In this document: piece after piece, positions 1 through 64,000 of the stretch
Layout of the letters: the number at the start of each line of letters is the position of its first letter
How positions within the stretch are numbered: the first letter of the stretch is position 1
Source: Acidobacteriota bacterium
GTDB taxonomy: Bacteria; Acidobacteriota; Terriglobia; Acidiferrales; UBA7541
Direction: 5' to 3'
Length of the DNA: 64,000 nt
NCBI GenBank assembly: GCA_003223215.1
Contig: QHYH01000094.1
Location: 1 to 64,000, forward strand
Position numbers and translations under genes: made by a program
The notes under the pieces: generated by a model
The model's database searches: none
Told to the model about the DNA's origin: nothing
Seen by the model: only the letters and a program-made list of their open reading frames with translations

Positions 1-1
1 G

Positions 2-571
2 GTTCGCTCCGACGAACAGCGGCGCTACCAGCAACTCATGCGCGCGCACCACTACCTGGGCTATTTGCCGAAGATCGGAGAAACGCTATGGTACGTGGCG
101 ACCTGGCGAGAGCAATGGCTCGCCCTGCTGAGTTTTTCGGGCTCGGCTCTGAAGTGCGCCGTGCGCGATCGCTGGATTGGTTGGACCCTGCGCCAGCACT
201 ACGGCCGCTTGAAGCTGGTAGTCAACAACAGCCGCTTCCTGATTCTTCCTGACGGGCACCTCTTCAACTTGGGGTCTCGCGTTCTCTCGCTCTGTCAAAG
301 GCGTTTGCCCGGGGATTGGGAAGAAGCTTTCGGGCACGGCGTGGTGTTGCTGGAAACCTTTGTCGATCCGCAGCGCCATCGCGGGACGGTGTACCGGGCG
401 GCGAACTGGATGTATGTGGGGAACACGAGAGGATATCGCCGGACTCACGGGGGATACACGGCTACGCCGCAAACTCCCAAGATGGTGTTTCTCCGACCGC
501 TGCGGCCCGATGCTTGCCAAATCCTGTGCGGCGCGATTCTCTCTCCACCCTATCGACTAGGAGGCACAACC
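2..571 (+). CDS. DUF4338 (DruA-like) domain, partial, in frame with the transposase behind it
   Basis: The frame is open from base 2, so the 5' end lies outside the window. From the first bases it reads as a DUF4338 domain, the family of the DruA protein of the Druantia anti-phage system: a HHYLG motif near the start, then CAVRDRWIGW, VVNNSRFLILP, LLETFVDPQRHRGTVYRAANW, a YVGNTRGY turn and a final VFLRPL strand. The biochemical role of this domain is unknown to me. There is no stop codon before the transposase start at 572, so a DUF4338-transposase fusion protein could be made, with the transposase also started internally. No other Druantia gene is visible, so I read this as a transposon accessory module rather than a defence system. 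The domain identification is from motif recognition; the fusion is seen directly. Confidence 0.75.
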
Positions 572-1755
572 ATGAGACTGACGGCCGAGCAGATGCGTTC
601 GCTCCCCTCGTTTTTTTCGCAGATTTCCGATCCCCGCCGGGCCCAAGGGAGGCGCCATCGTTTGTCCATGGTGCTGGGGATCGCCGCGGGGGCCGTGCTG
701 TGCGGGATGCGCGGTTACCAGGCCATCTCGGATTGGGCGCAAAGCCTGGGGCAGAAATCGCGAGAGCGCTTTGGCTGCCGTCGCGAAGAGGGTCGTTATG
801 TCGTGCCCAGCGAGTACGTCCTGCGCAATGTGCTGATCCGCGTCACCCCCGCGCATCTGGACCAGTCCTTGCAACGCTGGAACGAAGTCTATGGCGCGGG
901 AGATGAGAGTCTGGCCATCGACGGCAAGACGATGTGCAACGCCCTGGATGAGCAAGGTCAGCAAACTCATGTGATGAGCGTCGTCGGTCATCAGAGCAAA
1001 ACTTGCTACACCCAAAAAAAGTGGGCACCTTGCCAGTAGCGGGCAAGGAAAAGGAAGAAGCCAAACGCACCAACGAGATCAAGACCGCCATCCCACTGCT
1101 CGAGGCCATCGAGATTGCGGGCAAGGAGGTCAGTGCCGATGCCCTGTTGACGCAGCGCGAGCTGGCCGACTATTTGGTCACCAAGCGCAAGGCGCATTAC
1201 CATTTCACCGTCAAAGGCAATCAGCCGGGAGTTCTGGAAGATTTGAAACTCTATTTCCAGGATCGCGGGGAAGCGCATTTCGTGGAGCATACGCCCCCGG
1301 ATCACGGACGAGTAGAAACCCGAAAAATCTGGACCACCACGGAACTGAACGATTACCTCAACTTTCCTCACGTGGGCCAAGCCTTCGTCGTCGAGCGGCA
1401 CGTCACGAAGAAAAAGACTGGAGAAAGCACTCTGGACATTGCCTACGGCATCACCAGTCGGACCCCCCAACAAGCCGGCCCGCATCAGGTTCTCAAAGTC
1501 AACCGCGGTCACTGGACGATTGAGAACAGTTGTCACTACATCATCGACTGGAACTATGATGAAGACCGCAGTCGCATCCGCACCGGTCACGGCCCGGAAA
1601 ACATCACGCGGCTTCGCCGTTTCGCCATCGGCGTGCTCAAATCCAAAGGCCGCGGGGGCGTGGCGCAGAAAATGCGACGACTGACGCGGAACGTGCGTTT
1701 GGTCTTCGATTACCTACGCATGAGCGAGAACTCTTGCGCCTGTCACGTGAAATAG
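572..1755 (+). CDS. ISAs1-family DDE transposase, joined by a -1 frameshift
   Basis: Cut-and-paste type transposase of the ISAs1 family. ATG at 572 has a perfect AGGAGG 8 bases upstream. The zero frame (572-1039) gives 155 residues with the DDE_Tnp_1-associated N-terminal domain (FFSQISDPRRAQGRRH, VLCGMRGYQAISDW) and the first catalytic Asp (LAIDGKTM), then stops at TAG 1037-1039. The rest, in the -1 frame to 1755, holds the second Asp (VSADALLTQ) and the Glu (HWTIENSCHY, DWNYDEDRSR). The two parts join without loss or gain of family residues at the A-run 1014-1020, giving about 394 residues, a normal family length. Full DDE chemistry therefore requires the shift. Either it is a programmed frameshift (signal listed separately) or the gene is broken by a one-base change. 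Terminal inverted repeats were not identified; the left end lies outside the window. Confidence 0.85.
1015..1048 (+). promoter_or_regulatory. Candidate programmed -1 ribosomal frameshift signal
   Basis: In the zero frame bases 1015-1021 read A_AAA_AAG, the most efficient bacterial -1 slippery heptamer (dnaX type). Six bases downstream a perfect 7-bp GC-rich stem follows: CCTTGCC at 1028-1034 with GGCAAGG at 1042-1048 and a 7-base loop. The zero-frame stop TAG (1037-1039) sits in the loop. Heptamer, spacing, stem and the resulting joined catalytic domain all agree with a programmed event. Confidence 0.7.
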
Positions 1756-1980
1756 ACGCCATCAGAGAACGACACAATTCTTCCTGGAGGGGCGGCTCGC
1801 CGCAGAGGGAACACTCTGTGGCACACAGCGACGTTCTGCGCCGTGGAAGGCTGTTGATCGGCTCAGGAATCAAAAATCATCGCGCAGAATGGTGAAGTAA
1901 TGACTGGAACTCACCAAGGTTATAAATTTCTGTCGCGATCCGCCAGAACAAATTTACCGTGAATTTCACCCCAATTTCAA
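1756..1980. other. Gap between transposase and radical SAM promoter
   Basis: I see no gene here. The right end of the insertion element must lie in this stretch, but I cannot fix its terminal repeat because the left end is outside the window. Confidence 0.4.
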
Positions 1981-2009
1981 TTGACAAGAATGATGGGTGA
2001 GCGTATTGC
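1981..2009 (+). promoter_or_regulatory. Sigma-70 type promoter of the radical SAM gene
   Basis: TTGACA at 1981-1986 and TATTGC at 2004-2009 are separated by 17 bases. This predicts a transcript start near 2016 and a leader of about 120 bases before the start codon at 2140. Confidence 0.55.
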
Positions 2010-2034
2010 TCTCGTATCCCGCCTACCGGGAGTT

Positions 2035-2094
2035 GGTATCTGCCGCAGATACCCGTAGTCGGAGGAGGGATCGCGATTGCCCGCGACCCCCTCC
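2035..2094 (+). promoter_or_regulatory. Structured leader of the radical SAM gene: two strong hairpins
   Basis: The first element is a dyad, GGTATCTGC (2035-2043) with GCAGATACC (2045-2053), which can be a DNA operator or an RNA hairpin. The second is a 13-bp stem, 2061-2075 with 2082-2094, broken only by two bulged adenines and closed by a six-base loop. The start codon lies 45 bases further on behind AGGAGG. No U-run follows the second stem, so it is not a simple terminator. I do not recognise a known riboswitch class. Confidence 0.5.
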
Positions 2095-2139
2095 GCGGAT
2101 CCGGACGAGCGGTTTTCACCGGCGTACAGGAGGTAAGCC

Positions 2140-4005
2140 ATGCTTGCTTTGACATCCGACATCGCTTCTGGGACAGCAAAGATGACCTGGAAAGTACTGC
2201 GCAAGATTAACAGCTTGTTGCCGGAAGGGGATTTGCCCAGTCCAAGCTGGGCCCCTGGCCGCCTTCTGAAGCAGCGGGAACGCACGCCAATGGCTGTCGG
2301 AGTTCCCAGGAGAACCCAGTCGCTGTGTCCCGATTGCAATCGCGAAGCGGTCGAGCGAGTGCTAAAGGGAGAGATGGATCTTGCGGATTTTCGAGACAAC
2401 CCCGGAGTCGTTGAAGCGCAGATATTGGAAGAAGGCGGGCGCATCCTCATGCGGAAGGCCTGCGAGAGGCATGGCCCATTTGAGGATGCCCTTTCGAATC
2501 ACCCCGATTTCTTTCGAAAGATGGAGCGCCTCGCTTTCGGCAGAGACTTCGGATGCGCTGACGATTGCGGCGTGCACGGTCATGGTCCGAACCGCATCAC
2601 TTCCGGCAGAGGGACCTTTTTAGTTGTTGATCTGACCAACCGCTGCAACATGATGTGCTCCCCGTGCTTCATGGATGCGAACGCCGCCAGCTATGTTCAC
2701 GAATTGACCATGGAAGACATAAAGGTCATTTTCAGCAATGCACGCTCGTTCAAGCCTCAGCGGGAAATCAATATTTTGTTCTCGGGAGGGGAGCCCACGA
2801 TATCGCCGATTTTTCTTGATGCGATTCGGCACGCGAAAAGCGTGGGCTTCGATCGGCTTCACGCTGCAACAAACGGCATCCGGTTCGCTGAGAGTAGGGA
2901 TCTCGCTTTGCAGGCGAGGGAAGCTGGCCTCCATGGTGTCTACCTGCAAATCGACGGAGTGTCTGAAGAAAAGAACAAACATCGCGGGTTGCGAAACTAC
3001 ATGCCGGTGAGGCGCCAAGCCTTGGAGAACATCGCCGCGGCTGGCATGAGAACAACGCTTCAAGTGACGGTACTGAACGGTGTCAACAACGACGGGCTTG
3101 GAGACATTGCCCGTTTCGCGATTCAGAACATAGACAAAATCCATGGCGTCGTTTTTCAACCCATCATGTTCGCCGGTAGAGACGAGTACGTATCGCCCGA
3201 TGAACGATATGCGCGGCGCTATCCTCTCACGCAGCTCGCTTTCGATCTGCACGAGCAGACTTCGATGGACTGGCAGCCAATGCGGGATTGGTTCCCGCTA
3301 TCAGACGTTGGGATATTCGCTCATCTGTGCGATGTCCTTAACCCCAACGCCAAACTGGGAAGCCTTTTCCAGGAAGCCCATCCCAACCGTGGGATTTTCA
3401 GCGCCTTGCTAGTGGACACCTATCACCGAGAGGCGGTCCCTATCCCCGCCTTTTTTGACTTGGAACAATTCATGCGAGACATCGTAGAAATAACCGATTC
3501 TGGAAGGTTAGCGGCAGCAACCAAGGCACTTGTCTCGCTTTCCCTTCTCCGCAATTTCAACCAGCAGAAGGCACCCCGGGGGTTCGGGCCTCGTGATCTT
3601 CGGCGCGTGCTTGAGGATTGTTTCTATCGCGTCACCGGCAGCAGCGATCCCCGCTGGTCACAAAAAGCGTCTGAGCCTGAGGGACGCTGGAGGGTCATGA
3701 TCTTCAACGGTATGTGGTTTCAGGACGCCTTCAATTACGACTTTGCGGGAATCTGCAATTCGACTACTCCAGTGGCAATTCGGCAGGGTGAAATCAGTTT
3801 TTGTGCCTACTACGGCGGCGGTTGGCGGAAAGTCGTCGAGCATCAAAGCCAGACTGCAACCTTGGCGGAATGGCACAGAACCCACGGTCGCCACGAAATC
3901 TACGCCAACGGCAAAAACGTGGACCTTGGGCAGCCCGTGTCCGGTGCGGAAGCCAAGCTAGTGCAGATTGCAAGGGAACCACTGGCGGTTCCGACCGGCG
4001 ACTGA
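2140..4005 (+). CDS. Radical SAM protein of the MJ0619/Tes-like group
   Basis: 621 residues. ATG follows ACAGGAGG with ideal spacing. The N-terminal part has a CPDC pair (Cys63, Cys66) and a Cys-His region (MRKACERHGPFED), as in MJ0619-family proteins. The radical SAM core follows with the cluster motif CNMMCSPC (Cys169, Cys173, Cys176), FSGGEPT, TNGIR and the YLQIDGV strand typical of this family. About 300 further residues form the C-terminal domain. Characterised relatives include the archaeal tetraether synthase Tes, which couples lipid tails, and methylase-type enzymes. Acidobacteria are known to make membrane-spanning iso-diabolic acid and branched tetraether lipids, so a lipid tail-coupling role is plausible but inferred. 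The gene stands alone with its own promoter and leader, and the neighbours give no pathway clue. Other chemistry on a hydrophobic substrate is equally possible. Confidence 0.75.
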   Translation: MLALTSDIASGTAKMTWKVLRKINSLLPEGDLPSPSWAPGRLLKQRERTPMAVGVPRRTQSLCPDCNREAVERVLKGEMDLADFRDNPGVVEAQILEEGGRILMRKACERHGPFEDALSNHPDFFRKMERLAFGRDFGCADDCGVHGHGPNRITSGRGTFLVVDLTNRCNMMCSPCFMDANAASYVHELTMEDIKVIFSNARSFKPQREINILFSGGEPTISPIFLDAIRHAKSVGFDRLHAATNGIRFAESRDLALQAREAGLHGVYLQIDGVSEEKNKHRGLRNYMPVRRQALENIAAAGMRTTLQVTVLNGVNNDGLGDIARFAIQNIDKIHGVVFQPIMFAGRDEYVSPDERYARRYPLTQLAFDLHEQTSMDWQPMRDWFPLSDVGIFAHLCDVLNPNAKLGSLFQEAHPNRGIFSALLVDTYHREAVPIPAFFDLEQFMRDIVEITDSGRLAAATKALVSLSLLRNFNQQKAPRGFGPRDLRRVLEDCFYRVTGSSDPRWSQKASEPEGRWRVMIFNGMWFQDAFNYDFAGICNSTTPVAIRQGEISFCAYYGGGWRKVVEHQSQTATLAEWHRTHGRHEIYANGKNVDLGQPVSGAEAKLVQIAREPLAVPTGD

Positions 4006-4171
4006 CACCGCTGACCCTGCCTGGACCATTCTGATAGGAGCGAGACTGGCCTCGGAGCAGGAGGAGCAGCTGTCGTGGAATTTGAGCACAGGGGGAATTC
4101 AGATAGGGGTGTTCGCGCAAGTGGCCTGGTGCGTCTAAAGCTCACGAGGATACTCTCCAAGCGTTTTTGGC

Positions 4172-4194
4172 TCTTCTGGGATTTCCCCAGAAGA
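4172..4194. terminator. Hairpin downstream of the radical SAM gene
   Basis: TCTTCTGGG (4172-4180) pairs perfectly with CCCAGAAGA (4186-4194) across a five-base loop, 167 bases after the stop codon. There is no U-run on either strand, so transcription termination is only a guess. Confidence 0.3.
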
Positions 4195-4289
4195 TGATCG
4201 GCGCAAAGCTGAAGAACCAGCACCGGTGCATTTGGAGCCGTGTTCGGTTGCGGACGCAAAAGTGAACTAAATTCGGTTTGTGCTATGTT

Positions 4290-5029
4290 TTAGACACTGC
4301 CTGTGCCCGGGTGGCGGAATGGCAGACGCTGAGGACTTAAAATCCTCCGGGGATTTTTCCTCATGTGGGTTCGACTCCCACCCCGGGCACCACTCTTTCT
4401 TATTGAAGATGAACGAGTTGTTGACGCGCCGCTTTCCGCGTACCTCTGATGTACGTCTCTTTGCAAGAGAACGAGCGGATCGCGGCTCCAGGCGTTAGCC
4501 AAATCCGCTTCCAGTTGTTCCTGTCGCGACCGCACCCATGCGCATAATGCTTCTCCGTGATCCTCACACTTTGATGGCCAAGCAGTATCGAGACTCGTTC
4601 AATGGGCACACCGGCAAGAAGCAATTCGACAGCGAATGTGTCGCGGAAACGGTGTGCATGTCCGTTCGGAACGCTTGCGAGTTTGAAGAGTCTGCGCAGT
4701 CGCGTTTGCCAGCTTCGCACGATGCTTTCCAGCTTCCCTCGTCCGCTCCAAAAGAAAAACCTATCCGTGACTTTTGGCGTTGCTTCCAACGCCGATAAGA
4801 CAAAATCCGGAAGGATTGTGTTAACGGGAACGCCAGTCTTCTGCGTGTACAGGAAGAGTCGGTTGCCTTCGATCCTATCTGTGCTGAAGTTGACAGCGTC
4901 TCCGATGCGCATGCCACTGTAACGAAGTAGCAGGACAAGACCGCGAACGCGTCGCCCGTTCTCGATCCCGTGACTGGGCATCTCTTCTTTGTATTTTTGC
5001 CTCTGAGCGACACAAGTCAGGACTAAGTC
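4290..5029 (-). pseudogene. Truncated tyrosine recombinase abutting tRNA-Leu
   Basis: The C-terminal catalytic domain of a tyrosine recombinase is visible: the first Arg in RYSGMRIGDAV, the H-x-x-R box in HAHRFRDTFAVELLLAG and the Tyr in LGHQSVRITEKHYA. The N-terminal SAM-like DNA-binding domain is absent: homology stops at base 5029, exactly where the ABC transporter start codon follows on the other strand. Near 4538 one base is missing; in the shifted frame the family tail WVRSRQEQLEAD continues and runs antisense into the tRNA-Leu 3' half. The geometry (recombinase end facing a tRNA 3' end) is that of an integrated island whose other genes were deleted. It is surely inactive. Confidence 0.85.
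4305..4392 (+). tRNA. tRNA-Leu (anticodon UAA)
   Basis: The acceptor stem GCCCGGG (4305-4311) pairs with CCCGGGC (4382-4388), followed by A and an encoded CCA. The anticodon stem GAGGA/TCCTC encloses the loop CTTAAAA with anticodon TAA. A long variable arm (class II tRNA) and a T-arm with GTTCGAC follow. It reads UUA and UUG. The 3' half is the attachment site of the recombinase remnant next to it, whose reading frame runs antisense into the gene. Confidence 0.95.
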
Positions 5030-5836
5030 ATGGTTGTGCTCGAAGCAAGAGAACTCACGAAGTGCTACTTGCCATCGGTGCCGGCTGTGCGCGATCTCTC
5101 GTTTTGTTTGACTGAAGGCCAGGTACTCGGATTTGTTGGCCCCAACGGATCGGGTAAGAGCACCACGGTGAAGATGTTGACCGGGCTGCTGCAACCCACC
5201 CACGGCCAAGTTCTCTGGTGCGGCGCAGCGATTCAGCGTGACTTGCTGCAGTATCGTAAACGGTTAGGTTATGTTCCCGAAGAGATCGATCTGTATCCGT
5301 TTCTCTCCGGTTGGGAATATCTCGAGCTTGTTGGCACGCTTCGCGGATTGCCACGCAAGAGTTTAACGGCGAAGATCGACGCGCTGCTGGCGCTTTTTTC
5401 GCTGGCTCCGCACCGCCATTCAGCCGTAGGCTCGTATTCAAAAGGAATGCGCCAACGCATCGCGCTCATCGCAGCTCTTCTGCACGATCCATCGCTTTTG
5501 ATTCTTGATGAACCGCTTTCGGGTCTTGACGTCACGTCTGCAATGATTGTGAAACATTTGATCCAGACGCTTGCCGAACGAGGGAAAGCCATTTTGTATT
5601 GCTCACACGTTTTGGAAGTCGTCGAGAAAGTCTGCTCCCACGTCATCGTCCTTCGCAAGGGAAGGACCCTCGCATACGGCCATCCCGCGGAGCTCATGAA
5701 ATCCGCTGGGCAGTCCTCTCTCGAGCACGCCTTTGCACATCTGGTCGAGGGCGACGATGCGCCGCAGGCTTCTCTTGCTTCGAGATTCTCTCCAGCGGGC
5801 AGGTTATCGTTTTGTGCTGAAGACGCTCTTCCGTAG
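5030..5836 (+). CDS. ABC transporter ATP-binding protein
   Basis: Cytoplasmic ATPase of an ABC-2 type exporter. Walker A GPNGSGKST at residues 37-45, Q-loop region YVPEEIDLYPF, a signature variant SYSKGMRQR, Walker B LLILDEP, D-loop SGLD and switch-region CSHVLEVVEK are all present. The family match ends around LEHAFAHLVEGDD. The last 25 or so residues are read out of frame from the following permease sequence, so the original C-terminus and the start of the permease gene were lost together in a deletion. The start codon sits directly at the junction with the recombinase remnant and has only a weak ribosome site. ATPase function is possible, but the transporter as a unit is probably dead because its membrane partner is truncated. 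Confidence 0.75.
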   Translation: MVVLEARELTKCYLPSVPAVRDLSFCLTEGQVLGFVGPNGSGKSTTVKMLTGLLQPTHGQVLWCGAAIQRDLLQYRKRLGYVPEEIDLYPFLSGWEYLELVGTLRGLPRKSLTAKIDALLALFSLAPHRHSAVGSYSKGMRQRIALIAALLHDPSLLILDEPLSGLDVTSAMIVKHLIQTLAERGKAILYCSHVLEVVEKVCSHVIVLRKGRTLAYGHPAELMKSAGQSSLEHAFAHLVEGDDAPQASLASRFSPAGRLSFCAEDALP

Positions 5837-6534
5837 CGAGACCCACTCGCTTGCCTGGATCGGTTTCACCGGCATTGGCGTCATTGTTGCCGCGCAAACC
5901 GTCTTCGCAGCCACAGCGAAACCTCCGGCGCTTGGGCCGCTGCCTTCAGCGGCGCTATTGGGTGTTCCTTTGGCTCTCGCGTATTTCCTTCTGCTCGGCC
6001 TGCGTCTAGCATTTGAAATCCCAGCGCCCCTGCGCGCGAATCGGATCTTTCGATTGAGCGTTGATCCCGCCACATCGCAGTGCGGGGCGCTAGTCAAGCA
6101 CGTAATGATCACATTTGCCGCGCCGCTGCTGATTGCTTCTCTGGTGATCTATTCGCGTTATTGGGACTGGAAAATCGCCGCGGTGCACACGATCGTTGTA
6201 TCGGCGATGGTGCTGTTGCTGATCGAAACGCTTTTGCTGGGCTTTAGAAAAATTCCCTTCACGTGCAACGCGCCCCCGTTTAAGCAAACCAGCATCGTGC
6301 GGTTTATCGTGTGTGTTTTAGGGTTTTACGGTTTTTCGGCAATCGTTCCCGTACTGGAACGCGAGGCATTTGATAGCCCCTTTCCATTCGAAGAACTAAT
6401 CGTTATCCTGCTCTTTGTTTGGGGCGTCTCGCTCTACGCCGTACGAAAAAGCCAAACCGAGCATGATCGCCATGTGATCTTCGACGACGTCTTGCCCCGC
6501 CGTCGAAACCCTCGACCTCACCTTCCGTCGGTAG
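5757..6534 (+). pseudogene. ABC-2 permease, N-terminal half missing and frameshifted
   Basis: The sequence starts in mid-protein (RAGYRFVLKTLFRSETHSLAW) and carries about six hydrophobic segments. It matches the C-terminal half of the roughly 550-residue permeases that accompany such ATPases in Acidobacteria. The 5' end overlaps the 3' end of the ATPase gene in another frame, as expected after an internal deletion. At the C-run 6495-6498 one extra base moves the frame. In the other frame the natural family end DDVLPAVETLDL is read, with a stop at 6532-6534. The product cannot form a complete permease. Confidence 0.7.
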
Positions 6535-6673
6535 GATCTTGCCAGCGGTTAGTACAGGAGACGCACGAACGGCAGTTGGGACACTTTCAGGAACACATTT
6601 GGTTTGAATGCTTGCGGTAGGCTCGTCTGCACCACCGGGCCAGTCGAAACAATGGCCGCCTCGCTAAAATCTT

Positions 6674-6787
6674 CGTGTACCCGCCGTGTACCTCACTTGA
6701 GTGAATTCGATGTTTTTATAGTTTCTGCCGTCTTGTAGAATGAGCAAGTTACGTGGAATCAGTGGGGGTCTGAATTCCGATTCCCCC
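6674..6787 (+). repeat. Direct repeat copy A, candidate attachment site
   Basis: This 114-bp stretch recurs at 11987-12100 with only two visible mismatches (CCGCCG/CCGGCG and TGAG/TGGG). It begins with a doubled hexamer, GTGTAC-N5-GTGTAC (6675-6691), and ends in a tRNA/tmRNA 3'-end-like arm followed by CACCATTCTTTC, which resembles the CACCACTCTTTC just after tRNA-Leu. The recombinase tail (6749-6946) reads antisense into it, and another GTGTAC doublet lies inside that tail (6843-6859). Arm, core and arm thus look like a complete attachment site. Confidence 0.7.
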
Positions 6788-6946
6788 CGCCGGCACCATT
6801 CTTTCGTTTTGATTGAAAGGAATTACACGCGAACGCTTTTTCGTGTACCCGCCGTGTACCCTTCGTTGCGGTTCAGGAGCCTCCCAAGTGCGACGAACAT
6901 CGGCCTCCAACTGCTCCTGACGCGCACGAACCCAACGTGCCCAGGG
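6749..6946 (-). pseudogene. C-terminal tail of a second tyrosine recombinase
   Basis: Only the last 65 or so residues remain, starting at WVRARQEQLEADVRRTWE, the same tail as in the remnant near tRNA-Leu. The catalytic residues are gone. The break at about 6946 is shared with the coupling-protein fragment on the opposite strand, so one deletion removed everything between them. The frame ends inside repeat copy A. Confidence 0.75.
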
Positions 6947-7014
6947 TTTGGTTTCTTTTAGACGAACTGGCAACGTTGCAGCGCCTGCCGCAATTGCACA
7001 CGGTGGTTACGGAG
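6943..7014 (+). pseudogene. Fragment of a type IV coupling protein (TraD/VirD4-like)
   Basis: About 24 residues, VWFLLDELATLQRLPQLHT followed by VVTETR, match the Walker B region of conjugative coupling ATPases (usual form: hydrophobic run, DEL, LQRLP). Nothing recognisable follows. Next to a recombinase tail this suggests that an integrative conjugative element once sat here. Confidence 0.55.
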
Positions 7015-7205
7015 ACGCGATGGCGGAAGGGTCTGAAAGACTGCCAGATTTATCCACGGGAAGCTTTTCGCAGGGGAGGTTTCATTGAGACTGCCAGATG
7101 CCTGAGACGCGAAAGACTCCCCCCATTCTTTCATCGAGGGGGGCATATTCGGCAACGCGGTTCCCTCCGGTCGTCTCTGATTGCGGCTCTGCCTAGAGAC
7201 CCTCA

Positions 7206-7266
7206 ATTCTCATATACGTTGACAAAGACACACAATTAGTTGTATTTAGTGATTGTCTATGAGAAT
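7206..7266 (+). promoter_or_regulatory. Promoter and inverted-repeat operator of the abiE pair
   Basis: TTGACA (7219-7224) and TATTTA (7243-7248), 18 bases apart, are bracketed by a perfect 9-bp inverted repeat: ATTCTCATA at 7206-7214 and TATGAGAAT at 7258-7266. A further related half-site lies at the start codon (7330-7339). In addition AAGACACACAA with TAGT occurs at 7224 and again at 7299. AbiEi antitoxins are known to repress their own operon through inverted repeats in the promoter, and this arrangement fits. Confidence 0.6.
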
Positions 7267-7332
7267 AGCGAACCAACTCGTTTGCACGTAAACCCAGGAA
7301 GACACACAAATAGTGAGTCTTAAGCAGTCTAT

Positions 7333-8130
7333 ATGAGAGTAATGAAGCCCCGAGTCTCGTTAACGCAATTTGCCCAGTCCTCACCTCTCTTTACGCTTGA
7401 GGAGCTGGGCCATCGCTACGGCAAGAAGAAACTGACCCGCTCAGTCCGCAATATGCTTTATAGGCTCAAACGCCAAGGCCGAGTCCGACAGTTGACGAAG
7501 GGAGTTTATGTCGGGGCGCTTGCCACTGCATCGGTGAACAGGTACGGCGTGCCGAGCAAACTGCGCAAGGACGCTGTTGTTGCATTTCACTCTGCCCTTG
7601 AATTCCACGGCATAGCGAACCAAGTGTTCCAGACGGTCTACTATCTCTCGGTTCGCCCACGCAAGGACGTGGCCTTTGACGGTGTAACTTACCATTGTGT
7701 TGCACCGCCGCGCCAACTAGTGCGGGCGCATCGACTGGATTTTCAAGTCGAGTTGAGCCGCGACAGAGTCCGCGTCACAGGCAGAGAGCGGTCTATAGTC
7801 GATTGCCTTGTGTTCCTCCCATACAGCGGCGGAGTAGATGAGTTAGATCGTTCCCTCGCGATGCTTCCTTCATTCGATTTTGACATTGTTCTCGAATATC
7901 TCAGACTTCTTCGGATGCCTTGGCTCTACGCACGACTAGGCTTCCTCTTGGACCGACACGCCGAGAAACTCTTTTTCAAGGGCAAATCGCGGGATGCTTT
8001 TCTGAAGAGGCTTCCCCGAGGAGTCGCATATCTAGACCGGAAGCGCCCAGGCAATCGCTGGGTTCCCACCTGGAATCTCATGGTAGCTGAGACGCTCGCT
8101 CCCTCAACCGAACAGGTGGTACGCACGTGA
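7333..8130 (+). CDS. abiEi: AbiEi-type antitoxin and autorepressor
   Basis: 265 residues. An N-terminal winged-helix region (FTLEELGHRYGKKKLTRSVRNMLYRL, then GRVRQLTKGVYV) is followed by the AbiEi antitoxin domain (VAFHSALEFHGIANQVFQTVYY, SIVDCLVFL). In this family of type IV toxin-antitoxin systems the protein represses its own operon and counteracts the nucleotidyltransferase toxin without binding it. The next gene overlaps by four bases (GTGA), as expected for translational coupling. ATG at 7333 and ATG at 7342 are both possible starts; neither has a clear ribosome site. The pair sits between attachment-like repeats and was probably brought in by the mobile element. Confidence 0.85.
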   Translation: MRVMKPRVSLTQFAQSSPLFTLEELGHRYGKKKLTRSVRNMLYRLKRQGRVRQLTKGVYVGALATASVNRYGVPSKLRKDAVVAFHSALEFHGIANQVFQTVYYLSVRPRKDVAFDGVTYHCVAPPRQLVRAHRLDFQVELSRDRVRVTGRERSIVDCLVFLPYSGGVDELDRSLAMLPSFDFDIVLEYLRLLRMPWLYARLGFLLDRHAEKLFFKGKSRDAFLKRLPRGVAYLDRKRPGNRWVPTWNLMVAETLAPSTEQVVRT

Positions 8131-9089
8131 AACTGGACGCGGCCTATGTCAAGCGAACCGCTGACGCTACGGGTTTCGACGCTGTGCAACTGGAAAAGGT
8201 GATCCGCCTAAGGCAACTGCTTATCGAATTTCGCAAACATCCTTTCCTACGCGAACGATTGGTTCTCAAGGGCGGAACAGCTGTAAGCCTTTTCTTTCTT
8301 GAGCTTCCGCGACTCTCAGTGGACATCGATCTGAATTACGTCGGTCAACTGAACCGTGAAGAAATGCAGCGAGAGCGCCCGGAGATCGTTAAAGCAGCCG
8401 AGCAAATATGTCAGGTGCTCGGATACAAATTGCAGCGGGGTGCCGACGACTATGCTCTTACGGAATGGTTTCTTACGTACCAAAACCACGCCGGCAGTTC
8501 CGATCAAATTCAAATCGAGATTAATTTTTTGGTGCGCGCGTGTGCGCTCGCACCGCAACTACGTCAAGCGACGCCAATCGGCGATGAGGCGGCGTGCGAG
8601 TTTCCCCTCCTGGCAATCGAGGAACTGTTTGCAGGAAAGATCAGGGCAATGATTGACCGCCAGCACCCGCGCGATCTCTACGACCTATTCCGCTTCCGCA
8701 AAGCTAATCTCAGCTATGACTCTGAGGTGATGCGTAAGCTCGCAGTGCTGTTCGGCAGCACCCTAAACCGAGACCTTCGCAGCTACAACATGTCGCGATT
8801 CGCTAACATCGATGACGAGGCCATCAGGCGACTTCTCTATCCGTTATTGAAGGCAGGGGATCGCCCGACAGGAGCCGAGATGTTCGCGATTGCCAAGCCA
8901 ATTCTGGAAGGCGTTCTGGACCATCGGCGCGAGGCTAATTTCCTCGAAGCAATGGCAGCGGGAAAATATCAGCCTGAGCTTCTATTCCCTAAAGACGATG
9001 GCATTGTGAACCGAATCCGCCAACATCCCGCGTTGCTGTGGAAAGCCGAAAATGTCCGCCAGTATCTTTCGAAGCAAAAACTCTCCTAG
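8127..9089 (+). CDS. abiEii: AbiEii-type nucleotidyltransferase toxin
   Basis: 320 residues, GTG start overlapping the antitoxin stop. The nucleotidyltransferase core is clear: LVLKGGTAVSLFFL with the GG(T/S) motif, followed by RLSVDIDLNYV carrying the D-x-D metal ligands. Further conserved blocks are QIEINFL and LAIEELFAGKIRAMIDRQHPRDLYDL, the PRDLYD segment being typical of the AbiEii/DUF1814 family. Known members block growth by transferring nucleotides to targets such as tRNA acceptor ends. All catalytic motifs are present, so this looks like a functional toxin controlled by the upstream gene. Confidence 0.9.
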   Translation: MKLDAAYVKRTADATGFDAVQLEKVIRLRQLLIEFRKHPFLRERLVLKGGTAVSLFFLELPRLSVDIDLNYVGQLNREEMQRERPEIVKAAEQICQVLGYKLQRGADDYALTEWFLTYQNHAGSSDQIQIEINFLVRACALAPQLRQATPIGDEAACEFPLLAIEELFAGKIRAMIDRQHPRDLYDLFRFRKANLSYDSEVMRKLAVLFGSTLNRDLRSYNMSRFANIDDEAIRRLLYPLLKAGDRPTGAEMFAIAKPILEGVLDHRREANFLEAMAAGKYQPELLFPKDDGIVNRIRQHPALLWKAENVRQYLSKQKLS

Positions 9090-9470
9090 TATCAAAAGGG
9101 GCTAAAGCACTGAAGCCGTCCCAAAGGTCGGCTTCGCTTCCTGCCCACTAGGGGACAGGGGAGCTGCCTGCTTGCCCGCCAGTTCTCCACAATCCGTGCA
9201 AGACGCTAAAGGGTCTTTATTCAAAACCGGTTGGTTCGTAGCCGCCGCGCAGCCCGTCTCTCAGAAAAGGACACCTCCATGCTCACGCCGCCGTCAAGGC
9301 GCACCCGAGCCCGTGACTGACGTCACAGACAAACTCCTTGTTTTCGCTAACTCTGCTTCGTGTGACCACAGACGGTTGGCGATTCGTTACGCCCACTCGA
9401 CGGTTACGTGTCAACCCATCTATTGGCGGGTGTAGAGTGGGTAAGGCTTTCGGGGTAGGTCGGAGGCCAA
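9090..9470. other. Gene-free stretch after abiEii
   Basis: No coding region, tRNA or convincing terminator is visible. Only the GGAGG ribosome site at 9462-9466 belongs to the next gene. Confidence 0.5.
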
Positions 9471-11914
9471 GTGATATTCCTTCGCGATTGCGTGCGGGAC
9501 CTCCGCTACGCTTTGCGGCAATTCGCCAGCACGCCCACGGTGACCGCCGTGGCCGTGCTCACCCTGGCCATAGGTATTGGCGCCAACGCCGCAATTTTCA
9601 GTTTGCTGGACACTGCGCTACTGCAGACCCTTCCAGTGCGTGACCCAGGGAGTTTGCGGACGGTCGAGGTGGTCACACGCTCGGGCGTCCGGATGTCCAA
9701 TATCCCTTCTGAGTTTTTCAATGAGTTGCGCAAGGTTCCGCGGTCTTTTTCCGGTGTGTTCGCGTTCTGGAGAGATAGGATGAATTTCGACGCCAGCGGA
9801 GACAGCGACCGGGTTCTGGTCCAACAGGTATCGGGCGGCAACTATTCGACCCTCGGCGTCCCGAGTTTCATTGGGCGCACCATCGACGAGCAGGATGAGA
9901 AGAACGACCAACGCGTTGCAGTGCTCAGCTATTCGTTTTGGGCCCGGCGCTTTAACAGCAATCCCCTCATAGTCGGCAAGACCGTCAACTTAAACGGCAT
10001 CCCGACAGAAGTCATCGGAGTGACGCCACCGGCATTTTTCGGAACGGACCAAGGCGTTTCGCCGGACATCACCATTCCCCTCGACCATCCCGGGCAGCTT
10101 GCGAATGTTTGGACCACGGTAAGGCTCAAGGCAAGTGTCAGTGACAAGCAAGCGCAAGCGGAGGCCGATGTTGCTTTGCAGCGGGCGCTCGAATTGATGC
10201 GCCCAGGCTTGGCCAACTATCGCGAGAGCGATCGGGAAGAAGTACTGACGCAGCGCGCGCTGCTGGCGCGAGGTGACCGAGGCCTGGGATTGGAGCTGGG
10301 GTCCTACACTGACTCGCTGCAAATCCTCATGTTGCTTTCCGGCGCCGTTCTGCTGATTGCGTGTGTGAACATCGCCAACGTGTTGCTCGCGCGTTTTACC
10401 GCCAGGGCGTATGAAATCGGGGTCCGGCTGACATTGGGCGCGAGCCGGCGACGCTTGGTACAACAGTTCCTGGTGGAGAGTGCTTTACTTTCGGCGATGG
10501 CGGCAGCGGCAGGTCTTGTGCTTGCGTTTTGGATGCAGCGCGCGCTGGTTCTGCTGCTGATGGACGATGAAGCGCGGCAAGCGATTCAGTTTACGCTCAA
10601 TGCCCACGTTCTGGCATTCAGCGGAGGCGCTGCGATTGCGACTCTGCTCCTATTTGGGTTGTGCCCGCGTTACGTGCCACGAAGGTTGAGGCGCTGGCTT
10701 TCATGCGGCAAGACTCGAATGGAGCTCGCTGGTCGCGTTCCGTTTTGGCGAAGGGACTCATCGTGGTCCAGATCGCCGCATCACTGATGCTGCTTTCCGG
10801 GGCGGGCTTGCTGAAGCTGCGCACCAGCAAGCTCACTGCGCTTCACACCGGCATGTCCGTAGAGAACATGCTGGTGATGAAGATTGGGCTGGGCTGGCGC
10901 GAATATCAGCAGACGTATCCCCCATCGGTGTATCAAGAAATTATAGTGCGCGTACAAGGAGTGCCCGGCGTGAGGTCCGCCGCGTTAGGCGCGAACTTCG
11001 CATTCTCCTCAGGCGATTGGGTGAAATCGGTCTGGGTGGAAGGGCAGCCGCCCGAGCAAGAACAGATGGCCGCGTTCAATGTGGTCAGTCCCAGTTTCTT
11101 TTCTACCGCGGGAATTCCCGTGCTTGAGGGCCGCGAATTTACCGACCGCGACGTTTTAGGCGCACCTAAAGTGGTCGTCATCAACGAGGCGTTCGCGAAG
11201 CGCTATTTCCCGGGCCAAAATCCCGTTGGGCGGCACTTTGGCGACAAAGGGGAAAAGTCGATTTTGAAGTATGAGGTCATCGGAGTGGTGGCCGACTCGC
11301 GAAACATGTTTTTGAAGAAGGCTCCGGGGCCAATGCTGTACGCGCCGTTGCTGCAGGATGAGCACGGAGATGCAACGAACGTGGTCTTGCATGTCCGCAC
11401 GAGGGGAAATCCGAAGCTGATTCTGGATCGCTTGCGGGCCGAGATTCGCGCGCTGAATCCGCACGTTCCGGTGCGCGACGTGATGACACTAAGCGAACGG
11501 TTGTCGCTGGCGCAGCGGCCCGACCGCATGATGGCGATCCTGGCCGGTTTTTTTGGCTCGTTGGCGCTGCTCCTGACCGCGATGGGAATCTACGGAGTGA
11601 TTGCCTATGCGGTAGGACGCCGGACCAGAGAGAGTGGAGTGCGTCTGGCATTGGGCGCAACGCCGCGGAACGTTCTGCAGATGATTGTGCGCGAGACACT
11701 GACGCTCGTCGCGGCGGGAGCGATATTGGGCCTGCCGCTCGCCTTTATTTGTACCCGCGTGCTGAAGAGCACGCTGTTTGGAGTGGAGCCGCAGGACCCC
11801 ATAACCGCCGCAGCGTGCCTTATCGTGCTGCTGCTGGCCGGGCTCGCGGCCGGTTACGTGCCCGCGCGACGAGCCGCTGTGCTGGAACCCGTCTCCGCGC
11901 TACGAACTGAATAG
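9471..11914 (+). pseudogene. ADOP-family permease (MacB/FtsX, duplicated), frameshifted at mid-length
   Basis: Acidobacterial duplicated orphan permeases are two fused MacB-like halves without an ATPase. Half one starts at GTG 9471 behind GGAGG: a transmembrane segment (VLTLAIGIGANAAIFS), a periplasmic core, then FtsX segments (LLSGAVLLIACVNIANVLLAR). Half two (LIVVQIAASLMLLSGAGLL, a second core, then ALLLTAMGIYGVIAYAVGRR with SGVRLALGATPRNVL) is in the -1 frame from about 10660. The expected joining motif FGL-x-PALRATK spans the break. The break falls between the halves, leaving frames of 438 and 417 residues that overlap by 127 bases, the second with a possible GTG start at 10661. It is a pseudogene, a split into two half-permeases, or a sequence error. 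Transport substrate is unknown. Confidence 0.8.
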
Positions 11915-11986
11915 CCCGCGCTTAACGGCTTTGGAGTTTCTCGTCGCCTTCGAACCTTAGGCGAAGCCACTTGCCTGCGCTGATTC

Positions 11987-12100
11987 CGTGTACCCGGCGT
12001 GTACCTCACTTGGGTGAATTCGATGTTTTTATAGTTTCTGCCGTCTTGTAGAATGAGCAAGTTACGTGGAATCAGTGGGGGTCTGAATTCCGATTCCCCC
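11987..12100 (+). repeat. Direct repeat copy B, candidate attachment site
   Basis: Nearly identical to 6674-6787, including the GTGTAC-N5-GTGTAC doublet (11988-12004). Identity stops at the run of C, before the CACCATTCTTTC core seen in copy A, so the sequence beyond this point is different. The two copies bracket about 5.2 kb with recombinase tail, coupling-protein fragment, abiE and the permease. In the surrounding gap 11915-12348 I see no gene. Confidence 0.7.
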
Positions 12101-12348
12101 TCACCGGCTCCGAAAACTCTCAGTGGACTTGCGACACATCCGTGTCCTTCGCAATGAGCGTGGGAGCGGTGAGTTGGTCGCCAGCTATTTTTCGCCGAGT
12201 AAATCGAATCGCTCACGCGATAGAGAATTTCGCCGCCGGCGCGATTGGCCACGAGTTCGGTGTCCGCCCTGCGGGTCTTACAAATGCCGTTAGCTCAACA
12301 CGAGGCGATTCGAAAGAGTCGGCGTTAGCTCACGACCTTAATTAAATC

Positions 12349-14760
12349 TCAGGGGTTTGCTGGCCTCGCGTGGTCGCCATCGAAAATGATAGCTCCATTG
12401 CTATCCAGAGCCAGATTTAGATGCTCTGCTAGGAATTCCAGCCGTCGCTGCCAGAAATCGTTGACGTTCGGCTTACTCTCAAGGACATGGCCTTCATCTT
12501 TGTAGATGCGGTATTCCGCGTCCTTGCCCAACCGCTTCAGCGCGGCGAATATCGCGTCGGATGCTATCAGGTTTCCGTCCTTGTTTCCCTGGCCGATCAA
12601 CAGCGGCGTCTCGATTTGATCGAACTGATAAATTGGAGAGTTGGCTAAATATCGCTCGCGGTATTCCCAGGGCGTGCCCCCCAAGTTTCCTTGTCCATGC
12701 TCGTAATATCCGCCAGTTGCATCGGCGGCTTCAGGCCGCTGATTCAAGTAGTCCGCCACCAAATCCGGATGTAGTATCGCAGCGGTAATGACTGCGGCCT
12801 TAAAGCGCTTCGTTTGACAAATGAGCGCCAGCGTGCAATAGGAGCCGTAACTCTGCCCCATCACCGCCAAGCGATTGGGGTCGGCATAGCCTTGTTCGAT
12901 TGCAGCGTCAATGCCCGGGACCACCGTATTCACCAGATCTTTCATCACCATGCCGGTGCGCAGGGGTGCATCCGGGTAGAGCACGGCATAGCCGCGCGTT
13001 GCGAGAATATGGAAATTCCATGTCGAATCGCTCCAAAACCCGAAGCTGTTCACATAATTCGAACCGTTAGCCCCGCCATATACCCACACGGCCAGAGGGA
13101 GGCGACGGCCTTTCTCATAGCCCGGAGGCAAGAGAAGCGCTCCACGTAACCGTTGCCCATCTGCACCTTTCCAATCGATGATTCTGGCAGAGCCTAACTC
13201 ATAGTGCTCAATTCCCTCATTAAGATGCGTGACCTGTTGCGTCTCGTTGCTTGCGGTATTGAACACCCAGGCGTCTGCCAGATGCTGCTGGTCCTTCGCA
13301 ATGTATGTGATTTCTCCAGTGGCGTCGCTGGCATCCAGATTGAAGGTCGTGTAATACGTTCGCTCGTTCTCTAATTCAGCAAAGCTGTGCCCGCTGGCGA
13401 GATCGATGCGGAAGATTCCGGCCTTTGTCCCTTGGCGTTCACGAGCGATAACCCAAGCTGTATGCCCCTCGTTCGTGGTCCACAGAATTGGTTGACGGGC
13501 ACGCGTTACGATTCCGGTGATCCGATGTCCGGGAATGTCGCCAACTGCAGTCCCCCGTCCAGTGGAAACTTCGATTCGCCAGAGCTTGCCGTCATTTCCG
13601 AGAGCATAGATGTTCTTTCCCGTGGCGTCCCACACTGGAGGCCGCTCACCTTCGCCGTCGTTGAAACTAGGAAGGCCAGCGGCCGACAGGTTCTTCGCAG
13701 CGCCATCCGCGACGGAAACAACCACAATCTCGCCCTTAGCTCGCTGCCCACTTGAAATGTAGGCAATCTGACGACTGTCAGGTGACCAGTTCAGCTCGAT
13801 TCCATAGCCGAGCTGGATCCTGTCCGCAAGCTTGCGACTGCGACCACTGTCAAATGCATAAAGCTCTAGTTCGTCGATGAACTGCTGGGTGTTCGGTTCG
13901 CGGCCCAGCGTTGAAGTATACGCCACGTACTTTTCATCGGGAGAAAACGAAAACCAGACAGCTTTGACGTGCTTTGCGATACGCGAAACGCTGTGGTTGC
14001 GCAAGTCTAGAATCGCCAGGTCTCCCCATTCCCCATCCGTAAAGTCGGCCGCGTCAGGTTTGGTCGCCTGCTCTTTCGCGGCATCGGTCTTCTTGCTTAG
14101 AGCCTTGAAGACGATAACTGACGGTTCGTTGAGGGCCGGTTTTGGGAAACGCTCCCTGCCTTCGGTAGCTGGCAGGAGCGCGTTGGCTTGGGCGACGCTC
14201 ATTCCTTCGGGCAGAATTTTGCATAAGATGCGATGGCTATCGGAAGACCACCGCACAATTTCGAAACCAAAAAATGACCGGACGATCACACCTGGGAAGC
14301 GTTCCGATTTACCTGTAGCCTTTTCCCATATCCAGATTCCGGCTTCACCGCCTTCATCGGAGTAATAAGCCAGGCGGCTCCCGTCCGGGGACCACACTGG
14401 CGCCCAGTTGAAGTTAGTAGAATTTCCAAGCTTAATGACCTGTCCGGTTTTGATGCTTGTAATGCCAGCCTGCTTGCGATTGTTGCCCTCAGCGAAGGAA
14501 ACTCCAGTCGCGGTATAGAACCTGCCCGCAGGCACAGCCTCATCGATCGCCCAGGTATGCGCGAGCCACTCCCCATCCGGCGAAAGATCGAAAGCAGAAC
14601 GAGTGTCAGGCGCGTTGGTTGCGACAGCGATGTCCAGTGGCAAAGGTTCACGGACCCGTTGTTGGCCCTCAACAGCGGATGCAAGCCAAACCGCGCAGCA
14701 CATTGCTCCAGCCACTACCGCGAAGCGGTTCGGCTTCGATGAGTATCTGAACGTCGGCAT
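12349..14760 (-). CDS. Secreted S9-family peptidase (prolyl oligopeptidase type)
   Basis: About 803 residues. A signal peptide (VVAGAMCCAVWLASAVEG) precedes a WD40-like TolB/DPP-IV propeller (repeated WSPDG, WSPDSRQIAYIS blocks) and a C-terminal alpha/beta hydrolase domain. The nucleophile elbow is GQSYGS with Ser at about residue 638; Asp lies in GQGNKDGNL and His in DEGHVLESKP. It cleaves oligopeptides, often after Pro or Ala, in the periplasm or outside. GTG three bases earlier (14763) is an alternative start. It stands convergent with nothing on its left and divergent from the alginate lyase across a repeat-bearing gap. Confidence 0.9.
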   Translation of the reverse strand: MPTFRYSSKPNRFAVVAGAMCCAVWLASAVEGQQRVREPLPLDIAVATNAPDTRSAFDLSPDGEWLAHTWAIDEAVPAGRFYTATGVSFAEGNNRKQAGITSIKTGQVIKLGNSTNFNWAPVWSPDGSRLAYYSDEGGEAGIWIWEKATGKSERFPGVIVRSFFGFEIVRWSSDSHRILCKILPEGMSVAQANALLPATEGRERFPKPALNEPSVIVFKALSKKTDAAKEQATKPDAADFTDGEWGDLAILDLRNHSVSRIAKHVKAVWFSFSPDEKYVAYTSTLGREPNTQQFIDELELYAFDSGRSRKLADRIQLGYGIELNWSPDSRQIAYISSGQRAKGEIVVVSVADGAAKNLSAAGLPSFNDGEGERPPVWDATGKNIYALGNDGKLWRIEVSTGRGTAVGDIPGHRITGIVTRARQPILWTTNEGHTAWVIARERQGTKAGIFRIDLASGHSFAELENERTYYTTFNLDASDATGEITYIAKDQQHLADAWVFNTASNETQQVTHLNEGIEHYELGSARIIDWKGADGQRLRGALLLPPGYEKGRRLPLAVWVYGGANGSNYVNSFGFWSDSTWNFHILATRGYAVLYPDAPLRTGMVMKDLVNTVVPGIDAAIEQGYADPNRLAVMGQSYGSYCTLALICQTKRFKAAVITAAILHPDLVADYLNQRPEAADATGGYYEHGQGNLGGTPWEYRERYLANSPIYQFDQIETPLLIGQGNKDGNLIASDAIFAALKRLGKDAEYRIYKDEGHVLESKPNVNDFWQRRLEFLAEHLNLALDSNGAIIFDGDHARPANP

Positions 14761-15643
14761 CACTGCCCCATGGTTTCGAAACTGTATTCTATGCCCGGAT
14801 GCCCGGTGTCACCAGAAACGGAAATTGAACAATTGAACCTCATGGTGGGCTTAGGAGGGCAGTGGGTCAACGTCAACGATGCCTACTACCGTTGGGAACT
14901 ATCTCGTCCGGCCGACGGCCAGCTTACGAGAGGGAAGAATGAAGACGCGCGCTCGTAACCCCTAACTTGGTTAGAAGCCGCGAGTGGAGCTTGCGTTGCC
15001 GCCGTGTTCGGCGATTCTTTCTGCGACACCATGGCAATTGCGCTGGTGCGTCATCGCCATGAATCAACGCCGTGTACGTCCGGTGTACCTCAATCCCGGG
15101 AATCTGCCATTTTTGCGTTTTTTGGCGTGTACTAGAATCAGTAAGTTGCGTGGGATCAATGGGACTTAGGAGTTCGAATCCCACTCGTCCACCGATTCTT
15201 CAACCAAGACGAAGACCGCCAACAGCCAAAGAAAGTGGCCCACGCTCGCACGTGGTCGATACTTCCCAGATCCGGACTTCTAGGGCGTCTCAGCAACTTT
15301 AGCCTTTTAGGAACAGACACAGAGTCTTTCTCTCGCCGAAAGTGAGATGCCATTCTCGCTGCCGAAGGCAGCGCGGTCCCTCTCTCCGCCCAGGGCGAAT
15401 CTAACATGGAAATTCTTTATTCGTCTCGGGAGCAGACCGTCAGAGTAGCACTCGACCCGCGAGGAGTTTTGGCGTCAGTATTTGAGAATCGAATATTGCG
15501 CTGACGCTCCGAGACATAAACACATTACTTGCATTAAGATGACGCCATGGTTTTCAGGACTAGCAATCAGTGTTTCACATGCTGAAGCTATAAGTGCAAG
15601 GTCTATTGCTCACTGTGACCAGTTCGCGTACTACATGACAGCG
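14761..15643. other. Long non-coding stretch with an att-like relic
   Basis: Apart from repeat copy C I see no gene in this 880-base gap between the divergent peptidase and lyase genes. The reading frame upstream of the lyase start (from 15482) is open but has no family similarity. Confidence 0.5.
15072..15193 (+). repeat. Diverged repeat copy C, att-like relic
   Basis: It starts with GTGTAC-N5-GTGTAC (15072-15088). TAGAATCAGTAAGTTGCGTG then aligns with TAGAATGAGCAAGTTACGTG of copies A and B. It ends in AGTTCGAATCCCACTCGTCC and ACC, which looks like the T-arm and 3' end of a tRNA or tmRNA. No complete tRNA can be folded. It is probably an older integration site of the same recombinase type. 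Confidence 0.5.
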
Positions 15644-16855
15644 ATGAGTCTACTAACGCGCAGAGCATTTTGTGTTTCTGCGGGTTTCGCAGCCGCTACG
15701 CTCAAGGTGCCACGCCTCGCATTCGGCGATGGGCCTGAGCGCGATATTCCGGATCTTGCAAAGATTGATCGGCAGCGAGTCCTTAATGCGGCGGACCGTT
15801 ACCTCCAGCAACCACCGGTAACGATCACGGCGTTCTCAAGTCCGCGGAGTGCAGGCGAGCTGCACGATTATTATTCCGAGGGCGATTATTGGTGGCCCGA
15901 TCCAAAAAATCCTTCTGGACCGTATATCCGTCGTGATGGCATGTCCAACCCGGACAATTTCCTGGCTCACAGACACGCGCTGATTCGGTTAAGTATTCAG
16001 GTCCCTGCGTTGACCGCGGCATGGGTTCTCACGCACGATAGGCGATACGCGCGGCATGCCGTGAACCACTTACGAGCGTGGTTTCTCGATCCTGCGACAC
16101 TCATGCATGCAAGCCTTCAGTACGCCCAGGCGATTCATGGTGTAATCACAGGACGTGGGACCGGAATTATTGACACCATCCACCTTGTGGAAGTCGTCCG
16201 CTCCATCCCGGTACTGGAAAAAGCTCGCGCTCTCTCTACTCCGGAAATGCGCGGCCTGCGCAAGTGGTTCGCCGACTATCTGGATTGGATGATGACTTCC
16301 AAGAACGGCCAGGAGGAGTGCGACGCAAAGAATAACCACGGAACGTGCTGGCAGATGCAGGCGTCGGAGTTCGCGGCGTTTACAGGCGATAAGGAGTTAA
16401 CCGCGTTTTGCCAAAAAAGATTCAAGGAAGTCATCGTGCCAGAGCAAATTGCTGAGAATGGCAGTTTCCCTCGAGAACTCAGTCGCACGAAGCCTTATGG
16501 TTACTGCCTTTTCAACCTGGATGTCATGTCCGCCGTTTGCCAAATCCTCTCAACGCCGGAGAACAATCTTTTCACCTATTCCCTTCCGGATGGCCGAGGT
16601 TTCGCGAAAGCGATGGCCTTTATGTTTCCCTTCATCGCTGATAAGAAGTCGTGGCCATATGCGCATGATGTCGAATACTTCGAGGATTGGCCGGTGCGAC
16701 AGCCTAGCCTCCTATTTGCGGGAATCGCACTTTCGAAACCTGAATATCTCGCGGCCTGGAGCAAACTGAATCCTGACCCGACTGTGGAAGAAATCATTCG
16801 CAACTATCCCATACGCCAACAACTACTTTGGGTGTCCGAAGGAGTGCAATCCTGA
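15644..16855 (+). CDS. Alginate lyase family protein (PL5-like), Tat-type signal
   Basis: About 403 residues from ATG 15644; ATG 15635 is equally possible and neither has a clear ribosome site. The N-terminus LLTRRAFCVSAGFAAATL is a twin-arginine-like export signal. The mature part shows the family blocks SPRSAGELHDYYSEGD with YWWPDP, then KNNHGTCW (the Asn and His of the catalytic site) and RTKPYGYCLFNLD. Such enzymes cleave uronic-acid polymers by beta-elimination in the periplasm. It sits next to GH97 and GH29 enzymes and a TonB-dependent receptor, which supports a role in uptake of a uronate/fucose glycan; the exact substrate is inferred. Confidence 0.85.
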   Translation: MSLLTRRAFCVSAGFAAATLKVPRLAFGDGPERDIPDLAKIDRQRVLNAADRYLQQPPVTITAFSSPRSAGELHDYYSEGDYWWPDPKNPSGPYIRRDGMSNPDNFLAHRHALIRLSIQVPALTAAWVLTHDRRYARHAVNHLRAWFLDPATLMHASLQYAQAIHGVITGRGTGIIDTIHLVEVVRSIPVLEKARALSTPEMRGLRKWFADYLDWMMTSKNGQEECDAKNNHGTCWQMQASEFAAFTGDKELTAFCQKRFKEVIVPEQIAENGSFPRELSRTKPYGYCLFNLDVMSAVCQILSTPENNLFTYSLPDGRGFAKAMAFMFPFIADKKSWPYAHDVEYFEDWPVRQPSLLFAGIALSKPEYLAAWSKLNPDPTVEEIIRNYPIRQQLLWVSEGVQS

Positions 16856-16903
16856 ACACACTTGAGACGCCCTCGATTCGAGCGTCGCGGAAAGGCGCCG
16901 ACG

Positions 16904-18874
16904 TCATTTCGTTGGCGTGAAACGGGCGAGCAAACCGCCGCCCCCTCGCAAACTGATATCGAGCGAATCGGTACGTCTCCGAATTGCGTTTTCCATTTCT
17001 ACAGCCGCATCATCCGTGGGATTGTCGCGAACTAGCACCATTTTGTAATCTCCCTCGCCGAGAAATGAAAGAGGCACGTGCAACGTCTTTGGCTGGGGTC
17101 CACCCATTATTGTCAGGAACCAGACGTTCCCTTTTCGTCGGGCGTAAGCCGCGAGTTCGCCGATCTCCGAGTCCGGCAAAACGATGGTCTCATCCCAGAT
17201 CGGAGGAACGCTCTTGATGACATCGACTGCGGAACTCTTCAGAATGGTTTCGGGATTGGCGGCAATCGTGAGCAAAGGGGCTGAAAAAATAGCGATGCTC
17301 GCAATCTGGTGCGCCACGGTAGTGTTGCGGCGGCGCTCGTTGAACATCATCGCCGTGTAATCCGCGGGCCCGGCAAGACAGCGTGTAAACGGCAGAGTGG
17401 TTTCGTGCCACGCACGGTCTTTCAGGGCGCTAGACTCCATGCCGCGAACCGCCTCGCGGACCATCTCGTTCGGCCAGGTGCGCGCGCGGCCAGTCGGTTT
17501 GTTCGCTCCGTGGAACACGACCATCACGTGGTATTCCGCCGCATTTTGAAGAAGCGCTTCGTAAAGGTCGATCACTTCTTTGGACTCATGATCGAAAAAA
17601 TCAATCTTCGCGCCGGCGACGCCCAAGTTATGGAGCATCTTGAAGAACTCTTCGCGTGCTTCCCGAGTACGAAGCTCTTTGCTATGTTTCCAAAACCAGA
17701 TGCTTACGCCTAGCTTGTGTGAGTAATCCACAACTTCTTTTTGCTGCTCGGTTGTCCATTTACTCCAAAATCCTTCGAGGATGTTGTGCTCGAATCCCAG
17801 TTCGGATGCCATGCGCGAAAATTCCTCCATGCCCTCGACGCCTTGCGGACCATCGTCGAGGTAGCGCCACACGGCGCGGCCGAGCCTGATCCATGCGGTG
17901 TGGATACCTTCCGGAAAGAGTTTTGGATCGGGAGGTGGGCAAAGGTTTGGCAAGATCGTGCTGTTCACGAGCGTGTTCAAATCCTTGCCGACCATCACTA
18001 CACGCCACGGCGTCGTTATCGTCCCCGTGATGGACGCGGGCTTGCCAAGACGTTTCGCCTCTTCTCTGCCGTAACGCAGCTCGAATGGCCAATTCAAGGG
18101 TTGACGATGGCCCAAACCAATCACCCAGCCGCCGTGACCATTCGCCTCCAATCCCATTCCGCTGTAATTCACCAAATTTGCCTCCGTAATCGACGCATAC
18201 CCGCTGGCCGCAGGCAACTTAAACGTGAGCGGCGGCCCGGCCCATTCCCCGGGCTCCACGTTGGCAATATCTTTTTTGACGTATTCGGTTTCGTAATGAC
18301 CGCCTGCCAACCCTCCATACCAGACGGTCGAACCACTAGGCATTACGAACGTCGAGTATTCGTCCGGGACGCGCGATGCGTTCTCTTCTACCGGGATTAC
18401 GTGGCGGAACGCGACGCCATCATCAAAGACGCGAATTTCCAAGGTGTAGTCGATGAAGCTCAAGTCATGCGTCAAAGAGATCTTCACGCCGTTGCATCGA
18501 TTGATGGCCATACTGTGCGCGCCGTACCAAGGATAGGTCTCGTTCACTTCGTAGCGCTCCACCTTGTTGAACACCACGCCGGAGGAAAGATCGTACCCAT
18601 CAAGTTTCATGACGATGCGCGAAGGCTCAATCACCGTCGTGTTGCCAAATACAACAGTAAACGTGAGGCGCTCCGCATTGGGCAGGACCGTGAACTTGAG
18701 CTTCCCGTCAGGGCTCGCGACCTGTACTTCCTCCATGTGGACCCGTTGCGACCTGCGGGTCTTGGCTGGCTGCGATTGCGCCTGCGACATCGTTGACGAA
18801 AAGCCTTCTGGAGCAAACCAGAGTGCTGTAACAACCGCCAGTACGCTGCGCAAAAGGATGTTGATACTTAACAC
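16904..18874 (-). CDS. Glycoside hydrolase family 97 enzyme
   Basis: 656 residues, GTG start behind GGGAGAG, with an N-terminal signal segment (LLRSVLAVVTALWFAPEGFSS). Three GH97 regions are seen: an N-terminal beta-sandwich (VQVASPDGKLKFTV, WYGAHSMAI), a TIM barrel (TAWIRLGRAVWRYLDDGPQG, GFWSKW, GAKIDFFDHE) and a C-terminal sheet domain. The family includes inverting alpha-glucosidases and retaining alpha-galactosidases. The Asp in the KIDFFD segment suggests the retaining class, but this is inference. It lies 48 bases behind the GH29 gene on the same strand and is probably co-transcribed with it. Confidence 0.88.
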   Translation of the reverse strand: MLSINILLRSVLAVVTALWFAPEGFSSTMSQAQSQPAKTRRSQRVHMEEVQVASPDGKLKFTVLPNAERLTFTVVFGNTTVIEPSRIVMKLDGYDLSSGVVFNKVERYEVNETYPWYGAHSMAINRCNGVKISLTHDLSFIDYTLEIRVFDDGVAFRHVIPVEENASRVPDEYSTFVMPSGSTVWYGGLAGGHYETEYVKKDIANVEPGEWAGPPLTFKLPAASGYASITEANLVNYSGMGLEANGHGGWVIGLGHRQPLNWPFELRYGREEAKRLGKPASITGTITTPWRVVMVGKDLNTLVNSTILPNLCPPPDPKLFPEGIHTAWIRLGRAVWRYLDDGPQGVEGMEEFSRMASELGFEHNILEGFWSKWTTEQQKEVVDYSHKLGVSIWFWKHSKELRTREAREEFFKMLHNLGVAGAKIDFFDHESKEVIDLYEALLQNAAEYHVMVVFHGANKPTGRARTWPNEMVREAVRGMESSALKDRAWHETTLPFTRCLAGPADYTAMMFNERRRNTTVAHQIASIAIFSAPLLTIAANPETILKSSAVDVIKSVPPIWDETIVLPDSEIGELAAYARRKGNVWFLTIMGGPQPKTLHVPLSFLGEGDYKMVLVRDNPTDDAAVEMENAIRRRTDSLDISLRGGGGLLARFTPTK

Positions 18875-18922
18875 GTAGCGGCACTCTCCCTTTAATGGCT
18901 TGCGGCTCTTTGTTGCTGCCCT

Positions 18923-20281
18923 TCAGACACCGTCGCGAGGCTTTTCTTCACGGACAAAAATATTGTCTTGAGTAGGTTCGGCGTCGCATTCCAGAGCAAG
19001 GGTCGTCACCGGGTGGTCCGGCGCCTCTTCTGGCAAGCTGGTGAGACGAACGCGGTAGGGATCCTGCTGGAAATCTATCTTCTTGCCCGATGCGAGGAAC
19101 CGCGCGGACTTCACTCTCGTTTGCAACCCTGCTATCGCGACGTAATTGCCGGGCCAGAAGTGCACGTGCATGAAAAGCGTGTTGCCCTTGCGCGTGAAGC
19201 TCGCGTAGTTCGAGCGGCGGGGCTGACAGGGATCGGATCCGTAGATCGCTTCCCCGTTGCGGCGCAGCCATTGCCCGACTTCCGTCAGCACCCTGACGGA
19301 ATCTTCCGGGACGCTGCCGTCGGCACGTGGGCCGATATTGAGCAGATAATTTCCCGTGTCCCGCGAACAAGCAATCAAATTTTGAATCACCCTCCTGGGG
19401 CTCTTCCAATCATCATCCGCGCGCTGGTACCCCCAACTGTCGTTCAGCGTCATGCAGGACTCCCAAGCGCGGCCTTCCGTATCCGCCTTAATCTGTTGCT
19501 CGGGCGTCGAGAAATCGCCCGGAAGCTTGTTGCGGTTGCTGACGATAATGTCCGGCTGAAGCTCGAACACCATTTTGTTCATGCGTTCGGATTCCCAGCC
19601 CGCGGCGTCGAGCGGCCATGCAACGTCGTACCAGAGCACGTCGATCTTTCCATAATTGGTCATCAACTCTCGGACGTGCCTATGAATATAATCGACGAAG
19701 CGTTTGCGCGCGGCCTCATCCTTTGCGCAGCGCGCGCCGTCGGGATGGTGCCAGTCCATCAGCGAATAATAAAAACCGACGCGCAAGCCTTCGCTGCGAG
19801 CAGCATCCACATATTCGCGGACGAGATCGCGGCCCGGTCCTTGCTTTGGCGAGCAATAATCCGTGGTTTTGGTATCGAAGTGGCAGAAGCCTTCATGGTG
19901 CTTGGTGGTCATGACCATATAGCGCATGCCGGTTTCCTTTGCGAGCTTGGCCCAATCCCGCGCGGGGAACGGCTTCGGCTTGAATTGCTTTGCCAGAGGC
20001 GCATATTCGGAAACTGGGATTCCCTCGTTCTCCATGACCCACTCGTGCCGGCCAAGCACGCTGTAAAGCCCCCAATGAATGAACATGCCGAAGCGCGCCT
20101 CGTGCCACCACTTCATCCGGCGTACGCGATCCGTCTGGTCGGCCGACGGGGCCGTAACGGCTTGCGCCGGTGTGAACGGTTGTCCAAAAGCGAACGCAGA
20201 ATTCACCGGGAGCGTTGCCGCAGCCAGGGCAGAGCCGGTTCCGATCATCCAATCTCGTCGCGACGTCCGATTGGTTGCCAT
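18923..20281 (-). CDS. Alpha-L-fucosidase (GH29), Tat-exported
   Basis: 452 residues. The twin-arginine signal TSRRDWMIGTGSALAAATL is followed by the GH29 barrel: WWHEARFGMFIHWGLYSV, MVMTTKHHEGFCHFDT, GFYYSLMDWHHPD and IDVLWYDVAWP, where Asp219 is in the position of the catalytic nucleophile. A GPRADGSVPEDS segment typical of the family follows. It removes terminal alpha-fucose from glycans in the periplasm. The start has GAAGGA 7 bases upstream. The gene lies between the TonB-dependent receptor and GH97 genes, all on the minus strand. Confidence 0.92.
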   Translation of the reverse strand: MATNRTSRRDWMIGTGSALAAATLPVNSAFAFGQPFTPAQAVTAPSADQTDRVRRMKWWHEARFGMFIHWGLYSVLGRHEWVMENEGIPVSEYAPLAKQFKPKPFPARDWAKLAKETGMRYMVMTTKHHEGFCHFDTKTTDYCSPKQGPGRDLVREYVDAARSEGLRVGFYYSLMDWHHPDGARCAKDEAARKRFVDYIHRHVRELMTNYGKIDVLWYDVAWPLDAAGWESERMNKMVFELQPDIIVSNRNKLPGDFSTPEQQIKADTEGRAWESCMTLNDSWGYQRADDDWKSPRRVIQNLIACSRDTGNYLLNIGPRADGSVPEDSVRVLTEVGQWLRRNGEAIYGSDPCQPRRSNYASFTRKGNTLFMHVHFWPGNYVAIAGLQTRVKSARFLASGKKIDFQQDPYRVRLTSLPEEAPDHPVTTLALECDAEPTQDNIFVREEKPRDGV

Positions 20282-20393
20282 CGTTTTTCCTTCTCCTGTG
20301 AACAGCCACCCTTCTATCAGCCCAGCGCGGCGATGGGCGTGAGCACCGCCGCGCGTTTAAGAAAAGAACGGACTTTTGCGTGCAAAATTGATA

Positions 20394-23300
20394 TCAGAAA
20401 ACGAATCTCAGCCCAAACTGAAGCTCTCTTGGCGTAGTGCCTTGCGCAAGGCTGGTTATGACGCCGGCGCTTCTGTTGGTGATATTAAGCTGAGAAGGCA
20501 CCTCCATGTTTTGGATATTGAAAACATTAAAAGCCTCAAAGGCCATCTGCAGTCTCATGCCCTCTCTGGGGAGAGGAATGTTCTTGATCATGGAAAAGTC
20601 CATGTTGAACACGGACGAGCCACGGTAAGTAGTGCGCCCCAGATTGCCGAACGAGTTGATCGGAGTCGTGAAGGCACAGGGGTTGAACCAAGTTAGGGAA
20701 TTATGGACGGCGTCCGCAGCACGCCCGCCTTGGGAAGACGTCAACTGACACTTGGGATCGGGGTTTGCGGGAACCGGACCCGCTTGGAAGGGATCGGCAA
20801 TGATGTTGGGCCGACCGTAACCACTGGCGGCCGATGCGGAAATCCCGCCGCTTCCGGAAATATTCGCGATGTCGCCGCTGACGTTCAAGGTGTAGGGCTG
20901 TCCAGACCGGGCCTGGAAGAGAGGATTGGCCTGCCAGTCTCCGAGAATCCAGGAAAGTGGCCCACTCCGCAACCACTTCTTCTCATGGCCGAAAGGAAGC
21001 TCGTAAACAGAGGCCAGGGAAAGAAAGTGGGTGATATCGAAAGCGGAGACACCTTGGTTCGATTTCAGGTCGAAGTAATTCTGAACAACTGCACCTCCTC
21101 CCGGGCCGTTCTCGACACCAAAGTAGCCGCTGCTCACGTCAATGGACTTGCTCCATGTATAGGACAACAGAAAGAACAAACCGTTCGAGACCCGATGGTG
21201 CAAACTTGTTTCAAGAGCGTTGTAGCGAGAGTATCCGATGCTCTGTTCATAGTTTATGTTTGCACTTACCCAGGGCATTGGCCTGAGAGCGTCGATGGCG
21301 TCAGCCGGCGTTCCTGTAGGAAATGCCTGGGGCGCCGTATTTGGTTTGCCTTTATAGTCGAGCCTCCCGTTGTTGCTGCCCGCATACGCGATGGAGAAAA
21401 GCGTCTCCGGAGTGATTTCCCTCTGGACCTGGATATGCCATTGGTGTGAACGGGCGTCCTTGAAGTGGGGATCAAGGGGAAAATTGCCGACGGTCCAGGG
21501 AGACGCTCCCGGAAGAGAGACCAGGGTGTTTGCTTGCGCCTGGGTCACAAGCTGCTTCGTGCCTCCCGAGAAGTCTGCAGGTGCATTCAGGTCAAAGGCG
21601 GGAATCGCCGTTGAGTCCGGCCATACCGCGGCTTCCAAGCCGTTCTGCGCATACTGGCTTCTTGCAGGGAGGGAATCCCAGTAGAGGCCGTATCCGCCGC
21701 GCAAGACCGTTTTTCGATTGAATTGCCAGGCCACACCAACGCGTGGGCCCCAATTGTCGCGCACGGGAGGAAAGGCAAAGGCCGGGCCGCCAGCAAGGAC
21801 GACATCACTGAAATGAAGATCCTGGCGGAAGTCACAGGGAATGCGGTTGGGCGCAGGAGGATAGTTGGTAGTGTTGCAAGTAGAGCCTGTTCCCGGAGCA
21901 TAGATAGGTGGGCCATCGGGAATACAAGGCGCCACTTGTGCCGCGCTGCAGAGCGGAGGCATTGTTGCGGCACCGATGATCCATTTTTGGTTGAATAGAT
22001 CGAGTGCGTTCCACAGCCGGCCATCGGTCGTCTGGGGTTGCGTGAGGGCATCCAGCCGCAGGCCCAGCGTTAAGGTCAATCTGGAAGCGAGCTTCCATTC
22101 ATCCTGCCCGTAGATAGCCCAAGACGCATAGTTGAATTCGACCGGCCCGCCATGGACAACCGGCAGCTGACCCTGATAATTGCTCGGGAAGCCAAGCAAG
22201 GCAGATGCAAGATCCAGTCCCGTATTATTGACAGCCTTCGGATTGAATTCCTGGGTTTGCCCCGCAGCAAAAGTCATTTGTTGGAATGTGTTTTTCTGGC
22301 CTCTGCTGGCCTGGACGTACTGGAAGCCTACTTTGAGATTGTGGTTGCCCTTGATCCAGCTTAAGTTGGGAGTGATGCTCCAAGTAGGGTTTTCGCGAGG
22401 GGCAGGCCCACGAATTCCAAAGTTACCATGGTCGTCGCGATCATCTCCCGCGTGCCAATTGGACATTGCAACCAACATGCCTTGGTATTGGTCGATGTTC
22501 AGGAGACCAGCGTCCTTCATAGGCTGAAGCCCGCGGGGATCCTTATTAGACTGACCGGAATCGACGCTCGGCCTTCCCGCGTACCCAGCCCGGACATCGA
22601 GGAAAAGTCTAGGGCTGAAAGTATGTACCCAACCCCCGCCATAGTTTCGGCCACGCCCGGTCCCGTCCGTGAAACCTAGTTCACCAATTGGCGTATAGGA
22701 ATAGACGTTTTGCTGTGTATAGCGGAGAAAAAAACTGTCTCTGTTGCTAAGATGATGGTCAATCCGTAGCTGAAAAGAGTTGGAGTTATTGCGATCCGGG
22801 CGCGTCTGAATGAAATTGTGCGTAGGGTCCGCCGGGTTCGCATAATTCGGAGCAGCCGAATAGGTTTTGAAGAAGGCTTGCATAGCCGGATTGATGAGGA
22901 CGGAAGGGATTATATTGCACGCTACTACACCGGCCGTCCCGACGGTTCCGGGTTGCGTTCCGTCCGAAGCAGGAGCGATCGGGGCCCCCGCAGCATCGCA
23001 TTTGAAAGGATCCCGAATGCCTGTCGTGCCGCTGGCGTCAATGGCGTGAGGCGTCGCTGTTGTGGAGTAAGGGTTGTAGATCTGATGGACAGTGGTGAAC
23101 AAGCTAGTGCTCGTGTCGGTGAAATCTCCGTCCAGCTCAGCAGGCGTTGGAACATAATTACGTCCGTGACTGGGCTGGCTGTAGCGCCAACCGTCGTAGC
23201 CGCCATAAAAGAAGGTTCTATTTTTGAAAACCGGACCACCAAAGGATCCTCCGAACTGATTTTGCCGGAAGGCGAGCGGCGCTGAGGGAGCGCGCGTGAG

Positions 23301-24152
23301 CGGGTCAAAATCGTTCAACGAGTCGCGGGCATCAAAGGCATCATTGCGCACGTACTCAAAGAGCGAGCCGTGGAAGGCATTGGTCCCGGACTTAGAGACC
23401 ATATCCACCACGCCTCCAGTGGCCCCGCCGTACTCCGCCTTGGAATCCTGTCCGACGACCTTGAATTCCTGGACCAAGTCAAGGTTTGGAACGACGACGT
23501 ACGTTGGCCCGCGAATGTTGGTGTTGATGATGCCGTCGTAAAAGTACAGCTTGGAGCGATTTTGCTGCCCGTGGATGGAGGGGTCAGCAAAGCCGGAATT
23601 GGGGATTCCAACATTCCCCTCTACTCCGCCAATGCTCTTATTCTGAGACGTAGAAACCGGCGTGACACCAGGAGTGAGAGTCAGCAACTGCGTGAAATTC
23701 CTGCCATTCAAAGGGATGTCGGTAATCGCTTTTTCAGTGATCACCGTCCCGAGTTCGCTGGAAGATCTTTCAAGGATCGCTGCTTCGGCATTGACTGTAA
23801 CGGTTTCCGTCATTGAACCGAGCTCGAGTCTTACTGTCTGCGTGACGGTCTGATTGACACCTACCGTGAACGGAGAGACTCGAGTTGATTTGAATCCCGA
23901 TGACTCTGCCCCGAGGACATACTGACCGGGCTTCACGTTGATGAAGACAAAATGCCCGTCGGAATTCGTGGTAGCTCGATCCACAATTCCAGTCGCTTGG
24001 TTTGTGAGCGTGACGGTGGCCCCTGCCACAATAGCCTCTGAACTATCTGCTACTGTCCCGTTCACCTCGCCGACTGCAGTTTGTGCATGAACTGCGGCCG
24101 AGGCTAAGAAGAAGGACCCGAGAATCATTCCAGCCAACTTCACCACTCGCAT
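20394..24152 (-). CDS. TonB-dependent receptor, Oar-like, with carboxypeptidase-regulatory domain
   Basis: 1252 residues from ATG 24152, chosen because AGGGGG precedes it and the signal peptide VVKLAGMILGSFFLASAAVHAQ starts there; the frame is open further upstream. The order is signal peptide, carboxypeptidase-regulatory-like domain (VNGTVADSSEAIVAGATVTL, GHFVFINVKPGQY), plug domain (DIPLNGRNFTQLLTLTPGV, VVDMVSKSGTNAFHGSLFEY) and a long beta-barrel ending in an aromatic residue (LQFGLRFVF). It is the outer-membrane importer class that fills the SusC role in Acidobacteria. Its place at the head of the GH29-GH97 genes and opposite an IclR regulator suggests import of the released oligosaccharides. 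Confidence 0.9.
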   Translation of the reverse strand: MRVVKLAGMILGSFFLASAAVHAQTAVGEVNGTVADSSEAIVAGATVTLTNQATGIVDRATTNSDGHFVFINVKPGQYVLGAESSGFKSTRVSPFTVGVNQTVTQTVRLELGSMTETVTVNAEAAILERSSSELGTVITEKAITDIPLNGRNFTQLLTLTPGVTPVSTSQNKSIGGVEGNVGIPNSGFADPSIHGQQNRSKLYFYDGIINTNIRGPTYVVVPNLDLVQEFKVVGQDSKAEYGGATGGVVDMVSKSGTNAFHGSLFEYVRNDAFDARDSLNDFDPLTRAPSAPLAFRQNQFGGSFGGPVFKNRTFFYGGYDGWRYSQPSHGRNYVPTPAELDGDFTDTSTSLFTTVHQIYNPYSTTATPHAIDASGTTGIRDPFKCDAAGAPIAPASDGTQPGTVGTAGVVACNIIPSVLINPAMQAFFKTYSAAPNYANPADPTHNFIQTRPDRNNSNSFQLRIDHHLSNRDSFFLRYTQQNVYSYTPIGELGFTDGTGRGRNYGGGWVHTFSPRLFLDVRAGYAGRPSVDSGQSNKDPRGLQPMKDAGLLNIDQYQGMLVAMSNWHAGDDRDDHGNFGIRGPAPRENPTWSITPNLSWIKGNHNLKVGFQYVQASRGQKNTFQQMTFAAGQTQEFNPKAVNNTGLDLASALLGFPSNYQGQLPVVHGGPVEFNYASWAIYGQDEWKLASRLTLTLGLRLDALTQPQTTDGRLWNALDLFNQKWIIGAATMPPLCSAAQVAPCIPDGPPIYAPGTGSTCNTTNYPPAPNRIPCDFRQDLHFSDVVLAGGPAFAFPPVRDNWGPRVGVAWQFNRKTVLRGGYGLYWDSLPARSQYAQNGLEAAVWPDSTAIPAFDLNAPADFSGGTKQLVTQAQANTLVSLPGASPWTVGNFPLDPHFKDARSHQWHIQVQREITPETLFSIAYAGSNNGRLDYKGKPNTAPQAFPTGTPADAIDALRPMPWVSANINYEQSIGYSRYNALETSLHHRVSNGLFFLLSYTWSKSIDVSSGYFGVENGPGGGAVVQNYFDLKSNQGVSAFDITHFLSLASVYELPFGHEKKWLRSGPLSWILGDWQANPLFQARSGQPYTLNVSGDIANISGSGGISASAASGYGRPNIIADPFQAGPVPANPDPKCQLTSSQGGRAADAVHNSLTWFNPCAFTTPINSFGNLGRTTYRGSSVFNMDFSMIKNIPLPREGMRLQMAFEAFNVFNIQNMEVPSQLNITNRSAGVITSLAQGTTPRELQFGLRFVF

Positions 24153-24283
24153 AGCCACCCCCTGCTTGAATCTCGATTCGGTCGATCGTCGATGGGACTC
24201 CCGCTTCCGGCGATACACCCCCTGAGAACCGTTGCGCCGCGAAACTAGGAACGGGTGGCTTTGTAGCAGGCCGCCCGTGTAAA

Positions 24284-24317
24284 TTCAATATTAAAAATCT
24301 GAATTTTAAATATTGAA
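24284..24317. promoter_or_regulatory. AT-rich dyad between receptor and IclR gene, likely operator
   Basis: TTCAATATT (from 24284) and AATATTGAA (ending 24317) are the outer arms of an inverted repeat whose inner AAAA/TTTT parts also pair, with one unpaired base. It stands between two divergent genes in otherwise GC-richer DNA. IclR proteins bind short palindromes in such positions, so it is a good candidate site for the adjacent regulator. Confidence 0.5.
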
Positions 24318-24396
24318 AAACTGAACATTTCTTCATGTAAAATGCCGCCACCATATTCTGAACGTTCCCTTTGAGTGGAAGGAGTGGCTCTCACCG

Positions 24397-25176
24397 ATGA
24401 TCAGGGCACGCGAGTCCAAATCGGCGCCAGTCGGCGTGGTGGCGAAGGTATTGCGGATTTTAGAGGCTCTCGACGCTTCTCCCGCCGGCCTGCAACTCCG
24501 CGAGATCGCCGAGCAGACCAGCGTAAACAAGAGCACGGCGTACCGATTCGTGGCTCATTTGGAAAACGAGGGCTATCTGCTGCGCGACGAAACTGGTGCC
24601 TACGTCGTCGCGCCCAAACTAACCAGGCTCGGCGCAGGAATTGCCTATCATGCGACCCTGCGCAAGATTAGCCGGCCTGTGGCCGTAGCCCTCTCCAACG
24701 AAACTAAGGAAACGGTGAACCTCGGCGTTTTGGATGGACACGAGTTGCTTTACCTCGAGGTTATCGAAAGCCATCATTCTTTTCGCATGGCTTCCCAACC
24801 GGGAATGCATCGGCCTCTAAACTGCACTGCCCTGGGCAAAGCTCTGCTCGCGTTTCTTCCCAACGATCAGCGCGAGGAGTTATTGCCTATGCTTACTTTT
24901 GAGCGTGCCACGCCCCGAACCATTCCGAACCTTCCGAGATTCCGGAAAGAGCTCGCTCGCGTCCTGCAACAGGGCTATGCCATCGACGATCAAGAAACGG
25001 ATATGGGCGCGCGCTGCGTCGCCGCCCCGATTCTGGACGAGAGTGGAAGTGTCACCGCCGCGATCAGCGTTTCCGGACCTGTGACGAGGATTGGCCGCGA
25101 TCGCATTCAGGCATATGCCATAGCAATCAAGAGGGCCGCGCGCGCCATCTCCGCGCATTTGGGGCATTCGAGTTGA
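24397..25176 (+). CDS. IclR-family transcriptional regulator
   Basis: 259 residues. N-terminal winged helix-turn-helix at about 15-75 (KVLRILEALDASPAGLQLREIAEQT, NKSTAYRFVAHLENEGYL) and the IclR effector-binding domain behind it (ETVNLGVLDGHELLYLEVIES, LNCTALGKALLAFLP, GYAIDDQETDMGARCVAAPI). Members respond to small carbon compounds. It is divergent from the receptor gene with a dyad in between, so it most likely controls the glycan island and perhaps itself. Confidence 0.9.
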   Translation: MIRARESKSAPVGVVAKVLRILEALDASPAGLQLREIAEQTSVNKSTAYRFVAHLENEGYLLRDETGAYVVAPKLTRLGAGIAYHATLRKISRPVAVALSNETKETVNLGVLDGHELLYLEVIESHHSFRMASQPGMHRPLNCTALGKALLAFLPNDQREELLPMLTFERATPRTIPNLPRFRKELARVLQQGYAIDDQETDMGARCVAAPILDESGSVTAAISVSGPVTRIGRDRIQAYAIAIKRAARAISAHLGHSS

Positions 25177-25435
25177 GTCGTGCAACGCTTTTGGACTCTG
25201 CGCTTGGTTCGTCAGCACGCCCCCCAGCTCAGCGGTAGTGCGACGGATCGGCTATTCGTGCAATCGGCTGCGTTCCGAAATCGCGCGAAATATTTCCTTC
25301 TCGCGCGCCCTCATCCGGAACGTCCGCTCGGCGCTGGCAGATTTTGGCTGCCGAGCGCTTCGACTACCTCGTCAACAATGCCGTGTGGTTGGCGAATTGT
25401 TGTTTCGCTTCGGTGTAACACAATGTGACATTGCG

Positions 25436-25638
25436 TTGAACCTTGACACCGTACCAATTCGCCAGGGACACGGAAATTTCTTCTACGTGGTCAAGGTTCA
25501 AGACAAGGTGTACAGCTTTCCGATTCCGATTGAGGATGCGAAAGGCACAACTCTGGTCGCAGGTTCAAGGCGATCACTTTGATGCGTTGGATTCGCAAAG
25601 CGATTGACGATAGGACATTTCAATTGGTGAAGCCATGA
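25436..25638 (+). pseudogene. Remnant of a small conserved gene, frameshifted
   Basis: One frame reads FFYVVKVQDKVYSFPIPIED then GTTLVAG; after a shift near 25562 the next frame reads FKAITLMRWIRKAIDD with a stop at 25636-25638. The two pieces look like successive parts of a small acidobacterial protein type of about 110 residues that I cannot name. The 5' part is not recognisable. Confidence 0.4.
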
Positions 25639-25700
25639 GAATGGGAGAGAAACAATCCACTTGGACGATTAACGCTTACCAGACAAGTGCCCCTAGTTGC

Positions 25701-25741
25701 AAAAAAGGCGGGACGGCCCCGGCTACCCGGCGCGTCCCGCC
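25701..25741 (-). terminator. Rho-independent terminator for the gene at 25770-26237
   Basis: GGCGGGACG (25707-25715) pairs with CGTCCCGCC (25733-25741). On the minus strand the stem is followed by six T (25706-25701). It lies about 30 bases after the stop codon of the minus-strand gene. Confidence 0.8.
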
Positions 25742-25769
25742 CGTACATCAATTTGAATTGCCGCTCGAA

Positions 25770-26237
25770 TCAGGCTTTGGCCGCTGAGGCTGCCTGACCG
25801 CGCATCTGTTGCATGAATTGCCGCATCGCGGTGATATGACCCGGGTTGCGGTGTTCCGACCACGCCTCATAGCGCTTCGCCGCCTCTTCGAGGTGCGCAA
25901 GGATCTGCTTGTTGACAAAACGCTCGCGAAACGTCGGAACGACGGGTTTAAGTGCCTCCCACACTCCGAAGAACTCGCCGCTGGTCTCAAAGAAGAGATC
26001 CTCGTGAAGTAGTCCGTAGTTGAGCAACGCGCAGGCTTGCTCCCAGTAGCCGATCACCATTCCTACGTACGCTCCGGTTTCGCTTCCCATCGGCGCGATC
26101 CGCATAGCGTCGTCGATATTATTCACGATGTAGTTTTTACCGAACCAGTCACGTGCCTGGCGTAATTTGGCTTCCCTCCGCTGGTCGTAGACTTGAAGGT
26201 GAAGTTGCGCTTGTTCATGCGTCGGTTTTGATCCCAT
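25770..26237 (-). CDS. Hypothetical protein
   Basis: 155 residues from ATG 26237, which follows AGAAAG; the open frame reaches 26297 without better support. The protein is soluble, without signal peptide, and rich in aromatic and charged residues: EAKLRQARDWFGKNYIVNNIDDAMRI, YVGMVIGYWEQACALLNYGL, LFFETSGEFFGVWEALKP, and a C-terminal tail QFMQQMRGQAASAAKA. I do not recognise the family. It has its own terminator and no operon partner. Confidence 0.7.
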   Translation of the reverse strand: MGSKPTHEQAQLHLQVYDQRREAKLRQARDWFGKNYIVNNIDDAMRIAPMGSETGAYVGMVIGYWEQACALLNYGLLHEDLFFETSGEFFGVWEALKPVVPTFRERFVNKQILAHLEEAAKRYEAWSEHRNPGHITAMRQFMQQMRGQAASAAKA

Positions 26238-26661
26238 GGTGCTTTCTCCGTTTCCTTGGATTGACTTTCCTGAACCGCGGGGCCGAACCCTCCACATCTT
26301 ATCGTCGTTTAACGCAAATCAGAAACGACAATTTGGTTTCCCTGAACAATCCAATTTTTTGGAGGTTACCAAAGCGCACGTTGCCCGAACTCCGGTTTGC
26401 CCCTCCTCAATAGTTATGATTTGTCTTCTCTTAGGAAGCGCGACAGCGGAACTGTGAAAAGCCATACTTAACATGCCTGGTAACAGCGTACACGCACAAG
26501 TGGAATCGAGCTCGAAAGATGGACGGGCACTTTTCCGATTTCCCCACGAATCGAGATCTGACCACATACCCGAGCGGATTCAGGCAGGCAAAGAAGCAGT
26601 TAGAACCTTTTGCTCAATTCCGTTCTCAAGGAACCAGAGTATCTCAGGCGGAACTTGCTCG
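26238..26661. other. Gene-free stretch
   Basis: Upstream region of the hypothetical gene and downstream region of the VWFA gene. No gene or clear signal was found. Confidence 0.5.
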
Positions 26662-27744
26662 CTAGCGCCCAGTGTCGTCAAGCCAATACTCGCGTCGAAA
26701 TTTTGTCACAAACTGCGGGCGGCCCTTCGTAGCCACATGTAGCGCGTGTAGGCCGGCCGCGGGATTAGCCGGTCGGAAACTTAGAACATAATAATTGGGT
26801 ATGTCATTCGAAACCGCGATAAGGCCTGCTTTCAGATCCTTAGAATCGTGGAAGTGAAAGAACTCACCTCCGGTGAGTTGGGCTAAAGATTCGGCAGTAT
26901 TCGTACGCAGTGCATTGCGGGCCGTGAGAAAGGTCATGGTGGCCAGCCGAAGTGGTGGAGCAAGCTGGCTAACGCAGTCAAGCACCTGCTTGCTGTAGTG
27001 ACCTTTGTACTCGGAATTGGCCCCAGTGCGACTGAAGCAGCCATTCTCGGGGCCGGGGTCGTTGCTACTAGACTTTGACGCTTCATTCGAAACTGCCGAA
27101 CGCGTACTCGAGAAACCAAAGCTGTATATCGCCGTGTTCGTATCGCTGATAAGGCGCACAGCGTCATTCAGGGTGGTTTTACTGCCTTGGTCAATTGTTT
27201 CGGTGAGCAGCAAAATGGCGCGCCGATAGCGCGTGGGCTGCTCCCGCAGCTGCACGACGGCGAATGCAACGGCGTCTAAAATGGCCGCGTTATGGTCGCC
27301 TTCGGAAAGGTTCGCAAGTCCGTTGGAAGCATCTCCTGTTTTTGACGTGAAAGGGACGATCAGGTGCGGCGTACCATCGAAGCCGATGACGGCGACGCGG
27401 TGCTCTACGTTACCGATCAGCGCGTCAAGGATAGAGTCTAGTTCTTTGTAGTCAGCGAGATGGCGTGCGCCTTCACCGCCCCTCTCAACCACGATTGCCA
27501 ACGCCAGCGGCTGCGAATCAGTGTCTTGTTCTAGTGTGAGAAGTTGCGGTACGCCGTTATCAGTGAGAAGGAAGTCGTCCGCCTTGAGGTCAAAAACTAC
27601 ATGTCCTTCCTTATTGTTCACAAACACCTGGACCATAACCAATGTGGAATGTACCGTCACCGTTGGCTGGCCCGTACCGCTCTCTTGCGCGATGCACACG
27701 CTTGCGAGGCAAAGGACGAGAATCAAACTGTAAAAAGACTTCAT
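26662..27744 (-). CDS. Secreted VWFA-related domain protein
   Basis: 360 residues. A signal peptide (FYSLILVLCLASVCIA) precedes the acidobacterial VWFA-related domain. It opens with VHSTLVMVQVFVNNKEGHVVFDLKADDFLLTDNGVPQ and continues with a von Willebrand A fold (LALAIVVERGGEG, VAVIGFDG, RRAILLLTETIDQGS). The MIDAS motif is not intact: the usual D-x-S-x-S is VERGGEG here, so metal binding is doubtful. Biological role of the family is unknown. Confidence 0.8.
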   Translation of the reverse strand: MKSFYSLILVLCLASVCIAQESGTGQPTVTVHSTLVMVQVFVNNKEGHVVFDLKADDFLLTDNGVPQLLTLEQDTDSQPLALAIVVERGGEGARHLADYKELDSILDALIGNVEHRVAVIGFDGTPHLIVPFTSKTGDASNGLANLSEGDHNAAILDAVAFAVVQLREQPTRYRRAILLLTETIDQGSKTTLNDAVRLISDTNTAIYSFGFSSTRSAVSNEASKSSSNDPGPENGCFSRTGANSEYKGHYSKQVLDCVSQLAPPLRLATMTFLTARNALRTNTAESLAQLTGGEFFHFHDSKDLKAGLIAVSNDIPNYYVLSFRPANPAAGLHALHVATKGRPQFVTKFRREYWLDDTGR

Positions 27745-27906
27745 AATGAATACGACAGCCCGAGGCGTTAATCAGATTTCACTATATGCGACCAGAACAT
27801 CTCCGTTCTGATTGTAAACCACGTGAGCCAAGTCCCGATAAACAGCGTTCGCGTCCACATGGAATCCGCCGCGAAAGGAAGCCTCGTCAAATGGACGAGA
27901 ACGCCA

Positions 27907-28056
27907 CTAATCGGGAGTTGAGTCTTTTAAGCGCTCTTTAAGGCGTTTGACTTCATCGAACAATTGGGAGAATCTGCGAGACAGGGAGACCTGATAAAAG
28001 AAAAACACAACCCAGACCGCAATCCATGCTGCGAGGAGGTACTGAAAGTTCTTCAT
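27907..28056 (-). CDS. ccmD: CcmD-like small membrane protein
   Basis: 49 residues: MKNFQYLLAAWIAVWVVFFF, then YQVSLSRRFSQLFDEVKRLK and a short acidic end. One N-terminal transmembrane helix with an aromatic face and a basic coiled tail is the CcmD pattern. Its ATG overlaps the ccmC stop codon by four bases (ATGA). In cytochrome c maturation system I, CcmD helps release haem-loaded CcmE from the CcmABC complex. Confidence 0.8.
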   Translation of the reverse strand: MKNFQYLLAAWIAVWVVFFFYQVSLSRRFSQLFDEVKRLKERLKDSTPD

Positions 28057-28769
28057 ACGCGCTCCCTAGCTGTGCGAGATTGCTTATCCAAATCGCGAGA
28101 CTCAATCACAGAAGTCAACAAACCCACTTCATACCGCAAACGCTCAAGACGGTAGCGGTCTAGCAGAAGAACGGTCATTACCCCAACAACGGCTGCCAAA
28201 CACAGTAACAGCACTTTTCCCATGGTGGGGTCGACTCCTGCATTTGGGCCTCCGAAAAAGACTGGAGCCGGATGCTGAGTCCGCCCAAAACGGTTTGACA
28301 CGTATACTAATGGAACGTCGAGAAAGGCAAAGATTCCAAAAACTGCCGAGATTCTTGCCCGCTTCTCAGTTTCTTCTACCATGGAGCGTAGCAGGAGATA
28401 TGCAAGGTATAGCAACCAAAGAACAAAAGTCGTCGTGAGCCTCGGATCCCACGTCCACCAAATCCCCCACGCGGGTTTGCCCCACAAGGGACCCGTTATC
28501 AGCCCAATCGTACAGCACACCAGGCCGACCTCTGCCCCCGCAACACCAATCCAGTCGTATCGTTGCGAGCGCGTGGTCAAATAAGCGAAACAGCCGAAGA
28601 CAGACACGAAAAATGCTACGAACATAGCAACCCAGCTAGACACATGGAAATAGAAAATGCGCTGTGCGTCATGCATAGTTCGCTCATCCGGAGCAATGAA
28701 CAAGGCAGCGTAACCTGCAATGCACATCAGCCCGGCGACAATTAGCGAACTCGCGACTCTTCGATTCAT
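28053..28769 (-). CDS. ccmC: Haem exporter / cytochrome c maturation protein CcmC
   Basis: 238 residues with six hydrophobic segments. The haem-handling WWD motif reads WGIWWTWDPRLTTTFVLW, and His residues stand in the flanking loops (RIFYFHVSSW and GRTQHPAPVFF). It delivers haem to CcmE at the periplasmic side of the inner membrane. Only ccmD follows; ccmA, ccmB and ccmE are not in the window, so the set is split. The ten-haem cytochrome at 42.6 kb would be a client of this pathway. Confidence 0.9.
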   Translation of the reverse strand: MNRRVASSLIVAGLMCIAGYAALFIAPDERTMHDAQRIFYFHVSSWVAMFVAFFVSVFGCFAYLTTRSQRYDWIGVAGAEVGLVCCTIGLITGPLWGKPAWGIWWTWDPRLTTTFVLWLLYLAYLLLRSMVEETEKRARISAVFGIFAFLDVPLVYVSNRFGRTQHPAPVFFGGPNAGVDPTMGKVLLLCLAAVVGVMTVLLLDRYRLERLRYEVGLLTSVIESRDLDKQSRTARERV

Positions 28770-29419
28770 CGGCTCAGAGACCAGAGTATACGTCTGATGT
28801 GATTAACGCGGTATCTCTAACGACGCCGGCCGTGTCAGGGTTTGTTAAGTTTTGATTCTCATTGAATCCACGCACACCTCTTCGTCAACGCACGAGTTGC
28901 GCCTCTTTACCGAACATCTCTTCGATCACCATCGACCATGATGAGGTATTCGTCGGAAGAATATTGCCCTCAAGTCCCGATTAACGTAATCGGAAAAGTG
29001 CCGATCTCCCGATTCCAGTTTTCCAGTTTTCCGGTAATCCGACCAGGACCCAGATGGAATAGGCTGGAGAACGGCGATTGACAATAGCAAAATCTCAGGC
29101 AGAGAAGAGTCGATGATTGAGAAAGTCCTCGCAAGGCAACACTTAGGCTGGAGACTTGAAATGTGTTCGAAGGTTGCTGCGTGTGCATTCGCAATGGGGA
29201 TGGTGATAGCGGCGCGCGTTTTCGCACAGGAACCGAGCCTAAGGAGGAAAAGACAAGCAAAAATAAAAAAGACGGAACCGGTTCGCGTCTTGAGCCACCA
29301 GTTCCGTCCTTTGATCTGCAAAGGATGCGGACCGCGCTCGAGTGAGGTTCCGCTCCGCCATTTGCCGCCGAAGATAGCAGCTCTTTGTGCGGCTTAAGAC
29401 CTCCTTGACCGTCGGCGAT
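28770..29419. other. Gene-poor stretch, possible relic of a small secreted protein
   Basis: From ATG 29161 a signal-peptide-like run (VAACAFAMGMVIAARVFAQEP) is read, then the frame loses character. A shift gives KEEKTSKNKKDGTGSRLEPP and a stop near 29343. A TTGACA lies near 29079. A hairpin GACGGAAC/GTTCCGTC lies at about 29271-29308. This may be a decayed or very small secreted peptide gene; I cannot support more. Confidence 0.3.
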
Positions 29420-30346
29420 TCAACCGCGAACGGTCAGCACCGGGCACCGCGCTTTGGTGACCACGCTGTACGCGATGGTGGCCGGAACATGTCCTGCCAG
29501 GCTATTTCTACTCTTTGCGCCCATCACGATCAGGTCGGCGTTCATCTCGCGAGCCATTGTGGTGATCTCTTCCACCGTCTCGCCAAACGTTGCGCGGAAC
29601 ACCGGCTTGCACCAATTCTCAGCGCCCTCCGGGACCAGACGTCGCAGGTTTTCGATGTTAAACTCACGTTGCCGCCGCACGCTCTCTTCCGTGAACGCCG
29701 TGGCTTCTTGAATAACATGCAGCATAGTGAGCCGAGCGGCGTGCTCTTGAGCCAGGGAGAGTGCATAGGCGGCCGCTCTCTCTGCGCCATGGCCAAAGTC
29801 CGTAGCAAATAAAATACTCTTCAGCTCCACTTCGCGCGGCGGCTCATCCTTTACGCGCGGCCCCACGGTCAGCACCGCGCAGTCCGCGTGCCGAAAGATT
29901 TCTTCGGCCACTGAACCGATCAGCAACTTCTTGATCTTTCCGCGTCCATGCGTCGCCGTAACCACCAGGTCGATTTCATACTTCTGGATTAATTTTGCAA
30001 GAACGGGCCAGACGTTTCCCTCTCCCAGCAACACTTCGTGTGGTATGCCACGCAGCTTCCCCGACACGAGAATGTCTGCCATCCCCTGCTCCGCCGCCTG
30101 ACGAACCTTCTCGTAAGTAGCTTCCGCAACCGCCGGCTCCGCATACAAGAAAGCATCTGGCACCAGTACATGCGCCAAGTAGATCCTGGCGTCATAGCGC
30201 CGTGCCAGGGCCAGGGCATAGGCAAGAGCCCGGTCGGACTCGGGCGAGAAATCCGTAGTCACTAAAATCTTACTAAGCGAGACCCTCTTTGAAATCTCCG
30301 GTAGGGAAATCGGTTGAATCGCCTTCGGCTCTATTACCTGTGTCAT
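29420..30346 (-). CDS. Universal stress protein, tandem UspA domains
   Basis: 308 residues from ATG 30346, chosen because AGGAGGG lies just upstream. Two UspA domains: KILVTTDFSPESDRALAYAL to VVTATHGRGKIKKLLIGSVAEEI, and SILFATDFGHGAERAAAYAL to LIVMGAKSRNSLAGHVPATI. The second ends in the CPVLTVRG strand. The first domain has an ATP-binding-like G-x2-G-x9-G(S/T) loop; the second is degenerate. A cytoplasmic stress-tolerance protein, here preceded by an unusually long gene-free region. Confidence 0.9.
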   Translation of the reverse strand: MTQVIEPKAIQPISLPEISKRVSLSKILVTTDFSPESDRALAYALALARRYDARIYLAHVLVPDAFLYAEPAVAEATYEKVRQAAEQGMADILVSGKLRGIPHEVLLGEGNVWPVLAKLIQKYEIDLVVTATHGRGKIKKLLIGSVAEEIFRHADCAVLTVGPRVKDEPPREVELKSILFATDFGHGAERAAAYALSLAQEHAARLTMLHVIQEATAFTEESVRRQREFNIENLRRLVPEGAENWCKPVFRATFGETVEEITTMAREMNADLIVMGAKSRNSLAGHVPATIAYSVVTKARCPVLTVRG

Positions 30347-31150
30347 AAGACCCTCCTCGCCTTCATTTCGTCGTGGCTCGTGCGCTCTCATTTCCTGCCT
30401 TCAATGACATTGCCAAGGGTGCACGCACGATTCCACAACCACAGACACGGATCGCATTGCAAACAAAGAACATGCGGGCCGTCCTCCATTCAACAGAGCA
30501 ACCCTTGGGTGCAATCGCACAACGATATGCGCGAGAAAACCACTGGTTTTATGGAATTTGACGGGAAAAAACACGCAAGACCCAGCCCAAAACAAAGGCA
30601 GCGGCGAGCACCGGTTAAGGCCCGTCATGCGGGCCATCGCGTCGGAACCTCGACGCTCCTTTACGATCCGTGCTCTGCCGCTGCCTGACTCGATCATGCA
30701 AGCCGGCAAACTGGGGGGTTCTTTCCGGCTTTACGGTGGGCGTCCTGTTCTGCGCCGTATCCTTTCGAGCTTTTTTACCGCCTGCCCGCGGTCACAGTAG
30801 GGACGCCCACAGCTGACAAAATTTGCAATCGCTCCATTGCCAACCTTTCTGAGCAAACTGCCAAGCAGCATCTGCTGTTCCAAACTCGCAGCCCGCCTGC
30901 GTTCACGTATCTCGCTTTATTTTAACGACTTGAATAAGCTTCCATGGTGACACCCTCCCAAGGCGTCTTCTCAAACTGGGGCTTTTCACTCTCGTTCGCG
31001 TCTTCTCACTCGGCCGTCCCCGCCGAACATCGGCTGCAGATCGACAACGGTGCGCAAATACGGACATCAGCCTGCCTGGTTGGGCAGATCGCGAGCCGCG
31101 TCAGTGACTGGATGCGCTCTACTCCATTATAGGACGTCTGCTTTGAGGAC
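30347..31150. other. 800-base gene-free region with inverted repeats
   Basis: No convincing open frame on either strand. A short hairpin pairs AAGCCGG (30700-30706) with CCGGCTT (30725-30731). Directly behind it a perfect 10-bp repeat, GTGGGCGTCC (30736-30745) and GGACGCCCAC (30801-30810), can close a larger structure. The region precedes the stress-protein gene and follows the end of the regulator gene; a structured RNA or long leader is possible. Confidence 0.4.
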
Positions 31151-32653
31151 TCAGGGTCGCGTCGGGGAGGCTGGTTGCTCTTCTTCTCCGTGGACCAATC
31201 CGAATTTCTTCATCTTGTAGCGAAGCGCGTCCCGGCTGATGTCCAGCAGCTTGGCCGCCTTGATCTGGTTCCCATGAGACTGGCGCAGCGCCAGCTCGAC
31301 CAAAGCATGCTCGATATCTTCGAGCGACGTTCCGCCTTCCGGGATAGAGAGAACTGGCAAGCGTCGCGTGGAGCCGCCTTCGAGCGGCTCCTGGGCCGCA
31401 GGCGAGCTCACTTCCATCGCTGTCGGAGCGCTCCCGGCTGTCCCGCTGCGCCCGCTAGCCACTGCAAAGGGCAAATCATCGGGCCTTAGCAGCGTGCCTT
31501 CTTCCAAAAGCATGGCGCGTTCCAGCGCGTTCTTTAATTCACGCACATTTCCGGGCCAGTTGTAGCTCATCAGCAGTCGCTGCGTTTCTTCGTTCAACCC
31601 TTGCACGTTCCTCCGGAACTTCCGGTTGTAGTGGCCCACGAAGAAATCCACCAGCGCGGGCACGTCCTCTTTCCGTTCCCGCAGCGGCGGAAGAAAAACG
31701 GAAATGATGGCCAACCGGTAATACAAGTCCTGCCGAAAATGACCCTCGCGTACCGCGCGCTCCAGGTCGCGATTCGAGGCCGCGATCACGCGAACGTTCA
31801 CCTGGATGTCGCGCACACCACCGACGCGCCGGATGACCTGGTCCTCCAGCACCCGCAAGAGCTTTGCCTGAAGCAGCGGCGAAAGCTCTCCAATCTCATC
31901 CAAAAACAGCGTTCCCTCGTCGGCCACCTCAAACAAACCCTTCTTCATCGCCTTGGCATCGGTAAACGCGCCGCGCTCGTGGCCAAAAAGTTCCGCCTCC
32001 ATCAGTGTTTCCGGAATCGCGGAGCAATTGATCGCCACAAACGGTTTGTCTTTTCGCGCGCTCTGATAATGAATTGTCTTCGCCACCAGATCCTTGCCGG
32101 TTCCACTCTCTCCTTGAATCAAAATCGTGCTGGCTTCGCTGGCCGCCACTTTCTGAACAAACTTCATCAGCTCGGTCATCTTCCGCGAGACGCCAATCAC
32201 CTCGTGATAGCCCGCGCGCCGCCGCACTTCTCCGCGCAATGACTCCACTTCCGTGCGCAGCGCCCCCGCTTCCAGCGCGTTCTGCAGCGTAACGCCCAGT
32301 TCTTCGTAATTGATCGGCTTGCTGACAAAGTCATAGGCGCCCAGCCGCAGCGCGGTTTTCACGTCCTCAAGTTGCGGATCCGCAGTCATCATAATGACCG
32401 TGCGCGTCTCGCCGCTTTGCTTCAGCTTTTCCAGGACTTCGATGCCGCTCTGACCCGGCAGGTGAACGTCCAACAAAATGGCGTCCGGCGACTCGTTCTG
32501 CAGTACGCTCAGCGCCTCTTCTCCGTCAGCAGCCTCGACGCTCTGGTAGCCGCATTCGGCGCACTTCCTCGCCAGCGCCCAGCGCACCAGTTTTTCGTCG
32601 TCCACGATCAGGATTTTCTTCCGCACCATGATCGGTACTTTATCATTCTTCAT
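31151..32653 (-). CDS. NtrC-family sigma-54 response regulator
   Basis: 500 residues: receiver domain with phospho-acceptor Asp62 (ILLDVHLPG), AAA+ domain with Walker A GESGTGKD (181-188) and Walker B TLFLDEIGEL, and a Fis-type helix-turn-helix at the C-terminus (NQIKAAKLLDISRDALRYKM). The sigma-54 contact loop reads GAFTDA (228-233) instead of the canonical GAFTGA; this variant occurs in other family members and need not abolish activity. The cognate kinase gene ends 132 bases upstream on the same strand. It activates sigma-54 promoters on phosphorylation. Target genes are unknown. Confidence 0.92.
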   Translation of the reverse strand: MKNDKVPIMVRKKILIVDDEKLVRWALARKCAECGYQSVEAADGEEALSVLQNESPDAILLDVHLPGQSGIEVLEKLKQSGETRTVIMMTADPQLEDVKTALRLGAYDFVSKPINYEELGVTLQNALEAGALRTEVESLRGEVRRRAGYHEVIGVSRKMTELMKFVQKVAASEASTILIQGESGTGKDLVAKTIHYQSARKDKPFVAINCSAIPETLMEAELFGHERGAFTDAKAMKKGLFEVADEGTLFLDEIGELSPLLQAKLLRVLEDQVIRRVGGVRDIQVNVRVIAASNRDLERAVREGHFRQDLYYRLAIISVFLPPLRERKEDVPALVDFFVGHYNRKFRRNVQGLNEETQRLLMSYNWPGNVRELKNALERAMLLEEGTLLRPDDLPFAVASGRSGTAGSAPTAMEVSSPAAQEPLEGGSTRRLPVLSIPEGGTSLEDIEHALVELALRQSHGNQIKAAKLLDISRDALRYKMKKFGLVHGEEEQPASPTRP

Positions 32654-32785
32654 GAACCGCTTACAGGTTTCGTATCCCGTGGAACCCGCTTGAACTACTC
32701 CACGACTCTCCGAGCGCTCGGCATCTCTGCGTTACTTTTTTCTCTGTTCGTCGCTTCGTTCGACCGTCAACCTTTGACTTCTGAA

Positions 32786-33874
32786 CTACTCGGCGTGCTT
32801 GTCCTTGGCTCGCAAGATCGGCAGCCACACCTCGAATTGCGTGCCGCGCCCTGGCTCGCTCGTCACCTCAATTCTTCCCTTGTGCGACTCCACGATGCCT
32901 CTCGCCAGCGGGAGCCCCAGGCCCGTTCCTTCTTTTCTTGTCGTAAAGAACGGCTTGAAGATCCTTGGCAGAGACTCGCGCGAGATGCCCTTGCCGTTAT
33001 CTCGAATGCGCACCACCGCATACTCCCTTTCCTGCCGCAAAGCCACCTCAATCTTCCCTTGATTCGAGATCGCCTGAATGCCGTTCAGAAGCAAATTCAA
33101 AATGACCTGTTGAACCTGCACGGGATCGTGCAGGATTCCTGGCAGTCTTTTCTCCGGCTCCAGTGTGATCTCAATGGGTTTCGTCCTCACTTGTTGACGC
33201 GCCAGGAAAACCGCCTGCTCGACTGTCGCGTTCAAATCCGCAGGATGAAATTCCGGTGGCCGTGGCCGCGCATAAACGAGCAGATCGTTCAAGATCGCCT
33301 GAATGTGTTGAATTTCGCTGTGAACCTCAGGCAGCACCGCGCGGCTGGAACTCTCCGGCGGCAGTTCCCGTCCCATCACTTCGACGACCCCGGCAATTCC
33401 AGCAAGCGGATTGCGAATTTCGTGCGCCAGTCCTGCCGCCAACTCTCCGATCGTGGCGAGATGTTCGGCGCGCGCCATTTCCCGCTGGTGCAGCCGCTCG
33501 ATTTCCGCACGATTTTCCTCGAGTTGCCGAATCATTTCATTGAACTGCTGACCCAATTGCCCGACGTCGTCGTTACGCTTGGCGAAATCGACCCTTGCGG
33601 CCAGATCACCTTCGCTTACCCGACCGATGACCCTCTTTAACTCTTCGAGCGGCCTTTGAATCAAAACCAGCATCACTATTAACGTCACGAAACAAATGGC
33701 CACCGCGCCGCCGGCCGCAACGATCACAATCCAATGTCCGCTGGGAATATCGAGCGCGACTACGATGGCCTGGAACGCTATCAGGCCCAACAACAACACT
33801 CCCACGATCGGAATGATGGCTTTCCATTGCCAGCCCAGAGAGGGGCCTTTGCCAGGCGGCTGAGGTTCTTTCAC
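32786..33874 (-). CDS. Membrane sensor histidine kinase
   Basis: 362 residues, GTG start. Two transmembrane helices (about 18-40 and 48-72) with almost no periplasmic part between them, a HAMP domain (LIQRPLEELKRVIGRVSEGD), a coiled stretch, the H-box GLAHEIRNPLAGI with His151, and an HATPase domain with N, G1 and G2 boxes (VILNLLLNGIQAI, VRIRDNGKGI, GTGLGLPLARGI). The lack of a sensor domain suggests sensing within the membrane or via another protein. It pairs with the NtrC-type regulator downstream. Confidence 0.92.
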   Translation of the reverse strand: MKEPQPPGKGPSLGWQWKAIIPIVGVLLLGLIAFQAIVVALDIPSGHWIVIVAAGGAVAICFVTLIVMLVLIQRPLEELKRVIGRVSEGDLAARVDFAKRNDDVGQLGQQFNEMIRQLEENRAEIERLHQREMARAEHLATIGELAAGLAHEIRNPLAGIAGVVEVMGRELPPESSSRAVLPEVHSEIQHIQAILNDLLVYARPRPPEFHPADLNATVEQAVFLARQQVRTKPIEITLEPEKRLPGILHDPVQVQQVILNLLLNGIQAISNQGKIEVALRQEREYAVVRIRDNGKGISRESLPRIFKPFFTTRKEGTGLGLPLARGIVESHKGRIEVTSEPGRGTQFEVWLPILRAKDKHAE

Positions 33875-34052
33875 GCACGTATCCTAGTCCAGTTTCACCA
33901 CACCCCCAAGAGTCTCTGGTAGGACAGGCATTCCTGCCTGGTTTGTTCAGTCAAGCTCCAGCATCACAGAAGGGCCCGTTCCGACAATGGTTGCGATTAG
34001 AGTGTGGTCCACACCACTTGAGGGAGGGGGGCTTCGCCTTGCCCGAAGGGCT

Positions 34053-34490
34053 TCAGCTTTGTTTCAGCAGAAGCCGCAAATGCTTGACGGCGCGTTCGGC
34101 GTCAGCGCGGAAGTGCGAGGCATCCAGAAGGAGCGACCGCACCCAGCCGCGCAGTGAGCTGCCGAAGGGGTAAAACAGCGTGGGTCGCGCGGCGGAAACG
34201 ATCCCGGCGATCCTGGTAATCGTTGGAGCCAGTTCCAAAAGCTTCGCCCGAAGGGCCAGCAAGCCGCGATACCCTTGCTTCGCCGTCCACCGAGCAAGAG
34301 AGATCACCGCTTTTTCATAGAACATCCACACTCCGGCTATGATGCATGCCAGGAGCAGGAGGCCGAAAAACACTCCAGCAAACAGGAGCAGGGCAAAAAA
34401 CATTTCTTGAAAGTAGAAGACCCGCGAAGCGAGGACGACCAGGAGCCCGCCCACCGCTATCAGCGTACGTTTCTCAGCCTGTGCCGACAT
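34053..34490 (-). CDS. Small membrane protein of unknown function
   Basis: 145 residues. Two strong hydrophobic helices in the first half (LIAVGGLLVVLASRVFYF and FFALLLFAGVFFGLLLLACIIAGV) and a basic, helical cytoplasmic second half (ALRAKLLELAPTITRIAGIV, DAERAVKHLRLLLK). I do not recognise the family. It lies upstream of the kinase on the same strand, 178 bases away, and might belong to the signalling unit, but nothing proves this. Confidence 0.6.
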   Translation of the reverse strand: MSAQAEKRTLIAVGGLLVVLASRVFYFQEMFFALLLFAGVFFGLLLLACIIAGVWMFYEKAVISLARWTAKQGYRGLLALRAKLLELAPTITRIAGIVSAARPTLFYPFGSSLRGWVRSLLLDASHFRADAERAVKHLRLLLKQS

Positions 34491-34783
34491 TGCTCACTGT
34501 TCCTCCGTCACTCCCAGCTGCTTAGATGCTCGAAACCCGGTTCCGGTGGCGTATGGCCGGCAAGGCACTCCGAATTTGTTCAAAAACCATGCTCCACGGC
34601 AGCCGCTAGAATCGGTGTGGCGTGGGAGCCCTAGGCGCTCTCCGGCGGAGCTCTTGCCGTACGATTCGGCACACCGCGGCGAGAAACTTCCTTATTTTCT
34701 CCCGCTCTTCCCCTAGAATCCTCCCAGATCCGGAGTGCATGGCGTAGCGTCAGTCCCTTCCAGCTCATTACGGGGAGGCTCGA

Positions 34784-36196
34784 GTGGGTTCGACTGAAAG
34801 TTTTGACCTGGTTGTGATGGGCTGCGGTCCTGCCGGCGAAAAGGCGGGCGCCCAGGCCGCCTATTTTGGCAAGCGCGTCGCCCTGATCGAACGCGCCCAG
34901 CACCTGGGCGGCAGTTGCATCAATACTGGTACCGTTCCCAGCAAGACTTTGCGCGAATCGGCGCTCTATTTCTCTGGCCTGAAACAGCGCGGTCTTTATG
35001 GCATCGATTACTCGCTCAAAGAGAATCTCACTGTGCACGACTTCATGCATCACGAACGCGAAGTCGTGGACATGGAGCGCCGCCGGATTCTGAAGAATCT
35101 GGCGCTGCACAAGATTGAGCTCGTTCGCGGCCAGGCGTCCTTCGAAGACGGTCACACGGTTGTGGTCTCGGGAGCCGACGGCACGCGCCGGCTCAAGGGC
35201 GATGTGATCCTCATCGCCACGGGCTCGAAGCCGCATCGCCCTTCGGAGATCGCCTTCGACGATGTCCACACCTTCGACTCCGACACCTTTCTGCAAATGG
35301 ACCGCATACCCAAAAGCCTGGCCGTAATTGGTGGTGGCGTCATTGGCTGCGAATACGCTTCCATTTTTATGGCGCTTGGCGTCGAGGTCACTCTGGTCGA
35401 CGGTCGCGATCGGCTTCTTCCCTTCCTAGACAACGAAATCTCTGATCGTCTGCGCGAGCGACTCGCCTCATTGGGCATGCATTTCCGTTTCAACGATCGT
35501 CCCGTGAAGACTGAGAATTCCAAGGACCGAGTGCGTTTGACCATGAACAGCGGCAAAATTCTCGAAACGGAGGCGGCTCTTTTCGCCGCGGGCCGACGGG
35601 CTGCGGTTGACGGCCTGGCACTGGAACAGGCCGGACTGGCCCTCAACGATCGTGGCTACATCCCCGTGAATGGGAACTACCAAACGTCGGTTTCGCACAT
35701 TTATGCGGCAGGTGATGTCATCGGCTTTCCCGCGCTCGCTTCCACTTCCATGGAGCAAGGACGCGTCGCCGTTTGCCACGCCTTCGGTTTGAAATACAAA
35801 CAACGCGTGGCATCCTTGCTGCCCATGGGCATTTACACGATTCCGGAGATTTCCGCCGCGGGTGAGACGGAGGAATCCTGCAAAGAAAAGAAGATCGATT
35901 ACGTGGTTGGGCGGGCGCTGTATGAAAACAATGCCCGCGGCCACATCACCGGCGACACGGCGGGCATGCTCAAACTCATCTTTGCGCGTGCCGACAAGAA
36001 ACTCCTCGGGGTCAGCATGATTGGTGAAAACTCGACCGAACTCATCCACATCGGCCTGACCGTTTTGGACAAGGGCCTCACCATCGATGAATTCATCGAA
36101 CAGGTTTTCAATTATCCGACACTCAGCGAAACTTATAAGTATGCCGCGTACGATGGCCTCGGCAATCTGGCAGGCCACAAATTGCGGGAGGGCTGA
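34784..36196 (+). CDS. sthA: Soluble NAD(P) transhydrogenase
   Basis: 470 residues, GTG start behind GGGGAGG. FAD-binding GCGPAGEKAGAQAA near the N-terminus, then GGSCINTGTVPSKT: only Cys45 of the usual dithiol pair is present and the second position is Thr, which marks the soluble transhydrogenase SthA rather than lipoamide dehydrogenase or glutathione reductase. NAD-binding GGGVIGCEYAS, a second FAD motif (IYAAGDVIG) and the dimerisation domain follow to the end. It moves hydride between NADPH and NAD+ in the cytoplasm. Confidence 0.9.
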   Translation: MGSTESFDLVVMGCGPAGEKAGAQAAYFGKRVALIERAQHLGGSCINTGTVPSKTLRESALYFSGLKQRGLYGIDYSLKENLTVHDFMHHEREVVDMERRRILKNLALHKIELVRGQASFEDGHTVVVSGADGTRRLKGDVILIATGSKPHRPSEIAFDDVHTFDSDTFLQMDRIPKSLAVIGGGVIGCEYASIFMALGVEVTLVDGRDRLLPFLDNEISDRLRERLASLGMHFRFNDRPVKTENSKDRVRLTMNSGKILETEAALFAAGRRAAVDGLALEQAGLALNDRGYIPVNGNYQTSVSHIYAAGDVIGFPALASTSMEQGRVAVCHAFGLKYKQRVASLLPMGIYTIPEISAAGETEESCKEKKIDYVVGRALYENNARGHITGDTAGMLKLIFARADKKLLGVSMIGENSTELIHIGLTVLDKGLTIDEFIEQVFNYPTLSETYKYAAYDGLGNLAGHKLREG

Positions 36197-36253
36197 TTTC
36201 GAATGAAATAGCCCGGCTGCCGCGTTTCGGATGCGAGGTTTGGTGAGAATCTG

Positions 36254-37147
36254 ATGATCGAACGCGTCACACAGTTCAAGGTAACCAAGCTTTTCCTTGC
36301 TGCGCTCATGGTCAGCGCCGCACTCTTCGCTTTTGGAGCGCAAAGCCGCGTTTGCTCCGCTCCGGAGGAAAGTGAAAAAAAATACTTGGGCTTCGACCGC
36401 AACAACTATCCCGGCGATGATGCCCTGCCCATTCTCCGAAAAACATTTGCCTTCTCAAGCTACTGGATTAGCCCTCCTCCCGGCGAGAAAAGCAACACCT
36501 GGACCCGGAAGCGGGAGCTGTTGCGCTCGCGGGGTTTCGGCTTTGTGGTCCTCTACCAAGGTCCCGGTAGCCGCGAACTTAAAACTCAAACCTCAGCCAA
36601 AGCCAGAGGAACTCGCGACGGAGAGGACGCTGCGGCCTCTGCGAAAGCAGAGGGCTTCTCCGCCGGGACAATTATTTTTTTGGATATTGAAGAAGGCGGA
36701 CGACTTCCCGACACCTACCATGCCTATCTCGCGGCGTGGTCGGAAGCCCTCAGTCAGGCAGGATTTCGCCCCGGTGCCTATTGCTCAGGCATGCCCGTCA
36801 AGGAAGAGCCCGGCGTGACCATTACTACCGCGGAGGACATTCGCAATCATGCGGCAACCCGCGGCATCTCCATCTGGGCGTATAACGATGCCTGTCCTCC
36901 CTCTCCCGGTTGCACTTTTTCACGTGATCCAGCGTCTCCCGCAAAAAGCGGGATTCCCTACGCCGCGGTCTGGCAATTCGCGCAGTCTCCGCGGCGCAAA
37001 GAGTTTACGTCGCGATGCGCTGCGACCTATCACCGGAACGGAAATTGTTATGCGCCCGGGGACTCCGCACACTCCTGGTTCCTCGATGTGAACTCCGCCA
37101 CTTCGCCCGATCCTTCCGGAGGAGCGAAGCAAATACTCTCGAAATGA
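36254..37147 (+). CDS. Secreted DUF1906 (glycoside-hydrolase-like) protein
   Basis: 297 residues. A signal peptide (LFLAALMVSAALFAFGAQS) leads into the DUF1906 domain, a TIM-barrel fold related to GH25 and to mycobacterial Rv2525c: YLGFDRNNYPGDDALPILRK, RSRGFGFVVLYQG, IIFLDIEEGGRLP, GFRPGAYCSGMPV, ISIWAYND and AAVWQFAQSP. The acidic pair in FLDIEEGG is in the place of the GH25 active site. Cell-wall or glycan hydrolysis is suspected but has not been settled for the family. It follows sthA by 57 bases and may be co-transcribed. Confidence 0.8.
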   Translation: MIERVTQFKVTKLFLAALMVSAALFAFGAQSRVCSAPEESEKKYLGFDRNNYPGDDALPILRKTFAFSSYWISPPPGEKSNTWTRKRELLRSRGFGFVVLYQGPGSRELKTQTSAKARGTRDGEDAAASAKAEGFSAGTIIFLDIEEGGRLPDTYHAYLAAWSEALSQAGFRPGAYCSGMPVKEEPGVTITTAEDIRNHAATRGISIWAYNDACPPSPGCTFSRDPASPAKSGIPYAAVWQFAQSPRRKEFTSRCAATYHRNGNCYAPGDSAHSWFLDVNSATSPDPSGGAKQILSK

Positions 37148-37226
37148 GCGTTGCAAAGACGAAAAAGGCGGCCGCCCTTCCCCATGCCGCCGCCATTTTC
37201 TTGGGCCCAACGCTAATCTTCGAACC

Positions 37227-37985
37227 TTAGATTTGGCCCAACCCGCCGTCGACGTTGATCTCTTCCCCAGTGATGTAGGACGCATCTTGCGAGGCCAAAA
37301 AGGCTACGACGCCGGCAACTTCTTCCGGCTGTCCAAAGCGTTTCATCGGCACCTTTTCAACAATGCCCTTGGCGAATTCATCCACCGCTTCCTTGGGAAG
37401 TCCGGTTCTCTCGAAGATTGGAGTCACAATCGGCCCCGGCGCTACGGAGTTCACGCGGATCCCGCGCCCCACGAGTTCCGCGGCCGCGGTTCTGGCCAGT
37501 GAGCGCAGAGCGGCCTTTGTAGCGGCGTAGGCGCTTGCTCCGACTGTGCCTTTGCGGTCGGCAACACTGGTATTCAGAATGATCGATGCGCCATCATTCA
37601 GGAACGGAATCGCCTTCTGCACCGTGAAGTACGCTCCCTTGATGTTGGTGTCGAACTGTTCGTCGAAGAGGCTTTCGGGCGTCTCCGCAAGCGGTGCAAA
37701 TTTCGCGACGCCCGCGTTTACGAACAAAACATCGATCCTTCCGAGCTTCTTCGAAACTTCCGAATACAACTTGTCCACTTCCGAGAGCTTGGACACGTCG
37801 GCCTGGACCGCGAGGACGCCGTTGCTGACGGTCTTCACGGCTTCGTCGAGTGTTTTCTTGTTTCGGCCCGAGATGGCTACCCGCGCGCCCTCTTCTTGCA
37901 GGCGTTTTGCGGTGGCCAGCCCGATGCCGCTGTTCCCGCCCGTGACTACGGCTACTTTCCCTTGCAATCTTTTGGTGCTGCTCAT
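37227..37985 (-). CDS. SDR-family oxidoreductase
   Basis: 252 residues. The classical short-chain dehydrogenase pattern is complete: cofactor motif TGGNSGIG, NAG strand (LFVNAGVAK), Ser in ILNTSVAD, Y-x3-K in YAATKAAL, then VAPGPIVTPI and a C-terminal YITGEEINVDGG. It acts on an unknown carbonyl/alcohol substrate; the Arg after the second strand (ISGRNK) suggests NADP(H). It is divergent from an ArsR-type regulator and is probably controlled by it, an arrangement common for SDR genes. Confidence 0.9.
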   Translation of the reverse strand: MSSTKRLQGKVAVVTGGNSGIGLATAKRLQEEGARVAISGRNKKTLDEAVKTVSNGVLAVQADVSKLSEVDKLYSEVSKKLGRIDVLFVNAGVAKFAPLAETPESLFDEQFDTNIKGAYFTVQKAIPFLNDGASIILNTSVADRKGTVGASAYAATKAALRSLARTAAAELVGRGIRVNSVAPGPIVTPIFERTGLPKEAVDEFAKGIVEKVPMKRFGQPEEVAGVVAFLASQDASYITGEEINVDGGLGQI

Positions 37986-38192
37986 TTTGTCCTCCGTTGC
38001 TCTGTGGGCTCTACTCGAAAGCCCCTCTCCACCGCAGATGTCGTCTCCGGCCTTCGAGATTTCGACAGTTAGATGAATATCGAAGTATGTGGTTACAATT
38101 TCCTTGACTTTTTTTAGGCCCGAGCCATCTAATCCACTGGCGGCAGAGTCCGCAATTGGCTAGACTCCGGCCATACCTTGGATATCGCTCCA

Positions 38193-38486
38193 ATGAACCG
38201 CTCGCAAATCGAGAAAATCTCCAAAGCGCTGGCCGACGAAACGCGCCTCCGTATCTTCGAGTCTATCTCGCGCTGCGGGCACTTGACCTGCGGGGAACTG
38301 GTCACCATGCGCGGGGTCACGCCGGCCACGGTCTCGCACCACTTGAAAATCCTGAGCGAAGCAGGACTAATCTCCTGCCGGCGCAATGGGCAGTTCGTGT
38401 ACAGCGAAACGGTGCCGGGAACGGTGGAAAGGTTTACACGAACGCTAGCGAAAATGGCGCGAGGCAAAAAGTCGCAGCGGCGTTGA
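38193..38486 (+). CDS. ArsR-family winged-helix repressor
   Basis: 97 residues from ATG 38193; TTG 38178 would add five residues. The fold is typical: KALADETRLRIFESISRCGH, CGELVTMRGVTPATVSHHLKIL as recognition helix, then LISCRRNGQFVYSE wing. The metal-binding ELCV-box cysteines are absent (here CGELV), so it is more likely a non-metal sensor. It is divergent from the SDR gene with about 200 bases between them. Confidence 0.85.
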   Translation: MNRSQIEKISKALADETRLRIFESISRCGHLTCGELVTMRGVTPATVSHHLKILSEAGLISCRRNGQFVYSETVPGTVERFTRTLAKMARGKKSQRR

Positions 38487-38550
38487 TTTGAAAAGGATGG
38501 CCGCGCCGGCCCTGAATTCGGACAATCGGAATTGCGACTCCAGGCGGGAT

Positions 38551-40179
38551 TCAGTTCGTGGGATTTCTTGGAAATTTGAAATACGGCAGACGCACGCCCT
38601 GATCGGTAATCTGGTCGGCGCGAATGCTCGTGGGCGCCTCAAATCCGAATGTTCCGCCATTCGTGACGTAATCGTCTTCATCCACTCCGTCGCCGCTAAC
38701 ACCGAGCCCGCCGACAAGCGTGCCGTTGCGATACAGACCCGCGCTGCCCGGGAAGAAAACGATTCCGCTCTTGTTCGCATTTGTCGCGCCGGTTTGAGAC
38801 CCTTGTGTGCAAGGATTGGCGACGTCCATCGCATAAAGACCGAGGAACGGCCCGGCGCTCGTACCGTCAATTCCCGGAGGATAAAGCGGATGCGCGCCAA
38901 AGCCGATGGTGCGGTTTGTCACCGCCCTGCCCAACGGCACGCCGTTCAGCTCGGCGGCGGTTCGGGAATTGCTATTGAAGTACACCATGTTGCGCGCCTT
39001 GGTCACCGCAACATCGATACTAAAGACCGTGGAATCGGGCATGCGCCGCAACCCGATGATCGTTCCGTCCAGATCCGCGACAGCGACTACCATCTTAGTG
39101 CGCGATCCGATCGGCAGGCGGATCGCCGCGCGCGTAGTGTTCGCGGTTGCTTCCGCATTGTCCAGGATCTGCTTTACGTCCGCCGCGCTCAGTCCGCCGA
39201 GTGGCCCCGCTGCCGGGGCGATCAAGTCGCCTTCGGGCGGCTGCCCCTGGCTGTTTGTTGGCGGGATCAGAAAACTTCCCGTGCCAGCGACCGACCCCGG
39301 GGAAAATCCCGCCGGGAGCGAAGTCTGATTTACGAAAGGCAGCGCGACTCCGCTGATGAAAACCACACCGGGAGCGGCCGGTGTTGGCCCGAAACTGTCG
39401 CTCGGCCCGGTTCGCGCCGTCGTCGATCCGGTGAACGCGGCAAATTCCGCCACATTCGCATTGTTCACCGAAGTTACAACGCCGATCCCTCCGAGCACGA
39501 CATTGTTGTAAAAAATCGGGACGCCCCCGGGATTCACGGCGGTGGCGCTCGAGTCGTTCGTATCAGCCTTACCGGTTACCACTCCGGGACCGAATCCCCC
39601 GTTGAGCATAAGTGAAGGAGGAATCTTGCTTTGAAAATTTGGATCGTTTACCAGCGTGCAGCCACGATTCGTGTTTTCGATGCCATACAAATCCGCGGGC
39701 GGCTGATTCGCGACGCCGGGCGGAAAATGAATTCCGCTAATAAACCGCACCGTCCGTGACGAGAGCGGCGCTTGATCGTTGCTGAAAAATGCGCCGGTAC
39801 GCCCCAGGGCCACGGCAAGATCATTGGCATCCACCGGCTGCCCAAAATTCCCCGTACTCATTGCCGGGGCATTCGGCGTTCGAAACACCCCAAGCACAAA
39901 TCCCGCGCGGTCCACCACGGCCACGACCATATCCACACCCACAGAATTCACCGCCGCCTGCACGATGTTTTGCACATCGGACACCTGCAGCGGCTGAACC
40001 GCCGCGGGCGGAGGAGGGGAAACCGGCGCACTGGTCCCGGCGCCGCAGCCCCAAAGCAGAAACCCCAGAACACCAGCGACACCCAGGGCGAGAAAGACGC
40101 CCGCTACGAGCACTTTGTTTCGCGAGCGAAGCGCCTCGCCCGATGCCACCGGCTTGCGCAGTTTGTGAGTGAGTGCCAT
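38551..40179 (-). CDS. Two-domain haem-degrading (GlcG/HbpS-like) exported protein
   Basis: 542 residues. A hydrophobic N-terminal segment (VLVAGVFLALGVAGVLGFLLWGCGAG) ends in a lipobox-like Cys, followed by a proline-rich linker. Two diverged copies of the GlcG/HbpS domain follow: VQNIVQAAVNSVGVDMVVAVVDRAG with DVAVALGRTG, and VKQILDNAEATANTTRAAI with MVVAVADLDG and DVAVTKARNM. Members of this family bind haem or act in redox sensing at the cell surface. The gene is divergent from the barrel/multihaem cytochrome pair, a suggestive context for haem-related work outside the cell. Confidence 0.75.
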   Translation of the reverse strand: MALTHKLRKPVASGEALRSRNKVLVAGVFLALGVAGVLGFLLWGCGAGTSAPVSPPPPAAVQPLQVSDVQNIVQAAVNSVGVDMVVAVVDRAGFVLGVFRTPNAPAMSTGNFGQPVDANDLAVALGRTGAFFSNDQAPLSSRTVRFISGIHFPPGVANQPPADLYGIENTNRGCTLVNDPNFQSKIPPSLMLNGGFGPGVVTGKADTNDSSATAVNPGGVPIFYNNVVLGGIGVVTSVNNANVAEFAAFTGSTTARTGPSDSFGPTPAAPGVVFISGVALPFVNQTSLPAGFSPGSVAGTGSFLIPPTNSQGQPPEGDLIAPAAGPLGGLSAADVKQILDNAEATANTTRAAIRLPIGSRTKMVVAVADLDGTIIGLRRMPDSTVFSIDVAVTKARNMVYFNSNSRTAAELNGVPLGRAVTNRTIGFGAHPLYPPGIDGTSAGPFLGLYAMDVANPCTQGSQTGATNANKSGIVFFPGSAGLYRNGTLVGGLGVSGDGVDEDDYVTNGGTFGFEAPTSIRADQITDQGVRLPYFKFPRNPTN

Positions 40180-40387
40180 CGAAGGATTCCCTTTGTTGGT
40201 AGCACAGTCGTTCGCAGGCGCTCAACGGATTTGCCGGACTTGTGAGGCTTATCGGTGAACGGGCTGGAGCTTTCCGACTTGTTATTGACTCGCGCCATCC
40301 ATGCCGGAAAAGTGTTGCTCCTCGGTACTCGATATTGTTAGCTAGAACGCGATCTCTTGTTTTTTGCGGACACGTTCAGGCGAAGGA

Positions 40388-42628
40388 ATGATCAGCTCTG
40401 TTCTGAGACTATCGCGGCGCGCGGTCGGTGCGGCTTGCTGTTCTTGCTTCTTCTTTTCCTTCGGCGTGGCGGCGAGAACTCTTTTAAAGCAAGGGCCGCC
40501 GGCGCAGAGTTCGGCAAAAGAATCACGCGAACCGGGTCCACCGCAGCGCATTCCGCGCCAGCAAGCGCAGAACACAGCGGCACTCGACGGATTTGTTCGC
40601 GACGCCGGCTCGCTGAATAATCCGCTGCCCGTTCCCGGCACGGTACTGACCCTGCGGAATCTGGAATCCGGGAAGGTCTTTAACGCAACTTCTTCCGCGG
40701 AAGGAGTTTTCCGGCTGTTTCCCTTGCCGCGCGGAAAATACGAGTTGCGCGCGGAGGCACAGAACTACGCGCCTTTTGTCCTCGCGGACCTTGTGCTCCA
40801 GGCCAATGAAATCGTCACGCTGGAAATTTCTATGGTAAGTTCCGGCGTCGCCGGAGCAAATTCCCGTCTCCCGCGCCTTCCTGAACTTGGTCCCGCACTC
40901 TCCTCCGGAGCCACCGAGCCTTCGGGAAGATATCGTGAACTCTGGCACCGCCTCGATTCCGATCCCAACTACGTCGAAAACACCTCGCCAGAAATGCTTC
41001 CGCCCGTCGCAGACATTTACCATGCGGTTCCGAATCGCTGGGCCTTGCAGCAGCCCGATTATCGGCGCTATTCCGGGAAGGGCGAGTACGTCTACGTCAA
41101 ACCGCGCTGGTACGATCCATTCAACCGCAACCGCTTCAAGGGTGACGAACCGATCTGGCCGCAGCTTTTCGGCCAGCAGGTCTTTCTGAACCTAACGGGT
41201 TCGTCGGAGACTATCTTTGCTGGGCGCCGCGTGCCTTCGCCGAGTAACGTAAGCAGCGCCAGGCCCGGCAGTGCCGATTTCTTTGGCAAAGGCGAGCAAG
41301 AATTCTTCGATCAAACGCTGCGCTTCGCGTTCGATTTTTTTCATGGCGACGGGTCGTTCAAACCAGCGGACTGGCGCATTCGAATCACCCCCGAATTCAG
41401 CCTGAATGATTTGAACGTGCGGGAGCTCGGCATCGTAGGACCCGACGTGCGGAGCGGCACGAACCGCTTTGACAATCATCTCGGGCTTCAGGAGGCTTTC
41501 ATCGAAGCAAAGCTTCATGACCTCGGGCCGAATTACGATTTCGTTTCCGCGCGCGCCGGCATTCAGCAATTCAACGCGGATTTCCGAGGCTTTCTGTTTG
41601 TCGACGAGCAGCCTGCGTTGCGCGTCTTCGGCAATCTGCACAGCAACCGCATCGAGTACAACGTTGCGTACTTCCACTTTCTCGAGAAAAACACAAACAG
41701 CGGGCTGAATACGTTCGACCGCCGCCATCAACAGGTCGCACTGGGGAACGTTTATTTGCAGGATTTCTTCTTTCCGGGCTACACGGTGGAATTCATTGCC
41801 GCATGGAACAAAGATGATCCCAGTTTGCATTACGACGACAACGGGTTCCTGGTGCGTCCCGCCCCGGTCGGAAATGTGATCGATCAAAACCCTGGGACTG
41901 GCCCGCTTTTGCACGGCGTGCGCGTAGGATATTTTGGCTGGCTCGCTAGCGGCCACATCCATCGGATCAATCTTACCCATGCTTTCTATCAGGCACTTGG
42001 CGAGGACACATTTAATCCGATTGCGGGAAGACCAGTGACGATCAACGCCCAGATGGCGGCGGTAGAAATCTCTTACGACAAAGACTGGATGCGGTATCGC
42101 GTTTCCGCTTTTTACACATCGGGCGACGCAAACCCGCGAGACGGGCGCGCGCGCGGCTTCGATTCCATCGTGGACCTGCCGAATTTTGCGGGAGGACTGT
42201 TCAGTTTCTGGAACCGCGAAGGAATTCGCCTGCTTGGCTCGGGCGTTTTGCTCACCACTCCGGGCAGCCTGATTCCCTCGCTGCGCTCAAGCAAAGAGGA
42301 AGGGCAGGCCAATTTTGTGAATCCAGGACTTTTTCTGACAAGCGCGGGCGCGGACTTCGATATCAGCCCAAAATGGAAAGGCTTTGCGAATTTCAACTAC
42401 TTGCGTTTCGAACGCACCGAGCCGCTGGAGTTTCTGCTATTTCAATCGCCCATTCATCACGCCATCGGCGAAGACGCTGCCATCGGTGTGGAATACCGTC
42501 CGCCGCTCTCGGAAAACATTGTGTTCACCGCCGGCGCTTCGGCGCTGCAGCCTGCGCAGGGTTTCAAAGACATCTACACGGGCCGCACGCAGTTCTCGCT
42601 TTTCGGCTCGGCGAAGTTTACTTTCTGA
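40388..42628 (+). CDS. Outer-membrane beta-barrel protein with carboxypeptidase-regulatory domain
   Basis: 746 residues from ATG 40388 (GAAGGA lies just upstream, close); TTG 40364 is an alternative. A signal segment is followed by a carboxypeptidase-regulatory-like domain at about 60-130 (LDGFVRDAGSL, GVFRLFPLPRGKYELRAEAQ). The rest is beta-barrel-like, with alternating aromatic and polar strands (FDNHLGLQEAFIEAKLHDLG, NRIEYNVAYFHFLEK, AVEISYDKDWMRYRVSAFY), and ends in Phe (LFGSAKFTF), a typical outer-membrane insertion signal. There is no TonB plug. The stop codon is 12 bases before the ten-haem cytochrome gene, so the two are surely one operon; a porin holding a cytochrome is the natural reading. 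Confidence 0.75.
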   Translation: MISSVLRLSRRAVGAACCSCFFFSFGVAARTLLKQGPPAQSSAKESREPGPPQRIPRQQAQNTAALDGFVRDAGSLNNPLPVPGTVLTLRNLESGKVFNATSSAEGVFRLFPLPRGKYELRAEAQNYAPFVLADLVLQANEIVTLEISMVSSGVAGANSRLPRLPELGPALSSGATEPSGRYRELWHRLDSDPNYVENTSPEMLPPVADIYHAVPNRWALQQPDYRRYSGKGEYVYVKPRWYDPFNRNRFKGDEPIWPQLFGQQVFLNLTGSSETIFAGRRVPSPSNVSSARPGSADFFGKGEQEFFDQTLRFAFDFFHGDGSFKPADWRIRITPEFSLNDLNVRELGIVGPDVRSGTNRFDNHLGLQEAFIEAKLHDLGPNYDFVSARAGIQQFNADFRGFLFVDEQPALRVFGNLHSNRIEYNVAYFHFLEKNTNSGLNTFDRRHQQVALGNVYLQDFFFPGYTVEFIAAWNKDDPSLHYDDNGFLVRPAPVGNVIDQNPGTGPLLHGVRVGYFGWLASGHIHRINLTHAFYQALGEDTFNPIAGRPVTINAQMAAVEISYDKDWMRYRVSAFYTSGDANPRDGRARGFDSIVDLPNFAGGLFSFWNREGIRLLGSGVLLTTPGSLIPSLRSSKEEGQANFVNPGLFLTSAGADFDISPKWKGFANFNYLRFERTEPLEFLLFQSPIHHAIGEDAAIGVEYRPPLSENIVFTAGASALQPAQGFKDIYTGRTQFSLFGSAKFTF

Positions 42629-42640
42629 GGCGACCAGGCG

Positions 42641-45600
42641 ATGCTGCTTTTCGACAGATGCAACTCCTCTTCTGGGCGAACGCTCTCTGTGCTCTCCGTC
42701 TCTGCGTTGTCTTTTCTTTTTGCTCTTTATGCGGCGCCCGCAAAAAATGCCGGGCTGAAGCCCGCAGCGACGGCCACTGTAAGACCGTCTCAGGAAGAAC
42801 CGGACAAAAAATCAGCGGGATGTGTTTCCTGCCACACACGGACGGACGAGCCGACCATGCATCCGACGAAAACCGTCCATCTTGGCTGCACCGACTGCCA
42901 CGGTGGAAATTCTTCGATCGCCATTCGACCGGGAACCGCACCGAATTCCGCGGAATACACTGCGGCAAAAGAAAAAGCCCACGTGCAGCCGCGCAATGCG
43001 GCTGTCAAAGATCGCGCCAGCCTTCCCGAACACGGTTACACGTTGTGGCTGAAGGAGTCCTCCGAATACGTCAAATTCGTCAATCCGGGAGATTTGCGTG
43101 TTGCGCCGGAGGCTTGCGGGCCAGCCGGCTGCCACGCGAAGGAAGTGCGCGCCGTTTCCACCAGCATGATGACGCACGTCGGCCTGCTGTGGGGCGCCGC
43201 GCTCTACAACAACGGCGGCTTCCCTTCCAAGAATGCGCATTTTGGTGAAAGTTACAGCCATGAGGGCTTGCCGCAATCGATCAAAACCTTTCCGAAGCCC
43301 ACGCCCGAAGAAATGCGTGCCAAGGGCATCTTGCCCGAGCTGGATCCGTTGTATCGTTGGGAGATTTCGCAGCCCGGCAACGTGCTGCGGGTCTTCGAAC
43401 GCGGCGGCCACCGAAAAGCGGAGATGGGCAATCCCAACCGCCAGGAGGACCCCGGCAAGCCGGACGACAAGCTCAGCGACCGTGGCTTCGGCACGGGGCT
43501 CCGCACCGATCCCGTTTTCCTTGGTTTGCAAAAAACGCGCTTGGTCGATCCGGTGCTCTCTTTTCCCGGCACCAACGATCACCCCGGCGATTACCGCGGC
43601 AGCGGCTGCACGGCTTGTCATGTGATTTACGCCAACGACCGCGATCCTTCTCATTCCGGCGCCTACGCGGTGTTCGGTCATTCCGGTTTCAGTGCGTCCT
43701 CGGATCCGACGATTCCCAAAGACGAGCCGGGACATCCCATCAAGCATGCGTTGACGCGATCGATTCCCTCGAGCGCATGCATGATCTGCCACATCCATCC
43801 GGGCGCGAACATGATGACGACCTATTTCGGTCTCACGTGGTGGGACAACGAAATCGACGGCGACCGGATGTACCCGAAAGAACAGCGCAACCCCACGGAA
43901 GAGGAGCGTTACCAATCCTTTTTGCGCAACCCGGAAGGCACGGCGGTGCGCGGATTTTGGAACGATGAAAAATTTCTCGAACGGACCGGCACGGCGGAAT
44001 TCAACAAGCAATTGAAAACCACGCAGTTCGCCGATTTTCACGGGCACGGTTGGATCTTTCGCTCGGTCTTTAAGCACGACCGCAAAGGCATCTGGCTTGA
44101 TAAAGACGGCAAGCAGATCGCGTTCGACGACCCCGACCGTTTTTCAAAAGCTGTCCACCTTGCCGACATCCATCTGGAAAAAGGGATGCAGTGCAATGAT
44201 TGCCACTTCGAGCAGGACAATCACGGCAACGGAAAAATTTACGGCGAACCTCGCGCCGCCGTCGAGATCGATTGCATCGATTGCCACGGCACGATTCAAA
44301 GAAAGGCCACGCTTGTAACTTCAGGACCAGCGGCGCCGGAAGCGGTTACGCCTGGAGGCGAGCGCGGCCGCCATCTCGACAAGCTGCGCACGCCGTGGGG
44401 CTTGCGGCGATTCGAATGGCGCGGCGACCGATTGATGCAGCGCTCGATGTCGGTAGAAAACCAAGAGTGGGAAATCGTCCAGACGGTGGACACGGTCACG
44501 CCCGGAAATCCTCACTTCAGTGAGAAATCTCTGCGGGCCAAGCTGATGGGTAAAGACGGAACCGTTGCGTCGCAAACGCCCGCGGACGATCGAACGCTCG
44601 CTCACGCTAACGACAAAATGACCTGCTACTCCTGCCACACGTCGTGGGTACCAACTTGCTTTGGCTGTCATCTGCAAATGACCGCGAATGCTCGGCGTCC
44701 GATGCTGCACAACGAAGGCCTGCTCACGAGAAATTACACGAGCTACAACTTCCAGGTTCTGCGCGATGACATTTACATGCTCGGAATCGATGGCACGGTG
44801 ACCGGGCATCGCGTCGCGCCCGCGCGCTCCTCTTGCGCGATTCTCGTCAGTTCGCAAAACGCAAATCGCGAGTGGCTCTACTACACCCAGCAGACCATCT
44901 CCGCGCCGGGGTTTTCCGGGCAGGCGTTTTCCACTTTTGTCCCGCACACGGTGAGAGCCAGCGAAACAAAGGTGTGCAGCGATTGCCACGTTTCCGCCCA
45001 AAACGATAACAACGCCTGGATGGCACAGCTTCTGCTGCAAGGCACGAACTTCATGAACTTTATGGGGCGCTATATTTACGTGGCAACCGGCAACAAAGGA
45101 TTCGAAGCGATCGCCGTTGCCGAGCACGACGAACCGGAAGCGATTTACGGAAGCGACCTTCAGCGCATCGCGTATCCGGATGATTTCAGGAAGTTCGTCG
45201 GGCGAGGCCGCGAGCTGCAGGCCGCGGCAGAGCACTCCGGTAAGGTCCTGGACATTCAAGCACGCGGGGAATATGCCTACGCGGCTACCGGCCCAGGCGG
45301 TCTCCGCGTCTACGACATCGCCAACATCGACAACAAAGGTTTCTCCGAAAAAATCATCACCGCGCCGGTTTCTTCGCTTGGTCAGCGCTTCTTCGTTGCA
45401 ACGAAGAACGCCGCGGCGGTTGCGTCACCTACCACGCTCGGCGTTGACCCGCTGCGCCGGCAACTGCCGGAAAACGAAGAGCAGCCGATTCATCTGGCTT
45501 ACGGTTTTCTCTACGCCGCTGATAAAGAAGAAGGCTTGATCGTCGTCGGCGATCCAAACTTGAAATCGGACATCGCCGGCGTAAGCACGCTGCTCGACGG

Positions 45601-46507
45601 CAACCCGTCGAACAATTTTCTGAAGCGCGCGCTCACTTTCAATCCCGGTGGCATTCTGACCGGCGCGCGCCGCATTACCATTGCCGGCACATACGCATAC
45701 GTTTTGACCGACAAAGCTCTGGTTGTGGTGGATCTCGACGATCCGCTCACCCCGCAGGTAACCGCGACGATCGGTGCGCCTGCGCTGAACGAACCCCGCG
45801 GCATCGCCGTACAATTCCGCTACGCGTTCATCGTGGACCGCGACGGCATGAAAGTTTTGGACGTCACCGATCTCTCGCAACCAAAGCCCGTCTCCAATGC
45901 GCTTGTCCCGCTCGAAGACGCGCGCAACGTTTATGTCGCGCGCACCTACGCCTATGTTTCCTCGGGCAAACAAGGTTTAGCGATCGTCGACGTGGAGAAA
46001 CCGGACGCTCCCAAGCTCGACCAAGTGTTTAATGCTGGAGGCCAGCTCAACGACGTGAACGACGTGAAAATTGGAATGGTCGCGGCGAGCGTGTTTGCTT
46101 TTGTCGCTGACGGCAAAAATGGCCTGCGCGTCCTCGAAATCATTTCCCCCTGGGACGACCCCGCGCATTTCTCCGGCTTCAGCCCGCGCCCAACGCCAAA
46201 ACTGATCGCAACGGCGCGTACGCGAGGCCCTGCGCTGGCTATCTCCAAAGGAATCGACCGCGACCGCGCCGTGGATGAATCCGGCAATCAGCTCGCCGTT
46301 TTTGGCCGCCGTGGCGCGCGCCCGCTCAATCGAACTGAGGCCCGGGCGGTTTACCTGCGCAACGGTCAGCTCTACACCGTAACCGACGAACCCGCCGAGC
46401 ACACCCAGGTCGGGCGGCCTGCCTCGGCTTCGCACACCTGGCTCAGAGATCTGAAGTCTTGGCTGTTTACCCCTCAGACGGTCAGAACTCGCCCGGCCGG
46501 ACGCTAA
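42641..46507 (+). CDS. Ten-haem c-type cytochrome fused to an LVIVD beta-propeller
   Basis: 1288 residues, exported (signal [20 protein letters not shown]). Nine CxxCH haem sites start at Cys61, 83, 323, 380, 518, 545, 662, 673 and 779. A tenth, CGPAGCH at Cys159, has four residues between the cysteines. From about 800 to 1250 LVIVD-type repeats follow ([73 protein letters not shown]), forming a propeller. Haem-rich head plus propeller next to an outer-membrane barrel resembles porin-cytochrome conduits for extracellular electron transfer, but the architecture differs from the MtrCAB and Pcc types known to me. The role (electron output, or oxidation of an outside donor) is inferred. Confidence 0.88.
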
Positions 46508-46799
46508 TCTCGCCTCCCCAGCCTTTCTCCATTTCTTTGCCATGGCTACCTCCTTCTGGAGCGGGCAATTTGTACACTGTTCTTCCCTTTTATACACGCA
46601 TCTCCTTTCTTTCTAACCTCTTATCGCCGATGCGCATCTAAACCTTGGTGTAATGGATCGTTGACATCTTTCTCGCATCGCACCCATCAAAATAATTCGT
46701 GCGGGATTCTGGGGCCAATGCAGTTAAGGTGTTCACTCGAGGGGTGCAGGCGACGCGAGAGCCAACCCAGCGAAAAGGGCAGAAAAGGAGTACTAGGAC
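46508..46799. other. Intergenic region after the conduit operon
   Basis: No gene is visible. A TTGACA at 46661-46666 lacks a convincing partner hexamer. AAGGAG just before 46800 belongs to the HAD gene. Confidence 0.4.
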
Positions 46800-47609
46800 A
46801 TGGTGAAACGATATTTGCTAGCCAGCGACTTCGACCAGACGCTCAGCTTCAACGACTCTGGGGTCGTCCTGAGCGAGCTCATCGGCTTTCACGGGTTTCA
46901 CGACAAGGTGAAAGGCCTGGCGGAGATCAACCTCGTGCAACAAGGCGCCGAGCTAAGCTATCTCATTCTGCATGACCCGGATTTCCGCCACGTCCGGCGC
47001 GAGCACCTCATCGAAACCGGCAAACGCATCCGCCTGAAGCACGACGTGGCGCTGTTCGCCCGCGCGCTCGATACCCTTGGCGAAGGTTACAAGTTCCACT
47101 TCAACGTGATCTCCGCCGCGCCGCAGGAGATCATTCAATCCGCGCTCGAAGGCATCGTTCCTCCGGATCACATCTTTGGCACGCGTTTCCGCTACAACGA
47201 CGCGGGCGAAGTGGCTTCCATCATTCGCGCATCGGCGGGCTGGGGCAAAATCACCGTGCTCGAGGAACTTCGCGCGAAGCTCGGCATCAGCCACGATCAG
47301 ATCATTTACATGGGCGACGGCAGCTCGGACTTGCCGGTGATGATGCACGTCAACCAGTACGACGGCCTGACGATCGCGGTTAGCGAGGCCAAGTTCATCA
47401 CGCGCGTCGCCAGGCGCACTGTGCTAAGCGACAACGCCATGAGCGTGCTCGTGCCGTTGATGGAAAAGGTCATGAATTGGGACTCGGCCAAAATTCGCAA
47501 GTTCTTTGCATCCAATGGGCTTACCTTGCTCGAGTGGGAAAAAGTACGCACCGACATGCTGACGATCCAGGAATCGGCGGAGCCGATAGCTGCTACGCCG
47601 ATGTCCTAG
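46800..47609 (+). CDS. HAD-family phosphatase
   Basis: 269 residues; ATG behind AAAAGGAG. HAD motif I reads [14 protein letters not shown], motif II lies around [11 protein letters not shown], motif III Lys in [11 protein letters not shown], and motif IV is [14 protein letters not shown]. This places it in the phosphoserine phosphatase-like branch of haloacid dehalogenase hydrolases, which remove phosphate from small metabolites. Substrate unknown. A strong terminator follows, so it is a single-gene unit. Confidence 0.85.
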
Positions 47610-47669
47610 CCCAACCTGGTAAGCGTTTCACTAGAAAAACCGCATTCGTTTCTCAAGTAAGGCAGAAAG

Positions 47670-47697
47670 GGCGGACTCCGGTCCGCCTTTTTTTTTT
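47670..47697 (+). terminator. Rho-independent terminator after the HAD gene
   Basis: GGCGGAC (47670-47676) pairs with GTCCGCC (47681-47687) around a TCCG loop and is followed by ten T (47688-47697). Confidence 0.9.
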
Positions 47698-47806
47698 GCA
47701 TACATTCGTGCGAAAAAACGAATCGTTCTGCAAGCCCTTCCTAAATGCATCGCCAAAGTGGATAATTCTCTGTTCGACATCCCGCGAAAGGGCGTTCTAT
47801 CGACTC

Positions 47807-49015
47807 ATGGCAACCGTCAAGGCGAAAAAGGGGGTCATCGGCATCCTCACTGGAGGAGGGGACGTCCCCGGCCTCAATCCTGCCATCCGCGCGGTCACGC
47901 TGCGCGCCCTGCGTGAAGGCTTTCAGGTCATTGGCATCCGCCACGGCTGGGCCGGCCTGGTCGACATGGTTCGCGAAAAGGATTACGACAATTCCGACAA
48001 TTATTTCCTGCTCGATGAAGAAACCGTCGATCGCGCGGGCCGCACCGGAGGCACGTTTCTCCATTCTTCGCGGACTAATCCTGGCCGTGTCGGCAAGTCT
48101 GCCGTCCCGGCGCACTTCAAAGACAAGTACACCGCGGAAAAGAACGACTTGACGCCCGAGGTTCTAAAGAATCTTTCCTGGCTCGGGATCGACACGCTCA
48201 TTCCCATCGGCGGCGACGACACGCTGAGCTACGGAGTCCGCCTCCATAAAGAAGGCTTCCGCGTCATTGGCATCCCCAAGACCATGGACAACGACGTTCC
48301 GGGCACCGACTACTGCATCGGCTTCAGCACCTGCGTCACTCGCACCATTCAGATGGTCAATAGCCTGCGGACCTCCGCCGGCTCCCACGAGCGCTTCATG
48401 GTTCTGGAAGTTTTCGGCCGCTACGCAGGATTCACCGCCATGCTTCCTACCATGGCGGGGGCCGCCAATCGCTGCGTTATTCCAGAGTTTAAATTCAATA
48501 TTGAGCGTCTGACCGAGCTGCTGGTCGACGACCGCCGCAAGAATCCCAGCCGCTACTCGATCGTTCTCGTTTCCGAAGGAGCCATGTTTGAAGGCGGCGA
48601 AATGGTCTTCGAAGGCGTTGAGGCAGACGCCTTCGGCCACAAAAAGCTCGGCGGCATCGGCGACATCGTTGCCGAAAAGGTCCGCGACCTTTCCGCCAAG
48701 TTCAACGGTGGCAAGAGAATTGACGTCATCAACCAGAAACTCGGTTACCTTGTCCGCTGCGGCGATCCCGACGCCATTGACTCCATCGCTCCCATGGCCT
48801 ACGGCAATCTGGCGCTCGATCTTCTTCTCAAAAATGTCGGCGGCCGCCTGGTGGTTCTGAAGAACGGCCACTATGACAACATTCCTCTCGAAACCGTCAC
48901 CGCTTCCAAGAAAGTCGTCAACGTCGAGGAACAATACAACACCGACCGTCTGCGCCCGCACTACAGCAGCTTCGATAAGCGTCCCCTCTTCATTATGACC
49001 AACGAAGTGACATAG
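47807..49015 (+). CDS. Phosphofructokinase, probably pyrophosphate-dependent
   Basis: 402 residues; ATG 47807 is chosen because family similarity starts there (VIGILTGGGDVPGLN) and a terminator lies upstream; the open frame is longer. It converts fructose 6-phosphate to the 1,6-bisphosphate. Two positions decide the phosphate donor: GGDDTL (135-140) has Asp138 where ATP enzymes have Gly, and PKTMDNDVPGTD has Lys158 where ATP enzymes have Gly. The Asp/Lys pair is the signature of PPi-dependent enzymes and of the mixed-substrate group III. Databases often name such proteins ATP-dependent 6-phosphofructokinase; I would expect PPi use and thus a reversible reaction. A weak ribosome site precedes it. 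Confidence 0.9.
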   Translation: MATVKAKKGVIGILTGGGDVPGLNPAIRAVTLRALREGFQVIGIRHGWAGLVDMVREKDYDNSDNYFLLDEETVDRAGRTGGTFLHSSRTNPGRVGKSAVPAHFKDKYTAEKNDLTPEVLKNLSWLGIDTLIPIGGDDTLSYGVRLHKEGFRVIGIPKTMDNDVPGTDYCIGFSTCVTRTIQMVNSLRTSAGSHERFMVLEVFGRYAGFTAMLPTMAGAANRCVIPEFKFNIERLTELLVDDRRKNPSRYSIVLVSEGAMFEGGEMVFEGVEADAFGHKKLGGIGDIVAEKVRDLSAKFNGGKRIDVINQKLGYLVRCGDPDAIDSIAPMAYGNLALDLLLKNVGGRLVVLKNGHYDNIPLETVTASKKVVNVEEQYNTDRLRPHYSSFDKRPLFIMTNEVT

Positions 49016-49147
49016 GCCGTTCGGTTCCGCTCAAACCACCTCTTCTAGGGGCGGCCTTGAGACCGCCGTCGCGAACTCCCTTGCCAACGCTGCCGGGATA
49101 GATATGATGGTTCGCGCAGGTCTTTCCGGAAGTCCTCGGGGGGCTCC

Positions 49148-50656
49148 ATTCACGTTCTCGGAATTGACGTCGGCACCGGCGGCACGCGCGCGGTCGTAAT
49201 CGATCAAACTGGTCGGCTCGCCTCTGCGGCCACGGAAGATCATCGGCCCTTTGCCTCGCCGCAGATTGGCTGGGCCGAGCAACAGCCCGAGGACTGGTGG
49301 CGCGCTACCTGTGTCGCCGTGCGCAAAGCGCTGACGAGCGCGAATCTCACTGGCAAAGACATCGCCTGTGTTGGCTTCTCCGGCCAGATGCACGGCGCGG
49401 TCCTTATCGATGAACGCGGGAATGTCGTTCGCCCCGCGCTCATCTGGTGCGACGTTCGCACCGAAAAACAATGCCGCGAACTCACGCGAGCCCTTGGCCT
49501 CGAGCGCCTGATTCAGCTCACCTCGAACCCCGCGCTTCCCAACTTCACTCTCACGAAAGTTCTCTGGGTCCGTGAAAACGAACCAGATCAATGGAACCGC
49601 GTGCGCTACCTTCTGCTCCCCAAGGACTACGTGCGCTTCTGCCTGACCGGCGTGCGCGCCACCGACATGGCCGACGCTTCCGGGACGCTGTTGCTCGATG
49701 TTTCCCGTCGCCGCTGGTCGTCAGAAATGCTGGGCGCGGCCGCGCTAGAAGAAAGCCTCTTGCCCGCGCTCCACGAATCTCCCGACATTTGCGCGAAAGT
49801 TTCCGCGGAAGGTGCGGCCGCAAGCGGTCTCGCTCTCGGCACTCCAGTCGTCGCTGGCGCCGGCGATCAAGCCGCTGGCGCGGTCGGCATGGGAATTGTC
49901 TCGCGAGGCACGGTTAGCGCCACCATTGGCACCTCCGGCGTCGTCTTCGCAGCCACCGATCGCCCCGCGCTCGATCCCCGTGGCCGCGTTCACACCTTTT
50001 GCCACGCGATTCCCGGCCGCTGGCACGTCATGGGCGTAACGCAAGCTGCCGGCCTCTCGCTGCGCTGGTTTCGCGACACGTTCACTGCCAGTTCGACCGG
50101 CGCTCCGGAGTCCTATGACCACCTCACCGCCGAAGCCGCCAAAGTCCCTCCCGGCTCCGACGGACTTCTCTGGACGCCCTATCTCATGGGCGAGCGCACG
50201 CCCCATCTCGACGGCAGCGCGCGCGGCGCGCTGGTCGGCATCACTGCTTCGCACACGCGCGGCCACATCGTTCGCGCCATACTCGAAGGCGTCGCCTTCA
50301 GTCTTCGCGATACTTTCACTCTGTTTCAGGAGATGAACGTTCCCGTGCAATGCATCCGCCTGGGCGGCGGCGGCGCGCGCTCACCGCTTTGGCGCCAGAT
50401 TCAGGCCGATGTCTACGGCCATGCAGTAGAAATCGTCGAAGCCGAAGAAGGCGCTGCGTACGGTGCCGCGCTTCTCGCTGCCGTTGGCGCTGGCGTGTGG
50501 CCCTCCGTAGATGCGGCTTGCGCCGCCGCGGTGCGCGTCGCCTCGCGGATTGACCCTGAGCCTCGAGGCATGGCCACTCTCAACGCCAGCTATGCAGCTT
50601 TTCGCCGCGTCTACCCTGCGACTCGGCAGGTCTTGACTCCATCTCCTTCGTCTTAA
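49148..50656 (+). CDS. xylB: Xylulokinase, 5' end irregular
   Basis: FGGY carbohydrate kinase phosphorylating D-xylulose. Family blocks: IHVLGIDVGTGGTRAVVID, GWAEQQPEDWW, GFSGQMHGAVLID (typical of XylB), AGAGDQAAGAVGMG with the catalytic Asp, GTSGVVFA, TPYLMGERTPH and RLGGGGARSPLWRQI. Similarity starts at 49148, but this frame has no ATG, GTG or TTG before the first conserved block. ATG at 49104/49107 lies in another frame and would join it if the G-run 49138-49143 had one more G. So either an ATT start, a real one-base deletion, or a homopolymer error. The first standard start inside (49319) would remove the phosphate-binding loop. Confidence 0.85.
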   Translation: MHVLGIDVGTGGTRAVVIDQTGRLASAATEDHRPFASPQIGWAEQQPEDWWRATCVAVRKALTSANLTGKDIACVGFSGQMHGAVLIDERGNVVRPALIWCDVRTEKQCRELTRALGLERLIQLTSNPALPNFTLTKVLWVRENEPDQWNRVRYLLLPKDYVRFCLTGVRATDMADASGTLLLDVSRRRWSSEMLGAAALEESLLPALHESPDICAKVSAEGAAASGLALGTPVVAGAGDQAAGAVGMGIVSRGTVSATIGTSGVVFAATDRPALDPRGRVHTFCHAIPGRWHVMGVTQAAGLSLRWFRDTFTASSTGAPESYDHLTAEAAKVPPGSDGLLWTPYLMGERTPHLDGSARGALVGITASHTRGHIVRAILEGVAFSLRDTFTLFQEMNVPVQCIRLGGGGARSPLWRQIQADVYGHAVEIVEAEEGAAYGAALLAAVGAGVWPSVDAACAAAVRVASRIDPEPRGMATLNASYAAFRRVYPATRQVLTPSPSS

Positions 50657-50841
50657 GGAACTTGTCGAAGATTTCTCCTTCATTCTTATTTCCGAGCGAA
50701 AGCTGGAATCTCTCTTCCAGCAAAAGCCTATCTCTCGCAGACAACCTTGCTTCGGATCCTCTCATCTGTGCCAAAATGTTCCGGATCTCAGTCTTGGCGC
50801 ATCAAATAACTGTTACACTTAGGGTTTCGAGGACTTGCGTG

Positions 50842-51630
50842 ATGCTTTTTCGACTTTGCATTGCCTTTGCCCTCATCGCCTTCTCGTTGCTCGCCAGCCC
50901 GACACCGCAGCAAGTGGCGCCAGAACCGAGTCCTCTTGTGCCTCAGCCCGCGGCTTCCGCGCCCGCTGGCGCTATGACCGTCTATGTCAGCGATTTTGAT
51001 TTGGACTTCGTTCGCCGCAAGCCATCTCCCAAACCGGCGCCTCGTATTTCCCCGCCCCCGAGGACTCGAAGCACCTCACGTTCTCCTTCCGGTGTCCCCA
51101 GACTAGGTCCCCCGGCTTCGACGTCCGAATCTTCGGAATCTCAAAGTTCCGACTCGTCAGACGCTTCCACCGAAGAAACGCCCGCCGAGCAGGCCAACGC
51201 GCTGATCCACGCCGTTTCGGAAAACATCATCCGGGCTCTCATAGAAGCCGGCTACGATGTTCGCCGTCTCCCTGCGGGGGCTCCGCTTCCCCAGAGCGGA
51301 CTCCGCATCCGCGGCGTTTTTGCCGAGGCCGATGAGCAAAATCGCGCGCGCCGCCTTCTCGTGGGGGGTGAACCAGTGGGCCCGAACATCATTCTTTATG
51401 TCGGCGTCAACAACCTCAAAACTCCCGGGCAGCCGCTCTACGAACTCGCAAGTCCCCCCGCTCCTGACCCTCGCCACGGTCCCGTCATCACCGTGACTTC
51501 CTACGTTCCCGCCGAGCGTTTTGAGCTGTCCCGCGACCCCTCCGGCGACGAACTCAAGAAAGTCGCCGCGAAAGTCGCCGCCGATCTCACTGCGCTCGTC
51601 AGCGCCAATCGCCTCTCCCTCACGCAATAG
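50842..51630 (+). CDS. Exported DUF4410-like protein
   Basis: 262 residues from ATG 50842; GTG 50839 is possible. A signal peptide (LFRLCIAFALIAFSLLAS) is followed by a DUF4410-like start (MTVYVSDFDLDFV), a low-complexity Pro/Ser linker at about 55-115, and a folded C-terminal part (ANALIHAVSENIIRALIEAGYDVRRL, GLRIRGVFAEADEQNRARRL, LKKVAAKVAADLTALV). DUF4410 proteins are periplasmic and of unknown function. No operon partner is obvious except the membrane protein that follows 161 bases later. Confidence 0.7.
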   Translation: MLFRLCIAFALIAFSLLASPTPQQVAPEPSPLVPQPAASAPAGAMTVYVSDFDLDFVRRKPSPKPAPRISPPPRTRSTSRSPSGVPRLGPPASTSESSESQSSDSSDASTEETPAEQANALIHAVSENIIRALIEAGYDVRRLPAGAPLPQSGLRIRGVFAEADEQNRARRLLVGGEPVGPNIILYVGVNNLKTPGQPLYELASPPAPDPRHGPVITVTSYVPAERFELSRDPSGDELKKVAAKVAADLTALVSANRLSLTQ

Positions 51631-51791
51631 GGACGTTGGAAAGGTACACCGCGTCGTCTTCATCGGGCGCAAGAAAGATGTCGGCGCTCAAACAAGCGGG
51701 GCCGCACCTGCCCGCTCGGGCAGGTGCAATTTCGGCTTCCGTTCTCCGGCAAAAACCTGGGACCTAGGCCTATCGACCCTACAATGAAGTC

Positions 51792-54323
51792 ATGGCCCAG
51801 CCGTCGAAAGTCGGCCCCGTCATTCTGACCATTTTCGCCTTTCCTTTCCTGGGCGGTGGCCTCTTCTTCATTTTCGCCCTGACGGTTGCAAGCCGGAATT
51901 TCAAGCCCGCCGATCTCGCACTCCGCTTAGACATGGCTTCCTTCTTCTTCCTGGTCGGCGCGGGACTCCTCTTTGCCGCCTTCAAAGCGTACGGTTTTCT
52001 GAAGAAGCAAGCCGCGCTTCAGGAAGCAAATCCGCTTTCACCGTGGCTATGGCGGGCCGACTGGGCTGCGAGCCGCGCCGAAGGTGCGAACAAAAGGCGC
52101 TATATCAGCGCCTGGATCGCTGCGGTGTTCGTCAATCTCATCACCGCTCCTTTCATGTTTGGCAGGATCCCCGAGTTGCTTCGCCAAGGCGATCCCCGAG
52201 CTTTTATTTTGTTGGCCTTCTGTTCCTTTGGAGCCATCCTGACAATCAACGCCATCCGCGCGACCATCCGTCACGGGCGCTTTGGCAGCTCCTATTTCGA
52301 ATTCGATTCGCTACCCATTTGTCCCGGCCGGCGCATGACCGGCAGGATTCAACTGCGGTTTCAAACGCTAGCCGCGCACGGCATCGATTTGCGCCTGAGC
52401 TGCGTCCGCCGCATCGTCAGCGGCTCAGGGAATAGCCGTGCCGTGAGCAATGCGACGTTGTGCCAAGCAGACAAGAACGTTCCTTCGGGGGCCATCGAGC
52501 CCGGGCCGCTCGGTCGTGCCATCCCCGTGGATTTTGAAGTTCCCGCGGACGGCCTCATCACCGATCACAGCAATGCCGATGATCAGATTCTTTGGCTCCT
52601 CCACGCGCAAGCTGACGTTCCCGGCGCGGACTACTCCGACGATTTCGAGTTGCCGGTCTTTCGAACCGCCGACTCCCCCGAGCCCGCCAGCGATTCCGCC
52701 TCACAAGCTAACGCAAGCAGTCTCGGCTCCTTTGGTTTCGCCGCGGAGAAAAGCACCGACGCCGATTCCGGAGCCGTTGCGCAACCGGCGCGAACCAAAG
52801 TCGTCGTCTCCATGCATGATGGCGGCACTGAATTTTATTTCCCGCCTCTTCGCACGCCGGCCCGCGCGCTGCTGCTCTTTGTCGTCTCCGCGGCTTTTAC
52901 GGGCGCTGTGTATGCCTTGCTTCACAACCGTGTTCCCCTGCTTTTCACGGCCATGTTTGCTTTAGGCGATCTCTTGGTACTTTTTGGATTTTTGCACGTA
53001 GCCTTCGGCAGCGCCCGGATTTTTGCCGGCAACGGAGAAATCCAGTCGCGGGGCGGCGTGCTCGGCTTCGGCGCGCTGCGGCGAACTCCGTTCGCCGAAA
53101 TCGCCTCGATTCTCCCGGTGGCCGGGCCGTCGCAAGGCAGCGGCTCGGATAATTCGGTATACTCCATTCAATTACGCACAAAAAGCGGCAAAAAGTTCAC
53201 GCTCGCCGACGAAATCAGCAGCCGGCTCGAAGCACGCTGGATCGTTTCCCAGCTCGAAACGGTCGCCAGGCTGAAGCTGGACACCCACGTGGAAGTAAAT
53301 CTGCCTCTCGGCGTCCGGGCACAGCCCGCACAATTACGGACTCCCCAGACCGGCATCCGCGTGCAAACCAGCGGCTCCTCCTGGGTGCCTTTCGCGGTTT
53401 TTGGCGCCTTCTTGCTCGCTCTTTTTGCTTGGCAGACCAACAGGTGGTCTGGCCGGAGCCGCAGCGTGCGCGCAAACAGCTCGCGGACGGCAACCTTGCC
53501 ACGGCCAAGACCGGTTGCACCGCGTGTATTTTCCGGGCCGCTCACTGACGGCCACATCGAGCGCGTGCTCGCCTTGCCGGCACAAGCTCAGGCGGAGGAA
53601 CTCTTCGAACGCGCCATTGGTCATGACGCACGCGCGCTGGAGATTTTTGGCCAGCAGGTCGACGGCTGGATCGGGCACATCAACCGGAGTGACCGTGTGG
53701 CGCAACTGCTCGAGCGCGCACAATTCTCCAAAGACTTACGCATTCGCATCGCGCAAATGGACTTGAGCCTGGCCGTCGAGGGCTTCCATGAAAACGAGCA
53801 GGCCGCCGATTCGCTGATCGCTCGCGCAAGCATGGATCCGCAACACCGTGCATGGGCTGTGTATTACCTCGGAATGCTGGCCGGGCGTGGCGTGGACTAC
53901 GATCGGATCCACAAGGTGCTGCTTGACTACGCGCGGAATGACCAAGAACCGAATGTGCGCCAGTGGGCGGTCGAAGGCTTGCGTTTCCTGGGCAAGGACG
54001 AAGTCGTCGACGAACTGTTCACTTCGTTCACGCAAGATCCTTCCATGAATGTCCGCGACCGCGCCGGCTGCAACATTTCCGACTGCGGAGTTTTCACTCG
54101 CAAGCAGCGCATGCGCATGGTTCCGAAATTCATCGAATTAGCGTCGCAGCCGAACCTCTCTCCGCAGATGCGCGGCTGGTGTTTCATGGCTCTCCGTGAA
54201 ATCACGGACGAAAATCTTCCTTCTGACGCGGACGCTTGGAATCGCTGGCACGCCGATCACGGCGCGGAAAGAATGGCCGAGTTCGAACGCATCGAATGGT
54301 GGCAAGTCCGCGGCGACGAGTAG
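51792..54323 (+). CDS. Large membrane protein with HEAT-like C-terminal repeats
   Basis: 843 residues. Two helices at the start (VILTIFAFPFLGGGLFFIFAL and ASFFFLVGAGLLFAAFKAY), two more at about 107-150, two at about 355-400 and one at about 537-550 (WVPFAVFGAFLLALFAW). Between them lie soluble parts including YFEFDSLPICPGRRMTGRI, as in DUF3592-type proteins. The last 270 residues are helical HEAT-like repeats (HIERVLALPAQAQAEELFE, AWAVYYLGMLAGRG, VRQWAVEGLRFLGKDEVVDEL, MRGWCFMALREITDENLP). The function is not known to me; a membrane scaffold with a protein-binding tail is the obvious guess. Confidence 0.7.
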   Translation: MAQPSKVGPVILTIFAFPFLGGGLFFIFALTVASRNFKPADLALRLDMASFFFLVGAGLLFAAFKAYGFLKKQAALQEANPLSPWLWRADWAASRAEGANKRRYISAWIAAVFVNLITAPFMFGRIPELLRQGDPRAFILLAFCSFGAILTINAIRATIRHGRFGSSYFEFDSLPICPGRRMTGRIQLRFQTLAAHGIDLRLSCVRRIVSGSGNSRAVSNATLCQADKNVPSGAIEPGPLGRAIPVDFEVPADGLITDHSNADDQILWLLHAQADVPGADYSDDFELPVFRTADSPEPASDSASQANASSLGSFGFAAEKSTDADSGAVAQPARTKVVVSMHDGGTEFYFPPLRTPARALLLFVVSAAFTGAVYALLHNRVPLLFTAMFALGDLLVLFGFLHVAFGSARIFAGNGEIQSRGGVLGFGALRRTPFAEIASILPVAGPSQGSGSDNSVYSIQLRTKSGKKFTLADEISSRLEARWIVSQLETVARLKLDTHVEVNLPLGVRAQPAQLRTPQTGIRVQTSGSSWVPFAVFGAFLLALFAWQTNRWSGRSRSVRANSSRTATLPRPRPVAPRVFSGPLTDGHIERVLALPAQAQAEELFERAIGHDARALEIFGQQVDGWIGHINRSDRVAQLLERAQFSKDLRIRIAQMDLSLAVEGFHENEQAADSLIARASMDPQHRAWAVYYLGMLAGRGVDYDRIHKVLLDYARNDQEPNVRQWAVEGLRFLGKDEVVDELFTSFTQDPSMNVRDRAGCNISDCGVFTRKQRMRMVPKFIELASQPNLSPQMRGWCFMALREITDENLPSDADAWNRWHADHGAERMAEFERIEWWQVRGDE

Positions 54324-54429
54324 CTTCAATCAAATCCATTTTGGCGATCCATCCGCAATTATACCAGCGCGAAAATCTGCGTTCCGCAATCCTCGCGCCT
54401 GGATCTGCCAGATTTTGCTTTGCCCCGCG

Positions 54430-55755
54430 CTAGTCTGAGCTAAGCAACGGCTCTAAAGCGAGCGTCTCCCGCCGCGCAATATCGGAAGTTATCGTTCGCG
54501 ATCCCGTATACAACACTCCCGCCAACACCGCCGAGAAAATGGGAATAATCAGCATGGCTTGTTGCAAACCAATCGCGCGAAAAGATTCCGTCACCGCCGA
54601 CGAGCCCGCCAAGACCGCCGCGCGGTGAGCCAGCAAGTCGCTTATGCGGCCAGTCAACAGCGGCCCGAACGAAGCGCCGCACAGGTACATGGCCATGAAA
54701 TAAATGGCCATGGTGATGCCGCGCTGATTGGGTGCCACGAGGTCTTGAATGGCGGAATACACCAATCCGTAATAGCTGGTCAAAACAGCGTAGGTAAGCA
54801 GAAGGAAAATGATTCCTTTGAGCAGAGACCCGGGCGGCTGCAGGATGCCCAGACACGACAGTGGCACCGCCATAAGCGCCGCGATTGCGGCACACAGCAT
54901 GCGCCCGTCCTTGCGTCGTTGGACGATGAAATCGCCGGCGTACCCCGCGCCCAAACCCCCAGCGAACCCTCCGACAAGAAAAACCACACCCGTCGCGATG
55001 CCCGAGGAGGCCAGCGAAAGCCCGTGAACCCGGCTCAGAAACGCCGGCAGGAATATAGCGATGGCGTACATATTAAAGTTGAGAAAAACCCCGGAAGCAA
55101 TGATCCACCACAGCGTCGGAAGGCGGAGCAAGCCGAGCGCCGATGTGCCGACTGCGGGAACGGGATGCGTTTCACTGGCGCCGCGCCGCGGTTCCTCGAG
55201 CATCAGCAATGTTGGAACAAGCACGAGCGCTGGCGCCGCCGCCACGACCATGGCTGCCCGCCAGCCGTGCGCCTGCGCCAGCGGACCGCTCGAGAAGTAC
55301 GCCAGCGCCCCGCCAAATGGCACGCCCAACATGAACAACGCCAGCACGCGCGAGCGCTTGTCGGCCGGGAAAAGGTCCCCGAGCCAGCTCGTCGCCGCCG
55401 GAGCGCACGTTGCTTCTCCGAGTCCCACTCCCACGCGCGAAATCAGAAGAATCGAAAAATTTGTCGCGATCGCCGCGCACGCCGTCAGTGACGCCCACAC
55501 GACCAATCCCCAGGCCAGCAGTTTTTTGCGGCTTCCGGAATCGGCGATGCGTCCCAGCGGCACGCCCATAATCGCGTAGAGCCAGATAAACACGCTTCCC
55601 AGCAGGCCAATCTGCATATCGCTCAGATGGAATTCCCGGCGCATGGGCTCGACCAGCGCTCCCGGAACATGCCGGTCGTAAAAATTCAGAATGTTGATGG
55701 CAAATAAAACGAGGACAGCAAAAAACACACCCTTTTTCTTGGCGTTAGGCATCAA
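54430..55755 (-). CDS. MFS transporter
   Basis: 441 residues with twelve predicted helices. Major facilitator signatures: [19 protein letters not shown] in helix 1, [11 protein letters not shown] between helices 2 and 3 (motif A), [19 protein letters not shown] in helix 4, and [15 protein letters not shown] in the middle loop. The form is close to the Spinster-like branch. Substrate unknown; the neighbours (sugar kinases) make a sugar or organic-acid substrate conceivable. The gene converges on the HEAT-repeat protein and is divergent from the ROK kinase. Confidence 0.85.
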
Positions 55756-55920
55756 GGCCTCAAGATGCTACCACACCAACCTTTTCCCGCCCCCAAACGA
55801 TTAAAGACGAGTCTAAAAAGACGAGTCTATCCGCGTCACCATTTCATCCCGCGAACTACGCCGCGCCACTGCACCAGCTTGCAGGATAGAATGCTCCCCG
55901 GTCGAAAGGGGACAGGCACG

Positions 55921-56844
55921 ATGGCTCTTCGAAAAGATGATTCCCTGCGCATTGGTGTGGATCTCGGCGGCACAAAAATTGAGTTTGTCACCCTCGAGCG
56001 CGACGGAACCGAGCTGTACCGCCATCGCATTCCGACTCCACGCTTTGAATACGACGGAACGGTTCGCGCCATAGCAGACGGCGTAAAAGAAATGGAGAAG
56101 CAACTCGGGCGGACCGCAACTGTTGGTGTGGGGATCCCAGGCACGGTCTCCACGCGGACCAGACTCGTGAAAAACGCCAACTCCACGTGGCTGAACGGCA
56201 AACCTTTCGATAAGGATTTAAGCCAAGCGCTCGGTCGCGAAGTCCGCTGCGCCAACGATGCGAACTGCCTGGCGGTTTCCGAAGCCACTGACGGCGCCGG
56301 AGTGGGCAGGCATGTCGTGTTTGCGGTGATTCTCGGAACAGGCTGCGGCGGAGGAATCGCCGTGGATGGACGCGTCCATGGCGGCTCGAACGGCGTCGCC
56401 GGAGAGTGGGGCCACAACACGCTGCCGTGGATGCGGGCAGAGGAATTTCCCGGCCCGCCGTGCTACTGCGGGAAAAACGGCTGCGTCGAAACGTGGATTT
56501 CCGGAACCGGATTGGAGAAAGACTTCGAGCGCGCCACAAGAGTTTCCTTGCGCGGCCCGGAGATTATCGCGCGGAGCGAAGCAGGAGAACCTGACGCGCT
56601 CGACGCGCTCGAGCGATTCGAAGATCGCCTGGCGCGCGGGCTGGCAGGCGTCATCAATCTGCTCGATCCCGACGTGATTGTGATGGGCGGTGGAGCTTCG
56701 CAAATCCCGCGCATCTACAAAAACGTTCCGCCACGCCTAAAGGAATACGTTTTTGGAAAAGAGGCAGACACGCCGCTCGTGCCGGCAAAGCACGGCGACT
56801 CGAGCGGAGTGCGCGGCGCGGCCTGGCTCTGGCCGCTCGAATAG
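55921..56844 (+). CDS. ROK-family sugar kinase
   Basis: 307 residues from ATG 55921 with AAAGGGGA upstream; the frame is open further left without similarity. ATP-binding [12 protein letters not shown] near the N-terminus, [10 protein letters not shown], catalytic Asp114 in [20 protein letters not shown], and the ROK zinc site: His165 in [10 protein letters not shown] with Cys181, Cys183 and Cys188 in CYCGKNGC, followed by VETWISG. It phosphorylates a hexose, fructose or glucose being most usual for this shape; the sequence alone does not decide. Confidence 0.88.
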
Positions 56845-56962
56845 AATCTTGTCGCTGTTCTCTAATCCGCGATCGTCTTCGTCGAAAAACAGCTATGTTT
56901 GGGGTCAGGCGGAGGATATTCTTGCAAAATGAGATTCGGATAGGTTGCACGTGGAGGATTTG

Positions 56963-57835
56963 ATGACCGGGGCGCAGCCAACGGCAGCACCAGGAACCGT
57001 GCGAAACGTTTCCGATACCGCGCGATGGGCGGCGTATTTTCGCGCGCAGGAAACAGCGCGGCCGGACGCGCTCTTCCGCGATCGGTTTGCTGAGCGTTTG
57101 TGCGGCCAGCACGGGGTCGACATCGCGAACACGCTTCCCGACGGAAACAAGCACGCCTGGGCCTGGGTCACGCGAACTTACCTCTTCGACCATTTCATCA
57201 AACAGGAGCTGCAGCAGGGCGCGGACCTGGTGTTGAACCTTGCCGCGGGTCTCGATGCGCGGCCATACCGCTTGGAATTGCCGGCGTCTTTGCAATGGAT
57301 CGAGGTCGATCTGCCGGAAATCCTCGCGTACAAAGAAGAGATTCTCACAAAAGAAAAGCCGACCTGTGCGTTGGAACGCGTTCGTTTGGATTTGGCGGAT
57401 TCCGACGCGCGCCGAACCTTTTTTGCCGCGCTCAACCGCCGTGCCAAGAAAGTTCTTGTGCTCACGGAAGGATTGCTCATTTATTTGAGCGAAGAAGAAG
57501 TCGCCGCACTGGCGCGGGACCTCGCGAACGCTGCAAGTTTCCAGCGCTGGATCATGGATTTCGGCTCGCCGGGACTCCTGAAAATGATGCAGAAGACTAC
57601 TGGCAGGCATTTGAGCAAAGTCGGCGCGCCATTCAAATTCGCGCCGGCGGAAGGCTCAGCCTTTTTTAGGCCGTACGGCTGGGAGCCGGTGGAAGTAAAG
57701 GCCATACTACAGACCGCCGCAAAGTTTAAACGCCCTCCTTTTCTTCTGCGCTTGCTTGCACGCCTGCCCGAGAGAAAAGGGCCGGCGGGAAACCGGCCCT
57801 GGTCCGGCGTCTGCCTTTTCCGAAAATCTAATTGA
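56963..57835 (+). CDS. Class I SAM-dependent methyltransferase (PPM1/LCMT-like)
   Basis: 290 residues from ATG 56963 with GGAGG six bases upstream; TTG 56945 is the alternative. Family blocks: SDTARWAAYFRAQETARPDALFRD, LVLNLAAGLDARPYRLE (SAM-binding glycine loop), WIEVDLPEILAYKEE and VLVLTEGLLIYLSEEEV. This is the leucine carboxyl methyltransferase/TcmP-type family common in bacteria, with unknown small-molecule or protein substrates. Its 3' end contains a hairpin that serves the convergent gene as terminator. Confidence 0.88.
   Translation: MTGAQPTAAPGTVRNVSDTARWAAYFRAQETARPDALFRDRFAERLCGQHGVDIANTLPDGNKHAWAWVTRTYLFDHFIKQELQQGADLVLNLAAGLDARPYRLELPASLQWIEVDLPEILAYKEEILTKEKPTCALERVRLDLADSDARRTFFAALNRRAKKVLVLTEGLLIYLSEEEVAALARDLANAASFQRWIMDFGSPGLLKMMQKTTGRHLSKVGAPFKFAPAEGSAFFRPYGWEPVEVKAILQTAAKFKRPPFLLRLLARLPERKGPAGNRPWSGVCLFRKSN
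57775..57799 (-). terminator. Terminator of the minus-strand gene, inside the methyltransferase reading frame
   Basis: GGGCCGG (57779-57785) pairs with CCGGCCC (57793-57799). On the minus strand the stem is followed by TTTT (57778-57775). It lies about 30 bases after the end of the convergent minus-strand gene and within the last codons of the methyltransferase. Confidence 0.6.
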
Positions 57836-58331
57836 GAGAGTTCAGCGTATTGCTGGCGTCATCGACGAACAGCACGCCGCGCAGCGGGTCGACGTCACGC
57901 CGAACAAAGTGCCATTGCCTGGGAAAAGCCGGAAGCAATCCCGGCCATGGATTTGATTTCTGGCATCCTGGCTCGTTGGTGACGAGAAGATGCGCACCAT
58001 CTTCGCTGTCCGTCATATCCCAAGGACCGTTGATCATGGGATCGCTGAACGTTTCCACCACGTTCCCGGAGTTGTCCCGAACGAGCAAGCAACCCACTTG
58101 CGCGGTTCCGGAAGTCCCGCCCGACGTGGGCAAACTTCCAACTATCACCCATCCGGTGCGCAACACGGTCAATGCCGTGGTCAAGCCAACCCCACCCGGA
58201 CGCGGCCCGGGCAGTGTCGTCGCGTCGATTTGGGCAAAGGTGGTAATGGAACCATCGGGCGCAGCATCCATGATGGTCGTGCCGGTGCGCTGCAATACGC
58301 GGCCGTACGAGAAGTCGTATAACTGCTTCAT
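57828..58331 (-). pseudogene. Truncated, internally deleted NHL/propeller-like protein
   Basis: 167 residues with clear but incomplete similarity to a secreted propeller-type protein family of about 370 residues: GTTIMDAAPDGSITTFAQID, GGVGLTTALTVLRTGWVIVG, NVVETFSDPMINGPWDMTDS, then a jump to the usual C-terminus (RGVLFVDDASNTLNSL). The N-terminal signal and several propeller blades are missing, and the middle (after LLVTNEPGC) looks joined by deletion. Probably a relic. Confidence 0.55.
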
Positions 58332-58383
58332 AAAAACAAGCAGGCCACTCTCTTCCTAAATTGGAAGGGTATGGCGAAAAATC

Positions 58384-60732
58384 CTAGCGTTTCCCAAAGC
58401 CTATTCCACTAATGCAGATCACACTCATCGCTGTCCGGTCGAATTTAAGCTTTATAGCGCTGAGCTTCCCTGGCGCGAACGGCTTTGCACCATTTGGCGG
58501 CTGAAAATCCGCCAACGGGATGCGCACCGTCTGGAAGACCGGCTCCCAATCTTTTTCGTACCCTTTTTCATCGATGACGGTAAGTTTTGTGAACTTCTCC
58601 TTGAAGGGTGGCGGAATCGCAACAAACTTGCTCACCAGCACATCGGGAGTTGCGCCTTCGCTCGTGACCAGTTCCACGGTGAAATCCGGCGACTCTCGTT
58701 CTTTCTTCTTTGACTTGTCCTCCTTTTTCCTTTCCTCCTCTTCCTTCTTCTTTTCTTCCTCCGTCCTCTTTCCCGGAAGAGAGGCATCTTCATCCATTGC
58801 CGCAACCGAAAGCTCGATCGTCGAGCCTTCACCAAGCTGCCATTTTGCCGCAGCCCCTTCGGGCAAAGTCAGCGTGTAGGTCGCGGCAGGAGCGCCCTTC
58901 GCTCGATGCCATCCGAGAAACACACCGTTGTAGTCGCGATTGCCGGCTCGCCAGGGAATGTGGCCCTCATGCCATACCGACAAATTTTCCCCCGCGATGC
59001 TTCCGCCCGGCGCCGTGGTCGAAGTCAGATCCGCGTCTTCCTGGAAAGAAGCCAGCGGCACGTAAGACGCGTCCTGATATCGATTCACATACAAAGTGTC
59101 CGGCAGCCAAGCGCGGCCTACTCGCCAGTCCTGGAATAGGGGAATGTATTCGCGGCGTTCATGAAGAGTAGCTTCGAGGAATGCGGAAATGTAGATCTTG
59201 GAAATGCGCCGTTGCTCTTCGCCCGACATCAATGGCTTCAAATTCAAAAGCCAGCTCAGCGGCTCTCCCGCGTCCGTCCGCCCCCACACGGTGTTGAATT
59301 GCCCGTGGTTTGCGCGGTAACCATAGATCTCCGCCTTGAACCATGGCCCCGGCTGCGTGTACTTCACATGGTCCCATTGCCGGCTCCCCATGAACGACGA
59401 AACATCCGCGTCTTGCGCGCCCTGCAATGTCAGATAGCTCACATCGGAAATCCAGCGGTGTTGCTCCGCAGGTTTGTACTGGCCATCTGCGGGCGCAATC
59501 GCCACGACCGCTTTGATCGCGAACCCGTAATCGAATTGGATATTGGCGTCCTCCGGATAATATTTCATTCGATTAAAAGCTGCCGCGGTCGCCGCCGCCT
59601 CGCCGCCTCGCGAGTGTCCCATCAACGCGATGCGCGACATGTCCACTTTGCCTTGAAAGGGATTCCCCGCTGCCTGATTCCACTCTTTCCACAATTTCAA
59701 ATGCTCGAGCAACAACCATCCTCGTGCCGCACTGCCGGGCTTCAAGGGTGGGTCGTGAAAGAGCCCGCCATTCAGGAAATTTTCGTCAATCGAAGCGAGA
59801 ATGAACCCGCGGCTCGCCAGCAATTCTCCCAGGTACGCGTAACCCGGATCGGAAAAGTCCGACATGTTGTGATTGCCATGGACGATCAATACCAAGGGAA
59901 ACGGCCCCGGCCCTTCCGGATACCATACCCGCGCATTCAGGGGCAGTTTGTCGACGTCAAATCCCCAATATTTCTTGCGCGTCCAGCGCTGCCATCCTTT
60001 GAAATCCTTGAAGAAGTCCGACGCATCCACCGTTCTCGTTTTTAACGCAACGCTTGCGCGGTATTCCGGCCGCCGGATGTCGTTTCCCACTCCATAGTAA
60101 AGTCGCTGCACGCGGTACGGTCCATTGGCACTCGGATTCTCCGCCGCCAGCTTCGCCGGCATCGATTCCTCGGGCGGTTTCCACGCAATGATCTTCTCCA
60201 GCGAACCCGCATGCGCAAGGAGCCACACGAAGTACACATTGCCCGCAACTCCGCCGACGAAGAGCAAGGAAACGAGAATTTTTTTGCGCAACGCTGCCTG
60301 CGCAAAGCTTCCGGCAACCAACGTCGCTATCGTCGCTCCCAAAACTCCTTCCACCACCCCCACGACAATGGCAATAGGAATTCCCAGCACCGGAGGGCCC
60401 CACAGCATCATTACCACCGCCCAGGAGCCGACGATGATTCCCGTGGCGAGCCGCGGCAGGTTGCGCGCAATCGTCAGCAAAAGCATTACGCCAAGCATGG
60501 CCAACGGGATGCACAGCGCGGCGAAGAAAATCGCAAAAACAAAATCGAAGGCGTAGCCGAATCCTGTCTTTAAGCAAAGCCCGGCGATGACCACGCACGC
60601 GGTGGCCGCTGCGAGCGCTCCCCACACCCCTCCCCGCCACGCTTCCGGACCCGGACGAATTAAAATCCAGTTCCGGTTCCACCATTCTTTGATCCTCAAC
60701 CACACGTTTTCTGCGCGAGTCCACAGGGACAT
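58384..60732 (-). CDS. Membrane-anchored alpha/beta hydrolase
   Basis: 782 residues. Five or so hydrophobic helices in the first 190 residues (ALAAATACVVIAGLCLKTGF, FVFAIFFAALCIPLAMLGV, LVSLLFVGGVAGNVYFVWLL), then an alpha/beta hydrolase domain: VLIVHGNHNMSDFSDPGYAY and the nucleophile elbow IALMGHSRGGEAAA. The family is close to dienelactone hydrolase/platelet-activating-factor acetylhydrolase types. After the catalytic part comes a beta-rich region split by a striking Glu/Lys run (about 25 charged residues at roughly 675-700). Substrate unknown; an ester on the outer face of the inner membrane is plausible. Confidence 0.75.
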   Translation of the reverse strand: MSLWTRAENVWLRIKEWWNRNWILIRPGPEAWRGGVWGALAAATACVVIAGLCLKTGFGYAFDFVFAIFFAALCIPLAMLGVMLLLTIARNLPRLATGIIVGSWAVVMMLWGPPVLGIPIAIVVGVVEGVLGATIATLVAGSFAQAALRKKILVSLLFVGGVAGNVYFVWLLAHAGSLEKIIAWKPPEESMPAKLAAENPSANGPYRVQRLYYGVGNDIRRPEYRASVALKTRTVDASDFFKDFKGWQRWTRKKYWGFDVDKLPLNARVWYPEGPGPFPLVLIVHGNHNMSDFSDPGYAYLGELLASRGFILASIDENFLNGGLFHDPPLKPGSAARGWLLLEHLKLWKEWNQAAGNPFQGKVDMSRIALMGHSRGGEAAATAAAFNRMKYYPEDANIQFDYGFAIKAVVAIAPADGQYKPAEQHRWISDVSYLTLQGAQDADVSSFMGSRQWDHVKYTQPGPWFKAEIYGYRANHGQFNTVWGRTDAGEPLSWLLNLKPLMSGEEQRRISKIYISAFLEATLHERREYIPLFQDWRVGRAWLPDTLYVNRYQDASYVPLASFQEDADLTSTTAPGGSIAGENLSVWHEGHIPWRAGNRDYNGVFLGWHRAKGAPAATYTLTLPEGAAAKWQLGEGSTIELSVAAMDEDASLPGKRTEEEKKKEEEERKKEDKSKKKERESPDFTVELVTSEGATPDVLVSKFVAIPPPFKEKFTKLTVIDEKGYEKDWEPVFQTVRIPLADFQPPNGAKPFAPGKLSAIKLKFDRTAMSVICISGIGFGKR

Positions 60733-60880
60733 GTCACCCCCCCCATCCTGTCACTACGATTCTAGGGCCTCCCAGGTTCGCCATGGGTCAGTAATCACTC
60801 TCCGAACCGCATCTCGCCATGAGTTCGCTTAGTGTTTTGACGACGCCGGAGTCCAGGAGTCTGTTACGCGCCTTCGAATT

Positions 60881-60920
60881 GCCAAAAAAGAAGAAGGCCT
60901 CCCGGGCGCGACCCGAGAGG
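60881..60920 (-). terminator. Rho-independent terminator of the VOC gene
   Basis: On the minus strand GGCCTCTCGGG pairs with CCCGGGAGGCC (one mismatched step) and is followed by TTCTTCTTTTTT. It lies some 30 bases after the stop codon at 60950. Confidence 0.8.
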
Positions 60921-60949
60921 CCTTTCCTAGCTCGTTGCACTGGAAGCGG

Positions 60950-61444
60950 TTAGCTTTGGCTCGCTGCAGCGGCCTTGGCCATCTTTGCGGCAAACTCCTG
61001 GGAGCGCCGCTTCATTTCTTCGGGAGCAACGTCTTCCACGTGCTGCGCCAGGCCCCAATTGTGGCCAAACGGATCGGTGATTTTGCCATAGCGGTCGCCC
61101 CAAAACTGATCGGCGAGCGGCATTTCCACGCTGGCGCCGGCGGCCACGGCGCGATTAAAAGTCGCGTCCACATTTTCCAGATAAAGGAAGATTCCGCAGG
61201 CGTTCTTGACTCCCGGCGTGGGGGCGCTGTTCATGCCGGGAAACTCGTCGGCAAGAAAGATGAGCGAGTCGCCGATCTTCAATTCGGCGTGACCGACTTT
61301 GCCGTCGGGGCCGGTCATTCGCGTGATTTCCGTGGCGCCAAACACTGACTTGTAAAAATCAATGGCCTTCGCCGAGTTTTTGCAGGTCAGATAAGGTGTA
61401 ACGGTGTGATATCCCTCAGGGATTGCACGGACAGGATTCGACAT
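60950..61444 (-). CDS. VOC-family protein (PhnB/glyoxalase-like)
   Basis: 164 residues. Vicinal-oxygen-chelate fold with the PhnB-like pattern: TVTPYLTCKNSAKAIDFYKSVFGA, GHAELKIGDSLIFLADE, FLYLENVDATFNRAVAAGA and FWGDRYGKITDPFGHNWGLA. Such proteins form dimers with a metal or ligand site between modules; the substrate is not predictable. Single-gene unit with its own terminator. Confidence 0.88.
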   Translation of the reverse strand: MSNPVRAIPEGYHTVTPYLTCKNSAKAIDFYKSVFGATEITRMTGPDGKVGHAELKIGDSLIFLADEFPGMNSAPTPGVKNACGIFLYLENVDATFNRAVAAGASVEMPLADQFWGDRYGKITDPFGHNWGLAQHVEDVAPEEMKRRSQEFAAKMAKAAAASQS

Positions 61445-61988
61445 GATTGCCTCCTAGCAGATTTGGATGAGCGCACAGAAACGGAAGGGAGTTCTGTAGA
61501 GCCGTGCGCAAACCTGTTGATACTCCTGTGGGCGAGCCATGTCAACGGGAATGAGGTCAACAAACCGTAAATGAGCGATAAACACACCGTTCGCTTGCGC
61601 TTGACAGAAGAAGAAGCGCAAGGTCGGTTGGCGGAACTCCTCGACCTCTGGTTGCCTTCGTGGCAAACGTCTTAAACAAGGCGTAGCAAAAGGTTCCGTC
61701 GACCTCCGTGGCCCGGTACCGCTCGGCAGTGCCTTTGTCCCGGGCCCGTTGACCGATGAGCACCGGTCTCCCTCATCTTAGCCTCCGTATCGGCGTCTAG
61801 ATCTTTATGCCCTGCGCGCGAAGGAAGACGATCAACCGGCCGACAAGCAGCGCCGTTACAAAGTTATAGCTGCGAAACTGCCCGGAACACTGACCGCACC
61901 TCGGGTGCGGCAGCGCTTCGGGCCGAAAGTGTGAAAATGCGATATTGGCCTCCGCCTTTACGGATCAAAAGAAGACTCGCTGCCCGTC
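61445..61988. other. Gene-poor stretch
   Basis: One short frame from ATG 61573 (MSDKHTVRLRLTEEEAQGRL and 14 more residues, stop near 61677) is the only item with protein-like composition. It is too short to identify and may be a relic. Nothing else is seen. Confidence 0.35.
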
Positions 61989-62386
61989 TCATTGTTTCAT
62001 CCGCCGAAAGGGGCGTTCAAGACTGAAGCGTCCCGACCCCTTCGCGGCGACGTAGAGAAAGAAAAAGCAGTAAAACACGGCGCGTTCGCCGCCGTTCCGA
62101 ATCGGCCAGAATCCGTGAGGCGCGTGAGCCTGGAAGTAGGCAACGGCCATTTCGCCGCTCGCGACGAAGGCGGCAATACCGGCAAATAAGCCGAGGGCGA
62201 TGAGCGATCCTCCAAAAAATTCGATGATTCCGGCGAGCAAACCTTGCGGATCATGAGTGCTCGCGTGCCGCCGAGAACTCCAAACAATTTCTGTGCGCCA
62301 TGGCATGCATACAAAAAGCCGATCACAAATCGAGTTACTGGATAAATGCGGTCCTCATACTGCCCAAGGAATGTGGACACGGCCAT
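61989..62386 (-). pseudogene. DoxX-family membrane protein, frameshifted
   Basis: The N-terminal part (FLGQYEDRIYPVTRFVIGFL, YACHGAQKLFGVLGG) is read from ATG 62386. The remainder (HDPQGLLAGIIEFFGGSLIAL, FVASGEMAVAYFQAHAPHGFWPI, AVFYCFFFLYVAAKGSGRFS) is in another frame. The break lies between 62268 and 62255. Together they make a normal-length DoxX protein of four helices, a family of small quinone/redox-linked membrane proteins. Real inactivation and sequence error cannot be separated here; the next gene has a similar one-base defect. Confidence 0.75.
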
Positions 62387-62413
62387 GCTCCTTTCCGCTG
62401 GTCCGGTGGCAAG

Positions 62414-63093
62414 TCAATGCGTCAAACGGATTTGGTCGAAAGTCGATTCGCAGCCAGCTCCTTCGGGCGAACAGCACATGATGCCGGCATCGACGGAAGC
62501 TGGCATAGGAAGATAGCCGAGGCGCGTGGAGATGAAGTCTTTGCCGTCGAAAGAGCAAAAACTTCGAGGGAAGAGTCTTTTCGAACGATGCGCCACCACA
62601 GCGGTTCTCTCGTGGTGATGCCGCGAATGGTGGACCAATCGGAGAACTCGCGTGTAAGGACGACGCTGGCGTGACCGATATGATCGACGAGTTCGAGGCC
62701 GCACTTCAGCCAGTTGCTGCTGTCGATCCGCACCATCAGCCCTGCCTGATCGTAAAGCGCGCCGTATTTTCCGGCGACACAGCTTTCTAGCGCGAAATCG
62801 CCGATGACGGGCAAGAAGAAAAAATGGCCGTTGTCGGTGACGTAATCATAGAAAGTCTTGCGCCAGTAATCGGTCTTGGGTTTCGTCCTGACCACAAGTT
62901 GATCGCCGGATTGCGTGGCGGATGCCGGCTCGTTGAACCATTTCATCTTGGCGAAAAGCGCTTTGCCGAATAGTTCCTCGGGCCAAGCGACGGTCGCTAG
63001 GAGGTCCTTGGGCGCGGCAGTCGACGTGCAAAGGGCACCCGAACCGAGTGCTCGAGCAGCGCGGGTCAGAAATTCGCGACGATTGGAAGGCAT
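62414..63093 (-). pseudogene. DUF1349 protein with Tat-type signal, frameshifted near the 3' end
   Basis: From ATG 63093: a twin-arginine signal (SNRREFLTRAARALGSGAL), then the DUF1349 concanavalin-like sandwich (MKWFNEPASATQSGDQLVV, KTDYWRKTFYDYVTDNGHFFF, LYDQAGLMVRIDSSNWLKCG, VVLTREFSDWS). At the T-run on the minus strand (62556-62560) one T appears to be missing. In the next frame the family end continues (SFDGKDFISTRLGYLPMP, then STFDQIRLTH) to a stop at 62414. Without correction the reading ends at 62422 with an unrelated tail. Sugar binding is suspected for this fold. Confidence 0.8.
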
Positions 63094-63286
63094 GCTGTCT
63101 CCGCGAGAAGGCTTTCCCGATGGAACGAAGAGCATATCAGCTTTGGCAGGATTTCACGCGAGGCCTCTTGGTAGAGGCCTCGCACACCGCGTTCCAGGAC
63201 GCACCGCTACCGTAGGGCCTGATTGACGCGTGGATGAGCGGGAGAGAGAATGCGCGGCGAAGCAGCGGACGAGCGAGGAGGCGCGC

Positions 63287-63901
63287 ATGCAATACGACTT
63301 CATGGTGGAAACGTACGAGACCGAGCGCATAAAGGTACTGAGCGTGTGGAGCGAGTTTCGCGACGAAGATTTGCCGGAGCGGCCGAACGCCAAGGATCCG
63401 CGAGGTCGCAGCGTGCGCGAGCAGATGGTTCATCAGTGCGTCAGCGAGAATCTGTGGTTCCTGAACATGCTGGGAATCGACGTGGGCGCGTCACCTCTGC
63501 CGGCAAAGGAGTTGCGCCTGGAATTCATCCAGAAATATGCGGAGGACAGCTGGAAGCGGCTCGAGGCCCTCAAGGCGAAGGAGGAGCCCTGGTGGGAAGG
63601 AAAGACGAGATTCTTTGACGTGCCGCGGTCACGGGCGTGGGTGATGGTGAGAAGAATCGCGCACACCGCGCATCACCGCGGCCAGCAGATGGCCATGCTG
63701 CGGATGCTGGGACGGGATTTGCACAGCAATTACGGCCCGACCGCGGACACCGGCGGGCTAATGCAAAATCAAGCGCCAACGATCTATGCCTACGATAGCG
63801 TGGCGGCTTTGCTCGCGGGCGAATCGGCAGGCGGCGCGAAAAGGAAGCTTCCCGGCGCCGCAGGAAAACCGGTAACCGAGCGGCCGGATGGAAAGCTTTA
63901 A
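63287..63901 (+). CDS. DinB-family protein
   Basis: 204 residues from ATG 63287, chosen for GAGGAGG six bases upstream; GTG 63230 opens the same frame. The four-helix DinB fold shows its metal-site pattern: SVREQMVHQCVSENLWF carries the first His and IAHTAHHRGQQMAML the second pair. Family members are metal-dependent enzymes of many kinds, including thiol transferases; the role here is unknown. The C-terminal 40 residues are Gly/Lys-rich and probably disordered. Confidence 0.85.
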   Translation: MQYDFMVETYETERIKVLSVWSEFRDEDLPERPNAKDPRGRSVREQMVHQCVSENLWFLNMLGIDVGASPLPAKELRLEFIQKYAEDSWKRLEALKAKEEPWWEGKTRFFDVPRSRAWVMVRRIAHTAHHRGQQMAMLRMLGRDLHSNYGPTADTGGLMQNQAPTIYAYDSVAALLAGESAGGAKRKLPGAAGKPVTERPDGKL

Positions 63902-64000
63902 GTCACAAGTTTTGCGTAGAAGCAAAGACTCCTCGCGGAGCGGATGCGTTAGCCGTTTCGCCAATGGGAGTGAGGGAAGTTTGGCCTTGCCGGACCTCGG

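Follow-up and report, generated by a model that had tools for sequence, protein, structure and literature searches.

The genes for an outer-membrane barrel (BAR) and a ten-haem cytochrome (CYT), which follow each other in the window, a 64,000-nucleotide stretch of DNA from a soil bacterium of the Acidobacteriota, form one conserved unit whose neighbours in relatives are predicted electron-transfer proteins, as gene order and content in other genomes support. With roughly balanced probability, the pair would serve at the outer membrane as the last section of a chain that exports electrons from NAD(P)H without passing them through the quinone pool. What is new here is a candidate inner part for the pair, which tends to be co-inherited with it and suggests an undescribed wire leading electrons away from the interior of the cell. 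Electrons may cross the outer membrane in this way, or the barrel may instead admit a substrate to an enzyme in the periplasm. The locus contains the following features:

38551..40179, minus strand: HBP, an exported HbpS-like protein (PF03928), divergent from the BAR–CYT pair
40388..42628, plus strand: BAR, the barrel ORF (start ATG at 40388, stop TGA at 42626-42628)
40586..40834, plus strand: CarboxypepD_reg domain of BAR (Pfam match)
41180..42625, plus strand: 18 predicted beta-strands of BAR with an AlgE/Occ-like fold (AlphaFold2 model, fold search)
42641..46507, plus strand: CYT, the cytochrome ORF (start ATG at 42641, stop TAA at 46505-46507)
42821..44989, plus strand: ten haem sites of CYT, in ExtM-like and then ExtN-like stretches
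45065..46261, plus strand: LVIVD/YVTN-type beta-propeller of CYT (PF08309, fold search)

A preliminary description of this DNA had placed an exported ten-haem/LVIVD gene 12 bases after a barrel gene. The ORF coordinates agree, with an intergenic gap of exactly 12 bases, and BAR has an alternative in-frame TTG at 40364. CYT is the only frame in the 64,000 nucleotides with at least two CxxCH motifs. In other genomes, where the same description had proposed looking for the pair, BAR immediately precedes CYT in 72 of the 74 loci that allow the test, found in Acidobacteriota and in metagenome-assembled genomes labelled Verrucomicrobia, Planctomycetota and Nitrospirae. The two remaining loci are L141, with no BAR found in the 10 kb searched upstream, and L151, with none in 8 kb, where the contig ends inside CYT. 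Outside the testable set are six loci whose upstream DNA is too short and eight in which CYT is fragmentary; among the eight, BAR is present in L148 and L157 and absent in L160 and L162 despite room upstream. Many of the 88 loci come from one genus, and the set does not count as independent; far relatives are under-sampled, since the contig scan used six peptides of the window's CYT. CYT is closer to the window's protein than BAR is in each of 44 relatives; judged by majority residue, conservation of the barrel part on its own comes close to that of CYT. CYT is matched in 45 of the 89 genomes of the window's family. The named members met here are metagenome bins, and what is said of the family's electron-transfer abilities is for the most part guesswork.

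At its N-terminus, BAR carries a CarboxypepD_reg domain (45.1 bits, cut-off 32.3), and no plug family is among its matches; the earlier view was of a plug-less barrel with a carboxypeptidase-regulatory domain. The domain is variable, being matched in 23 of 45 BAR members, and in two members (L094 and L097) a four-CxxCH domain takes its place. This fusion of a haem domain to the barrel connects BAR as such with electron transfer; no DEC, the ten-haem cytochrome introduced below, was seen in the fetched stretches of these two loci. In the AlphaFold2 model (mean pLDDT 80.6, pTM 0.69), 18 barrel strands follow the N-terminal part, and the fold search aligns BAR with AlgE (3rbh_D; Z 28.2, rmsd 2.7, 359 aligned). 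The Alginate_exp family is matched in 2 of 45 members (best E 2.6e-5), and the AlgE/Occ likeness is one of fold only. Against solved structures, the single BAR sequence gives no match and its profile four weak, unrelated ones. No MtrB-type family is among the NCBIfam and Pfam matches of the 45 members at E 0.01; MtrB is also not among the 50 fold-search matches listed, an absence that excludes nothing. The barrel part is present in one copy in the window's genome. A TonB-dependent transporter was considered and rejected, as the other 15 matches in the genome cover the N-terminal part only and no plug or TonB family is matched. With 18 predicted strands of the AlgE/Occ type, an MtrA-like rod inside BAR is unlikely. 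Folds of this kind form channels for small solutes, and what BAR passes may be a substrate instead of electrons.

The haem region of CYT has nine CxxCH motifs and one CX4CH motif (CGPAGCH, residue 159), starting at 42821, 42887, 43115 (CX4CH), 43607, 43778, 44192, 44273, 44624, 44657 and 44975. All ten sites, the number given in the preliminary description, are invariant in alignment A1, composed of the window's CYT and 44 relatives (45 sequences), which rules out a count by chance. The third motif is CxxCH in L036, L038, L040, L041, L047 and others, and CX3CH in L045; a false site was rejected on this ground, and CX4CH is very likely a genuine haem motif. Beyond the motif histidines, 11 further histidines are invariant in the aligned relatives, enough for bis-His ligation of all ten haems. 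There is no CxxCK in the window's CYT, where every cysteine pair falls within the ten motifs.

The C-terminal LVIVD propeller, also named in the preliminary description, is found by PF08309 in four stretches (72.2 bits, gathering cut-off 20.2) and in the AlphaFold2 model of the whole protein (mean pLDDT 73.3, pTM 0.78), at about residues 809-1207, or model residues about 758-1156. It aligns with 1l0q_A (Z 29.5, rmsd 2.2, 274 aligned) in a fold search whose match list is filled by propellers and speaks for the propeller half only. The suggestion that this propeller could sit outside the cell has become doubtful in view of the ExtM/ExtN-like haem part, the closer likeness of CYT than of BAR across relatives, and the lack of a lipobox in the window's CYT; a loose lipobox pattern occurs in 5 of 93 CYT frames, fragments included, about two of them plausible by eye. 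Surface placement is further weakened by a predicted 18-strand, AlgE-like channel smaller than MtrB. On the export reading, CYT most likely sits in the periplasm, where it would be docked on the inner face of BAR with the propeller as the docking or scaffold part.

HBP is a third conserved member of the module and lies beside BAR–CYT in 46 of the 53 loci with enough flank. It matches PF03928 in three stretches (64.7 bits), its N-terminus ends in ..LLWGC, lipoprotein-like by eye, and among solved structures its profile (A3) finds EfgA/glycolate-utilization and extracellular haem-binding chains (best E 3.5e-17).

Some relatives have, next to the pair, a cassette composed of a NuoEF-type or FAD module, an iron-sulfur/cNMP-binding protein (CNB), a membrane protein with two histidine pairs spaced as in two-haem ferric reductases (MEM), and a membrane-anchored ten-haem cytochrome (DEC). 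The genes run in one direction as CNB, MEM, DEC, HBP, BAR, CYT and C554 in L098, L099, L100, L133, L155 and L159, with an FAD domain at the head in the last four and the CNB gene cut by the end of the fetched stretch in the first three. A convergent cassette adjoins CYT in L080-L083, L120, L134, L138 and others. The NAD(P)H module varies by lineage (NuoEF or FAD) and the rest of the set is constant. In the window's genome, DEC, MEM, CNB, NuoEF and C554 lie together on a contig (C49) apart from that of the pair. The earlier statement that no inner-membrane quinol dehydrogenase is nearby holds for haem-c partners and for this window only, and the candidate cassette elsewhere in the genome points to NAD(P)H rather than quinol.

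The histidine pairs of MEM are each 14 residues apart (H83/H97 invariant, H306/H320 at least 90% conserved in 20 sequences), which fits the spacing of about 13-14 for the two pairs, each pair shared by two helices, in the ferric-reductase/NOX superfamily. MEM scores 20.1 bits against PF01794 (L100 frame), under the gathering score of 28; this family is matched at E up to 1 in 7 of 20 members (best 1.5e-4), and matches to cytochrome b561 (PF01292) and DUF4405 are as many. None of the frames scanned exceeds any Pfam cut-off, and among solved structures the MEM profile finds no haem-b protein and no ferric-reductase/NOX chain.

Co-occurrence links the cassette to the pair beyond the loci in which they adjoin. 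MEM is present in 41 of 42 sampled genomes with CYT and in 32 of 354 without it (Fisher 1.7e-34; CYT at E below 1e-100, MEM at E up to 1e-3), and among 89 genomes of the window's family 40 have both, 4 CYT only, 3 MEM only and 42 neither (Fisher 4.2e-17; CYT over 300 bits, MEM over 100 bits), in tests that take no account of relatedness and use presence sets read by eye from the search results. One genus alone has 21 genomes with both, 2 with CYT only, none with MEM only and 13 with neither; among 28 high-quality genomes of the family, four have CYT without a strong MEM. It is quite improbable that the pair is a separate device, for example for haem or iron handling with HBP, and that the co-occurrence reflects shared habitat or ancestry only. 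The frequent presence of HBP beside the pair, the tests' blindness to relatedness, the unlinked position of pair and cassette in the window's genome, and the 38 loci, out of 61 at least 15 kb long, that show fewer than two cassette genes nearby would fit such a device; the one-direction order in six loci and the adjacency in others, in records labelled as different phyla, argue against it, as does a CYT–MEM co-occurrence that holds within one family and even one genus.

In the proposed export chain, NAD(P)H would deliver electrons to the flavin module (NuoEF-like in this genome, of the FAD type in other lineages), which would pass them to the iron-sulfur centres of CNB, also a carrier of cNMP-binding domains. 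They would then cross the inner membrane via MEM, a putative two-haem-b protein of the ferric-reductase/NOX type, and proceed through DEC to CYT, which, docked in the periplasm on the inner face of BAR through its propeller, would hand them to an outer-side acceptor through or at BAR, with HBP as a possible accessory. What the data show are the genes, how they are linked and inherited together, and the folds predicted for their products; each electron-transfer step with its direction, the haems of MEM, the location of CYT and the nature of the acceptor are inferred. Of the earlier idea of an electron conduit, the scheme keeps the conserved pair with its electron-transfer neighbours; surface placement has become doubtful. 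The fuller version, namely export from NAD(P)H rather than quinol across phyla, gated by cNMP-binding and, in some lineages, FHA domains, with an ExtM/ExtN-like propeller cytochrome docked on a narrow 18-strand barrel, is offered tentatively, at somewhat short of even confidence.

A periplasmic terminal reductase, in which BAR admits a small acceptor that CYT reduces with cassette electrons, none of them crossing the outer membrane, is a substantial but less probable possibility. The 18-strand AlgE/Occ-like barrel, the missing lipid anchor and the greater likeness of CYT than of BAR across 44 relatives are consistent with it, as is a CYT profile collinear with octahaem nitrite reductase at haems 1-2 and 6-7 (whole-sequence E 1.5e-5, single stretches weak at 0.034 and 0.17). 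The ExtM/ExtN likeness points the same way: the excerpts of PMC5877670 link the ext cluster to selenite/tellurite reduction through ExtI, and for cable bacteria the part of PMC11976967 available lists ExtN with the cytochromes that may be catalytic and have a five-coordinate haem. Against a reductase speak the absence of CxxCK from the window's CYT, invariant histidines that suffice for ten haems, and the two loci in which BAR carries a fused haem domain.

An inward chain, from an outside donor through BAR and CYT to NAD+ reduction, seems very unlikely. NuoEF/HoxU-like modules are reversible in other systems, which would permit it; however, FAD disulfide-reductase-like modules replace NuoEF in part of the loci, a pair of NOX/FRE-type b haems would as a rule move electrons outwards, in the direction that the membrane potential favours, and electrons bound for NAD+ would have to oppose this potential with no energy coupling recognised in the cassette.

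Well-studied extracellular electron-transfer chains start at the inner-membrane quinol (CymA, CbcL, ImcH). If the export chain is real, a route starting at NAD(P)H and crossing by a NOX-like protein would spend membrane potential rather than save it, which would point to redox balancing, iron or oxyanion reduction, or humic contact rather than ordinary respiration. The gene set offers a defined, testable pathway and a handle for finding it in genomes. Ferric-reductase/NOX-type proteins, and also MsrQ, are transmembrane electron carriers; MEM resembles them in its two histidine pairs 14 apart and in the cytoplasmic-type NAD(P)H flavin module, and differs in that its electrons would go to a ten-haem cytochrome and an outer-membrane module.

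No title or abstract describing this system is among the matches listed from the open full-text literature, preprints aside; in the part of that literature covered, LVIVD with a cytochrome and FHA/cNMP with multihaem proteins yield no related description, and PMC11475568 gives no match for Acidobacteria, propeller or related words. The Geobacter extHIJKLMNOPQS cluster shares ExtM-like (12-haem) and ExtN-like (10-haem) stretches, here joined in one CYT polypeptide, and a porin-like barrel (ExtI there, BAR here). Against the window's haem part, ExtM (NF040943) scores 66.9 bits (best member 108.7), far under its 800-bit cut-off, and ExtN (NF040967) 37.9 bits over model positions 217-341 of 415, under its 200-bit cut-off; of 13 CYT members scanned, 13 match ExtM and 10 ExtN. 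In the excerpts consulted, ExtM and ExtN are part of a bc-complex cluster (PMC2825233), and ExtM is detected in both membranes and the periplasm (PMC5877670). The inner part of that cluster is a Rieske/cytochrome b (bc-type) module, whereas a candidate NAD(P)H/haem-b cassette is found here; the same excerpts include a putative selenoprotein cytochrome and no mention of a propeller for ext proteins (PMC5877670, PMC2825233).

MtrCAB conduits likewise have a barrel gene beside a multihaem cytochrome gene, and their wider set includes one more cytochrome, with ten haems. MtrB is a predicted 28-strand porin in the part of PMC7096707 available, and the 18 predicted strands of BAR fall short of the about 26-28 of the large MtrB-type barrel in MtrCAB/DmsEF-type conduits; the large mtr-type cytochrome is a lipoprotein in the excerpts of PMC6148476, unlike the window's CYT, which has no lipobox. 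The candidate inner input here is not a quinol dehydrogenase. A porin-like gene also stands beside multihaem genes in the Verrucomicrobia porin-MHC clusters (He et al. 2017; PMC5615132, in part), which have eight conserved haem sites and porins with at least 20 transmembrane motifs, a distinction made by description only, and which have been proposed to export electrons to humics.

The barrel and cytochrome genes are arranged in the window as the preliminary description had them, with the stop codon of the outer-membrane beta-barrel protein (BAR) separated by 12 bases from the start of an exported ten-haem/LVIVD protein (CYT). The features of the region are:

38178-38486, forward strand: ArsR-family regulator, adjoining the HbpS-like gene
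38551-40179, reverse strand: gene with HbpS-like repeats (HBP), on the other side of BAR from CYT
40388 (ATG) to 42628 (stop), forward strand: barrel gene (BAR)
41000-41179, forward strand: conserved BAR segment of about 60 residues (model residues 205-264), just ahead of the first strand
42641-46507, forward strand: CYT, 1288 residues, exported, with ten haem sites and an LVIVD domain

Nine of the CYT haem motifs are CxxCH and the third is CX4CH, a site that in relatives reads CxxCH, CX3CH or CX4CH. Across an alignment of the window protein and 44 relatives, the ten haem sites never vary, nor do 11 further histidines. The CYT frame alone in the window carries at least two CxxCH motifs, and the genome (8.8 Mb, 279 contigs) yields a single match each for CYT and for the barrel part of BAR.

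CYT is matched in 45 of the 89 genomes of the window's family (E <= 1e-3, some matches being fragments) and in 42/396 genomes sampled from the phylum (E < 1e-100). Its closest named full-length relatives are Acidobacteria metagenome bins at about 82% identity, of which several bear the label gp2. Among named genomes it is found in 62 loci, with labels including Verrucomicrobia, Planctomycetota, Nitrospirae, Pirellulales and Deltaproteobacteria; these are bin labels, some of them doubtful, and one Betaproteobacteria-labelled bin is 78% identical. The non-duplicate set comprises 88 loci, the window counted, of which 74 have an adequate CYT and either enough upstream DNA or a barrel. Conservation of barrel and cytochrome together, chosen beforehand as the test of the pair, is borne out, with BAR directly upstream of CYT in 72 of these 74 loci (exceptions L141 and L151).

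HBP is the third member of this module. Among solved structures, its profile finds EfgA/glycolate-utilization and extracellular haem-binding chains, and of the 53 loci with sufficient flank 46 carry the gene (33 divergent, 8 upstream on the same strand, 5 downstream). A loose lipobox pattern fits 26/61 HBP frames, the window protein (N-terminus ending LLWGC) not being among them. The frame of the ArsR-family regulator recurs in 10 loci.

The predicted BAR model has 18 strands and superposes on AlgE (Z 28.2, rmsd 2.7, 359 residues) and on Occ channels. The segment ahead of the first strand, which may act in docking or as part of the lumen, has a mean majority-residue fraction of 0.49 versus 0.05 to 0.22 for the remaining N-terminus, and W218, P244, K251, D253 and P255 are invariant within it. 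In the CYT model the propeller stands out clearly, with Z 29.5 to a YVTN propeller from an archaeal surface layer. The haem half resembles the Geobacter ext-cluster cytochromes ExtM in 13/13 and ExtN in 10/13 scanned members, in short stretches and with scores far below the cut-offs of those models, and bears a fainter likeness to octahaem nitrite reductase (E 1.5e-5 summed; 0.034 and 0.17 per stretch).

The propeller, or the cytochrome as a whole, had been suggested to lie outside the cell, a placement that is now weakened. The N-terminus of the window CYT is signal-like and has no lipobox; a loose lipobox fits 5 of 93 CYT frames, about two of them plausibly. Identity to the window protein over the 44 relatives is 52-85% for CYT and 38-83% for BAR, and is higher for CYT in every relative, part of this gap arising because the BAR N-terminus is variable; the majority-residue fraction of the barrel part (0.64) is close to that of CYT (0.58 to 0.77 by region). 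The authors of a Geobacter conduit study describe surface parts as variable and periplasmic parts as conserved (PMC6148476). With moderate confidence, CYT is placed in the periplasm, docked to BAR.

Clustering of flanking frames, named via Pfam and NCBIfam, reveals a recurring neighbour set, a candidate inner-membrane cassette:

NuoEF: NuoE-NuoF fusion
CNB: NuoG/HoxU-like iron-sulfur protein with cNMP-binding and 4Fe-4S domains
MEM: membrane protein of about 300 residues
DEC: ten-haem cytochrome with a hydrophobic anchor
C554: c554-like cytochrome
L098:15739-18252, reverse strand: DEC frame with FHA, two stretches
L159:3587-6277, forward strand: DEC frame with FHA, two stretches

Six loci (L098, L099, L100, L133, L155, L159) share the same-direction order CNB, MEM, DEC, HBP, BAR, CYT, C554, and in 4/6 an FAD domain heads the run; in L133 the place of the NuoG/HoxU-like protein is taken by an FAD oxidoreductase with cNMP-binding and 4Fe-4S domains, all in one frame. 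The DEC frame converges with that of CYT at 3 bases in L083 and 10 bases in L081. FHA domains occur in the DEC frames of L133, L098 and L159, a hint that an electron-transfer protein is under phospho-regulation. Of the 61 loci of at least 15 kb, 23 show two or more cassette genes, so in most loci the cassette lies farther off or elsewhere; in the window's genome DEC, MEM, CNB, NuoEF and C554 are together on another contig (C49).

In an alignment of 20 MEM members, H83 and H97 are invariant and H306 and H320 are conserved in 90% or more of the sequences; the two members of each pair are 14 residues apart and fall within hydrophobic stretches or at their margins. In ferric reductases and NOX, a 14-residue histidine spacing holds two stacked haems b. 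From these pairs and the neighbouring flavin and iron-sulfur proteins, MEM is a putative two-haem-b carrier of the ferric-reductase/NOX type, a reading drawn from histidines and neighbours because Pfam matches are weak and divided among Ferric_reduct, cytochrome b561 and DUF4405, and its profile matched no haem-b chain among solved structures.

CYT and MEM tend to be inherited together, as read by eye from presence sets whose counts are uncorrected for relatedness. Among the genomes sampled from the phylum, 41/42 with strong CYT have a MEM match, versus 32/354 of those without; at E <= 2e-20 MEM is found in 14 genomes, 13 of them with CYT, and the remaining one (G375) is 75% complete. The window's family has 40 genomes with both, 4 with CYT only, 3 with MEM only and 42 with neither (24, 4, 0 and 22 among its 50 high-quality genomes). 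Of the four CYT-only family genomes, G007 and G034 have fragments of CYT, and G041 and G042 have a divergent CYT at 43% identity. In G184, G211 and G253 (3.7 Mb, two contigs each), CYT accompanies a weak MEM match within a longer frame.

The best reading, with about an even chance of being right, is a quinol-independent export of electrons, from NAD(P)H out to the outer membrane; outward flow would fit the presence of NAD(P)H modules and the direction in which NOX-type carriers usually work. This reading is favoured over its main rival, a multihaem reductase in the periplasm with a small-solute porin to serve it, by two barrel homologues in which a four-CxxCH cytochrome domain replaces the N-terminal CarboxypepD domain, from loci with no DEC gene seen in their 20-kb stretches:

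L094:12294-14510, reverse strand: haem-fused barrel homologue
L097:5333-7663, forward strand: haem-fused barrel homologue

The periplasmic reductase, a less probable explanation, draws on the AlgE/Occ fold of BAR, on the conservation of CYT and on a cable-bacteria paper in which ExtN is listed with cytochromes that may be catalytic (PMC11976967). On these data it and electron export are not told apart.

Related systems include the Geobacter ext clusters (PMC6148476), Verrucomicrobia porin-MHC clusters, OetABI (PMC10553843), decahaem homologues in Solibacter and Terriglobus (PMC3669403) and a first acidobacterial porin-cytochrome complex, that of Holophaga, with MtrB-like and ExtB/E-like porins (PMC7399161). 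The LVIVD cytochrome-barrel pair, or the cassette with it, is in no title or abstract among the literature matches listed; the individual parts are of known kinds and their combination appears to form a novel variant.

The barrel-cytochrome system seems to decay stepwise. In L160 and L162, CYT is reduced to a C-terminal fragment and the HbpS-like gene is still upstream, with no barrel; comparable fragments, perhaps from the same genomes, occur without a strong MEM in G007 and G034. DEC and CNB are still seen in L162.
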